Of a stretch of 40,919 nt of DNA, positions 1 through 40,919 are shown piece after piece. Source of the DNA: Deltaproteobacteria bacterium. Lineage in GTDB: Bacteria; Desulfobacterota; Desulfobaccia; Desulfobaccales; 0-14-0-80-60-11. Where the stretch lies: NCBI GenBank assembly GCA_030655955.1, contig JAUSOZ010000131.1:1-40919 (forward strand), in the 5' to 3' direction. How positions within the stretch are numbered: position 1 is the stretch's first letter; each line of letters opens with the position of its first letter. The notes beneath the pieces are model-generated. The model was not told the origin of the DNA. It worked only from the letters and a program-made list of their open reading frames with translations, and ran no database searches. Position numbers and translations under genes: made by a program.

Positions 1-219
1 CGTTCAAGGTCAGATTTTGAGGATTAATCCTGGGGGCCAGCCCCCAGACCCCCGGGGTTTATCGCTTTTAAGGCCAGGGAAGAGGTCAAAGAAGGAGAGG
101 CGGAAACCAAGTGCTCCCGCCTCTTCCCCGGCCGTCTCCGATGCGCTCGGGTCGCTCCCCAGCGTTGCCCTATCCTCCCCAGAGACAACTGCATAATATG
201 ACGATAGCCCTTAATAATC

Positions 220-272
220 AACCGGACATTTTATGTGCTATGAAAACCGGACATCTGTTTGTGCTATTGACA
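220..272. repeat. Imperfect direct repeat, possible insertion-sequence end
   Basis: Two copies of a 22-23 nt unit lie 3 nt apart at 220-241 and 245-267. Each starts AACCGGACAT, has a 4-5 nt variable centre and ends TGTGCTAT. Just after them comes TGACA. Read on the minus strand the block would begin TGTCA and carry two internal repeats, a layout known from the multi-repeat ends of IS21-family elements. No transposase is visible in the window, so the mobile-element reading is only an inference. Confidence 0.4.
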
Positions 273-273
273 C

Positions 274-301
274 CTTGAACTTTGAACCTTGAACTTTGAA
301 C
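274..301. repeat. Four tandem heptamers (C/T)TTGAAC
   Basis: The 7-nt unit occurs four times head to tail: CTTGAAC, TTTGAAC, CTTGAAC, TTTGAAC. The first base alternates strictly C, T, C, T, so it can also be read as two copies of a 14-mer. It sits between the possible IS end and the 3' end of the cyclase gene. A role is not evident; a simple-sequence tract of this kind could vary in copy number between strains. Confidence 0.7.
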
Positions 302-369
302 TTTTCAAGCCAGGCTAGATAATGGATCGGCAACTCCTGAGTTTTGCCCGGCACCGCAATTGTTTGGCG

Positions 370-2658
370 TCACGGGTTTGCGCGGCGGACCAGGTACAGG
401 GGAATGATGCCGGCATGTTTCGGCAGCGGGATCCGTCCCACGTACTCGCAGGTGAAGCCTTGCACCCGCTGGGTAGAGGCCAGGGCCGCAAATTGCTGGC
501 TGGCGTACACCTGTCCCGGCGGGGTGATGGGTTCAATGCGGGCCGCCCGCACAATGTGGGAGCCGGCGTATTCCATTTCCTTGAAGACCGGCTCTTTGTA
601 ACAGTAAACCGGCCCGGCGTGCAGGGAGATGCGCAGATTGAGTTCTTTGGGCAACCCCTTCGCCTGCCAATCCGTGTCGCACACCAGATCGCGCAGCTGG
701 AGGGCGAAATTGCCGGCGTCGTGCACCGAGGCGAAGACGCTATACAGGGCATCACCCCAGGTATTTTTCATTAAGGGCTTATCCGGGGACTCGGCCACCA
801 ACTTGTTGATGGCCCCCATGAAATGTTCGACGAAGTTCGGGACCTGTTCCTCCATAATCTTACTGGACCCTACCACATCGGCGAACAGCATGGCGCGGAT
901 TTCCTCGGTAAAGCCCCGGGGCACGGGCGCGGCGGTGTCAGCCCGGGGGACGGATGCTGCGGCCGCCGCCGCCTCTGGCCCACGAGGCGGAGTCTCGGCC
1001 AGCATTCGGGTAATATCGATAATCTCTGGCTCCAGACCGTGGGAACGCCAGTGTTGGATCAGGCTGCTGGTCCCCCCGGGTCCATCCCCAGCCCCGCCAT
1101 CCCATACGACCAGGGGGATTAATTCGGTGTCCAGCATCTGTGCCCGCAATATTGCCAGGCCATCCAGCAGCAGATTACCATATTCATAGACCATGGCATT
1201 TCCGGAAGCCCGATTCTCGCTGGCTACGATAACCTGGGTGGCCTGCTCGAGCACCGCCTCGAACCGGGGACCCCAATCGGTCCCGGGAACGAGGGTGACG
1301 CTGGTCTTGATAAACTCCTCCTTGATGAACGGCAGGATGATGTTGATCTCGCCTCCCCGTTGGAGCATGGCTTCGAGGAATAAAATGTCGGAGCCGCAGG
1401 CGGCTGAAGCTGCCCCAATCCGGGCATCGAGTCGCTTCAGGGTGGCGGCGATCTGCTCATATACCTGTGGGGCCAGATAGTCGGGGAAACGAGGCTTGAG
1501 CCGGCCGGGCTGATCGATCATATGGCCGGCAAAGACCACCACCCGGGGAATTGGAAAGCAGGCTTCGATCCGTTGCTGCTGATCAGGGTCCAGGTCCATC
1601 ACGGTGAACAACAGCCGGGCGTTGCGCCGGGTAGAGGCCAGATCGCCATATCTGCCGTTGGCTTTCCGGCCGGCCTCAGTATACCACTTGATGGCATCGC
1701 TTAACTCACCCCGGATCAAGGCGGCCTCGCCCAAGGTGGCCTGAAGCCAATACAACTCTTCCGGATCTGAAGTTCCCTGGGCCAATTCCTGGAGGCATTG
1801 CTCCGTGACTCGATTTGCCAGGACCAGGGCCTGCTGTTTATCGTTTAAGTACCTGGCAATGGTAGCGGCGTTGATGCCGGACCAATAACCTTTGGTCCTC
1901 TCATAGGCCGAAGCGTAGATTTCGTAGGCCTGCCCCCACTGTCTGGACGTCTCCGCCGGGTCGGAGGCCCGGTTGGCAAAATCTTTATGGGCCCGAGCCA
2001 GGAGGCCCAGGGTCTCCTCATCGCGGTTATTTTCGTCAACCAGCTTTTGGAGGAGTTCCAGGGCCTGTTGTACCGCCCCGGAGCGCAGCAGCGCCAAGGC
2101 CATCAATTGTCGCAACCGGGTCTCCGTGGGCCAGAGTTTGAGTCCCTCAGCCACGATGTCATAGGCCAGCAGAGGCTCCCCCAGCCGCATGACATGCTGG
2201 GCCAAGTCCTGATAGATTTTGGTCGGGAATGGCCCGGAGGTCAACTTTAAGGTTTGCCACAGTTCAAGGGATTTGGCCAGGTCAAGGTGGGGCAGATCAG
2301 CCCCAAGCTGCTCAACTGCGGCCGCATCCCCTTGGGCCCATAAGGCGCAGGCCGGGCCGGCTAGCGCCGGACTTGAGGGCGATTCGACCCGGTATCCCAG
2401 GGCCAGCATGGCCTGGATGACTCCCAGGGAGATTTTCCGGTCGTATTCCTTTTCCGATTCCGGCAGCTCGTCGTAGGAGACTATACAGGGGTGCTCCTTC
2501 AGCAAGTCATTCCGGGACTGCCCATGGCGCCAGCCGTCAGCCAGACGTTGTTTCAACCAATTGTCATGGGTAATTTCGGACAATTGCTCCACCAGATTGT
2601 TAAGATCCGCCGGAATCTGCACCCTGGTGAGGTCCAGCGATTTGGGCTCGTATGGCAT
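370..2658 (-). CDS. RyR / TPR-like / Rossmann-like / class III nucleotidyl cyclase-domain protein
   Basis: The product is a 762-residue soluble signalling protein without signal peptide or membrane segments. Residues 26-91 match the prokaryotic RyR domain (W-x-R-L-A-D-G-W-x-x-G, later the pattern Y-D-x-L-P-E-S-E-K-x-Y-D-R). Residues 105-365 are helical repeats of the TRAF-binding/TPR type. Residues 372-550 form an alpha/beta domain starting VVVFAGHMID and holding SAACGSDILFLEA, resembling SLOG/TIR-like nucleotide-sensing Rossmann folds. Residues 584-760 are a class III cyclase homology domain with metal aspartates D594 (FADVVGS) and D636 (WGDAL). The usual Asn of the N-x-A-A-R motif is Val703 while Arg707 remains, so cyclase activity is uncertain. 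The gene stands alone. A sigma-70 promoter and a palindrome lie about 130 nt upstream. The domain order suggests a sensor with cyclase or regulatory output, but the ligand is unknown. Confidence 0.8.
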   Translation of the reverse strand: MPYEPKSLDLTRVQIPADLNNLVEQLSEITHDNWLKQRLADGWRHGQSRNDLLKEHPCIVSYDELPESEKEYDRKISLGVIQAMLALGYRVESPSSPALAGPACALWAQGDAAAVEQLGADLPHLDLAKSLELWQTLKLTSGPFPTKIYQDLAQHVMRLGEPLLAYDIVAEGLKLWPTETRLRQLMALALLRSGAVQQALELLQKLVDENNRDEETLGLLARAHKDFANRASDPAETSRQWGQAYEIYASAYERTKGYWSGINAATIARYLNDKQQALVLANRVTEQCLQELAQGTSDPEELYWLQATLGEAALIRGELSDAIKWYTEAGRKANGRYGDLASTRRNARLLFTVMDLDPDQQQRIEACFPIPRVVVFAGHMIDQPGRLKPRFPDYLAPQVYEQIAATLKRLDARIGAASAACGSDILFLEAMLQRGGEINIILPFIKEEFIKTSVTLVPGTDWGPRFEAVLEQATQVIVASENRASGNAMVYEYGNLLLDGLAILRAQMLDTELIPLVVWDGGAGDGPGGTSSLIQHWRSHGLEPEIIDITRMLAETPPRGPEAAAAAASVPRADTAAPVPRGFTEEIRAMLFADVVGSSKIMEEQVPNFVEHFMGAINKLVAESPDKPLMKNTWGDALYSVFASVHDAGNFALQLRDLVCDTDWQAKGLPKELNLRISLHAGPVYCYKEPVFKEMEYAGSHIVRAARIEPITPPGQVYASQQFAALASTQRVQGFTCEYVGRIPLPKHAGIIPLYLVRRANP

Positions 2659-2772
2659 GACTTTGCTCCAGTGGCGAAGGTCTAAGTCTCTTGCCGGGCA
2701 AGGGATAATCCGCCGCCGCCATCGCCCTCAAAGTGAAATGGGCCGGAACGAATAATCCCCCGGTATGCTGCC

Positions 2773-2785
2773 AACGCCTGGCGTT
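2773..2785. promoter_or_regulatory. 13-nt palindrome at the start point of the cyclase promoter
   Basis: AACGCC-T-GGCGTT is a perfect inverted repeat placed immediately downstream of the -10 box of the minus-strand cyclase promoter, over the expected transcription start. That is a typical operator position for a repressor. The binding protein is not known from the window. Confidence 0.4.
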
Positions 2786-2813
2786 AAAATAGGGCTTTTA
2801 TATTTTTTGTCAA
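2786..2813 (-). promoter_or_regulatory. Sigma-70 promoter of the cyclase-domain gene
   Basis: On the minus strand TTGACA (2813-2808) is followed after 16 nt by TATTTT (2791-2786). The region is A+T-rich against a G+C-rich background. The start would lie about 120 nt before the ATG at 2658. Confidence 0.55.
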
Positions 2814-3090
2814 TAAATATCGGCTGGTTACAGGTAAACCACTTAAAGAAGGACAAATTCAGGCGCCCCTGGTCATGGTTCAGCCGCGCCAGCTCCAGGG
2901 CCGGGGGGTGCTGCCAGCACCCGGATACGATTAGAGCAAGCCCCCCGCCTGGTTCGAGAACCTTATGAAGGCGGTTGTCCCACATTTTCAGGCGGGGTTT
3001 CTGATCCCCAGAGGGGCATGGGACCTTAGCCGGCGCTACCGATACTAAATGGCAATCCTGACCATCGACCCGGCCGCGGCCAGAATAGCC

Positions 3091-3119
3091 TTTACACTCC
3101 GGTCCAAGCCTAATATAAT
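3091..3119 (+). promoter_or_regulatory. Sigma-70 promoter of the lptC-rpoN operon
   Basis: TTTACA (3091-3096) and a perfect TATAAT (3114-3119) are separated by 17 nt, giving a start near 3126, about 20 nt before the lptC ATG. All downstream genes to rimI are on the same strand with short gaps, so this is the likely main promoter of the block. Confidence 0.65.
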
Positions 3120-3144
3120 TCAAGGAAAAATCGCTTAATTTGGC

Positions 3145-3732
3145 ATGAAAAATAATATCGTTAGAATGGGGCCTGGCCGGGGCCGCTCCCCGTGGATCTG
3201 GGTGCTGGGGGTCATGGTGATTGTGGGGGTGGGGGCCTGGGGCTTCTGGGGCCACCGGCCGCCGCTCCCGCCCCCCAAGCCTGTGGCTACGACCCAGCCG
3301 CCGCGGATGGAGGGCCTCTCCCTCACCGAGATTCATGAAGGCGATAAAACCTGGGTCCTCGAGGCCAAGAAAGCGGATTTTCACCCGGAGGAGAATACCA
3401 TCAGCATCAGCGGCGTCCGAGTGGAATTCTTCGGCCCCGGAGAAGACATCCGGGTAAAGGCCGATGCGGGGCTGTTTAACACCAAGACCCGGGTCTTGAC
3501 CCTAAAGGGGCAGGTGGAGATGAAGCGCGGCGACCTGGTGGTTACAACCAGCGAGGCCACCTTTTTGCCGGCTGAACGGGTCTTGCTCGCCCCCGAGCAT
3601 GTGGTGATCACGGAACCGGGCCTCAAGGTTGAGGGCCGGGGGTTGCGGGTGGAACTGGCCGCCAAGAAGCTGGTTATGGCCCAACACCATCTCACCGAAT
3701 TTCTGGTTAAGGATTGGAGGGGCAAAAAGTGA
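3145..3732 (+). CDS. lptC: LPS export protein LptC
   Basis: LptC is the bitopic inner-membrane subunit of the lipopolysaccharide transport bridge. It takes LPS from LptB2FG and hands it to LptA. The 195-residue product has one N-terminal transmembrane segment (about residues 15-35, a run rich in W, V, G and I) and then a periplasmic beta-jellyroll region with the alternating pattern of the OstA/LptC family, for example GVRVEFF and LKGQVEMKRGDLVV. The length is normal for the family. An alternative ATG lies 21 nt downstream; neither start has a strong ribosome-binding site. The gene overlaps lptA by 4 nt (GTGA), and lptB follows, which is the classical order and supports the call. Confidence 0.85.
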   Translation: MKNNIVRMGPGRGRSPWIWVLGVMVIVGVGAWGFWGHRPPLPPPKPVATTQPPRMEGLSLTEIHEGDKTWVLEAKKADFHPEENTISISGVRVEFFGPGEDIRVKADAGLFNTKTRVLTLKGQVEMKRGDLVVTTSEATFLPAERVLLAPEHVVITEPGLKVEGRGLRVELAAKKLVMAQHHLTEFLVKDWRGKK

Positions 3733-4352
3733 GGCGCCACCGGTTATTAGCCCTCGCCGGGCTTCTGGTCATGTTCTGGGCTGTTTCCTTCCCGGCGGAC
3801 GGGGCCGCCCCCAAGAAACCGGCAGGGGAAGTCCCCCTGCGCATCACCGCCGCCCGCCTGGAAGCGGATCAGAAAGAAGGGACCATCATTTTCAGCGGTC
3901 AGGTGAAGGCCATATACGGCGACTCCACCCTGTACGCCGACCAGTTGCGGGTCTACTTCAAGGCCAAACCGGAGCCGCCCAAGGGAGCCGCCAAGCCGGC
4001 CCAGGAAAAAGCGAACCAGTCGCCCCTGGGGGACTTGGGGGCCGAGAAGATTGACCGCATCGTGGCCAAAGGCAACGTACGCATGGTCCAGGAGGACCGG
4101 GTGGCCACCGGGGATGAGGCCATCTACTACAAGGACCGGGATGAGGTAGTGCTTACGGGCAACCCCCAGTTGTGGCGGGCTGAAAATACCCTGAAAGGGG
4201 AACGGATCATCTTCAATCTTGCAACCAACAAGGTGCTGGTGGAAAGTTCGCCCCAGCGCCGGGTGGAAGCCCTGCTCTATTCCCAGGGGGGTTCGGAAGG
4301 CAAGGCCTCCAAGCCTCTTAGCCCCAAAACCCGCAAGAGCCGCCAGCCTTAG
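3729..4352 (+). CDS. lptA: LPS export periplasmic protein LptA
   Basis: LptA forms the periplasmic oligomer along which LPS moves from LptC to LptD at the outer membrane. I place the start at GTG 3729, overlapping the lptC stop, because GGAGGGG lies 6 nt upstream; the longer TTG start at 3714 would fall across that site. The 207-residue product starts with a basic patch and a hydrophobic signal peptide (LLALAGLLVMFWAVS, cut probably near ADGA). An OstA-like beta domain follows, with ADQKEGTIIFSGQVKAIYGD and IVAKGNVRMVQEDRVATGDE. A proline/lysine-rich insertion (about residues 85-105) and a basic C-terminal tail are not typical of the E. coli protein. Confidence 0.87.
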   Translation: MRRHRLLALAGLLVMFWAVSFPADGAAPKKPAGEVPLRITAARLEADQKEGTIIFSGQVKAIYGDSTLYADQLRVYFKAKPEPPKGAAKPAQEKANQSPLGDLGAEKIDRIVAKGNVRMVQEDRVATGDEAIYYKDRDEVVLTGNPQLWRAENTLKGERIIFNLATNKVLVESSPQRRVEALLYSQGGSEGKASKPLSPKTRKSRQP

Positions 4353-4355
4353 GCT

Positions 4356-5078
4356 ATGCATCGGCTCACCCTGCAATCTTTGTCCAAGAGCTACGACGGC
4401 CACAAAGTGGTGGACGACGTCTCCATGGAAGTCAAAAGCGGCGAGGTGGTGGGCCTCCTGGGCCCCAATGGGGCCGGCAAGACCAGCACCTTTTTTATGG
4501 TGCTAGGGCTGCTGCAACCCGACGGCGGCAAGATCTCCCTGGACGGCGAGGACATCTCGCTCCTGCCGATTTATCGCCGGGCCCGGTTGGGTTTGCAATA
4601 TCTCCCCCAGGAGCCGTCGGTGTTCCGGAAGCTCACGGTGGCCGAGAATATCATGGCGATCCTGGAGACCCTGGAGCCGGACCTTAAGGTGCGCCAAAGC
4701 CGCATGGAGAAATTGCTGGCCGATCTGCGGATTTCTCACCTGTCCAACCAGAAGGCCTCGGCCCTTTCCGGGGGTGAGCGGCGCCGGGTAGAGATCAGCC
4801 GGGCCCTGGTCACCGCCCCCCACTTTATCATCCTGGATGAGCCTTTTGCCGGCATCGACCCCATGGCGGTGACTGATATCCAAAACATTATCCGTGACTT
4901 GAGAAACCGGAATCTGGGCGTGCTCATCTCGGACCACAACGTCCGGGAAGCCCTGGGAGTCTGCGACCGGGCTTATATTCTCAACGAGGGGGTTATCCTG
5001 GAAGAGGGCACCCCGGATAAACTGGTCCATAGTGAGTTGGCCAAAAGAATTTACTTGGGCGAGACCTTTAAGTTATAA
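4356..5078 (+). CDS. lptB: LPS export ABC transporter ATPase LptB
   Basis: LptB is the cytoplasmic ATPase that powers LPS extraction by LptFG. The 240-residue protein has Walker A GPNGAGKT at residues 36-43, the Q-loop near Q85 (YLPQEPSVF), the signature LSGGE at 138-142, Walker B IILDE at 158-162 and the switch His194 (SDHNV). The motif DEPFAGIDP is typical of LptB. It starts 3 nt after the lptA stop. lptF and lptG are not in this window. Confidence 0.96.
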   Translation: MHRLTLQSLSKSYDGHKVVDDVSMEVKSGEVVGLLGPNGAGKTSTFFMVLGLLQPDGGKISLDGEDISLLPIYRRARLGLQYLPQEPSVFRKLTVAENIMAILETLEPDLKVRQSRMEKLLADLRISHLSNQKASALSGGERRRVEISRALVTAPHFIILDEPFAGIDPMAVTDIQNIIRDLRNRNLGVLISDHNVREALGVCDRAYILNEGVILEEGTPDKLVHSELAKRIYLGETFKL

Positions 5079-5148
5079 TAGTTTTCAATCCCCCCACCGG
5101 ACGGGGCTCTTATTCTGGTTCTGGCGAATTTTTTCATAAGGCGGGCCG

Positions 5149-6636
5149 ATGGCCTTAGAGATCAGACAAACCTTAAAGCTTACCCAATCTCTCATCATGA
5201 CGCAGAAATTGCAGCAAGCCATCAAGCTGCTGCAACTTTCCCGTATGGAACTGGTGGGGGAGATTACCCAGGCCCTGGAAACTAACCCGGTCCTGGAAGA
5301 TGACCAGTTTGAAGAAGAAAAGGCGCCGGCAGAGGACGAACTCAGTCTGGGAAATCATGCCGATGGCAATGAATCGTCACCGGAGGAGGTCAAGACCGAC
5401 GGCGAGGCCAAATCCGCCGCCGAAGAATGGGATTGGGACAGCTTTCTGAAGGATCGGCTCATGCCGCCCCCCATGGGCGAATACGAAGAACGGGAAGCCC
5501 TGCCCTTCGAGTCCCTGAATGCCCAAGAGATCACCCTGAAATCCCACCTCATATGGCAGCTCCGGATGGCCGAACTCGATCAAGAGGGCGATAATATCGG
5601 GGTGATGATCATCGGCAACCTGGACAAAGACGGCTATTTCCGGTCCACGGTGGAAGAAATCGCCGATGAGATGCGGGTCGACCCGCCCCGGGTGGAGCAG
5701 GTCATGGAGGTTATCCAGGGCTTCGATCCTCCGGGGGTGGCCGCCCGGAACCTGAAAGAATGCCTGCAAATACAGCTCAAGATTCTGGGGGTCCAGGATC
5801 CCCTGGTGCTCGATATTATCGACCGCCACCTGAACAATCTGGGGAACAAAAATTACCAGGCCATCGCCCGGGACCTGAAGGTATCCATCGGGAAGGTGGT
5901 GGAGGCCGGCGACCTCATCAGTAACCTGGAGCCCAAGCCTGGCCGAGGTTTCGACTCCGAAGAGCCGGACTATATCAACCCCGACGTCCACGTGGAAAAG
6001 GTGGGAAACGACTACGTGATCCGTCTGAACGACGACGGCCTGCCCAAGTTGCGGGTTAACTCCTTTTATCTGGAGGCCATGCGAGGTCCGGATAAACTCC
6101 CGGACTCGGTCAAGAGTTATATTCAGAAACATTTGGATAACGCCCTGTGGTTTATTCGCAGCATCCACCAGCGGCAAAAGACCCTGTATCGCGTCACCGA
6201 AAGTATCGTCCGTTTCCAGCGGGATTTTCTGGACCACGGCCTGTCGAGTCTGAAACCTTTGACCCTGCGCCAGGTGGCGGAAGACGTCCAGATGCACGAA
6301 TCCACCATCAGCCGGGTCACCACCAACAAGTATGTGTACACCCCCCAGGGAGTCTTTAATCTCAAGTTTTTCTTTAACAGCGCCATTAACATGTCTTTGG
6401 GGGAGCAGATCGCCTCGGAGAGCGTCAAGGAAAAGATCCGCCAAATGGTGGCGGGCGAGAATCCCGAGAACCCCTTGAGCGATCAGGAGATTGCCGATAA
6501 TCTGCGGCGCCAGGATGTACTTATTGCCCGGCGCACCGTAGCCAAATATCGAGGCATGCTGGGGGTGCTACCCTCCAGTAAACGCAAGAAACCCGGGTAC
6601 CTGCGGAAGAGCCAGACAGAAAATCACGCCCTGTGA
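5149..6636 (+). CDS. rpoN: RNA polymerase sigma-54 factor
   Basis: RpoN directs RNA polymerase to -24/-12 promoters that need AAA+ activators. The 495-residue protein has the glutamine/leucine-rich region I (residues 1-50, with LKLTQSLIMTQKLQQAIKLL), an acidic region II (about 60-105), the core-binding domain, the helix-turn-helix near 365-395 (LRQVAEDVQMHESTISRVT) and the RpoN box ARRTVAKYR near 460-468. The RpoN box is intact. It follows lptB by 70 nt and precedes hpf, ptsN and rapZ, the arrangement found in many proteobacteria. The 5' gap holds a CCCC/GGGG dyad without a T tract, so read-through from lptB is likely. Confidence 0.97.
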   Translation: MALEIRQTLKLTQSLIMTQKLQQAIKLLQLSRMELVGEITQALETNPVLEDDQFEEEKAPAEDELSLGNHADGNESSPEEVKTDGEAKSAAEEWDWDSFLKDRLMPPPMGEYEEREALPFESLNAQEITLKSHLIWQLRMAELDQEGDNIGVMIIGNLDKDGYFRSTVEEIADEMRVDPPRVEQVMEVIQGFDPPGVAARNLKECLQIQLKILGVQDPLVLDIIDRHLNNLGNKNYQAIARDLKVSIGKVVEAGDLISNLEPKPGRGFDSEEPDYINPDVHVEKVGNDYVIRLNDDGLPKLRVNSFYLEAMRGPDKLPDSVKSYIQKHLDNALWFIRSIHQRQKTLYRVTESIVRFQRDFLDHGLSSLKPLTLRQVAEDVQMHESTISRVTTNKYVYTPQGVFNLKFFFNSAINMSLGEQIASESVKEKIRQMVAGENPENPLSDQEIADNLRRQDVLIARRTVAKYRGMLGVLPSSKRKKPGYLRKSQTENHAL

Positions 6637-6678
6637 GCCCCCGGCTTTTCTGCGAGTCCAACCCTTTGGGAGGCAGTA

Positions 6679-7206
6679 ATGCAAATATCCGTAACTTTCC
6701 GACAGATTGAACCTTCGGAGGCCTTAAAGAATTATGTGACCGACCGGTTAACGAAGTTTAAACGGTATCTGGACGGACCGGTGGAAGCGCACGTGGTTTT
6801 GGGGCTGGAAAAATTTCGCCATCTGGCGGATGTGACGATCGACAGCAATGGTCACATCATCAAAGGCAGAGAAGAGAATACCGACATGTACGCCGCCATC
6901 GATCTGGTGATGGACAAGATCGATATCCAGTTGAAAAAGTTTCGGGACAAGATGAGGAGCGCCAAAGGCGACCGCAGCCGGTCGGCTGCCCCGGCGCCGG
7001 CCGAGGCGGAGGAAGCCCGGGATTTCCCGGCCTTACGGCGCCAACGGGTGGAGGTACCGGCCCTGCAACTGGACGATGCGGTGGAACTCTTGCAAAGCGG
7101 CAAGGACACCCTGCTGGTCTTTACCGATGTGGCCAGCGGCAACTTGAACATCTTATACCGACGCCCGGATGGCAACTTTGTCCTGGTCGAACCCGATTTA
7201 GGATAG
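6679..7206 (+). CDS. hpf: Ribosome hibernation promoting factor, long form
   Basis: HPF binds the small ribosomal subunit in slow growth. The long form dimerises ribosomes to 100S particles through its C-terminal domain. The 175-residue product has the N-terminal S30AE fold (residues 1-100; ISVTFRQIEPSEALKNYVTD) and the C-terminal dimerisation domain (about 120-175; VEVPALQLDDAVELL, then SGNLNILYRRPDGN). Both domains are complete, so this is the long and not the short type. GGGAGG stands 5 nt before the ATG. Its place directly after rpoN is conserved. Confidence 0.93.
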   Translation: MQISVTFRQIEPSEALKNYVTDRLTKFKRYLDGPVEAHVVLGLEKFRHLADVTIDSNGHIIKGREENTDMYAAIDLVMDKIDIQLKKFRDKMRSAKGDRSRSAAPAPAEAEEARDFPALRRQRVEVPALQLDDAVELLQSGKDTLLVFTDVASGNLNILYRRPDGNFVLVEPDLG

Positions 7207-7223
7207 AGGTATCAGGGAACCGT

Positions 7224-7685
7224 ATGAAAATCATCGACCTCCTGGCCCCAAATTGTATTTTACCCAATTTGCAGGCCACTAACAAAAAGGGAGTGCTGGA
7301 GGAACTGGCCCAAACCATGACCCCAGGCCCGGATGGGCTCTCACTCCAAACCGTGATGGAGGTGCTGCTGGACCGGGAGCGCCTCGGGAGCACCGGTATC
7401 GGCGATAACATCGCCATCCCCCATGGCAAGCTGGCCGAACTTTCCCGGCTCATGCTGTGCTTCGGCCGCAGTCTTAAGGGGGTTGACTTCGACTCCATGG
7501 ATGGCAAGCCGTCGCAGATATTTTTTATGCTGCTCGCCCCGGTCAACTCCGCCGGTCTCCATCTCAAGGCCCTGGCCAAGATTTCCCGGATGCTCATGAG
7601 CCAGCCTTTCCGGGATAACCTCATGAAGGCCGATGGGGCCGAGGAAATTTACCGTTTGATTGCCGAACGAGACGCGGAATTTTGA
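7224..7685 (+). CDS. ptsN: Nitrogen-PTS EIIA component PtsN
   Basis: PtsN (EIIA-Ntr) is the end phosphoryl acceptor of the regulatory nitrogen PTS and acts on partners such as potassium transporters and kinases. The 153-residue product has the family fold and the phospho-acceptor His67 in GDNIAIPHGK, followed by the typical FFMLLAP strand. It lies 17 nt after hpf and before rapZ. HPr and enzyme I are not in the window, so the phosphate source must be encoded elsewhere. Confidence 0.93.
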   Translation: MKIIDLLAPNCILPNLQATNKKGVLEELAQTMTPGPDGLSLQTVMEVLLDRERLGSTGIGDNIAIPHGKLAELSRLMLCFGRSLKGVDFDSMDGKPSQIFFMLLAPVNSAGLHLKALAKISRMLMSQPFRDNLMKADGAEEIYRLIAERDAEF

Positions 7686-7762
7686 GGTTGGGTCCGCATA
7701 TTCTCGTCGAGCTCTCAATGGCAACCATCCAGGTCTCTTTGGCTCGCTAAATTCGGGGAAAA

Positions 7763-8683
7763 ATGACGCCGGAACCAGGTCCGCACCCGGAATCGAACCA
7801 CCGCCACCTGTCCCCTTTTTCCATTCTCATCCTCACCGGGCTTTCCGGTTCGGGGAAGAGTACGGTGTTGCGCGCCCTGGAAGATATCGGCTATTTTTGC
7901 GTCGACAACCTGCCCCTGGGCCTGCTCCTGCCGTTTTTGGACATGCAGTCCGCCGCGGTTTCCAGCGGACGCCGCATTGCCCTGGTTATGGACGTCCGCA
8001 CCGAAGGCTTTCTGCAGAATTTCAGCCAGGTGTTTCGCCGCCTCGAGGAACTGGGCCACCATCTCCACATCATCTTTCTGGAGGCGGATGACGCCACCTT
8101 AATGCGGCGTTTCAGCCAGACCCGCCGCCAGCACCCCCTGGCGGACCATGACACCATCGTCCAGGCCCTGCGCCAGGAGCGCAACTCCCTGGCGGATTTG
8201 CGGCAACTGGCCCACCGGATCATCGACAGCTCCCACTACAACCCGCATCAACTGCGGGAGTTGATAAAGGATGAATACTCCGAGCTGGCGCCCCGCCAGC
8301 GGATGTGGCTCCATCTCATCTCTTTTGCCTACAAGAAGGGCATTCCCCCGGAAGCCGACATGGTGCTGGATGTGCGGTTCTTGCCCAACCCTTACTTTAT
8401 AGAGGAATTGCAGCCCCTTACCGGAGAAAACCCCGGGGTCCGGAAGTATGTCCTGGATCGTTCTGAAACCCAAGCTTTTCTCGACCACCTGTTCACGTTT
8501 GTGGACTTTTTACTGCCCCACTACCAGAAAGAAGGCAAGACGCATCTGACGATAGCCATCGGTTGCACCGGTGGGCAACACCGTTCAGTGGTCATAGCCA
8601 ACGTCCTGGGGCAACATCTGAGCCGGGAAAATTATTCGTTTACCCTTAGCCATCGCGATATGCCGCGGTCCGCAGGAGAATAG
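7763..8683 (+). CDS. rapZ: RNase adapter / nucleotide-binding protein RapZ
   Basis: RapZ is a P-loop protein; in enterobacteria it guides RNase E to the GlmZ sRNA and senses glucosamine-6-phosphate. The 306-residue product has Walker A GLSGSGKST at residues 26-34, the family motif DVRFLPNPYF and the C-terminal motif IGCTGGQHRSV. The length is about 20 residues above the usual, from an N-terminal extension (MTPEPGPHPESNHRH), so the true start could be slightly downstream. Only GGGGA stands before the ATG. Position between ptsN and a PTS EIIA gene is conserved. Whether it acts on a GlmZ-like RNA here is unknown. Confidence 0.92.
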   Translation: MTPEPGPHPESNHRHLSPFSILILTGLSGSGKSTVLRALEDIGYFCVDNLPLGLLLPFLDMQSAAVSSGRRIALVMDVRTEGFLQNFSQVFRRLEELGHHLHIIFLEADDATLMRRFSQTRRQHPLADHDTIVQALRQERNSLADLRQLAHRIIDSSHYNPHQLRELIKDEYSELAPRQRMWLHLISFAYKKGIPPEADMVLDVRFLPNPYFIEELQPLTGENPGVRKYVLDRSETQAFLDHLFTFVDFLLPHYQKEGKTHLTIAIGCTGGQHRSVVIANVLGQHLSRENYSFTLSHRDMPRSAGE

Positions 8684-8685
8684 TT

Positions 8686-9087
8686 ATGATCGGAATCTTA
8701 ATCGTCACTCACCAGGAACTGGCCGAGGCCTTGTTGAGCGTCTGGGACCTGATCCTGGGGCACCAGGAGGGCATCGCCGCCGTGTCCCTGGACCCCAGCG
8801 CGCCCCCTGAGGTTTCCCGTCAGCAGATCCAGCGCGGCCTGTCCCAGGTGAATGGCGGCAACGGGGTGATCATCCTCACCGATATGCTGGGAGGGACCCC
8901 ATCCAATCTCACCCTTTCCTTCCTGCAAGAAGGCAAGGTGGAAGTCGTCACCGGCGTCAACCTGCCCATGCTCATGAAACTGACCCACATCCGGGATCAA
9001 CAAGACCTGCGAGAGGCAGCCCTGGCCTTGAAGCAATCCGGCCAGAAAGGGATTGCCGTGGCCAGTGAGGTTCTTAACAAGAAATGA
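8686..9087 (+). CDS. PTS mannose-family EIIA domain protein
   Basis: The 133-residue product is a stand-alone EIIA of the mannose family. It starts MIGILIVTHQELAEALL with the phospho-acceptor His9, and has the family motif DMLGGTPSNLTLSF. It starts 2 nt after rapZ and overlaps rimI by 4 nt. In Deltaproteobacteria such EIIA genes commonly stand beside rapZ and serve in signalling rather than sugar uptake. No EIIB, EIIC or EIID gene is near it here, which fits a regulatory role. This last point is inferred. Confidence 0.88.
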   Translation: MIGILIVTHQELAEALLSVWDLILGHQEGIAAVSLDPSAPPEVSRQQIQRGLSQVNGGNGVIILTDMLGGTPSNLTLSFLQEGKVEVVTGVNLPMLMKLTHIRDQQDLREAALALKQSGQKGIAVASEVLNKK

Positions 9088-9560
9088 CCCCGGGGCTCCT
9101 CATCCGCCGGGCCGGCCTGGCGGATGTCACGGCCATCTGGGCAATTGAAAAGGCATCCTTTTTCTCCCCCTGGTCCCGGTGGTCCTTCCTGGCCGAATTA
9201 GGCCAGCGGCACAGCCACACACTGGTCATTGGCCCCTCCCCACCCCACCCCTGGCAGACCTGGGGCTACCTCGTCTTCTGGGTCGTGCTCGACGAAATGC
9301 ACATCCTCAACCTGGCAGTACACCCCGACCACCGGCGCCGGTCCATGGCCCAACGTTTGCTGGCCGAAGGCCTGGCTCAGGCCCGGACCTTAGGGGCCGA
9401 ACTCGCCTGGCTGGAGGTACGGCCCTCCAATCTCGCCGCCCTGGCCCTGTATGAGTCCTTCGGCTTCAAAGAAGTGGGCCGCCGCCCCCGCTACTACGAG
9501 GACTCCCAGGAAGACGCTTTGTTGTTGACATTGGATTGGAGCGAGGCGGGGAAAAAATAA
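9084..9560 (+). CDS. rimI: Ribosomal-protein-alanine N-acetyltransferase (RimI-like GNAT)
   Basis: RimI acetylates the N-terminal alanine of ribosomal protein S18 and related targets. The 158-residue product is a GNAT protein: IRRAGLADVTAIWAIEKASF at the N-terminus, the core strand EMHILNLAVHPDHRRR, then the C-terminal NLAALALYESFGFKEVGRRPRYYED typical of RimI. The acetyl-CoA pyrophosphate loop reads RRRSMAQRL instead of the usual RRxGIGxxL, so both glycines are changed; activity may be weaker or the target different. It is the last gene of the lpt-rpoN block. Another small GNAT function cannot be excluded. Confidence 0.78.
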   Translation: MTPGLLIRRAGLADVTAIWAIEKASFFSPWSRWSFLAELGQRHSHTLVIGPSPPHPWQTWGYLVFWVVLDEMHILNLAVHPDHRRRSMAQRLLAEGLAQARTLGAELAWLEVRPSNLAALALYESFGFKEVGRRPRYYEDSQEDALLLTLDWSEAGKK

Positions 9561-9648
9561 GGGAGGGGGCAAGGGGCCTTTTGCAAGTCCTCCTTCCCAC
9601 TCCCTCAGTTGCTCTCTTACGGTACTTCCTAATCTTACGCCGTATTAC

Positions 9649-10920
9649 CTACCCGCAGCCGCAGCCGCAGCCGCCGGGGTGTTCCCGGGGGCTGGTGGTC
9701 AGGGTTTGCGCAAGGTATTTCTCCACCAGGGCCTCCGGGGCTTCCAGGGGGGCGCCGGCGATGACTTCGATGCCTTTATGGGTCAAGAGCCCCTGGGCCT
9801 TCTCCCCCATGGTGCCGGCGATGACGTGGGTTACGCCCAGGTCTTCCAGCCACTCGGGGAGGCCGCCGGGCTCATGGGGCGGGCTGGGGATGAGTTCCTT
9901 GGGACCCACGGCGCCGTCTTTCACGGTGAAGACGGCAAAGTGGGAGGCGTGGCCGAACTTATCCGTCAGTTTGCCGTCTTCCACCGGCAGGGCGAACTTC
10001 AGGACCCCGGGCTCCCGGGTAACCCGCGGCGTTGCGGGCAGGGTCTCCAGGATATAATCCACGATGGGCGCCAGGGCCTGGAAGAAGGGGCTATCGTCCA
10101 TCTTGACATCAATGAGCCGGCCCTGGTCCGCGGCCTCCACCACTGACGGGTCAAAGGGAAGCGCGCCCAAGAAGGGGACCTTGGCGGCCGCGGCGGTCTT
10201 TTCGCCGCCGCCGCGTTTGAACAGGGGCAGGTCCTTGCCGCAGTGGGGGCAGGCATAGCCGCTCATGTTCTCGACGATCCCCACCACCTTCATGTTGATC
10301 TTTTCGCAGAAATTGAGGGATTTGCGCACGTCCGCCAGGGAAATCTCCTGGGGCGTGGTGACGATAACCGCCTGGGCGTCGGGAATGGTCTGGGCCACGC
10401 TCATGGGCTCATCCCCGGTCCCCGGCGGGGAATCCACCACCAGGTAATCGAGTGCGCCCCACTGCACTTCGCTGATGAACTGCCGGATGAGCTGGTGCTT
10501 CAGGGGTCCCCGCCAGATCACCGCCATTTCCCGGTCCCGCATGATGGCCTCGACGGAGATGACCCGGAGGTTGTCAAACAGGTCCGGCGGCAAGGCAAAC
10601 TGGGCGTGGGTCAGATCCAGGGGCTCCTTCAGGCCCAGCATCCTCAAGACGTTGGGGCCATGCAGGTCCACATCCATCAACCCCACCTTTTTGCCCCGGC
10701 GGGCCAGGCCCAGGGCCAGGCTGACCGCGACGCTGCTCTTGCCCACGCCGCCCTTGCCGCTCATCACCACCAGCTTGTGGCGAATCTGCTTCAGGGCCCG
10801 GGCCATTTCTCGTTCTTCCTGGTTTTTATCGGCGGCATGATGAGCCGGATCACAGCTCGGGCAAGACTTGGGGTCTTCGCCGCAGGACTTGGGATCGGCT
10901 CCATGAGAACATTTATCCAT
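9649..10920 (-). CDS. Mrp/NBP35-type Fe-S cluster carrier ATPase fused to a NifX-like domain
   Basis: This is a cytosolic P-loop protein that carries and transfers iron-sulfur clusters. The 423-residue product has a Cys-rich start (C4, C13, C20, C23) like NBP35, the deviant Walker A SGKGGVGKSS at 54-63, DSPPGTGDE near 163-171 and the cluster-binding C224-x-x-C227 (YACPHCG). Residues 306-405 match the dinitrogenase iron-molybdenum cofactor (NifX/NifB) domain. The protein ends in a CGCGCG tail at 418-423 that could also hold metal. GAGGAG stands before the ATG. The fusion is known from sulfate reducers and relatives. It likely supplies Fe-S enzymes such as the formate dehydrogenase of this region, though no direct link is visible. 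Confidence 0.9.
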   Translation of the reverse strand: MDKCSHGADPKSCGEDPKSCPSCDPAHHAADKNQEEREMARALKQIRHKLVVMSGKGGVGKSSVAVSLALGLARRGKKVGLMDVDLHGPNVLRMLGLKEPLDLTHAQFALPPDLFDNLRVISVEAIMRDREMAVIWRGPLKHQLIRQFISEVQWGALDYLVVDSPPGTGDEPMSVAQTIPDAQAVIVTTPQEISLADVRKSLNFCEKINMKVVGIVENMSGYACPHCGKDLPLFKRGGGEKTAAAAKVPFLGALPFDPSVVEAADQGRLIDVKMDDSPFFQALAPIVDYILETLPATPRVTREPGVLKFALPVEDGKLTDKFGHASHFAVFTVKDGAVGPKELIPSPPHEPGGLPEWLEDLGVTHVIAGTMGEKAQGLLTHKGIEVIAGAPLEAPEALVEKYLAQTLTTSPREHPGGCGCGCG

Positions 10921-11004
10921 ATTTCAAGCTCCTCTTAGGGGTAGTCAATGAAAAAACCGGCAGCGAGGCGCAAGGTCTCCCTCCCAGATTCCTCTCTCGT
11001 TAAA

Positions 11005-11032
11005 ATTATAAGTGTACGTCTGTTTTTGGCAA
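11005..11032 (-). promoter_or_regulatory. Sigma-70 promoter of the Mrp-NifX gene
   Basis: On the minus strand TTGCCA (11032-11027) and a perfect TATAAT (11010-11005) stand 16 nt apart. The start would lie near 10998, about 78 nt before the ATG, so the gene has its own promoter separate from the site-2 protease gene upstream. Confidence 0.6.
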
Positions 11033-11116
11033 GATGCAAGTTATGAACCAAAGGCAATATCAGGATTCTTCCAGCTTCGGGGTTTTAGGCGGGGGAGAAA
11101 AGGCTAAATGTAGTAG

Positions 11117-11133
11117 GGTGCGCACTGCGCACC
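11117..11133. repeat. Intergenic palindrome, GGTGCGC-ACT-GCGCACC core
   Basis: Perfect 7-bp arms with a 3-nt centre follow the edge sequence TAGTAGG. The same 17-nt core, with a very similar GTAGG edge, occurs at 34472-34488, and a variant with centre GGT occurs at 19146-19162. It belongs to the dispersed palindrome family described in the findings. Confidence 0.75.
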
Positions 11134-11154
11134 TTCCCCTAACCTTTTTGAGAC

Positions 11155-11182
11155 CGTAGGGTGGGCGTCCCGCCCGCCTACG
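11155..11182. repeat. Intergenic palindrome with CGTAGG/CCTACG edges
   Basis: Outer arms CGTAGG (11155-11160) and CCTACG (11177-11182) enclose inner arms GGGCG (11163-11167) and CGCCC (11171-11175) around a 3-nt centre. It lies 22 nt from the previous palindrome, so the two form a pair between the Mrp and site-2 protease genes. Confidence 0.7.
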
Positions 11183-11220
11183 AAGTTTTCCAAACAAAAA
11201 TCATCCAGAAGAGTGCGCGC

Positions 11221-11847
11221 TCATCCCAGCATAATGATGGCAATAAGGCGGTAAAGGGGCATGATGATGGCACTCAGGACGCCGGTGTAGAACAGGATCA
11301 GGATCAGGATGAAGCCCACCGGCTGCAGGTGGTCGTAAAGCCGGGCCAGATCCCGGGGCAGCACCAGGGCCAGGATGTGGGAGCCGTCCAGGGGCGGGAT
11401 GGGGACCAGGTTGAACAGGGCCAGGAAAATATTGATGCTGACGCCGAAGTAGGCCAGCTGCATGAGGCCCGGGTTCGCCAGACCCAGCCGCAACACGAAG
11501 GAGAAGAGCGAAGCCAGGACCAGGTTGCTCAATGGCCCGGCGGCGCTGACCGCAAACTCACCCCAGCGGTAATTGCGATAATTGAGGGGGTTGACCGGCA
11601 CCGGCTTGGCCCAGCCGAAGAGGATGCCGGCGTGGGAGATCAGGAGCAAGAGCGGCAGGATGATAGTCCCCACCATGTCGATGTGGGGCACGGGGTTCAG
11701 GGTGATGCGGCCCAGCATCCGGGCCGTGGGGTCGCCGTTTAACAGCGCCACGTAGCCGTGGGCCACCTCGTGGATAATGATGGAAAACAGGAGCACCACG
11801 GCCATGAGGGCCGCTTCCAGGAGATAAGGGAAATTCATCCCGGACAT
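11221..11847 (-). CDS. Site-2 protease family (M50) membrane metalloprotease
   Basis: The product is a 208-residue integral membrane zinc protease with about five or six hydrophobic segments. The catalytic HEVAH is at residues 26-30 inside the first helix, and the second motif NLVPIPPLDG at 146-155 holds the third zinc ligand D154. It has no PDZ or CBS domain, so it belongs to the short bacterial/archaeal S2P group whose substrates are mostly unknown. The gene starts 4 nt after the phosphohexomutase gene and is probably cotranscribed. An ATG three codons downstream is an alternative start. Confidence 0.88.
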   Translation of the reverse strand: MSGMNFPYLLEAALMAVVLLFSIIIHEVAHGYVALLNGDPTARMLGRITLNPVPHIDMVGTIILPLLLLISHAGILFGWAKPVPVNPLNYRNYRWGEFAVSAAGPLSNLVLASLFSFVLRLGLANPGLMQLAYFGVSINIFLALFNLVPIPPLDGSHILALVLPRDLARLYDHLQPVGFILILILFYTGVLSAIIMPLYRLIAIIMLG

Positions 11848-11851
11848 GGGC

Positions 11852-13270
11852 TCAGGCTTCCCGGATCAAGGCTTCTCCCGCGCCCCGCAGCCGATCCAGG
11901 GCCTCAAGTGACGAGGCCTCGAAATAGAAGCGCACCACCGGCTCGGTGCCGGAGGGCCGGAAACACACCCAACTGCCGTCTTCCAGGAGATACTTGTGCC
12001 CGTCCAGGGTAATGTGCTCGGCCACGGCCAGACCGGCGAACCGGGTTGGCGGGGTCTGCAGGCGGACCAGCAGCCGCTCTTTAACTTCCGGGGTCAGGGA
12101 GAAATTGAGACGGCGGTTGTAGACCGGCCCTACCTTGGCAAACAGGTCGGCAATGAGTTCGGGAAGACCCTTGCCCTTCCGGGCCACCATTTCGGCGATC
12201 ATGACCCCGGCCAGGATGCCGTCCTTTTCCGGCAGGTGGTGCTTCATGGAGAAGCCTTCGCTCTCCTCCCCTATCATGACTACCTGGTCGTTGGTGATAT
12301 ATTGCCCCAGGTACTTGAACCCCACCGGGGTAACGTATACCGGCCGGTTATACTTGGCGGCGATCCGGTCCAGCAGGTGAGTGGTGGCGACGCTGCGGGC
12401 CACGCCCCCGTCCCAGCCCCGGGACTCGATGAGATAATCGAACAGCAGGCCCAGGACGGTATTGGCATCCCGATACACCCCGGCGCCGTCCATAACCCCG
12501 AAACGGTCGGCGTCGGCGTCCACCGCCAGGCCCAGGTGGGCCCCGGTGGCCCTGACGCGGGCCGAGAGATCCTGGAGAAATTCCTCGGACGGCTCCGGCC
12601 GGTGCCCCCCGAAGTAGGCATCCCGGTAGCCGTTGAGGAGTTCCACCTCCACCCCGGCCTCCTTGAGAAAGGCATCCAGGTAATCCCGGCCGGTGCCATA
12701 CAAAACATCCACCACCACCTTGAGGCCCGAGCCTCTCAACACCTTGAGATCCACCAGCGTCTTGAGGTGCTCAAAATAATCGGCCCGGGGCTCCAGGTCG
12801 ACGACCAGACCCTTTTCCCGGGCGGAAGCGAGCGGCATGGTCTTGACCGCGGCAGGGGTAAGGGCGCCGATGCGGGACTCGATGGCGTTGGTCACCGGTG
12901 AGGGGGCCGGCCCCCCGGTGGCGGGCGAGAACTTGAGGCCGTTGTACTCCGGGGGATTGTGGCTGGCAGTGATGTTGATGGCCCCGGCGTGCCGGCTCTG
13001 ACGGGTGGCGAAACTCACCACCGGCGTGGGGCAATCCCGGGTGGTCAGATGGCTGGTGATGTGGTTCCCGGCCATCACCTCGGCGGCGGCGGCGGCAAAG
13101 GCCTCGGACTGGAAGCGGGTATCGTAGCCGATCACCACTCCCTGATGGGCCAGGCCTTCATGGTGCAGATAGTCGGCAATGGCCTGGCACACCAAACGGG
13201 CGTTGGGAAAGGTGAAATCTTCCGCCAGAATACCGCGCCAACCCGAGGTTCCAAATTTAATTTCCGTCAT
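11852..13270 (-). CDS. Alpha-D-phosphohexomutase (phosphoglucomutase/phosphomannomutase)
   Basis: The enzyme moves phosphate between C1 and C6 of hexoses through a phosphoserine. I place the start at ATG 13270, with AAGGA about 10 nt upstream; the longer TTG start at 13279 would sit directly against that site. The 472-residue protein has KFGTSGWRG near the N-terminus, phosphoserine S103 in TASHNPPEYNG, the metal loop DADADR with D251, D253 and D255, the sugar-binding GEESEGF and the phosphate-binding RPSGTEP at the C-terminus. All four active-site loops are intact. Glucose or mannose preference cannot be told from sequence alone. The site-2 protease gene follows. Confidence 0.9.
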   Translation of the reverse strand: MTEIKFGTSGWRGILAEDFTFPNARLVCQAIADYLHHEGLAHQGVVIGYDTRFQSEAFAAAAAEVMAGNHITSHLTTRDCPTPVVSFATRQSRHAGAINITASHNPPEYNGLKFSPATGGPAPSPVTNAIESRIGALTPAAVKTMPLASAREKGLVVDLEPRADYFEHLKTLVDLKVLRGSGLKVVVDVLYGTGRDYLDAFLKEAGVEVELLNGYRDAYFGGHRPEPSEEFLQDLSARVRATGAHLGLAVDADADRFGVMDGAGVYRDANTVLGLLFDYLIESRGWDGGVARSVATTHLLDRIAAKYNRPVYVTPVGFKYLGQYITNDQVVMIGEESEGFSMKHHLPEKDGILAGVMIAEMVARKGKGLPELIADLFAKVGPVYNRRLNFSLTPEVKERLLVRLQTPPTRFAGLAVAEHITLDGHKYLLEDGSWVCFRPSGTEPVVRFYFEASSLEALDRLRGAGEALIREA

Positions 13271-13291
13271 CCTGGGCAATTCCTTTGAATG

Positions 13292-13527
13292 CAGGGGTCA
13301 GGGAGCAGGGGTCAGAAAAGCAACCGTACGTACATTATTCCCTGCCGGTCTTTACCGTGAAAGTCCACCCGTAGGGGCGGTTCGCGAACCGCCCCTACAA
13401 CGAATTTCATGGTTGGGGTGGCCCCAAGCAGCCCTGATGGTTTCACTTGAAGATTGAGTCAAGCAACAGATATTGGCAAATCGAAGACAGTCTTTCCTGG
13501 CCCCTGATACCCAGTTCCTGACCCCTG
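13292..13527. repeat. 236-bp interval with 11-nt inverted ends, MITE-like
   Basis: CAGGGGTCAGG at 13292-13302 is repeated exactly in inverted orientation at 13517-13527. Each end carries a second related copy inside (CAGGGGTCAG at 13306-13315; a diverged CCCCTGAT at 13501-13508). No gene lies between. The perfect palindrome 13371-13398 is in the middle. This could be a miniature element or simply a cluster of dispersed intergenic repeats; no target-site duplication is evident. Confidence 0.4.
13371..13398. repeat. Perfect 28-nt intergenic palindrome
   Basis: The sequence runs GTAGGGGCGG, then TTCGCGAA, then CCGCCCCTAC and is fully self-complementary. It is the most regular member of the GTAGGG-edged family. 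It lies between ahcY and the phosphohexomutase gene and could form a hairpin in RNA, but no T tract follows on either strand. Confidence 0.85.
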
Positions 13528-13532
13528 AAAAA

Positions 13533-14789
13533 TTACGTTCCCAAATCGTAGGATGCCAGATATTTTTCCTGTTCGGGAGTCAGGGTGTCGATATCCACCT
13601 GCATCGCCTCCAGTTTCAACCGGGCGATTTCTCTATCGATATCTTCGGGCACCGGATAGACCTGCTTCTCAAACTTCTGGTGGTTCCGGGTAATGAATTC
13701 CGCCGACAGGGCCTGGTTGGCAAAGCTCATATCCATGACCGCCGACGGGTGGCCTTCGGCTGCGGCCAGGTTGACCAGGCGGCCTTCGGCCAGGACATAG
13801 AGGCAGGTGCCGTTTTGCAGGGTAAATTCTTCCACCGCGTCCCGAATCTGACGCCGGGCGGTGCTGATGCGCTCCAGGGCCGGGATGTCGATTTCGACGT
13901 TGAAGTGCCCGGAATTGGAGAGGATGGCGCCGTCTTTCATGAGCCTGAAATGCTCTTCCCGGATGACATTGATGTCGCCGGTGAGGGTGCAGAAGACGTC
14001 GCCGATTTTGGCGGCCTGCTCCATGCGGAGGACTTCGTAGCCGTCCATCAAGGCTTCCAGGGCCTTGAGGGGATTGACCTCGGTGATGACCACCCGGGCG
14101 CCCATGCCCCGGGCTCGCATGGCCAGACCCCGGCCGCACCAGCCATAACCGGCCACCACGAAGATACCGCCGGCCATCAGCCGGTTGGTGGCCCGCAGGA
14201 TGCCGTCGAGCGTGCTCTGGCCGGTACCGTAGCGGTTGTCGAAGAGGTATTTGGTCATGGCGTCATTCACCGCGATGACCGGGTAGCGCAGCACCCCGTC
14301 CTTGGCCATGGCCTTGAGGCGGATCACCCCGGTGGTGGTCTCCTCGGTGCCGCCGAAAATATCGGCAATCAGGTCCTGGCGTTTGGTATGGATGGTGAAG
14401 ACCAGATCGGCGCCGTCATCCATGGTCATCTGGGGTTTAACTTCCAGGGCCTGGTGGATGTGGCGGTAGTAGGTGTCGCCGTCTTCGCCTTTGATGGCGA
14501 AGGTGGGGATGCCTTCGATCTTGGCCAGGTAGGCCGCCACGTCGTCCTGGGTGCTCAGGGGATTGGAGGCGCAGACATGCACCGTCGCGCCGCCGGCCTT
14601 TAAGGTGGCGGCCAGTACCCCGGTCTCGGTGGTGACATGGAGACAGGCGGCGATCCTGACGCCGGCCAGGGGTTTTTCCCGCTCGAACCGTTCCCGGATG
14701 GCATTCAAGACCGGCATATCCCGCTGGGCCCACTCCACCCGCAGGCGACCTTTATCAGCCAGATTAATGTCTTTTACATCGTAATTCAT
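13533..14789 (-). CDS. ahcY: Adenosylhomocysteinase
   Basis: AhcY splits S-adenosylhomocysteine to adenosine and homocysteine with bound NAD, removing the product of SAM-dependent methylation. I use ATG 14789 (MNYDVKDI; 418 residues) because GAGGA stands 6 nt upstream; the ATG at 14801 overlaps the metK stop but has that site inside it. Family marks are [19 protein letters not shown], the NAD loop [10 protein letters not shown] and the C-terminal [13 protein letters not shown]. The 418 residues match the shorter bacterial type without the 40-residue insertion. It follows metK directly, so the two enzymes of the methyl cycle are cotranscribed. Confidence 0.96.
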
Positions 14790-14797
14790 GCGAGTCC

Positions 14798-16018
14798 TCA
14801 TTTAGATTTAGCTGGCGCAGCTTCCGGATGGCAGGTGCAGACGGGAGAGGGGCCTTTGAGCCCGGCCTTTTCCCGCAGCACATCGATTTTGCTGATATAT
14901 TCCCAGGTGAAGTCCGGATCGGTGCGGCCGAAATGGCCGTACGCCGCAGTTTTCTTGAAGATGGGGCGCTGGAGCTCCAGATACTGGATCATGGCGGCCG
15001 GCTTGAAGCTGTAGGTGGTCTTGATGATGTCCAGGAGCTTGTCTTCGGGGATGACCGCGGTGCCGTAGGTATAGACCATGATGGACAGCGGGTCGGGCAG
15101 GCCGATGGAGTAGGCCACCTGGACTTCGCAGCGCTTGGCCAGCCCCGCGGCCACCACGTTTTTGGCCACGTGGCGGAGCATGTAGGAGGTGGTGCGGTCT
15201 ACCTTGGTCGGGTCTTTGCCCGAGAAGGCGCCGCCGCCGTGATAGCCGCGGCCGCCGTAGGTGTCGACGATGATCTTGCGGCCGGTGATGCCGCAGTCGG
15301 CCATGGGGCCGCCCACCACGAACCGGCCGGTGGTGTTCACCAGGAATCGGGTGTCCACCAAAAGGTTCGCCGGGATGGTCTTTTTGATGACTTCCTCGAC
15401 TATGGCTTCTTTCAGATCTTCATACTTGACGTCGGGATCATGTTGGGCCGCAATCACGACGGTGTGCACACTCTTGGGCATGCCGTCTTCATAGCGCACC
15501 GTCACCTGAGTCTTGCCATCGGGACGGAGAAACGGCAACTGGCCGTCTTTTCTGACCCTGGCCAGGCGCTCCGCCAACCGGTGAGCGTACCAGATAGGCA
15601 TGGGCATCAGGTTTTCGGTGGAGGTGGAGGCATAACCGAACATCAAGCCCTGGTCGCCGGCCCCCTGCTCCGCGGTCAGCCCCCGGCCCTCGACCCCCAT
15701 GGCGATGTCCGGTGACTGGCGGTCCAGGGAGGTAAGGACGGCGCAGGTTTCCCAGTCGAAGCCCATGGATGAATCGTTATAGCCGATCTCTTTGATGGTA
15801 TCACGGACGATAACGGGGAAATCCAGTTGGGCGGTGGTGGTGATCTCTCCGGCAATCATGGCCAGGCCGGTGGTTACCAGAGTTTCGCAGGCCACCCGGG
15901 CAAACTTATCTTGGGCAATGATGGCATCTAAAATCGCGTCGGAGATCTGGTCCGCCACTTTGTCGGGATGCCCCTCGGTCACGGATTCCGAGGTAAAAAG
16001 AAATTCGGATTTGGCCAT
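14798..16018 (-). CDS. metK: S-adenosylmethionine synthetase
   Basis: MetK makes SAM from methionine and ATP. The 406-residue product has the family start [20 protein letters not shown], the ATP-binding GAGDQG motif, the second signature [15 protein letters not shown] and a conserved C-terminus; a short extra tail follows (residues about 390-406, with CTCHPEAAP). GGAG stands before the ATG. A palindrome (16049-16072), and nothing like a SAM or SAH riboswitch, lies in the 65-nt gap to panD. Confidence 0.97.
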
Positions 16019-16048
16019 CCTTTTAGGACTCCTTTACAAGAATAATCG

Positions 16049-16072
16049 AGGCGCGGGACATATCCCGCGCCT
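16049..16072. repeat. Palindrome between panD and metK
   Basis: Perfect 10-bp arms AGGCGCGGGA and TCCCGCGCCT surround a CATA centre. It can form a hairpin in the panD-metK transcript. There is no T tract next to it on the minus strand, so it is more likely a dispersed repeat or a processing/stability element than a terminator. Confidence 0.75.
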
Positions 16073-16083
16073 ATCTAGAAAAT

Positions 16084-16479
16084 TTAACTTGACATTGAGA
16101 AAAAAGCGAGAGGTTTTTCAGCCGAGGCGGTCTTTTTGAGGCGATTGTGGCGGTCCACCATCACCACCTTGGGGTGGTGCCGTTCCAGCTCCGCGGCCTC
16201 GTAGGTGGCGTAGGTGGTGATGATGATCAAATCTCCGACCGCGCCCTGGCGCGCCGCGGCCCCATTCAAACAGATCACGCCGGTATTCTCCTCGCCTTCG
16301 ATGGCGTAGGTTTCAAACCGGTTGCCGTTGGAGACATTGTAGACGTGGACCATCTCATAGGGCAGGATGTCCGCGGCCCGCATCAGTTCCGCCGATACGG
16401 TGAGAGACCCCTCGTAGTGAAGCTCGGCCTGGGTGATGGTAGCCCGGTGGATTTTGGATTTCATCATTACACGCAACAT
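16084..16479 (-). CDS. panD: Aspartate 1-decarboxylase precursor
   Basis: PanD makes beta-alanine from aspartate for pantothenate. The 131-residue proenzyme cleaves itself between G24 and S25 in YEGS, turning S25 into the pyruvoyl cofactor. The cleavage site and the following TVSAELM match the family, as does the NGAAAR motif. The N-terminus MLRVMMKSKIHRATIT has the usual length before the cleavage site. The gene overlaps the end of panC by 13 nt, so translation is probably coupled. PanB is not in the window. Confidence 0.95.
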   Translation of the reverse strand: MLRVMMKSKIHRATITQAELHYEGSLTVSAELMRAADILPYEMVHVYNVSNGNRFETYAIEGEENTGVICLNGAAARQGAVGDLIIITTYATYEAAELERHHPKVVMVDRHNRLKKTASAEKPLAFFSMSS

Positions 16480-17330
16480 AACAGGGACTCCGATAACAAA
16501 GTATTGTCAATGAGGCGGGTGTTATTGAGCCGCACCGCCAGCAGCAATCGAGCCTCGCCCCGGATGGCCTCCACTTCCTGGAGGGTGACAGAATCCACCA
16601 GGGCTACGTAGTCAATGCGGGCGCCGGGCGCGGCGTTAATAATCTGGCGCACCGCGGCCAGGATATCCTCCCGGCTCCGGGCCCCTGAGGCCACCAGTTC
16701 CCGGGCCGCCAACAGCGCCCGATAGAGGCACAGGGCCGAGGCCCGTGCTTCCGGGTTCAGATACGTGTTCCGGGAACTCATGGCCAGCCCGTCCGGCTCC
16801 CGAACGATGGGCCGGCCGACGATCTCCGGGTCCAGGTTGAGGTCCGCTGCCATCCGCCTGATGACCATCAACTGCTGGTAGTCCTTTTCCCCGAACACGG
16901 CCACCTGGGGCGAAACCTGGTTCAGAAGCTTGAGCACCACGGTGGCCACGCCCTTAAAATGCCCCGGCCGCGAGGCGCCGCACAGGCCCTGGGACAGGGA
17001 TTCCACTTCCACAAAGGTCTGATACCCCTGGGGATACATGGCTCCGGCCTCGGGAGTATAAAGGCAGTCGACACCGGCGTCCCGGGCCAGGCGCACGTCC
17101 CGGTCCAGATCCCGGGGGTAGCGCCCTAAATCTTCCTGGGGCCCGAACTGGGCGGGGTTGACAAACAGGCTCACCACCAGGCGCTCCCCGATGGTGCGGC
17201 CGTATTCCATCAGGCTCACGTGACCCTGGTGAAAAAACCCCATGGTGGGAACCAGAACGACTTTCAGGCCATGGCTCCGCCATTGCCGAGCCCGGCCTTG
17301 CATATCGTCAGGGTTGCTGATTATGTCCAT
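16467..17330 (-). CDS. panC: Pantoate-beta-alanine ligase
   Basis: PanC joins pantoate and beta-alanine with ATP to give pantothenate. The 287-residue protein has the nucleotidyl-transfer motif PTMG at 28-31 with H34-x-x-H37, VVSLFVNPAQFGP, GEKDYQQLMVIRRM and the KMSKS-like MSSRN at 184-188. The start fits the family length exactly. There is no ribosome-binding site; the seven T residues of an intrinsic terminator touch the ATG. This unusual arrangement points to regulation of panCD by premature termination in the leader (separate entries). Confidence 0.95.
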   Translation of the reverse strand: MDIISNPDDMQGRARQWRSHGLKVVLVPTMGFFHQGHVSLMEYGRTIGERLVVSLFVNPAQFGPQEDLGRYPRDLDRDVRLARDAGVDCLYTPEAGAMYPQGYQTFVEVESLSQGLCGASRPGHFKGVATVVLKLLNQVSPQVAVFGEKDYQQLMVIRRMAADLNLDPEIVGRPIVREPDGLAMSSRNTYLNPEARASALCLYRALLAARELVASGARSREDILAAVRQIINAAPGARIDYVALVDSVTLQEVEAIRGEARLLLAVRLNNTRLIDNTLLSESLLCCV

Positions 17331-17362
17331 AAAAAAACCCCAGACCGATTCTCCGGGGGGTT
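17331..17362 (-). terminator. Intrinsic terminator directly before panC
   Basis: On the minus strand AACCCC (17362-17357) pairs with GGGGTT (17341-17336), with an inner CCG/CGG helix, and seven T residues follow (17337-17331). The next base is the panC start codon. It ends purM transcripts and any transcript begun at the promoter 17426-17454. An upstream CTCC (17367-17364) can instead pair with the GGAG at 17354-17351 inside the hairpin, a possible antiterminator pairing. Confidence 0.75.
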
Positions 17363-17420
17363 AGGAGCCGCCCGTCGAGTCTCAGTCCGCCTCAGGCAGG
17401 ATCCAAGCTCTGGGTTAACT
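17331..17420 (-). ncRNA. panC leader RNA, candidate pan motif or attenuator
   Basis: A sigma-70 promoter would start transcription near 17419, giving a leader of about 90 nt that ends in the terminator abutting panC. The leader can be drawn as an outer GAGC/GCTC helix around CCTGCC...CGGG with bulged positions, followed by the terminator. Weinberg and colleagues described a pan RNA motif before panB, panC or panD genes in Firmicutes, Chloroflexi and Deltaproteobacteria: a stem-loop with two bulged adenines. I cannot align to that model here, so identity with it is a hypothesis from position and taxonomy. Confidence 0.4.
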
Positions 17421-17425
17421 AACTA

Positions 17426-17454
17426 TTTTTACCATTTTTTCAATACTTCGTCAA
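17426..17454 (-). promoter_or_regulatory. Sigma-70 promoter of panCD
   Basis: On the minus strand TTGACG (17454-17449) is followed after 17 nt by TAAAAA (17431-17426), in an A+T-rich patch just downstream of the purM stop. A tiny frame MVKIVS overlaps the -10 box and would not be on this transcript, so it is not taken as a leader peptide. Confidence 0.55.
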
Positions 17455-17459
17455 CGTCT

Positions 17460-18503
<1,044 letters not shown>

Positions 18504-18568
18504 CCCCCAGTCTCCCCCTCAAAGGTGTTCGGGCCATGCTCTGCTATGCTGGTGAAAAACCGCTGCGG

Positions 18569-18976
18569 TTACGTTTCCGTTTCCGGCGGGCTGTCGTCGT
18601 CTTCGGGTCCTTGGCAGGTGCAACCTTCTGCGGCCGGTTCCCCCGATTCCAGCCCCGACCATTGCCCGCAGTGTTGGCACGGTTGTCCCACGCGGTAATC
18701 GCCCCCCTGGATACAAATCGCCTTGCCGTGGACCAGGGCGTCGGCCACCGCCCGATGGGCCCGGGACAACATCCGGGTCACGGTAGGCCGGGAAACTTGC
18801 AGCCTTTGGGCCACCTCTTCCTGGGTCATTTCCAGGAAGTCGGCCAGGCGCATGGCCTCCAACTCGTCCACCGTGATCACTATCTGCTGCAGGGACCTCA
18901 GGGGAATGCCCCGGGGCTTAAAAAATGTCACTCCCGGCTCGGTTTCCACCCACCGGCACTTTTTAGGTCTGCCCAT
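18569..18976 (-). CDS. DUF134-family HTH protein
   Basis: The 135-residue product starts MGRPKKCRWVETEPGVTFFKP and continues with the DUF134 core ITVDELEAMRLADF and the helix-turn-helix MTQEEVAQRLQVSRPTVTRML (about residues 50-70). The C-terminus holds four cysteines (CQHCGQW, later CTC), perhaps a metal site, and an acidic tail. Such proteins are predicted DNA-binding regulators and in sulfate reducers often stand close to Mrp/NifX genes; here the Mrp-NifX gene is about 7.6 kb downstream on the same strand. GAGG stands 7 nt before the ATG. Confidence 0.88.
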   Translation of the reverse strand: MGRPKKCRWVETEPGVTFFKPRGIPLRSLQQIVITVDELEAMRLADFLEMTQEEVAQRLQVSRPTVTRMLSRAHRAVADALVHGKAICIQGGDYRVGQPCQHCGQWSGLESGEPAAEGCTCQGPEDDDSPPETET

Positions 18977-19002
18977 TTTTTTACCTCATGCGTAATGTTC
19001 TA

Positions 19003-19030
19003 TTTTTAAGGTAATCCGGCAAACTGTCAA
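19003..19030 (-). promoter_or_regulatory. Sigma-70 promoter of the DUF134-purM unit
   Basis: On the minus strand a perfect TTGACA (19030-19025) stands 16 nt from TAAAAA (19008-19003), giving a leader of about 20 nt that includes the GAGG ribosome-binding site. Confidence 0.6.
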
Positions 19031-19066
19031 GGATAAAGCGAAAATCTCCCCTAACAGGTTCAGCCA

Positions 19067-19095
19067 TTGACGAACCGGTTAAGGGGACGTATGTT
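19067..19095 (+). promoter_or_regulatory. Possible promoter of the nucleoside phosphorylase gene
   Basis: TTGACG (19067-19072) and TATGTT (19090-19095) are 17 nt apart; the spacer starts with the palindrome AACCGGTT. The leader would be about 165 nt and would contain the two palindromes at 19146-19162 and 19202-19222. Confidence 0.4.
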
Positions 19096-19145
19096 TAGAA
19101 TACGATTTTTTCTCCCACGGTATGATGATAGTGACGGCGAATGAT

Positions 19146-19162
19146 GGTGCGCGGTGCGCACC
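19146..19162. repeat. Intergenic palindrome GGTGCGC-GGT-GCGCACC
   Basis: Perfect 7-bp arms are the same as in the palindromes at 11117-11133 and 34472-34488; only the 3-nt centre differs (GGT for ACT). The edge lies on the other side here (CCCTGCA after the right arm), so the unit is in the opposite orientation. Confidence 0.75.
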
Positions 19163-19201
19163 CTGCATTTTCTGGAGAGAGAATTAACCGTATTGGCGTC
19201 G

Positions 19202-19222
19202 GGGCGGGTTTAAAACCCGCCC
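19202..19222. repeat. Perfect 21-nt intergenic palindrome
   Basis: GGGCGGGTTT and AAACCCGCCC flank a single A. The right edge continues TTACAACC, similar to the right edge CTACAACG of the palindrome at 13371-13398, placing it in the same family. It lies 45 nt before the nucleoside phosphorylase start. Confidence 0.8.
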
Positions 19223-19266
19223 TTACAACCTGAATTTGCCAGAGCAGGGTCGAAAAGGAGCTGGAG

Positions 19267-20094
19267 TTGAGCCGCACATACCAGGAGCAGGTGGAAGAAT
19301 GCGTCCGATTCATCGGCCCACGCCTGAGTGCGGAGCCTGCGTGGGGAATTATCCTGGGGACCGGGCAGGGCCTCTGGGCCGGCCGGCTGGAGGGCGGGGG
19401 CAGCCTCCCTTATGAGGAACTGCCGCATTTCCCGCCGGCCACCAGCCCCAGCCATCACGGCTGTCTCAGTTGGGGCCGAGTGTCCGGGAAAGAGGTTATG
19501 CTCTGCCAGGGCCGCTTCCATGCCTACGAAGGTTATTCCCTGCGCCAGGTAACCTTCCCGGTGCGGGTGATGGCGAGCCTGGGAGTCAAGAACCTCATCG
19601 TCACCAATGCCGCCGGCGGTCTCAATCCGCTCTTTAAGGCCGGCGACCTGATGCTCATCTGCGACCACATCAACCTGATGGGGGATAACCCCCTGGCAGG
19701 AGAAAATATCGACCTCTGGGGTCCCCGCTTCCCTGACCTGAGCCAGGTCTACGACCGGCGCCTGCGGGAGCACGCCGAGGCCGTGGCCCGCCGCCTGGGT
19801 ATCGGCTTACGCCAGGGGGTGTACGTGGCGGTCAAGGGCCCCAGCCTCGAGACCCCGGCGGAGACCCGGTTCCTGCGCCAGATCGGCGCCGACGCGGTGG
19901 GCATGTCCACGGTGCCCGAAGTCATCACCGCGGTTCATGCCGGTCTCAGGGTCCTGGGGATCTCGGTGCTCAGCAATCTCAATCTGCCGGATGCCATGGC
20001 TCCCATCGCCATTGAGGCCATCATCGATACCGTGGCCCGGGCCGAACCCCAACTGGTGGAGTTGTTGCTGGGAGTGATGCAGGAAGATTCCTGA
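19267..20094 (+). CDS. Purine-nucleoside phosphorylase (trimeric type)
   Basis: The enzyme splits purine nucleosides with phosphate to base and (deoxy)ribose-1-phosphate for salvage. The start is TTG 19267; AAAGGAG ends 6 nt before it and no better ATG is near. The 275-residue protein has the phosphate loop GTGQG at 31-35 (usually GSGLG), H85 in HAYEGY, NAAGGL at 114-119, GPSLET at 191-196 and GMSTVPE at 212-218. N237 in the ISVLSN stretch fits a 6-oxopurine (inosine/guanosine) enzyme rather than methylthioadenosine phosphorylase, which has Asp there. Confidence 0.9.
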   Translation: MSRTYQEQVEECVRFIGPRLSAEPAWGIILGTGQGLWAGRLEGGGSLPYEELPHFPPATSPSHHGCLSWGRVSGKEVMLCQGRFHAYEGYSLRQVTFPVRVMASLGVKNLIVTNAAGGLNPLFKAGDLMLICDHINLMGDNPLAGENIDLWGPRFPDLSQVYDRRLREHAEAVARRLGIGLRQGVYVAVKGPSLETPAETRFLRQIGADAVGMSTVPEVITAVHAGLRVLGISVLSNLNLPDAMAPIAIEAIIDTVARAEPQLVELLLGVMQEDS

Positions 20095-20106
20095 CGATTA
20101 CCGCGG

Positions 20107-20382
20107 TTATTTTTTCTTTTTTGGCGTCCTTTTGTTTTTTTTGGCAGGTTTGGTCGCGGCATTGGCCTCAGGGGACGGCGTGATTGATGGTTTGGCGACA
20201 GCCTCCGCCGGCGGCTTAGATTCGGCCGGGACTGCAGCCGGGGGGGGCGCCGCGGCCGGCCCCATCACATAGACCCGCTGTGCCGCGGGAAGGTTGTTCA
20301 GGTCTTGCCCACAATGGGGACAAGACCTCAAGGGAAGGGGATTTTGCGCTTGGCATCCCGGGCATTTCAACCACAACCCCAT
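20107..20382 (-). CDS. Small zinc-ribbon protein with lysine-rich tail
   Basis: I do not recognise a named family. The 91-residue product has a zinc ribbon C7-x-x-C10 and C21-x-x-C24 (CPGC, CPHCG), then an alanine/proline-rich low-complexity linker (about 40-75), and ends in KKNKRTPKKKK. I use ATG 20382, which has GGAGGT 5 nt upstream; an ATG one codon earlier is too close to it. The basic tail and the ribbon suggest nucleic-acid or ribosome contact, but that is a guess. It is convergent with the phosphorylase gene, 12 nt apart. Confidence 0.7.
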   Translation of the reverse strand: MGLWLKCPGCQAQNPLPLRSCPHCGQDLNNLPAAQRVYVMGPAAAPPPAAVPAESKPPAEAVAKPSITPSPEANAATKPAKKNKRTPKKKK

Positions 20383-20509
20383 CATTTACCTCCAAGGTTT
20401 TTCTTTACCAATAGCAAAACGTTACCGATTCTTCAAGCAATTTATGTTTGTCCCGGTGTCTCAGCTAACTTTTGCGCCGGTAAAACTCTGACGGGAGGCA
20501 ACAATTACC

Positions 20510-20902
20510 ATGAAGAAAATTGTCATTGAGACCGACCAGGCCCCGGCCGCCATCGGCCCCTATACCCAGGCCCTGGCCGCCGGCCCGTTCGTGTTCATCT
20601 CCGGACAAATCCCCATGGACCCCAACGGCCGCCTGGTGGAAGGCGATATCGTGGTGCAAACCGTCCAGGTGATCGCCAATCTCAAGGCCATTCTGGCGGC
20701 CGTGGGTTTGGGGCTCAAGGATGTGGTAAAAACCACCGTCTACCTGACCGACCTGGCCGATTTCCAGGAGATGAACCGGACCTACGGCGAGTTCTTCCCC
20801 CAACACCCGCCGGCCCGCTCCACCATCCAGGTGGCCGGCCTGGCCCGGAACGTATCCGTGGAAATCGACGCCATCGCGGTGAAAAAGGAGTGGCACACCT
20901 AA
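20510..20902 (+). CDS. ridA: RidA family enamine/imine deaminase
   Basis: RidA hydrolyses reactive 2-aminoacrylate and related enamines released by PLP enzymes. The 130-residue protein has the family marks AIGPYTQALAAGPFVFISGQ, then TVYLTDLADFQEMNRTY, and the C-terminal ARSTIQVAGLARNVSVEIDA, which holds the substrate-binding Arg and the EIDA signature. Length and motifs are complete. GGGAGG stands 11 nt before the ATG, somewhat far. The gene appears to be single, ending at a bidirectional terminator shared with the universal stress gene. Confidence 0.94.
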   Translation: MKKIVIETDQAPAAIGPYTQALAAGPFVFISGQIPMDPNGRLVEGDIVVQTVQVIANLKAILAAVGLGLKDVVKTTVYLTDLADFQEMNRTYGEFFPQHPPARSTIQVAGLARNVSVEIDAIAVKKEWHT

Positions 20903-20943
20903 TACCAAAAGTTGCGCCCAAGCAGGTAATGCATCCCGTGTAA

Positions 20944-20965
20944 GGGCGGACCCATGGGTCCGCCC
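20944..20965. repeat. Perfect 22-nt intergenic palindrome
   Basis: The left half GGGCGGACCCA and right half TGGGTCCGCCC are fully complementary. The left edge GTAAGGG resembles GTAGGGG. A partly matching GAGGGCGCC follows, as in the compound unit at 30259-30318. It lies 41 nt after ridA. Confidence 0.8.
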
Positions 20966-21001
20966 TGGCTTGAGGGCGCCATGCCGGAAAACCCAGCCAC
21001 A

Positions 21002-21051
21002 AAAAGCGCGACGGGGATCACCGGAGCCTCCCGTGATCCCCATTGCGCTTT
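21002..21051. terminator. Bidirectional terminator between ridA and the universal stress gene
   Basis: The inner arms GGGGATCAC (21013-21021) and GTGATCCCC (21033-21041) and the outer arms AAAGCGC (21003-21009) and GCGCTTT (21045-21051) make a long hairpin. On the minus strand it ends in TTTTT, on the plus strand in TTT, so it serves the minus-strand stress gene best and ridA less well. Confidence 0.75.
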
Positions 21052-21079
21052 AGGAAGAGGTTATGATGCTTAAAGCGTC

Positions 21080-21568
21080 TTAACCTACTCCGGGCATCGT
21101 GGAATATACTTCTTTCATCAAAGGCGTCTTGAATACCACAGTCCGTAACAACAGCACCGGGACGGTGGCGTGAGAGGCGACTTTGTTGGCCACCCCGCCC
21201 ATGTACCAAACCACTTCGCCGGCGCCGTGGGTCCCCATGACGATGAGGTCATAACCTTTCTCCTGGGCTAAGCCAATGATTTCCCGGGCCGGATCTCCAT
21301 CCTGGCAGACCCAATCGGCGTCCAGGCCAATGCCCTTAAGGTCTTGTCCGGACTTGGCCAGGAAGGTGTTGCAAAATTTCTTCTCATGGGCTTCGGCAGA
21401 TTCCATGACCCCCGGGGTGGCCTGGCCCACCATGGGCCCGACGCCACTGTAGCATACATGTAAGAGCGTTACCTTGGACTTGAATGCCATGGCAATCTCA
21501 ATCACCCGGGGGAGAACTGTCGCCGCAATTTCCGAGCCGTCCAGAGGAACCAAAATTTTCGAAAACAT
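21080..21568 (-). CDS. Universal stress protein (UspA family)
   Basis: The 162-residue cytosolic protein has the UspA fold: start MFSKILVPLDGSEIAATVLPRV, then DLIVMGTHGAGEV and ASHATVPVLLLR. The ATP-binding pattern G-x2-G-x9-G-S/T is imperfect, because GTHG is followed later by MGGVANKV, with Gly in the Ser/Thr place; nucleotide binding is thus uncertain. The gene stands alone with CAGGAGGGTG before the ATG. Its exact role is unknown, as for most family members. Confidence 0.9.
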   Translation of the reverse strand: MFSKILVPLDGSEIAATVLPRVIEIAMAFKSKVTLLHVCYSGVGPMVGQATPGVMESAEAHEKKFCNTFLAKSGQDLKGIGLDADWVCQDGDPAREIIGLAQEKGYDLIVMGTHGAGEVVWYMGGVANKVASHATVPVLLLRTVVFKTPLMKEVYSTMPGVG

Positions 21569-21689
21569 AACACCCTCCTGCTGAGTATTAGCCAGGTCCC
21601 TTACATAGGAACCTTATAGCCATAACCTTCTTGATTAATTAGTAAGAGCGATTTATTCGGAAGTCAATGCAGATTAGGGAAATCTTCGG

Positions 21690-22700
21690 CTACTGCTCCG
21701 GCTCCCGGTCCGAGTCCCGGTCACCCGCGGCCGCGGGGCCGCCTTTGTAGAGGTCACGCTGTAACGCCCGGTTGTAGCTGGTAAAATCACCTTCCCCGGT
21801 ATCGCTCTCCAGGTGCTGGCTCATCATCTTCAGTTTGGCGTCCAGGTCATCCAGAAAATTTACCAGCAGGGCCTCCCGGGTCTTGGGGAGGATGGGGGAG
21901 CCGAACTCCATGGACCCGTGGTGGGATAAGATGATGTGCTCCAACTGCACCAGCAAGACGGGGTCCGAGAAGTTGAGGGCCTGGGCCTCGGAGCGGACCA
22001 TCTCCCAACCCAGGACGACGTGGCCCAGGAGGTGGCCCGGCACGGTGCGTTCCGGTGCCTGCGGGTTGGCAAGTTCCTTGACTTTGCCCAGGTCGTGGAG
22101 CATGGCTCCGGCCAGGACCAGGTCCCGGTTCAGTTCGGGATAGATAGTGAGGGAGGCCAGGGCGTGGCGGGTCACGAACCAGGTGTGCTCCAGGAGACCG
22201 CCCAGGTAGGGATGGTGATAGCGCAGGGCGGCGGGGCAGACCTGGAACTCCTCCCGATAGCGGTCCAGGATCCTGAGGACCAACTCCCCCAGGGGCGGGC
22301 CGATCTGTTTTTCGGCTACTTGCCACAGCTCCTGCCACAAGGCCTGGCGGTCGTAGGGGGTAGCCTGGATGAGCAGCTCCGGGTCATACTCCTGGAGGTC
22401 CCGGCCCAGGTCCCGAAGGGCCGCCACGGTGTTGATATAACGGATGTTGAGTTGAAGTTCACCCTTGTAGGACTCAACCTGCGCCTGGACTCCCACATGA
22501 TCTCCCGGGGCAAAGGGCCCGGGGCATTTGGCCAGCACTTTGTTCCAGACCCGGGCCACCATGGCGCCGCTCTTGTCCCCCAGGGCCAGGGAGAGGTAGG
22601 GATTACCGGACTTGTCCATGCGGGTCTCGGCCTGGCGCACCATGAAATACTGCTGCACCGCGTCGCCTTCCTTAAGTAGGGAAATCAGCTGATGGGGCAT
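21690..22700 (-). CDS. OB-fold / HD-domain protein (YhaM-like 3'-5' exoribonuclease family)
   Basis: The 336-residue product has an N-terminal OB fold (about residues 15-92; AETRMDKSGNPYLSLALGDKSG), a linker and an HD domain (160-300) with H172, the H202-D203 pair in MLHDLGKVKEL and later H227 and H260-H261. This order is that of B. subtilis YhaM, a 3'-5' exoribonuclease/DNase. The metal ligands are all present. The C-terminal 30 residues are charged and poorly conserved. A related phosphohydrolase role cannot be excluded. It is divergent from the sigma-factor gene. Confidence 0.85.
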   Translation of the reverse strand: MPHQLISLLKEGDAVQQYFMVRQAETRMDKSGNPYLSLALGDKSGAMVARVWNKVLAKCPGPFAPGDHVGVQAQVESYKGELQLNIRYINTVAALRDLGRDLQEYDPELLIQATPYDRQALWQELWQVAEKQIGPPLGELVLRILDRYREEFQVCPAALRYHHPYLGGLLEHTWFVTRHALASLTIYPELNRDLVLAGAMLHDLGKVKELANPQAPERTVPGHLLGHVVLGWEMVRSEAQALNFSDPVLLVQLEHIILSHHGSMEFGSPILPKTREALLVNFLDDLDAKLKMMSQHLESDTGEGDFTSYNRALQRDLYKGGPAAAGDRDSDREPEQ

Positions 22701-22813
22701 GACTCGAGCCTATGGAGGTAAGATGCGGCCATGATACTCCAGGACCAAAGGCGGGTCAAGGAGAGGTTTTGACGGCCTGTCTATATATAGAGAATATTTT
22801 GTGCATGTAATTA

Positions 22814-22841
22814 TTGACAATCCGGCAAAGAGAATTATTTT
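22814..22841 (+). promoter_or_regulatory. Distal promoter candidate of the sigma-factor gene
   Basis: TTGACA (22814-22819) and TATTTT (22836-22841) are 16 nt apart, within a strongly A+T-rich stretch. It would give a leader of about 140 nt and a second start point besides 22912-22939. Confidence 0.45.
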
Positions 22842-22911
22842 AAAAATATTGAAAATAACCGGAAAAATGCCGATAAGGAAAATCAGGGAACCAGTCGATT
22901 AACTTTTTCCC

Positions 22912-22939
22912 TTGACAAGAGTCTAATAAGATGTAAAAT
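22912..22939 (+). promoter_or_regulatory. Main sigma-70 promoter of the sigma-factor gene
   Basis: A perfect TTGACA (22912-22917) and TAAAAT (22934-22939) are separated by 16 nt. The start would lie about 43 nt before the ATG. Two consensus-like promoters in a row fit a gene under growth-dependent control. Confidence 0.65.
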
Positions 22940-22988
22940 AGCTAATTTAGTCTTTTCGACTCAGGGCAGCACCACAGGACGAAATTAC

Positions 22989-24275
22989 ATGGAAAAAGAT
23001 TACCTGAAGAAGTTCATCGATCTGGGCGGCAGTGAGTTTCTGGCCTACGATCAGTTTGCCGTCCCCGAGGGGGATAGGGAAACCCTCCGGGCGCCCTTTG
23101 AGGCAGCGGCAGACGCGGAGTTGGACGTCTCCCAGCAACTGGATGCCACCGGCTATGGCCCCACCCCGGCCGAAGGCGCCGACGATGAACTCGATGATAC
23201 CATCGAAGCCGACGAGATCCCCGAACACGAGGGTCTGGTGGCCGCCTACTTCCGTGAAATGCTGCGGTATTCCATCCTGTCCCCGGAAGAGGAGAGGGGT
23301 TTGGGGCGCATTATCAAAGAGGGCCAGGATCAAATTCTCACCGTGGTGTCCGTCGCGGTCTCCGAGTTGGAGGAAATCCGTTACCTGCAGAAGAAGCTCC
23401 AGCATTGGTTTCAGACCCCGGACAAGAGCGCCCAAGGGAAGGAAAAGCTCTTCAAGGTGATTCACCAGAGGCTCGGCCAGGTACAGAAACACCATCCGGA
23501 AGCCACCGAGGTCAAGGAACTGGCCAACAGCATCCAGGTGACGGAAGATGAAGTCAATCAGGCCCGGGACCAGATGATCAAGGCCAACCTGCGCCTGGTG
23601 GTGAGTATCGCCAAAAAGTACCTCCACCGGGGTCTCACCTTCTCGGATCTGATCCAGGAAGGCAACCTGGGTTTGATGAAAGCGGTGACCCGGTATGATT
23701 ACACCACCGGTTACCGCCTGAGCACCTTTGCTTCTTGGTGGATCCGGCAGACCATAACCCGAGCCATCTATGACAAGACCCGGACCATCCGGATTCCGGT
23801 GCACCTGCAAGAGATCCGCAACCGGTGCTATCGGGCCTTCTATGACCTGCTCAAGGAACTGGGCCGGGACCCGAGCCTGAAAGAGATTGCCGAACGGTCC
23901 GGGGTGCCGGAGGAGAAAATCCTCCTGGTCACCAACCTGGCGGATGAACTTATTTCTCTGGAGACCCCGGTGGGCGACGAAGGGGACCGGCTGGGTGACT
24001 TCATCCGCAATGATAAGGCGGTATCCCCTTACGAGGCCATTCTCGAATCGCAGCTGGGTGAGAAGACCGACTCCATTTTGACCACCCTCACCGCTCGGGA
24101 AGAAAAGATCATGAAGATGCGGTTTGGGATCGGCGAGGAAGTGGAACACACTTTGGAAGAAATCGGCCGGGCCTTCAAAGTTTCCCGGGAACGCATCCGG
24201 CAGATTGAGAAAAAAGCCCTCAAGCGCTTAAAGCATCCCACCCGCAAAGCGGCGCTGGAAGATTTTCTGGAATAA
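22989..24275 (+). CDS. RNA polymerase sigma factor, sigma-70 family (RpoD/RpoS type)
   Basis: The 428-residue protein has region 1.2 (about 82-115; GLVAAYFREMLRYSILSPEEE), regions 2.1-2.4 (193-263; MIKANLRLVVSIAKKYLHRG, then YRLSTFASWWIRQTITRAI), region 3 and region 4 with the HTH TLEEIGRAFKVSRERIRQIE. The -10-contacting residues are those of primary factors. The N-terminus holds only a weak trace of region 1.1 (FLAYDQF), and the non-conserved insert between 1.2 and 2.1 is short. Primary sigma factors of this group are usually near 600 residues, so this may be a group 2 (RpoS-like) factor. dksA follows 50 nt downstream. Confidence 0.9.
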   Translation: MEKDYLKKFIDLGGSEFLAYDQFAVPEGDRETLRAPFEAAADAELDVSQQLDATGYGPTPAEGADDELDDTIEADEIPEHEGLVAAYFREMLRYSILSPEEERGLGRIIKEGQDQILTVVSVAVSELEEIRYLQKKLQHWFQTPDKSAQGKEKLFKVIHQRLGQVQKHHPEATEVKELANSIQVTEDEVNQARDQMIKANLRLVVSIAKKYLHRGLTFSDLIQEGNLGLMKAVTRYDYTTGYRLSTFASWWIRQTITRAIYDKTRTIRIPVHLQEIRNRCYRAFYDLLKELGRDPSLKEIAERSGVPEEKILLVTNLADELISLETPVGDEGDRLGDFIRNDKAVSPYEAILESQLGEKTDSILTTLTAREEKIMKMRFGIGEEVEHTLEEIGRAFKVSRERIRQIEKKALKRLKHPTRKAALEDFLE

Positions 24276-24325
24276 GGTCGGGATTGACCAACGGCCCCGG
24301 CCGGAATCCTGGGAGGGACTTAACC

Positions 24326-24712
24326 ATGGCAGGAATGAGCCCTGAGAAACTGGCTGAGGTAAAAGAGCGTTTGCTGGACCGGAAACGGCGCCTCTGGCAG
24401 GAGGTCAAGCAACAGCTCAAGAGCAATATCGGCGATGGCTATCAGGAGATGCTGGCCGCGGCCCGGGACGAAGAGGACCAGGCCACCGTCAGTCTCATGG
24501 CCGAAACCAATCTCACTCTCTTGGGACCGAAACGGCAGGAACTGGAAGCTATCGAAGAGGCCATGAACCGTATAGAGAGCGGCAACTACGGGTACTGTGA
24601 GGTCTGCGGACTGTCCATCGAACCGCGCCGGCTGGAGATCATGCCGGAGGCGCCTCTCTGCCGCAATTGCATGTCGCATCGGGAAAAGCTGGCCAAGGCC
24701 ACGGCCCGCTGA
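24326..24712 (+). CDS. dksA: DksA/TraR family transcription factor
   Basis: DksA enters the RNA polymerase secondary channel and, with ppGpp, adjusts transcription of rRNA and amino-acid genes. I start at ATG 24326 with GGGAGG 9 nt upstream (128 residues); an upstream TTG at 24284 has no such site. The coiled-coil tip carries D48-x-x-D51-x-A53, the motif needed for DksA activity, and the C4 zinc finger is complete (C91, C94, C112, C115). It lies behind the sigma-factor gene and ends at a strong terminator, so the two form an operon of polymerase-directed regulators. Confidence 0.92.
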   Translation: MAGMSPEKLAEVKERLLDRKRRLWQEVKQQLKSNIGDGYQEMLAAARDEEDQATVSLMAETNLTLLGPKRQELEAIEEAMNRIESGNYGYCEVCGLSIEPRRLEIMPEAPLCRNCMSHREKLAKATAR

Positions 24713-24736
24713 GCGCCTGAGTTCTTAGGCAACGAC

Positions 24737-24767
24737 GGGCGGGGGTTCATCCTCCCGCCCTTTTTTT
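24737..24767 (+). terminator. Intrinsic terminator after dksA
   Basis: GGGCGGG (24737-24743) pairs with CCCGCCC (24754-24760) around a GGTTCATCCT loop, followed by seven T residues. It ends the sigma factor-dksA unit. Confidence 0.9.
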
Positions 24768-24891
24768 GTGCCGACCCGGGCGAAGTACGCACCGGATACC
24801 GCCACGCCGCCTGGCGGCAAGGGGCTAAGCTCGCCGGGCTTGAGACCGGTTAGACCTTGGGCGCCTGGTGACAGCCCGCAAGGAATCAACC

Positions 24892-25689
24892 ATGTTGACC
24901 ATTATACTGATTTATTTGGGGCTGGGGGTCGCAGTCGGCATCCTGGCCGGCTTACTCGGGGTGGGCGGCGGGTTGATCATTGTGCCCATGGTGGTCTTCA
25001 CCCTCACCTGGCAGGGGGTGCCGAGCCAACACCTGATGCACCTGGCCCTGGGCACCTCCCTGGCCAGCATCATCTTCACCTCGGTATCGAGTTTTTGGGC
25101 CCACCACAAACGGGGGGCGGTGCATTGGGAGGTGGTGCGCCGCATCGTCCTGGGTATCCTGACGGGGACCTTTCTCGGTGCGTGCCTGGCGGCTCGAATG
25201 TCCACCAATGTGCTCAAAGGCGTCTTTGTCGTCTTCCTTTTTTATATGGGGTTTCAGATGCTGACCAACAAGAAACCCAAGCCGACCCGGGGCCTGCCCG
25301 GAAGGCTGGGGATGTTCGGCGTCGGCAACGGCATCGGGGCGGTGTCGGCCCTGGTGGGGATCGGCGGCGGCTCGCTGTCGGTACCCTTCATGGTGTGGTG
25401 TAATGTAACGGTCCACGAGGCCATCGGGACCTCAGCGGCCATCGGCTTCCCCATTGCGGTCGCCGGAACGGTGGGCTACATCGTCAACGGGCTTGGCGCT
25501 GCCGATTTGCCGGCTTACTGTCTGGGGTATGTGTATCTACCGGCCCTGGCCGGCATCGTCGCCGCCAGTGTATTCACCGCGCCCCTGGGCGTCCGTCTGG
25601 CCCACAGCCTGCCAGTCGGCAAGCTCAAGCGGATCTTCGCCCTCCTGCTCTTCATCATGGGCACCAAAATGCTCATCGGCCTGTTTTAA
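24892..25689 (+). CDS. TSUP/TauE-SafE family membrane permease
   Basis: The product is a 265-residue inner-membrane protein with about eight hydrophobic segments in two repeats, each opening with a glycine-rich loop: LAGLLGVGGGLIIVPM near residue 20 and SALVGIGGGSLSVPFM near residue 160. This is the TSUP (DUF81) hallmark. The family exports or imports sulfur-containing or organic anions such as sulfite, sulfoacetate or taurine products; the substrate here is open. I use ATG 24892 with AAGGA 7 nt upstream; a GTG at 24868 is weaker. It stands alone. Confidence 0.9.
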   Translation: MLTIILIYLGLGVAVGILAGLLGVGGGLIIVPMVVFTLTWQGVPSQHLMHLALGTSLASIIFTSVSSFWAHHKRGAVHWEVVRRIVLGILTGTFLGACLAARMSTNVLKGVFVVFLFYMGFQMLTNKKPKPTRGLPGRLGMFGVGNGIGAVSALVGIGGGSLSVPFMVWCNVTVHEAIGTSAAIGFPIAVAGTVGYIVNGLGAADLPAYCLGYVYLPALAGIVAASVFTAPLGVRLAHSLPVGKLKRIFALLLFIMGTKMLIGLF

Positions 25690-25701
25690 TACCAGATTGA
25701 G

Positions 25702-26300
25702 ACCTCTGCTAAACAAAGGCTTATAAGTGGTTACTGTGGTGCACGGCATTGTTGCGCATTCAGGAAAGCGATGAACCCTTCTGAGTCCGATTACCTATCC
25801 CCCGGGGAAGGTCCCGGAGGTCCCTTTCAGGCCTTGCGTTATCTTTGAGGCCCGTCTTGCTGTAATAGCGGCTCAGGTGACCCCTTGCAGCACCAACATC
25901 TTCCTCAGGTTGTAGCATATCCCCTTCAGCCAGAAGTGACATCGATTGCGCACCCCTCCCCCATAACGGCAGCGCTCCATCCCCTAGTGGCGTTCAAAGT
26001 ACCGAAAACCCGTTCTACGCCCCGGCGGATGGCTGGGGCGTCCCTGGGTGGGATGATACAGAGGTTCCAAGACCTTCTGGAAGGCCCGCCAGTCAATCTG
26101 GCCATCGATCTTCTTTAGAAAGTGCCCTTCCGGGACTCGACCCGTGGCCTCCAAGTCCCCAGAGCCCATTTGCCCCGATTATTTTCCCAGCATCTGCGAC
26201 CTCCATATCTCTTTTGTCGCCGATTATCACGTTATATCAATATTTTAAACTGTTTGTTGCATTATTTTACCGCTATTTTCTCTGGGACTTTCGCAGAGGT
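25702..26300. mobile_element. 599-bp deletion derivative of an IS5-like element (MITE-like)
   Basis: Inverted ends ACCTCTGCTAAA (25702-25713) and TTTCGCAGAGGT (26289-26300) match in 11 of 12 positions. Between them lies a minus-strand transposase relic in which an N-terminal piece is fused directly to a C-terminal piece, so most of the middle of the gene is gone. Such internally deleted elements could be moved in trans by a complete copy. No clear target duplication is seen. Confidence 0.65.
25873..26169 (-). pseudogene. IS5-family transposase relic, internally deleted, with an amber stop
   Basis: The frame starts with a typical IS5-like N-terminus (HFLKKIDGQIDWRAFQKVL, then LYHPTQGRPSHPP), then passes without frameshift into the C-terminal part of such transposases (RYFERH, TAG stop, GMERCRYGGGVRNRCHFWL, then KGICYNLRKMLVLQGV). 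The stop codon replaces the Tyr expected in ERHYGM. The catalytic DDE region (about 250-300 residues of a normal protein) is missing, so the protein cannot be active. The N-terminal ATG is plausible but not proven. About 98 codons remain. Confidence 0.75.
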
Positions 26301-26343
26301 TCCACTATATTATCGGGATAAGTGGCGGGCAAAAGCCGGGGCT

Positions 26344-27252
26344 CTATGCAGTGCACCCGGGCCCCACATAATCGACCCCATCGTTGTGCAGTCTTTCCAT
26401 CCGGTAACAACGGCGCCCTGCCTGTTTGGCGGCGCAGAGAGCATTATCGGCCCGCTCCACCAGGGATTCCAGGGTGGGCATCTCGCCGGTGGCGCTGCTT
26501 ATCCCCAGGCTGATGGTGGGGGTAATGGAGCCCCGTTCCGTGTTCAGGTTGGCCTCGCCGTTCTGCCGGACCAGGCGTACGGCCACTTTTTCCGCGCCAT
26601 TCATATCGGTATCGGCCAGCAGAATGACAAACTTCTCTTCGGCATAACGTCCTAAAACATCAATGATGCGCAAATCCTTAAGAAAACGTTTGGCGGTAAG
26701 TCGCAAGGCCTGGTTGCCGACCTCGTAATCGTAATTGTCGCAGATGCCTTGGAAATGATCCACCTCCGCCATGAGAACCGACAGGGAGCGGTTGAAGCGG
26801 CGGGCCCGGTTGAGCTCCCGATTCCCTAAGGTAAAAAAGTGCCGCCGGTTATGGACCCCGGTTATGAGATCGGCGGTGGTCAGGCGCTGCGCCTCCAGGG
26901 ACAGCCGACGGGTGCGCAGCAAGTTCTCTACCCGGGTTTGCAGTTCCAGATGATTGATCGGGGTCCAGATGATTTCGTCCACCGTCTGCCACAAGTGACG
27001 CGACACTGAAGCAGCATTCCGGCGCGCCGCCACCAGGAGAAACGGCAAGAATACCGGTTTGGCAGCCTCCCTCCTGGATTGAACTTCCTCCCAGGTCTGC
27101 TTCAGAGCGGACTCATCGACTATCCCCAGATCGAAAGAAAAATCGAGACTCTGATCGATCTCGGTCTCCAAGACCTGGTAATTGGTGGCCAACCTGTTTC
27201 TCATCAAGTCGGCACTTTTCTTCTCCTGCATAAGCATAACGATGCGATCCAC
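26344..27252 (-). CDS. Pseudo-receiver / degenerate GGDEF-domain protein
   Basis: The 302-residue product has a receiver-like N-terminal domain (1-115) that lacks the acidic pair at the start (IVMLMQEKK) but keeps an Asp (D46) where the phospho-acceptor would be, and ends IIWTPINHLELQTRVENLL. Residues 122-285 are a GGDEF domain with DLITGVHNRRHFF, but the signature reads AEEKF at 204-208 instead of GGDEF/GGEEF. Diguanylate cyclase activity is therefore unlikely; a GTP- or protein-binding role is possible. The GTG start at 27252 has GGGAGG 9 nt upstream. The gene ends 44 nt from the right end of the IS relic, so its 3' flank was rearranged by the insertion. Confidence 0.8.
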   Translation of the reverse strand: MDRIVMLMQEKKSADLMRNRLATNYQVLETEIDQSLDFSFDLGIVDESALKQTWEEVQSRREAAKPVFLPFLLVAARRNAASVSRHLWQTVDEIIWTPINHLELQTRVENLLRTRRLSLEAQRLTTADLITGVHNRRHFFTLGNRELNRARRFNRSLSVLMAEVDHFQGICDNYDYEVGNQALRLTAKRFLKDLRIIDVLGRYAEEKFVILLADTDMNGAEKVAVRLVRQNGEANLNTERGSITPTISLGISSATGEMPTLESLVERADNALCAAKQAGRRCYRMERLHNDGVDYVGPGCTA

Positions 27253-27666
27253 GTCTTTTGCCCTCCCAGAGGCCGGCCCGCGCCGGGCTCGAACTTCCCG
27301 GATAAAATAGCTTCAACGGGGCTGATCCTGAGCCTCTGCACCGGCCCATGCCTGACCAAAGCTCGTTTATGCCGATGGTTCTCGGCCAGGACGAGCCTCA
27401 ATGTCATCCACGCCGGCCCAGCCTGGCCGGACACCTGGCCTAAAGTCTCTTGTAATCCCCGTCGTATCCAGAGAACCGACCCCAACCCCGCTCTGCCTGG
27501 TTACTATCGTTCATCGGAATCTCTTGGTTCAAGCTTAAATCTAAAAAAGCCCCCCGGCCGCCGGGCCATCACTTTTGTGGCAGGCAGGAAAGCCTCATGG
27601 AGGGTAAAATATCGCCTGAAAGGGTCCCAGGGGGGCCCAATACTCCAGTCAACCAGACCCGTTTAT
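27253..27666. other. 414-nt gap between metallo-beta-lactamase-fold and GGDEF genes
   Basis: Apart from the terminator at 27543-27567 I see no gene, tRNA or clear promoter. Long plus-strand open frames cross it but run antisense through both neighbouring genes and lack ribosome-binding sites. The G+C-rich sequence contains several short dyads (GGCCGGCCCGCGCC near 27272). Confidence 0.5.
27543..27567 (-). terminator. Intrinsic terminator after the metallo-beta-lactamase-fold gene
   Basis: On the minus strand GGCCCGGCGGCCGGGGGGC folds into a G+C-rich hairpin and is followed by TTTTTT (27548-27543). It lies about 100 nt beyond the stop codon at 27667. Confidence 0.7.
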
Positions 27667-28599
27667 TCAGGGCAGCCGCTGAAACCCTGCCGGGGTGCGG
27701 GCGATCAGGCCCTGCCGCAGCAGGCGGTCCAGGTGCTTGGCCACCATCTGGCCTTCCATGTGGTCATAGACGAACCGGGGTTGTTTCACTTTGCCATAGA
27801 TAAGGCGGCGATGCACCAACCGGTCCAGGGACTGCGGGGCAGCCAGGGCTTCCAGCAGCCGGGCCTCCCGCTGCGCTATCACCTGGTGAAACGCGGCCAG
27901 CCCGGTGCGAAACTCCGGTTCGGTAAAGATGCCCTGCTCATGCGCCGTGATGAAGGTACGGGCGGGAAAGGCCCTCAGGTCGTTCAAGGTCGCATCAAAG
28001 GCCGCCAGGTCAGAGGCGGCATCCCCATACCACGGGCCAAAAGGGGTGAGATCCACGTCGGCCAGGAACAACACCTGCTGCCGGGGAAAATGGAAACAGC
28101 TATGCCCCGGGGTGTGCCCCGGCGCCGGGATGATCTCCAGGGTGACCTCCCCCAACTGGAACAGTTGGCCGGGGAAATACGGGGTGAAATGGGCCGGAGG
28201 CCGGAAATGGAAGTCCTGGATGAGGGTGCGCCGCCAGTAATCCTGGAAGTCGGGGTCGGTAATACCCATAAACCGAAACACGGCGTCCACCGAGGAAAAG
28301 GCCTCCTCTTCCAGAAGCGGGCCGTAGAAGTTCGCCTGGGGGAAGAGGTGGTTGTACTTCTGGTGGTCTTCGTGGAAATGGCTGAGAAAGACCCCGGTCA
28401 CCCGCCGGGTGCGGGCCAGTTCCCGGAAATAGTCCTTATCGGCTGCGGGGTCCACCACCCAGGTTTCCGCCCCCTGGTCCACCACCAGGGAGTGGCAGTA
28501 GGGATAGCGCCCGCCTTTACGTCCGGGGACGAAGGTGAGGGGGCCAAAGCTGACGGGGCCGGCCGGAGCGGGCCGGGAGGAAAGTGCTGACGTGTTCAT
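27667..28599 (-). CDS. Metallo-beta-lactamase-fold hydrolase
   Basis: The 310-residue cytosolic protein has the zinc motif H74-x-H76-x-D78-H79 (SHFHEDH), the later ligand in HTPGHSCFHF, and an Asp/His set in FLADVDLTPFGPWYGD and TFITAHEQG. The C-terminal 70 residues are basic and helical, like the extra domain of hydroxyacylglutathione-hydrolase or LACTB2-type proteins. The exact substrate (thioester, lactone or nucleic acid) cannot be told. The ribosome-binding site is weak. It stands downstream of the CBS-ACT gene on the same strand with a 143-nt gap. Confidence 0.85.
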   Translation of the reverse strand: MNTSALSSRPAPAGPVSFGPLTFVPGRKGGRYPYCHSLVVDQGAETWVVDPAADKDYFRELARTRRVTGVFLSHFHEDHQKYNHLFPQANFYGPLLEEEAFSSVDAVFRFMGITDPDFQDYWRRTLIQDFHFRPPAHFTPYFPGQLFQLGEVTLEIIPAPGHTPGHSCFHFPRQQVLFLADVDLTPFGPWYGDAASDLAAFDATLNDLRAFPARTFITAHEQGIFTEPEFRTGLAAFHQVIAQREARLLEALAAPQSLDRLVHRRLIYGKVKQPRFVYDHMEGQMVAKHLDRLLRQGLIARTPAGFQRLP

Positions 28600-28742
28600 G
28601 ATAGCAACGGGTTTTGCACGGCGGGCTGAGGGGATCGTAGAGCTGGGGGGCGCACCGACCTGACACCGCTCATGTACTGCAAAAATGCGTCACGCCAGCC
28701 GGATTGCGCCTTTAACGGACGCACCGGTGGTTCAAGCCCCCC

Positions 28743-29399
28743 TTACTCTTCCGGGATGATGTAGAGCAATTCGAAGCGGGAGGCCAATTCCTCCTTGGCC
28801 GCGCCTACCGCCTCCGGGGACAGGTTCTTGACCCGGAGGTACACGTCCCGGTAGCCCTCCTGGGACGTGGCATAGGAGGAGAGCAGGCTGACGAACCGGG
28901 CGCCCCGGGCCCGGAGCAGGTCCACCACTTCCTTGATGAGGCCGGGGCGGTCTTCCAGGCGCAGGGCAAACTGCACCCCGCCCTGGAGCATGCCGGTAAT
29001 GTGCATGAAGGCCCGGAATACATCCGACTGGGTGATAATCCCCACCACCTTACCGGTCTCATCCAGCACCGGCAGGCCCGAGATGGTGTGCTCCAGCATG
29101 ATCTGGGCGGCGCGTTCCACCGTGTCGTGCTGGGAGACGCTGATGGGATTGCGGCTCATGATTTCCTGGACCTGGAGTTCGGCCAGCAGGTAGTAAAGTT
29201 CATGCACGTCCAGGGAGGTGGCCTTGGAGGGAGAGGCCTCTTTCAGGTCCCGGTCGGTCACCATACCCACCAGCTTCCCCTGCGCCACCACCGGCAGCCG
29301 CCGGAAACGGCGCTCCTTCATGATATGAATGGCTTTAATCATCGAGGTGTCTTCGGTAATGGTGACGGGGTCTTGGGCCATCCAATCCTTGATCAGCAT
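28743..29399 (-). CDS. CBS-domain pair with C-terminal ACT domain (AcuB-like)
   Basis: The 218-residue protein has two CBS domains (about 1-60 and 75-135; WMAQDPVTITEDTSMIKAI and MSRNPISVSQHDTVERAAQ) that bind adenine nucleotides, and an ACT domain (about 143-218; FALRLEDRPGLIKEVVDLLR) that binds small ligands. This is the AcuB-type order, thought to sense energy state. I use ATG 29399 because GGAG lies 7 nt upstream; the ATG two codons earlier is too close to it. The partner enzyme is not evident from the context. Confidence 0.88.
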   Translation of the reverse strand: MLIKDWMAQDPVTITEDTSMIKAIHIMKERRFRRLPVVAQGKLVGMVTDRDLKEASPSKATSLDVHELYYLLAELQVQEIMSRNPISVSQHDTVERAAQIMLEHTISGLPVLDETGKVVGIITQSDVFRAFMHITGMLQGGVQFALRLEDRPGLIKEVVDLLRARGARFVSLLSSYATSQEGYRDVYLRVKNLSPEAVGAAKEELASRFELLYIIPEE

Positions 29400-29478
29400 G
29401 TTCATTCTCCATTGAGATGCATTGCGGGTTGAGCGATAGGGCCGTGCCGGCCCGCCGGGCGCCTCGGGGCGGCGCCGG

Positions 29479-30075
29479 TTACAGACGCGGTTCTTCGCCC
29501 TTAAAGAAGCGTTCCAGGTTTTCCCGGTGACAGACCAGGATGAGGCCCGAGAGGGCGCCGGCCAGCAGCAAATAAGCCTTGGAATCGGAAAACAGCCCCA
29601 CGGCCACCGGCAGCAGCCAGGCGCAGATCAGGGCGCTGACCGAGAATGTCCGGGTTTGGTACAGGGCCAGAATATAAACCGCCACCAGATTGAGGGCAGC
29701 CCAGGGGCTCAGCACCGCCACCACACCGAAGGTGGTGGCCACGGCTTTACCCCCCTTGAAACCCAGGTACAGAGGGAAGACATGGCCCGTGACTGCGGCA
29801 GCCGCCACCAGGGCCACACCCGCATCCTGCCAGGCCCCCAGCGAGGTGAGCATCAGTTGGGCCAAAGCCACCGGCAGGGCCCCCTTGGCCGCATCGCCCA
29901 ATAAGGTGAGGGCCCCGGCCTTGCGGCCCAACAGGCGATAGACATTGGCGGTCCCCAGGTTGCCGCTGCCGAATTGGCGCGGGTCCGGCCCTCCCAGAGC
30001 CCGGGCCACCAAAAGGCCCGAGGGGACGGAGCCCACCAGATAAGCCAGGACCATGAGAGCCAACACCAAGTGCAT
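29479..30075 (-). CDS. plsY: Acyl-phosphate glycerol-3-phosphate acyltransferase
   Basis: PlsY starts phospholipid synthesis by moving an acyl group from acyl phosphate to glycerol-3-phosphate in the inner membrane. The 198-residue protein has five or six membrane segments and the family motifs VGSVPSGLLVAR, GSGNLGTANVYRLLG, LLGDAAKGALPV and FKGGKAVATTFG. In the second motif most PlsY proteins have NPGATNV; NLGTANV is a mild variant. It is 73 nt upstream of the CBS-ACT gene. Confidence 0.93.
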   Translation of the reverse strand: MHLVLALMVLAYLVGSVPSGLLVARALGGPDPRQFGSGNLGTANVYRLLGRKAGALTLLGDAAKGALPVALAQLMLTSLGAWQDAGVALVAAAAVTGHVFPLYLGFKGGKAVATTFGVVAVLSPWAALNLVAVYILALYQTRTFSVSALICAWLLPVAVGLFSDSKAYLLLAGALSGLILVCHRENLERFFKGEEPRL

Positions 30076-30440
30076 CAGGCTGCCTTTCTCTCCAGAAATC
30101 GATCAATCGGCCCTCAGCCCCTGTTCCCTGCCCGAGAGCGCCGATTCTGGCAATTGTGCGCAAATTCCCGCTAAATGTCGATAAAAAAGTGGCCCGGCCG
30201 CAGTCCTCGCCGCGGTTACCCGATTTAATCCCAAACGCAGACAAACGGTAATTTTTCTGTAGGGGCGGACCTATGTGTCCGCCCTTGATTTAGGGCGCAC
30301 ACGCAGGTGCGCCCCTACAATTCAATCCTTTCATTCTTGATCGCAACCCGGTATTAATCACCACTATCTCTATAGGGGCCATGAAAAGCGGCGGCGCCAG
30401 CATGGTTGCCGGCTGGCCCCGGCCAGAACCGCACGAACCC
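30076..30440. other. Intergenic region plsY-rubrerythrin
   Basis: This 365-nt gap holds the compound palindrome 30259-30318, and otherwise I see no gene. The rubrerythrin gene ends at its right edge and plsY starts at its left edge, both on the minus strand; no clear plsY promoter was recognised. Confidence 0.5.
30259..30318. repeat. Compound palindrome: two hairpins inside GTAGGGG/CCCCTAC edges
   Basis: The edges GTAGGGG (30259-30265) and CCCCTAC (30312-30318) are inverted copies. Inside lie two hairpins: GGGCGGAC/GTCCGCCC (30263-30270, 30277-30284, loop CTATGT) and GGGCGCAC/GTGCGCCC (30293-30300, 30307-30314, loop ACGCAG). The two cores differ but share GGGCG at the base. It is the longest member of the palindrome family in the window. 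Confidence 0.8.
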
Positions 30441-31013
30441 TTACCGGTAATTTTCCGCCAGCACCTCGTAGTAAGCCTGGGGATGCTTGCAGGCCGGACA
30501 GGATTCTGGAGCCTCCTGGCCCTTGACGATGTAGCCGCAGTTGCGGCAGTGCCAGGTGACCGGTTCGCCACGATTGAACAGAGTTCCATTCTTGACATGG
30601 TCCGCCAGGGCCTGGTACCGGGATTCATGGAAGTGCTCCACCTTGGCGATCTCCCGGAAGGAGGCGGCGATGTCCTTGAAACCCTCCTGATCCGCCACGA
30701 TGGCGGAATTCTGATACAGGGTGGTCCATTCGTAATGCTCGCCCTCAGCCGCGGCGATTAAATTACTCAGCGTGTCCCCCAGGTGAAAGGGATAGCCGGC
30801 CACGATCTCGGCGCTGCCTTCCCCCAAATGCTTGAAGAAAACCTTGGCGTGCTCCTTTTCATTTTCCGCGGTCTCGAGAAAAATAGCGGCAATATACTCA
30901 TACCCCGCCTTCTTGGCTGCGCCGGCATAGTAGGTATAGCGGTTCCGGGCTTGTGACTCCCCGGCAAAGGCGATGAGCAGATTTTTTTCGGTCTGGGAAC
31001 CCTTCAACTCCAT
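30441..31013 (-). CDS. rbr: Rubrerythrin
   Basis: Rubrerythrin reduces hydrogen peroxide in anaerobes with a di-iron centre. The 190-residue protein has a ferritin-like four-helix domain (1-145; carboxylate ligands such as E19, E50, E53, E92 and E126 in FAGESQARNR, LETAENEKEH, AAAEGEHYEW and IAKVEHFHE) and a C-terminal rubredoxin domain with C156, C159, C172 and C175. Both metal sites look complete. GGGAGG stands before the ATG. A palindromic operator candidate overlaps the promoter. The gene fits an oxygen-sensitive metabolism such as the formate dehydrogenase coded nearby. Confidence 0.95.
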   Translation of the reverse strand: MELKGSQTEKNLLIAFAGESQARNRYTYYAGAAKKAGYEYIAAIFLETAENEKEHAKVFFKHLGEGSAEIVAGYPFHLGDTLSNLIAAAEGEHYEWTTLYQNSAIVADQEGFKDIAASFREIAKVEHFHESRYQALADHVKNGTLFNRGEPVTWHCRNCGYIVKGQEAPESCPACKHPQAYYEVLAENYR

Positions 31014-31033
31014 GAACGAACCTCCCTCGGGAA

Positions 31034-31063
31034 ATTTTACCCTGTTAAATGACTCGCATTTAA
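31034..31063 (-). promoter_or_regulatory. Rubrerythrin promoter with palindromic operator
   Basis: On the minus strand a -10 box TAAAAT (31039-31034) is preceded by a perfect palindrome TTAAATG-N5-CATTTAA (31045-31063) that covers the place of the -35 box. The start point would lie just before the ribosome-binding site. A repressor such as a PerR/Fur-type or other redox regulator is the natural guess; the sequence does not match the standard PerR box. Confidence 0.5.
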
Positions 31064-31193
31064 GATAAACGCTTTACCCCTGATTAGCCACCCCACCGGC
31101 CCTGAATTATCCTGCCTTAAGTCCGGAGTCCATCACCCAGTCAATCCCAGAAAAACTGGAGACCGGGCGGTGCAGTGATTCCCGGCGGCCGCC

Positions 31194-32402
31194 TCAGCCG
31201 AACATCAACCAGCCGGGTTTAAATATCAGCAACAGCCCGATCAGAAGCATCAAGACGCCGCCGATTACATGGGAGAGCCGCTTGTAACGGGTGGTCACGC
31301 CCGTCAACTGCAGCGTAATCATGGCCACCACGAACACGATGATGTCGTCGAGCATGAAAATCACGATGTAGAGCAGCAGATAGAGGTAGTACTGCCAGAA
31401 CGGCATGGGGGTCAGACTCAGGATTTGGAGATAGATGACCGGGAAACCGGCGGAGCAGATTAATTCCACCAGATTCACCAGGAAGGACAGGAGCACGATC
31501 CCGCCCAGGGCCAGCCAGAATTTTTGCGTAGAAATGACGGCCTTGAGCCGATCCATGGTCCGCTGCCGCCGGGCCCCCTGGCTCAGGGTGCAGGCCCCGG
31601 AGACATCGGTCCAATATTCTTTCAGGTTATAGCCCCCGGCAAACAGGGCCACGCAACCGATAATGATCCGGATCCAGAAGATAAATCCCAAGAATACCAG
31701 AATGTTGAGCCAGGCGGTCATGAACAGAAAGTAAACGGCCCCCGAGGCCATGATAAAGGCGCTCCCCAGGACCCACATTTTCCTCCGGTCTTCCATGCCC
31801 AGCAGCAGGTTGATGAGAAAAATCAGCACCCACATGGCGCAGGGGTTAAAGCCGTCCAGGGCCCCGATGATGACGGTGATGGCGCCCAACGACAGATACT
31901 TGAGGTTGACCTGGCCAAAGATCGGCAGGGTCAGGGTCTCGGGGACCGCCGGTTTATCGGCGCCGCCAGGCAGGCTTGGTCCCAGCGCGGCCAGGAGGCC
32001 GGCCACCAGGTCGGGCGCCCCCCGACTCCGCGCATCATGGATGGCGGTCTCCATGGCCCGGCCGCTGGTCGATTCATCCTGCCAGCCGATGACGTATTGA
32101 TTGCCTATGACGGTGAACGGCACCCCGGAAATATCGGCCTGCAGTAATTTTCCGACCTGCTGAAGTAATTCCAGGTTCTCCCGGCTTCCGGATACCTCCA
32201 GAGCGACCACCTTGACAGCCTGATCCCGGCGTTCCAGGGCGGCCAGAAACTCTTTCTCATGGACACAATGCGGACAGCCGGTGGTCCAGAAGAGATAGAC
32301 CGTAACCGGTTTATCACGGGCATTCGTCGGCGGGGGGGCGCTCCAGCCAAGCAAGAGCAAGACAATGGTAAGATAGAAAAATAAGCCGGTTCTTTTCAAC
32401 AT
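31194..32402 (-). CDS. Thioredoxin-fold / DsbD-CcdA-like membrane fusion protein
   Basis: The 402-residue product starts with a signal peptide or anchor (residues 6-22), then a periplasmic thioredoxin-like domain with C43-P-H-C46 (WTTGCPHCVHEK) and the cis-Pro loop SGVPFTVIG near 92-100. From residue 170 on it has six to eight membrane segments with two cysteines in helix settings, C188 (FNPCAMW) and C316 (ELICSAGFP), as in CcdA/DsbD electron conduits. The protein thus probably moves electrons from the cytoplasm through the membrane cysteines to its own thioredoxin domain. This N-terminal placement differs from E. coli DsbD, where thioredoxin is C-terminal. The physiological substrate is unknown. 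Confidence 0.85.
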   Translation of the reverse strand: MLKRTGLFFYLTIVLLLLGWSAPPPTNARDKPVTVYLFWTTGCPHCVHEKEFLAALERRDQAVKVVALEVSGSRENLELLQQVGKLLQADISGVPFTVIGNQYVIGWQDESTSGRAMETAIHDARSRGAPDLVAGLLAALGPSLPGGADKPAVPETLTLPIFGQVNLKYLSLGAITVIIGALDGFNPCAMWVLIFLINLLLGMEDRRKMWVLGSAFIMASGAVYFLFMTAWLNILVFLGFIFWIRIIIGCVALFAGGYNLKEYWTDVSGACTLSQGARRQRTMDRLKAVISTQKFWLALGGIVLLSFLVNLVELICSAGFPVIYLQILSLTPMPFWQYYLYLLLYIVIFMLDDIIVFVVAMITLQLTGVTTRYKRLSHVIGGVLMLLIGLLLIFKPGWLMFG

Positions 32403-32464
32403 GTCGGGACGGATAATTTTTTCTTAATTCAGAATAAGACCGTGGGGGGTTACTCACGGGTTGG

Positions 32465-34387
32465 TTATTGTTCCCAGAGAATCTGGCCGCAATCCTTCAG
32501 ATCATAACCTCCCAGGGCCTTGGCGGCCTCCTGGAACTCCCGGGAGCGCATAACTTCCAGCAAGGTCTGAAAGCGGTGGTCGGCAAAGGTGGTCTCCGGC
32601 ACCACCAGGTCATAGCGCTCGGGCAAGAGCGGCATAAAATCCAGTCCCAAAGCCTTCGCCGCCGCCATGATCCCCAGGCCCACGTCCGCAGTACCCGAAA
32701 AGACATTCACCGCCACGGCCATGTGGGTGTACTCCTCCCGGGCATAACCCTGAACCTGTTCGGCATCCAGCCCCGCTTCCTTCAGGAGGTAATCCAGGAG
32801 GAGACGGGTGCCGGCTCCCCGCTGGCGGTTGATGAACCGCACCCCGGGACGGGTCAAATCCCGGATAGTACTGATCTGTTTGGGGTTGCCCGGGGCCACC
32901 ATCAGTCCCTGCTCCCGCCAAGCCAGGTTGACGAGTTTTAAGGGCACTTCCGCCAGGTACCGCTTGATAAAGGGCACGTTATAGGTGTTGGTCTCGGGGT
33001 CCAGCATGTGGCTGCCCCCCAGGTGGGCCCGGCCCTGGCGCAGGGCCATCAGCCCCCCCAGGCTGCCCACGTGCCCGGACGACAGGCGCAGGCGGTGGTC
33101 CCGGCGGCGCAGCATCGTGGCCAAAAGGTCAATGGTGTTGTCATGGCTGCCCAGCACCACCAGGGTGCCGTCAATATCCTCCGGCGCCACCAGCAGTTCC
33201 GCGGCCACCGGCCGGTCCTCCTCCAGGCCCTCGCTCAACTCCGGCACCACCAGCAGCCCGTCGGCCCGCACCAAAGAGGTGATGGTCCCGGCCCCCCGGG
33301 GCAGCGGCGTGGCGATGATCTTGTCCCCCACCCGGCCCAGGGTAACCCGGATGAATTCCGTCAGGCCAGGCTTGGACGGCAGATTCTGGGCCGGATACAC
33401 CGCCAGGGTGGGCCGGGGGGCCAGGCGTTTACCCGCCAGACCGGCAATGAGGGGCGCGGCGAACTGCTCGAAAGACAATACCGCCGACACCGGATAGCCC
33501 GGGTTGCCCATGACCGGCTTCTCCGCCACCACCCCCAATACCGTGGGTTTACCCGGCATCATGGCCACCCCGTGCACCAGCACTTCGCCCAGGGAGTCGA
33601 TGGCCTGGTAGGTGTAATCCTCGGTACCCGCCGAAGACCCGGCATTGATGAGCACCATATCCGCCGCGGCGATGGCCTCCTCTAACGCCGCAGCCAGGCC
33701 CCCCGGGTCGTCACGGACGATGGGCGCCACCACCGCCTCTCCGCCGGCTTCGGCCACCAGGCCCGCGAGGATAGTGGAATTGAACTCCGGCAGCCTGCCC
33801 TCGGGCAAGTCCCGGTCCAACTCCGTCACCGGCACCAGCTCAGTCCCGGTGGGGATGATGGCCACCCTGGGGCGGCGACGCACCATGAGCCGGGTTACCC
33901 CAGCGGCCAGCAAGGCCCCCTGGGCCCAGGGCGTAATCTCCACTCCCTCCGGGAGCACCATTTCCCCCCGTACAAGATCCTCGCCGACCCGGCGCACGTG
34001 CTGCCAGGGGAAGGTGGGAGCCTCCACCGTAATGGGGTCGGCCTCCGGGTCCGGGACCTGCTCCACCATGATCACCGCATCGGTCCCCGGGACCATGACA
34101 TGCCCGGTGTTGATGGGAAAAGCCTCCTGGCCGATGGCCAACTGCCTGGGGCGATCCGGGGTGGCCCCGAAGGTTGCGGCTGCGGCCACCGCAAAGCCGT
34201 CCATGGCCGCCTGGTGGGCCGCCGGCGATGACCTCTTAGCCATAACCGGCCCTGCGGTCACCCTGCCGGCGGCCGCCGTCACCGGAACCTCCTCGGCCTT
34301 AGCCATGGCGTCCAGATCAAACCGGGACAACCAGAGCTCCCGGGCCTCCGCCAGCGACTTCATGCTGAGATAAATGCGCCGTTTCAT
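32465..34387 (-). CDS. moeA: Molybdopterin molybdenumtransferase MoeA fused to a periplasmic-binding-protein-like domain
   Basis: MoeA inserts molybdate (or tungstate) into adenylated molybdopterin. I start at ATG 34387 (MKRRIYLSMKSL), with GAGGA 8 nt upstream; the frame is open 47 codons further but there crosses a repeat palindrome. The 640-residue protein has the MoeA domains at about 10-400: AAHQAAMDGFAV, GTDAVIMVEQV, IPTGTELVPV, INAGSSAGTEDY and a PGKPTVLG stretch. Residues 415-620 are a PBP-like domain (LGSHDNTIDLLATML, then FINRQRGAGTRLLLDYLL) akin to molybdate/tungstate-binding domains, perhaps sensing or channelling the oxyanion. The formate dehydrogenase coded 2 kb away would be a direct client. 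GSSAG replaces the usual GGVS(V/M)G motif. Confidence 0.9.
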   Translation of the reverse strand: MKRRIYLSMKSLAEARELWLSRFDLDAMAKAEEVPVTAAAGRVTAGPVMAKRSSPAAHQAAMDGFAVAAAATFGATPDRPRQLAIGQEAFPINTGHVMVPGTDAVIMVEQVPDPEADPITVEAPTFPWQHVRRVGEDLVRGEMVLPEGVEITPWAQGALLAAGVTRLMVRRRPRVAIIPTGTELVPVTELDRDLPEGRLPEFNSTILAGLVAEAGGEAVVAPIVRDDPGGLAAALEEAIAAADMVLINAGSSAGTEDYTYQAIDSLGEVLVHGVAMMPGKPTVLGVVAEKPVMGNPGYPVSAVLSFEQFAAPLIAGLAGKRLAPRPTLAVYPAQNLPSKPGLTEFIRVTLGRVGDKIIATPLPRGAGTITSLVRADGLLVVPELSEGLEEDRPVAAELLVAPEDIDGTLVVLGSHDNTIDLLATMLRRRDHRLRLSSGHVGSLGGLMALRQGRAHLGGSHMLDPETNTYNVPFIKRYLAEVPLKLVNLAWREQGLMVAPGNPKQISTIRDLTRPGVRFINRQRGAGTRLLLDYLLKEAGLDAEQVQGYAREEYTHMAVAVNVFSGTADVGLGIMAAAKALGLDFMPLLPERYDLVVPETTFADHRFQTLLEVMRSREFQEAAKALGGYDLKDCGQILWEQ

Positions 34388-34435
34388 GGTTTGAATCCTC
34401 TTACCGCGGTTCTGAAAAGTTCTGTAGTATTGGTG

Positions 34436-34456
34436 GCACAGGCGTCTCGCCTGTGC
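34436..34456. repeat. Palindrome GCACAGGCG-TCT-CGCCTGTGC
   Basis: Perfect 9-bp arms with centre TCT, preceded by GGTG. An almost identical copy (one base changed in the left arm) lies at 40895-40915, also preceded by GGTG. It belongs to the dispersed palindromes and stands next to the GGTGCGC copy at 34472. Confidence 0.8.
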
Positions 34457-34471
34457 AGTGTAGCAGTGTAG

Positions 34472-34488
34472 GGTGCGCACTGCGCACC
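34472..34488. repeat. Intergenic palindrome GGTGCGC-ACT-GCGCACC, second copy
   Basis: The core is identical to 11117-11133, and the left edge is TGTAGG against TAGTAGG there. Together with 34436-34456 it forms a pair of hairpins between the LysR gene and moeA. Confidence 0.8.
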
Positions 34489-34564
34489 AACTTGGCTTTT
34501 CATCATTGACGGGTGGCCAAAGGCCCATAACCGACTGTAATCAATGATCGTTAATCTGAAGTGA

Positions 34565-35467
34565 TTACCCGGGAAGCATTGTATCCCCAAACAGGAGATT
34601 AATAAAGGCCTGCTTGTACGGGATAAGCTCCTTGTCCCGGCGCATGACCAGGGCCAGATGGTCCGGCTTGAAGTAGTGCCCCAGGGGAATGAAGGCTACC
34701 TGGCGCAACCTCTCCGGCGGCAGGCCCCGGGCCAGGGTGGCGAAGGCGAGGCCCAGGCCCGTTTCCACATAGCGGGCGCTCAATTCCACGTTGGATGATT
34801 CCATGATGATACGAAAGGCCAGGCCCAATTTCCGGAACTGCTCTTCCAGGAGGCGCCGGTGGCCTGACTCAATGCCCCGGGGCGGCACAATCAGGGGATA
34901 GCCGGCGATCTGTCGCCAGGTGACCCGCCGCAACCGGGTGAGGCGATGGCCCACCGGGGCCATCAGGACCGTGTCCACCGGCTGCCAGGCCAAGGCCGCC
35001 AGATCCCGGGGGACCAGGGACTCCAGGGCCAGGCCGAAATCAATGTCACCGGCCTTTACCAGGGCAAAGACCGACGCCTGGTCGCGGTCCAGGAGGGTCA
35101 ACTCCACCTGGGGATAGGCCTTGAGATAGGCCAGGAGGGTCTCGGGCAACAGGTGATAGAGGGTGGTGAAGGGCGCCGCCAGGCTCAAGGGACCCTGGGG
35201 GCGCCCCTCCAACTGGCGCAACTCGCCGGTGAGCGCCTCCCATTGGGCCAGAAGCCCCTGGGCACAGGCCAGCAGTTTTTCTCCCGCCACCGTGAGCTTG
35301 AGGCGGCGCTTACCCAGGCGCTCCAGGAGCCGGGTCCCCAGCTCGTCCTCCAAGGCCTTGACTTGCTGGCTCAAGGCCGACTGGGTCCGAAAGGTGGCCG
35401 CGGCCGCCTTGGTGAAGCTCCCCAGTTTCGCCACCTGGTAAAAGCCCAGAAGCTGCTGCCATTCCAT
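34565..35467 (-). CDS. LysR family transcriptional regulator
   Basis: The 300-residue protein has an N-terminal winged HTH (about 1-60; FYQVAKLGSFTKAAAATFRT, then QSALSQQVKALEDELGTRLL) and a LysR effector domain (90-295; GPLSLAAPFTTLYHLLPETL, then VELTLLDRDQASVFALVKAGDIDFGLALE). The type is close to CysB/CysL/Cbl-like regulators that read small anions or metabolites. It is divergent from the FlK-like thioesterase gene across a short A+T-rich region, the usual arrangement of a LysR regulator and its target, and it lies directly upstream of moeA on the same strand (177 nt). Confidence 0.93.
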   Translation of the reverse strand: MEWQQLLGFYQVAKLGSFTKAAAATFRTQSALSQQVKALEDELGTRLLERLGKRRLKLTVAGEKLLACAQGLLAQWEALTGELRQLEGRPQGPLSLAAPFTTLYHLLPETLLAYLKAYPQVELTLLDRDQASVFALVKAGDIDFGLALESLVPRDLAALAWQPVDTVLMAPVGHRLTRLRRVTWRQIAGYPLIVPPRGIESGHRRLLEEQFRKLGLAFRIIMESSNVELSARYVETGLGLAFATLARGLPPERLRQVAFIPLGHYFKPDHLALVMRRDKELIPYKQAFINLLFGDTMLPG

Positions 35468-35569
35468 AAGGTAAGTTAATCTATATCATAATAATTATTA
35501 ATTTTACTTATCAATAGATTTATCAGAAACTCATGGGCAAGGCAAAGAAAATTCTCTCGGAGGTGCTAT
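35468..35569. promoter_or_regulatory. Divergent LysR/thioesterase control region
   Basis: The 102-nt region is much richer in A+T than its surroundings. It holds a perfect 12-nt palindrome TAATAATTATTA (35489-35500) and a repeat of TTATCA (near 35508 and 35521). A LysR protein would be expected to bind here and control both directions. GGAGGT (35559-35564) is the ribosome-binding site of the thioesterase gene. Confidence 0.5.
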
Positions 35570-36010
35570 ATGAAAGACTCCTTACAGCCCGGCCTCAAGT
35601 TCGAATTCCAGTTTCAGGTGCCGGAAAACAAGACGGTGCCTCATCTCTACCCCGAGTCCCCGGAGTTCCAACTCATGCCCCGGGTACTGGCCACCGGGTA
35701 CATGGTGGGGCTGTTCGAATGGGCCTGCATCCAGGCCCTCAACCCCCATCTCGACTGGCCCCGGGAGCAGACCGTGGGCATCCACGTCGACCTGGACCAT
35801 ACGGCCGCCACCCCGCCGGGCCTGGTGGTCACGGTCAAAGGGACCCTGACCCAGGTTGAGGGGCGCAAGCTCACCTTTAGCCTTTCGGCCCACGACGGGG
35901 TGGACCGGATCTCCCAGGGCCACCACGTCCGCTTCGTCATCGACGCCGCCAAATTCAACGCCAAGGTTGCGGCCAAGGCCCGTCCCGCCGGGGCCGGGGA
36001 GGATTTTTGA
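35570..36010 (+). CDS. FlK-like hotdog-fold acyl-CoA thioesterase
   Basis: The 146-residue protein has the hotdog fold of the fluoroacetyl-CoA thioesterase (FlK) family. The active-site Thr42 (VLATGYMVGLFEWAC) and Glu50 have the same numbers as in FlK of Streptomyces, and His77 (DLDHTAATPPG) stands where FlK has His76; this triad is my recollection of that enzyme. The PPG-LVVTVKGTLTQVEGRKLTF core matches. Fluoroacetate is an unlikely natural substrate here; an acyl-CoA or acyl-thioester housekeeping role is probable. It is controlled by the divergent LysR gene, and fdhA begins 216 nt downstream on the same strand. Confidence 0.8.
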   Translation: MKDSLQPGLKFEFQFQVPENKTVPHLYPESPEFQLMPRVLATGYMVGLFEWACIQALNPHLDWPREQTVGIHVDLDHTAATPPGLVVTVKGTLTQVEGRKLTFSLSAHDGVDRISQGHHVRFVIDAAKFNAKVAAKARPAGAGEDF

Positions 36011-36107
36011 TAGAATATTACTTTTAAACCCACCACGAATCAGCCAGTCTGGCCGGCTGGTATTTCCTGCTTGTTTGCGGGCGGTTATCCTGATAAATTG
36101 AGACACT

Positions 36108-36226
36108 CTCCTCACGGTCACCGGACTCTCGTGGTGACCGCGGGAGGCGGCGCTGGCGAACTGAGCGCCGGGAACCTGAGCCGATAGGGCCCACAACCGC
36201 ACGCTACCCTGGAGGGCCGGGAAACC
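36108..36226 (+). ncRNA. Structured leader of fdhA, candidate Mo/W-cofactor riboswitch
   Basis: Three helices can be drawn just upstream of fdhA: CGGTCACC (36115-36122) with GGTGACCG (36133-36140), extended outward by CTCC (36108-36111) with GGAG (36143-36146); GGCGCT (36149-36154) with AGCGCC (36164-36169); and a short GCC/GGC hairpin near 36180-36191. GGAGGG at 36211-36216 is the ribosome-binding site and could be masked by the leader. Moco riboswitches are known before molybdoenzyme genes in Deltaproteobacteria. I could not check the consensus, so this identification is a hypothesis; the folding itself is plain. Confidence 0.35.
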
Positions 36227-38926
36227 ATGCCTCCGTCCATGCTGACGATCAACGGCGCCAGGCTCACCTTCGAGTCCGGGCAGACTATTCTGGAGGCCGC
36301 CCGGGGGGCCGCCATCGAGGTCCCGACCTTATGTGATTATAAGGGCACCATTCCAAGCGGCGCCTGCCGGGTCTGCGTGGTCGAGGTGCAAGGGGCCCGC
36401 ACCTTGCTCCCTGCCTGCGCCACCGCGGCGACCCCGGGGATGGTGGTCCAGACTGAATCGCCCCGGGTGGTGGCAGCCCGCCGGATGGTCATCGAACTGC
36501 TGCTGGCCTCGGGCAATCACCAGTGCCTGGTATGCGAGGCCAACGGCGAGTGTGAACTCCAGGCCCTGGCTTATCGCTACCAGGTGGAAACTCCCGCCTT
36601 CGCCAATCCTCCGGACACCCCTTACTACTACGAAGATGATAACAGCATGATCGTACGGGATTTTTCCAAGTGCGTCATGTGCGGCCGCTGCGTCCGGGCC
36701 TGCAATGAGCGGCAGGTCAACCAGGCCATCGCCATCGGCTATCGCGGGGCTCACAACAAGATTGTCGCCCGGGGGGATTATCCTTATATCAATTCGGATT
36801 GCGTCTTTTGTGGCGAGTGCGTACAGGCCTGTCCGGTGGGGGCGCTCTTGGACAAGCAGGCTCGAGGCCGGGGGCGTCCCTGGGAACTCACCCGGGTCCG
36901 AACCACCTGCCCCTACTGCGGGGTCGGCTGCCAGATGGACGTCCTGGTCAAAGACAACCGGATCGTAAAAGTCACCGGCGCCGATGCGGTGCCCAACGAC
37001 GGCAAGCTCTGCGTCAAAGGCCGGTTCGGCTGGAACTTCGTGCACCATTCAGACCGCCTCACGACCCCCTTGATCAAAGAGAACGGCGTCTTTCGGGAAG
37101 CCAGTTGGGACGAGGCCCTGAATCTGGTGGCCTCCCGGCTGCGAGAGATCAGGGACCAGGCGGGCCCCGACAAAATCGGCGGCTGGTGCTCGGCCCGGGT
37201 CACCAATGAAGAAAACTACCTGATGCAGAAGCTCATGCGGGCGGTGATCGGCACCAATCACGTGGATCACTGCGCCCGTCTCTGACACAGCTCCACAGTG
37301 GCCGGTCTGGCTGCCACCTTCGGCTCGGGAGCCATGACCAATTCCATCGCTGAGTTGGAGGAAGCCGATTGTACCCTGGTGACGGGATCCAACACCACGG
37401 AAACCCATCCCGTGATCGCAACCCGCCTCAAGCGGGCTGTACGCCTGCACCACAAAAGCCTCATCGTTATCGACCCGCGCCGTATCGACCTGGTGCGCCA
37501 CGCCACCATCTGGCTGCGCCAGCACCCCGGCACCGACGTCGCGGTCATCAACGGCCTGATGCACGTCATTATTGAAGAAAACCTGCACGACCAGGCCTAT
37601 ATTGCCGAGCGCACGGAAAACTTCGCCGCGCTCCGGGAAACGGTGGCCAGGTATACCCCGGAATACGTCGAACAGATCAGCGGGGTGCCCGCCGCGGACC
37701 TGCGCTGCGCCGCCCGCCTCTACGGCGCCGCCAAAGCCGCCGCCATCGTCTATGCCATGGGCATCACCCAGCACACCACCGGTACGGACAACGTCAAATC
37801 CCTGGCCAACCTGGCCATGCTCTGCGGCAACGTCGGCATCCGGGCCGGCGGGGTCAATCCCCTCCGGGGCCAAAACAATGTCCAGGGGGCCTGTGATATG
37901 GGCGGCCTGCCCAACGTGTTTTCAGGCTATCAGTCGGTAACCGATCCGGACCGCCGCTGGAAGATGGAGGCGGCCTGGGGAGTCCGCAATCTGCCGGATT
38001 GGCTGGGTCTGACTATGACCGAGATGCTGCCGGCGATTCCGGAGGGTAAAATTAAGGCCCTGTATATCATCGGGGAGAATCCGGTCATCTCGGACGCCGA
38101 TGCCGATCAGGTGATTAACCCGCTCCAGCATCTGGATTTCCTGGTAGTTCAGGACATTTTTCTCACCGAAACCGGCAAGCTGGCCCATGTTGTCCTGCCC
38201 GCGGCCTCGTTCGCCGAAAAAGACGGCACCTTTACCAATACGGAGCGGCGGGTGGCCCGGGTGCGGCAGGTGATCCCTCCGGTAGGCGACTCCAGGCCCG
38301 ACTGGCAGATCATTGCGGAAATTTCCCGGCGGCTGGGCCATCCCATGCCCTTTGCTGATCCCCAGGCCATCTTTGAGGAGATTCGCCGGGTCACCCCCTC
38401 CTATGCCGGCATTACCTATGATCGCCTGGAAACCGAAGGCGGGCTGCAGTGGCCGTGTCCCCATCCGGATCACCCCGGCACGGTCTATCTCCATCAGGGC
38501 CAATTTACCCGGGGGCGGGGGCAATTTTTTGCCATTGACTACCGGGAACCGGCGGAAATGCCCGACGCCGACTATCCCCTGGTCTTGACCACCGGCCGGG
38601 TGCTCTACCAGTATCACACCGGCACCATGAGCCGCCGGGCCCCGGGTTTGATGGAGAAAGCTCCGGAATGCCGGGTGGAAATTGCCGCCGGGGACGCCGC
38701 CCGCTTAGACATTACCGAGGGGGAGATGGTGCGGGTCAAGAGCCGCCGGGGAGAGCTGGTGGCCCGGGCTTTGGTGTCCACCAAGGCCGTGCCGGGGACC
38801 ATCTTCATCCCCTTCCACTATTACGAAGCCGCGGTGAATAAACTCACCATCGCCGCCCTGGACCCGGTGGCCAAAATCCCGGAATACAAGGTCTGCGCCG
38901 TCAGAATTGAAAAGGTGAAAGCATGA
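36227..38926 (+). CDS. fdhA: Selenocysteine-containing formate dehydrogenase, catalytic subunit
   Basis: FdhA oxidises formate to CO2 (or the reverse) at a Mo- or W-bis(pyranopterin) site. The gene is one reading frame of 899 residues with an in-frame UGA at 37283-37285 read as selenocysteine-353. Domains: a ferredoxin-like [2Fe-2S] part (C36, C47, C50, C64), a NuoG-like cluster site (H98, C100, C103, C109), two [4Fe-4S] sites (C149-C159, C192-C202), the molybdopterin oxidoreductase with its own cluster (C228, C231, C235, C262), U353 followed by His354 in CARL-U-HSSTVAG, and the cofactor-binding C-terminal domain from about 780. The cluster-rich N-terminus is that of soluble, NAD(P)- or ferredoxin-linked enzymes. 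It overlaps the NuoE-NuoF fusion gene by 4 nt (ATGA), so translation is coupled. Confidence 0.95.
37283..37317 (+). promoter_or_regulatory. UGA selenocysteine codon with SECIS hairpin
   Basis: After UGA (37283-37285) a hairpin is formed by GUG-GCC (37298-37303) and GGC-UGC-CAC (37309-37317) with a 3-nt internal loop and the apical loop GGUCU (37304-37308). The loop begins 18 nt after UGA. E. coli fdhF, from memory, has GGUCU also 18 nt after its UGA. SelB reads this element to insert selenocysteine. Confidence 0.9.
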
Positions 38927-40845
38927 CTGCCCGCAGAGACGAATCGCACCCGCCGTTACCCGGTGGCGCCAGGGGGAAGGCCCCCGTGACCACCCCCTTG
39001 GGTCCCTGTGTCAGCGCCCCCACCACCCAGATCAAACAGGAAATCTGCGATCGCCTGGAAGCTATCATCCTGGGCCACCAAAAGCGCCCCGGGCCGCTGC
39101 TGCCGGTTTTGCAAGACGCCCAGGCAATCCTGGGTTGGATTCCCGTGCCCATGCAAGACGTCATTGCCGCGGAACTCAACCTCCCCGGCAGTGACATCTT
39201 CGGGACCATGAGTTTTTATTCCCTGTTAGCCTGGAAGCCCAAGGGGAAATACCTCATCAGGATGTGCCAGTCGCCGCCATGTCATATCAACGGGGCCGAA
39301 AATACCCTCCTGGCTTTGCAGGAAGAACTGGGCCTGACGGTGGGCCAGACCACGGCGGATGGCCTTTTTACCCTGGAGTTGTCGGCCTGCCTGGGGGTCT
39401 GCGAAGTGGCCCCGGCCATGCAGATCAATGAACTGGTCTTTGGCAACCTGACCCGGGAAAAAATCCGTCAAGTCTTGTCGGACTACCGGGCCGGCAAGGT
39501 GGCCGATTACCGGCAGCTGCCTTATTCGACCAAGGATTTCCGCCAGTATAAGCCAGGTCCCCAGGAGCCGGTGCTGCTGGATAATGTTGGCCTTATCGAC
39601 CCCATGGATATCCAGACTTACCTGGCCCGGGGCGGTTACGCGGCCCTGAAGCAGGCCGTAACTGCCATGACCCCGGCCGCGGTTATCGAGGCGGTCAAGA
39701 CCTCGGGGCTCCGGGGCCGCGGCGGAGCCGGGTTCCCCACCGGCCTCAAATGGTCGTTCACCCAGCCCCTGACGGTGACTCCCAAGTACATCGTCTGCAA
39801 CGCCGACGAGGGGGAGCCGGGCACCATCAAAGACCGCTACCTCCTGGAGGGCGACCCCCATAAAATTCTGGAAGGCATGGCCATCGCGGGCTACGCCGTG
39901 GGGGCCAACCAGGGGTTCATCTACTGCCGGGGAGAATACCATCTTGCCCAGCACCGCCTGCAACAGGCCATTAAACAGACCACGGCCCAAGGCTTCCTGG
40001 GAGAACAGCTGTTTGGCACTGACTTTGCCTTTACCGTCGAACTTCGCTCCGGGTTCGGCAGCTACATCTGCGGGGAAGAAACGGCCCTCATCGAGTCCAT
40101 CGAAGGCAAGCGGGGCTACCCCCGGCTCAAGCCCCCCTTCCCCGGGGTCTCGGGTCTCTGGGGCTGCCCCACGGTGGTAAACAACGTCGAGACCCTGGCC
40201 AGCGTCCCGGCCATAATCAACCGGGGTTGGGCCTGGTATAAGAGCCTGGGCACCGCCGATACCCCGGGCACCAAAATCTACCAGATCATCGGCCAGGTGC
40301 ACACCCCCCGGATCGTGGAAACCCCGGTGGGCCTCACTCTTCGGGAGTTGATCCACACCTACGGCGGCGGCCTCCTCCCCGGCCGCAGCTTCAAGATGTG
40401 CCAGACCGGCGGCGCCTCCGCACCCCTGGTGACCGCGGCGCATCTGGATGTCCCCATGGACTTCGGCTCCATGGCCCAAGCCGGCGGCGCCTTGGGCTCC
40501 GGCACCATGCTGGTCATGGACGATTCCACCTGCGTGGTGGATTTCCTGCGCGCCGTGGCCGTCTTTTTCGAGCACGAATCCTGTGGGCAATGTACCCCGT
40601 GCCGGGAAGGCACGCCCCGCCTGCTCCAGACCATCAGCCGCATCTGCCGGGGCCGCGGTACGATGGAGGATCTGCCTTTCCTGGAACGGCTGGCGGCCAC
40701 CTTACAAGACGCCTCTTTCTGCCCCCTGGGACAATCCGCCCCGGTCCCCTTGCTGAGCGCCTTGAAACATTTCCGCCCGGAAATTGACGCCCACATCCAG
40801 GAAAAAAGCTGCCCGGCCGGGGTCTGCCGGATGGGCGACGGCTAA
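38923..40845 (+). CDS. NuoE-NuoF fusion diaphorase subunit of formate dehydrogenase
   Basis: The 640-residue protein takes electrons from FdhA to NAD(P). Residues 36-190 form a NuoE-like thioredoxin-fold [2Fe-2S] domain with C115, C120, C156 and C160. Residues 215-620 are NuoF/HydB-like: FMN/NAD loops GLRGRGGAGFPTGLKW at 262-277 and NADEGEPGTIKDR at 293-305, and the [4Fe-4S] site C554, C557, C560 and C600 (ESCGQCTPCREGT). The C-terminus stops after CPAGVCRMGDG, so the extra two-cluster ferredoxin domain of many HydB proteins is missing. ATG 38923 overlaps the fdhA stop. The pair probably acts as a cytosolic NAD-linked, perhaps ferredoxin-bifurcating, enzyme. Confidence 0.93.
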   Translation: MTARRDESHPPLPGGARGKAPVTTPLGPCVSAPTTQIKQEICDRLEAIILGHQKRPGPLLPVLQDAQAILGWIPVPMQDVIAAELNLPGSDIFGTMSFYSLLAWKPKGKYLIRMCQSPPCHINGAENTLLALQEELGLTVGQTTADGLFTLELSACLGVCEVAPAMQINELVFGNLTREKIRQVLSDYRAGKVADYRQLPYSTKDFRQYKPGPQEPVLLDNVGLIDPMDIQTYLARGGYAALKQAVTAMTPAAVIEAVKTSGLRGRGGAGFPTGLKWSFTQPLTVTPKYIVCNADEGEPGTIKDRYLLEGDPHKILEGMAIAGYAVGANQGFIYCRGEYHLAQHRLQQAIKQTTAQGFLGEQLFGTDFAFTVELRSGFGSYICGEETALIESIEGKRGYPRLKPPFPGVSGLWGCPTVVNNVETLASVPAIINRGWAWYKSLGTADTPGTKIYQIIGQVHTPRIVETPVGLTLRELIHTYGGGLLPGRSFKMCQTGGASAPLVTAAHLDVPMDFGSMAQAGGALGSGTMLVMDDSTCVVDFLRAVAVFFEHESCGQCTPCREGTPRLLQTISRICRGRGTMEDLPFLERLAATLQDASFCPLGQSAPVPLLSALKHFRPEIDAHIQEKSCPAGVCRMGDG

Positions 40846-40894
40846 ACCGAACCTGAACCGCTCCCTTCTCAGACCATTTCGCAATCAATCGGTG

Positions 40895-40915
40895 GCATAG
40901 GCGTCTCGCCTGTGC
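40895..40915. repeat. Palindrome GCATAGGCG-TCT-CGCCTGTGC, second copy
   Basis: It differs from 34436-34456 by one base in the left arm, leaving a G-U wobble in RNA. It is 50 nt behind the NuoE-NuoF gene and is cut close to the window end, so further family members may follow. Confidence 0.75.
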
Positions 40916-40919
40916 AGGC

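What the first reader, a model, noticed from the sequence alone, without database searches (positions are those of the whole stretch)
370..2658. RyR-containing multi-domain cyclase with an altered catalytic motif
An RyR domain, helical repeats, a Rossmann-like domain with SAACGSDILFLEA and a class III cyclase domain are joined in one chain. RyR and SLOG-like modules have been proposed as nucleotide-ligand sensors in bacterial conflict systems. The cyclase keeps both metal Asp residues and Arg707 but has Val for the catalytic Asn. It could be a signal-gated cyclase with unusual product, or a pseudo-enzyme. It stands alone next to a possible IS end.
Basis: partly seen in the sequence, partly recalled or inferred. 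Interest (0 to 1): 0.6.

Follow-up and report, generated by a model that had tools for sequence, protein, structure and literature searches.

The report
RyR-sensor cyclase paired with TIR enzyme
A bacterial protein that joins a ryanodine-receptor-type (RyR) domain to a cyclic-nucleotide-making enzyme turns out to be one half of a rare two-gene module whose other half is a TIR protein, suggesting a relay in which the TIR's NAD-derived signal is read by the RyR domain and passed on as a second messenger; phages carry the same RyR domain, which they use to destroy or mop up such signals.

Summary
The ORF is real: window 370-2658(-), 762 aa, intact and under purifying selection. It contains RyR (3-92, E=1e-25), TPR-S helical repeats, an unnamed 'GHMID/GGACGxD' domain (366-552, SLOG-like but unproven) and a class III cyclase domain (585-762). 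Both metal Asp (594, 636) and Arg707 are kept; Val703 replaces Asn.

It does not stand alone. In three other genomes the next gene, 29-112 bp downstream, is a TIR-TM-TPR protein. The orthologue in this genome lies on contig C173, which ends in the opposite end of the same multi-copy IS. A shared 16-bp target repeat indicates that an IS split the pair and broke the assembly.

The RyR domain has exactly the four ligand residues (H31, W34, H56, D73), at the exact spacing, that phage RyDEP uses to bind 2'/3'cADPR made by TIRs. TIR genes lie within 5 kb of 8 of 17 RyR genes (0.14 expected). The Val is ordinary: V or S replaces Asn in most relatives, and active cyclases lack that Asn.

Best model: TIR -> cADPR-type signal -> RyR -> cyclase, a relay combining Thoeris-like input with Pycsar-like output; not a member of either. 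No activity was measured. New variant of a known kind.

The parts
370..2658 (-). RyR-TPR-S-middle domain-class III cyclase protein, 762 aa
   Evidence: intact ORF; Pfam domains; orthologues 86, 55 and 61% identical in G003, G009, G171; dN/dS 0.16-0.26 overall
2666..2669 (-). ribosome-binding site GGAG upstream of the ATG
   Evidence: sequence read directly
2383..2652 (-). RyR domain, residues 3-92
   Evidence: PF02026 E 1.4e-25; matches RyR structures incl. 3nrt and RyR1-3
2566..2568 (-). His31, equivalent to RyDEP His75 (contacts terminal ribose, catalytic there)
   Evidence: alignment and spacing
2557..2559 (-). Trp34, equivalent to RyDEP Trp78 (stacks on adenine)
   Evidence: alignment and spacing
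2491..2493 (-). His56, equivalent to RyDEP His100 (phosphates)
   Evidence: alignment and spacing
2440..2442 (-). Asp73, equivalent to RyDEP Asp117 (ribose, general acid there)
   Evidence: alignment and spacing
1564..2208 (-). TPR-S helical repeat region, residues 151-365
   Evidence: PF20308 E 1.4e-18 at 169-267; helices at pLDDT about 70-90 over residues ~150-310
1003..1563 (-). unnamed alpha/beta domain (FAGHMID ... AACGSDILFLEA ... VWDG..GDGPGGT), residues 366-552; SLOG-like, unproven
   Evidence: recurs alone in Rhizobium, Sinorhizobium, Paraburkholderia, Rhodococcus and G366; no Pfam or PDB match
373..906 (-). class III cyclase domain, residues 585-762
   Evidence: PF00211 E 8.7e-7; family profile matches solved class III cyclases down to 2.5e-12
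877..879 (-). Asp594, first metal-binding Asp
   Evidence: invariant
763..765 (-). Asn632 at the position that is usually the adenine-specifying Lys
   Evidence: family alignment NTWGD
751..753 (-). Asp636, second metal-binding Asp
   Evidence: invariant
550..552 (-). Val703 at the transition-state Asn position
   Evidence: V/S in 7 of 9 relatives
538..540 (-). Arg707, transition-state Arg
   Evidence: conserved in 8 of 9 relatives (Thr in the G171 protein)
273..288 (.). CCTTGAACTTTGAACC, repeat abutting the IS end; the same 16 bp abuts the other IS end on contig C173 (6344-6359)
1..272 (.). one end of an IS (about 47-bp imperfect inverted repeat shared with C173:6360-6405; roughly ten copies in the genome)

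Best explanation
This is the sensor-cyclase half of a two-gene nucleotide-signalling module. Shown by sequence: the cyclase gene is followed on the same strand by a TIR-transmembrane-TPR gene, and in this genome an IS now sits between them. Inferred: the membrane-anchored TIR, on a trigger sensed through its TPR part (probably at the envelope), converts NAD+ into a cyclic ADP-ribose isomer. The N-terminal RyR domain (perhaps with the middle domain) binds that signal through H31/W34/H56/D73. The TPR-S part transmits binding to the C-terminal class III cyclase, which makes a cyclic mononucleotide of unknown base for an effector encoded elsewhere. The likely role is antiviral or stress defence.
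For: TIR gene directly downstream in G003 (112 bp), G009 (46 bp) and G171 (29-56 bp), with unlike outer neighbours. A remnant of a further copy (cyclase C-terminus + TIR) in G003:C186. Own-genome orthologue on C173, joined through matching IS ends and a 16-bp target repeat. The relative without RyR (G252) has no TIR beside it. RyR ligand residues identical in kind and spacing (+3, +25, +42) to RyDEP, which binds and cleaves 2'/3'cADPR (PMC13232231). TIR within 5 kb of 8 of 17 RyR genes against 0.14 expected, and 5 of 13 against 0.10 without this orthologue group. TIR domain also scores as ThsB_TIR and keeps the Glu of IKRE. Cyclase keeps the metal Asp pair and has the lowest dN/dS. Priestia plasmid: PycTM effector + cyclase-TPR-S + separate RyR gene.
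Against: No activity measured; cADPR binding is inferred from residues and from phage relatives. No cyclic-nucleotide receptor or effector was seen beside the pair, so the output is unknown. The TIR-TPR paralogue on C44 stands without a cyclase. Few independent loci (four genomes plus remnants), and defence genes cluster, which inflates the enrichment. AlphaFold2 gave no usable model of the RyR, middle or cyclase parts.
Confidence: 0.5

Rival explanations
1. Pycsar order: the RyR/TPR-S/middle-domain protein senses the trigger, its cyclase makes a cyclic nucleotide, and the TIR-TPR protein is the effector that destroys NAD+.
For: Cyclase + TIR pairs are the layout of known Pycsar (PMC11224242). 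The Priestia plasmid joins a TPR-S cyclase and RyR with a PycTM effector.
Against: The TIR protein has no cyclic-nucleotide-binding domain; only TIR, one TM and TPRs were found. The RyR domain in front of the cyclase points to a cADPR-type input.
Confidence: 0.15
2. The RyR domain is a built-in off switch: it hydrolyses or soaks up the TIR's signal, as phage RyDEP does, and the cyclase is governed by another input.
For: His31 and Asp73, the catalytic pair of RyDEP, are both kept.
Against: The fusion to a conserved cyclase is unexplained, and the other phage homologues tested do not cleave despite high conservation (PMC13232231).
Confidence: 0.12
3. The cyclase domain is a catalytically dead scaffold or nucleotide sensor; the only active enzyme of the pair is the TIR.
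For: The Asn position is Val/Ser and the adenine-specifying Lys is Asn. Inactive cyclase domains are reported in conflict systems (PMC7159879).
Against: Both metal Asp are invariant and the Arg mostly conserved; lowest dN/dS of all domains. Rv1900c, with His for the Asn, is active (PMC4886424).
Confidence: 0.12
4. Same biochemistry but not antiviral: an envelope-stress or cell-wall signalling module of these bacteria.
For: The TIR protein's TPR part is probably periplasmic (one TM, positive N-terminal side). An SH3 lipoprotein gene follows the TIR gene in G009 and G171. No defence island around the loci.
Against: Patchy, rare distribution and mobile relatives on plasmids; RyR is a common phage domain with shown counter-defence roles.
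Confidence: 0.2

Closest known systems
Phage RyDEP and other phage RyR (PF02026) proteins, PMC13232231
   Same: Same domain family with the same four ligand residues at the same spacing
   Different: Phage proteins are stand-alone counter-defence sponges or glycosidases; here RyR is fused to a host cyclase beside a TIR gene
Thoeris (ThsB TIR + ThsA)
   Same: TIR enzyme next to a protein with a domain family known to bind cADPR isomers; TIR matches ThsB_TIR
   Different: No Sir2-SLOG, macro or other ThsA-type effector; the partner is a cyclase
Pycsar (PycC cyclase + PycTIR/PycTM)
   Same: Class III cyclase with a TIR partner; a Priestia relative sits with PycTM
   Different: TIR partner lacks the CNB domain; specificity residues F592/N632/W634 match neither adenylyl cyclase nor the described PycC sets; RyR and TPR-S are added
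TPR-S (PF20308) sensor proteins
   Same: TPR-S repeats joined to signalling domains
   Different: RyR at the N-terminus and a cyclase at the C-terminus of the same chain

Membership tests
RyR domain PF02026 (R12) | profile match above gathering score | tested here: met
   89.8 bits against 27.4
RyR domain PF02026 (R12) | ligand residues H, W, H, D of RyDEP (75, 78, 100, 117) | tested here: met
   H31, W34, H56, D73, same spacing, in all host RyR aligned
RyR domain PF02026 (R12) | binding or cleavage of 2'/3'cADPR | not testable with these tools
   needs purified protein
Class III nucleotide cyclase | two metal-binding Asp | tested here: met
   D594, D636
Class III nucleotide cyclase | transition-state Arg | tested here: met
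   R707 in the window protein; Thr in the G171 orthologue
Class III nucleotide cyclase | transition-state Asn | tested here: not met
   V703; V/S in 7 of 9 relatives; not essential in Rv1900c
Class III nucleotide cyclase | adenylyl-cyclase specificity Lys | tested here: not met
   N632
Pycsar | effector with cyclic-nucleotide-binding domain or PycTM next to the cyclase | tested here: not met
   partner is TIR-TM-TPR without CNB; met only by the distant Priestia relative
Pycsar | pyrimidine cyclase activity | not testable with these tools
   needs an enzyme assay
Pycsar | recognised by PADLOC cyclase models | tested here: not met
   no PADLOC match for the protein
Thoeris | ThsB-type TIR | tested here: met
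   partner matches PF08937 around its cut-off and PADLOC ThsB weakly
Thoeris | ThsA effector (Sir2-SLOG, macro-TM or other) | tested here: not met
   no such domain in the pair
SLOG superfamily (middle domain) | SLOG fold or profile match | tested here: inconclusive
   motif GGACGxD aligns with DprA's SGLARGID, hhalign probability only 8.8%, E 0.004 for one comparison, best of the controls; AlphaFold2 failed; a stand-alone copy sits with SLATT and TPR-S genes
TPR-S PF20308 | profile match above gathering score | tested here: met
   67.8 bits against 27.6

The most novel reading that the evidence does not exclude
A host RyR domain is a receptor for TIR-made cyclic ADP-ribose isomers and converts that signal into a second nucleotide messenger through a fused class III cyclase: a two-messenger immune relay not described before, and a plausible cellular counterpart of the RyR sponges and glycosidases that phages carry.
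Probability: 0.4. Interest if true: 0.85.

Novelty: new variant of a known kind. Interest (0 to 1): 0.65.

Why it matters
Phage RyR proteins were shown in 2026 to bind or cleave TIR-made cADPR isomers (PMC13232231), but what RyR domains do in bacteria is not established there. This module places a RyR domain with an intact ligand pocket directly beside a TIR gene and fuses it to a cyclase, so the question whether host RyR domains are cADPR receptors becomes testable with two genes. If true, two signalling chemistries known separately from Thoeris and Pycsar would be wired in series. It also bears on the old question of how cADPR relates to ryanodine receptors in animals.

Tried and rejected
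AlphaFold2 of the middle domain (pLDDT 43) and of the whole protein (43, confident only in the TPR part): alignments of two sequences were too shallow, so no fold search was run. Middle domain against Pfam and PDB: no match. STALD (ThsA SLOG) search in the phylum: nothing rang, not informative. hhalign of the middle domain against DprA and LDcluster4: weak, inconclusive. Genome-contig scan with the protein found only the near orthologue. Idea that Val703 marks a pseudo-enzyme: rejected as sole evidence. Idea of an isolated gene: rejected. The ~10 IS copies alone would not link C100 to C173; the shared 16-bp repeat at both junctions and the gene order in relatives do. Papers linking RyR, cyclase and TIR: none found in the held library; Burroughs et al. 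2015 (NAR), which from memory proposed RyR as a nucleotide-ligand sensor, is not held.

Full report
THE OBSERVATION. The ORF 370..2658 on the minus strand is intact, with GGAG 7 bases before the ATG. Pfam finds RyR at 3-92 (1.4e-25), TPR-S at 169-267 (1.4e-18) and Guanylate_cyc at 589-746 (8.7e-7). The four-way orthologue alignment keeps D594 and D636 in all; the Asn position is V, V, S, S, and R707 is kept in three of four. dN/dS against the three orthologues is 0.16-0.26 overall and lowest in the cyclase domain (0.11-0.17), while the two linkers are loose. The gene is therefore maintained, cyclase included.

IT DOES NOT STAND ALONE. In G003 (86% identical), G009 (55%) and G171 (61%, another family of the phylum) the next gene on the same strand, 29 to 112 bases on, encodes a protein of about 490-530 aa with an N-terminal TIR domain, one transmembrane helix and a C-terminal run of TPRs. 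The outer neighbours differ: lptC/lptA in G003, and unrelated genes in G009 and G171. A second contig of G003 carries a remnant: the tail of another cyclase followed by a TIR gene start. In this genome the orthologous TIR gene (73% identical to that of G003) is on contig C173, 515 bases from the IS junction near its end. That end and the start of the window carry opposite ends of one IS (47-bp imperfect inverted repeat), of which the genome has about ten copies (20 ends). A 16-base sequence found 11 times in the genome abuts both of these IS ends (window 273-288, C173 6344-6359). The simplest reading is that the IS inserted between the two genes and broke the assembly. In G009 and G171 a third gene follows, a lipoprotein with two SH3 domains, 56% identical between them.

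THE RYR DOMAIN. A 2026 preprint (PMC13232231) shows that phage RyR-domain proteins bind 2'cADPR and 3'cADPR, the products of TIR enzymes, and that one of them, RyDEP, cleaves them. The contacts are H75, W78, H100 and D117. The window protein has H31, W34, H56 and D73: the same residues at the same spacing (+3, +25, +42), and every host RyR aligned keeps them. Phage contigs carry stand-alone RyR proteins of about 94 aa, 43-50% identical to the window's RyR, nearly all with the same residues (L083 lacks the counterparts of W34 and H56); 220 phage records match. A Pectobacterium phage RyR also keeps the four positions; the preprint tested a RyR protein from a Pectobacterium phage, which bound both isomers, but I cannot say it is the same one. 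In 17 genomes, TIR_2 genes lie within 5 kb of 8 of 17 RyR genes where 0.14 is expected; leaving out the four genomes of this orthologue group, 5 of 13 against 0.10. Clustering of defence genes and the way two loci were found inflate this, but it is a strong association. Those other RyR genes are of different kinds: fused to AAA or TrkA-N domains, or stand-alone, beside TIR-STAND or TIR-TPR genes.

THE CYCLASE DOMAIN. Among nine relatives the Asn position reads V, V, S, S, N, V, N, S, V. So replacement is the rule in this family. Active class III cyclases without the Asn are on record, Rv1900c with His being one (PMC4886424). The specificity positions are F592, N632 and W634; adenylyl cyclases have Lys at 632, and the sets described for pyrimidine cyclases (Y/D/R, F/K/F, F/R/Q; PMC11224242) differ. 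The product cannot be named. A Priestia plasmid carries, in order, a PycTM Pycsar effector, two unknown genes, a cyclase-TPR-S protein with the Asn, and a separate RyR gene. This is an independent joining of the same three parts with a known cyclic-nucleotide effector. The relative in G252, without RyR, has no TIR beside it. A Tolypothrix plasmid has a truncated cyclase (62% identical over 97 residues) with a TIR-WD40 gene 92 bases on.

THE MIDDLE DOMAIN. Residues 366-552 form a domain that also occurs alone or in other company: in Rhizobium beside a CAP12/Pycsar-type TIR gene, a TPR-S gene and a SLATT gene, in Sinorhizobium near a TIR gene, and in G366 with a caspase-like gene. Its G[GA]ACGxD motif aligns with the SLOG motif of DprA, but hhalign gives only 8.8% probability. 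Calling it SLOG is a lead, not a result.

HOW IT MOST LIKELY WORKS. Shown by sequence: the two-gene pair, the domains, the residues, the IS. Inferred: the TIR, held at the membrane, makes a cADPR-type signal when its TPR part senses a trigger; the RyR domain (and perhaps the middle domain) binds it; the cyclase then makes a cyclic nucleotide for an effector that is not next door. I put this at 0.5. The reverse order (cyclase drives TIR) is weakened by the lack of a cyclic-nucleotide-binding domain in the TIR protein. An off-switch RyR, a dead cyclase and a non-antiviral role all remain possible.

FAMILY. It works like parts of Thoeris and of Pycsar but is a member of neither: there is no ThsA effector and no CNB or PycTM effector in the pair, and PADLOC has no model for the protein. 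I found no paper in the held library that describes a RyR-cyclase-TIR module. Full-length orthologues are rare and scattered: three of about 395 genomes sampled across the phylum (this one included), plus G003.

Noticed in passing
L026:9220-9852 and L041:192-827: A lipoprotein with two SH3_3 domains follows the TIR gene in two of the loci (56% identical); it may belong to the module and suggests an envelope link.
   Followed up: partly
L038 (Priestia plasmid NZ_CP128553.1): PycTM effector, cyclase-TPR-S and a separate 94-aa RyR gene in one run, with a TIR gene and an MBL hydrolase nearby: a candidate RyR-linked Pycsar locus.
   Followed up: partly
L040:5980-7053 (Rhizobium beringeri plasmid): Class III cyclase with Val for Asn fused to a NUDIX domain, a family that often acts on ADP-ribose derivatives.
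   Followed up: no
L089 (Rhizobium leguminosarum plasmid): CAP12/Pycsar-type TIR, stand-alone middle domain, TPR-S and SLATT genes side by side.
   Followed up: partly
L043:320-1108 (G366): Stand-alone middle domain upstream of a caspase-like gene and a large CHAT/lipase-like ORF.
   Followed up: no
L076-L087; 220 INPHARED records: Phage stand-alone RyR proteins close to the host RyR domain, likely RyDEP-type sponges or glycosidases.
   Followed up: partly
G000:C44:4675-5982 (L031): Second TIR-TM-TPR protein of the same genome (42% identical to the G003 TIR-TPR partner), without a cyclase beside it.
   Followed up: partly
L030:2329-3915: 528-aa protein with a weak DisA-like nucleotide-binding (DAC) match, the next gene beyond the TIR gene on C173.
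   Followed up: no
window 3145-9087: Ordinary lptC, lptA, lptB, rpoN, hpf, ptsN, rapZ and PTS EIIA run next to the gene.
   Followed up: no
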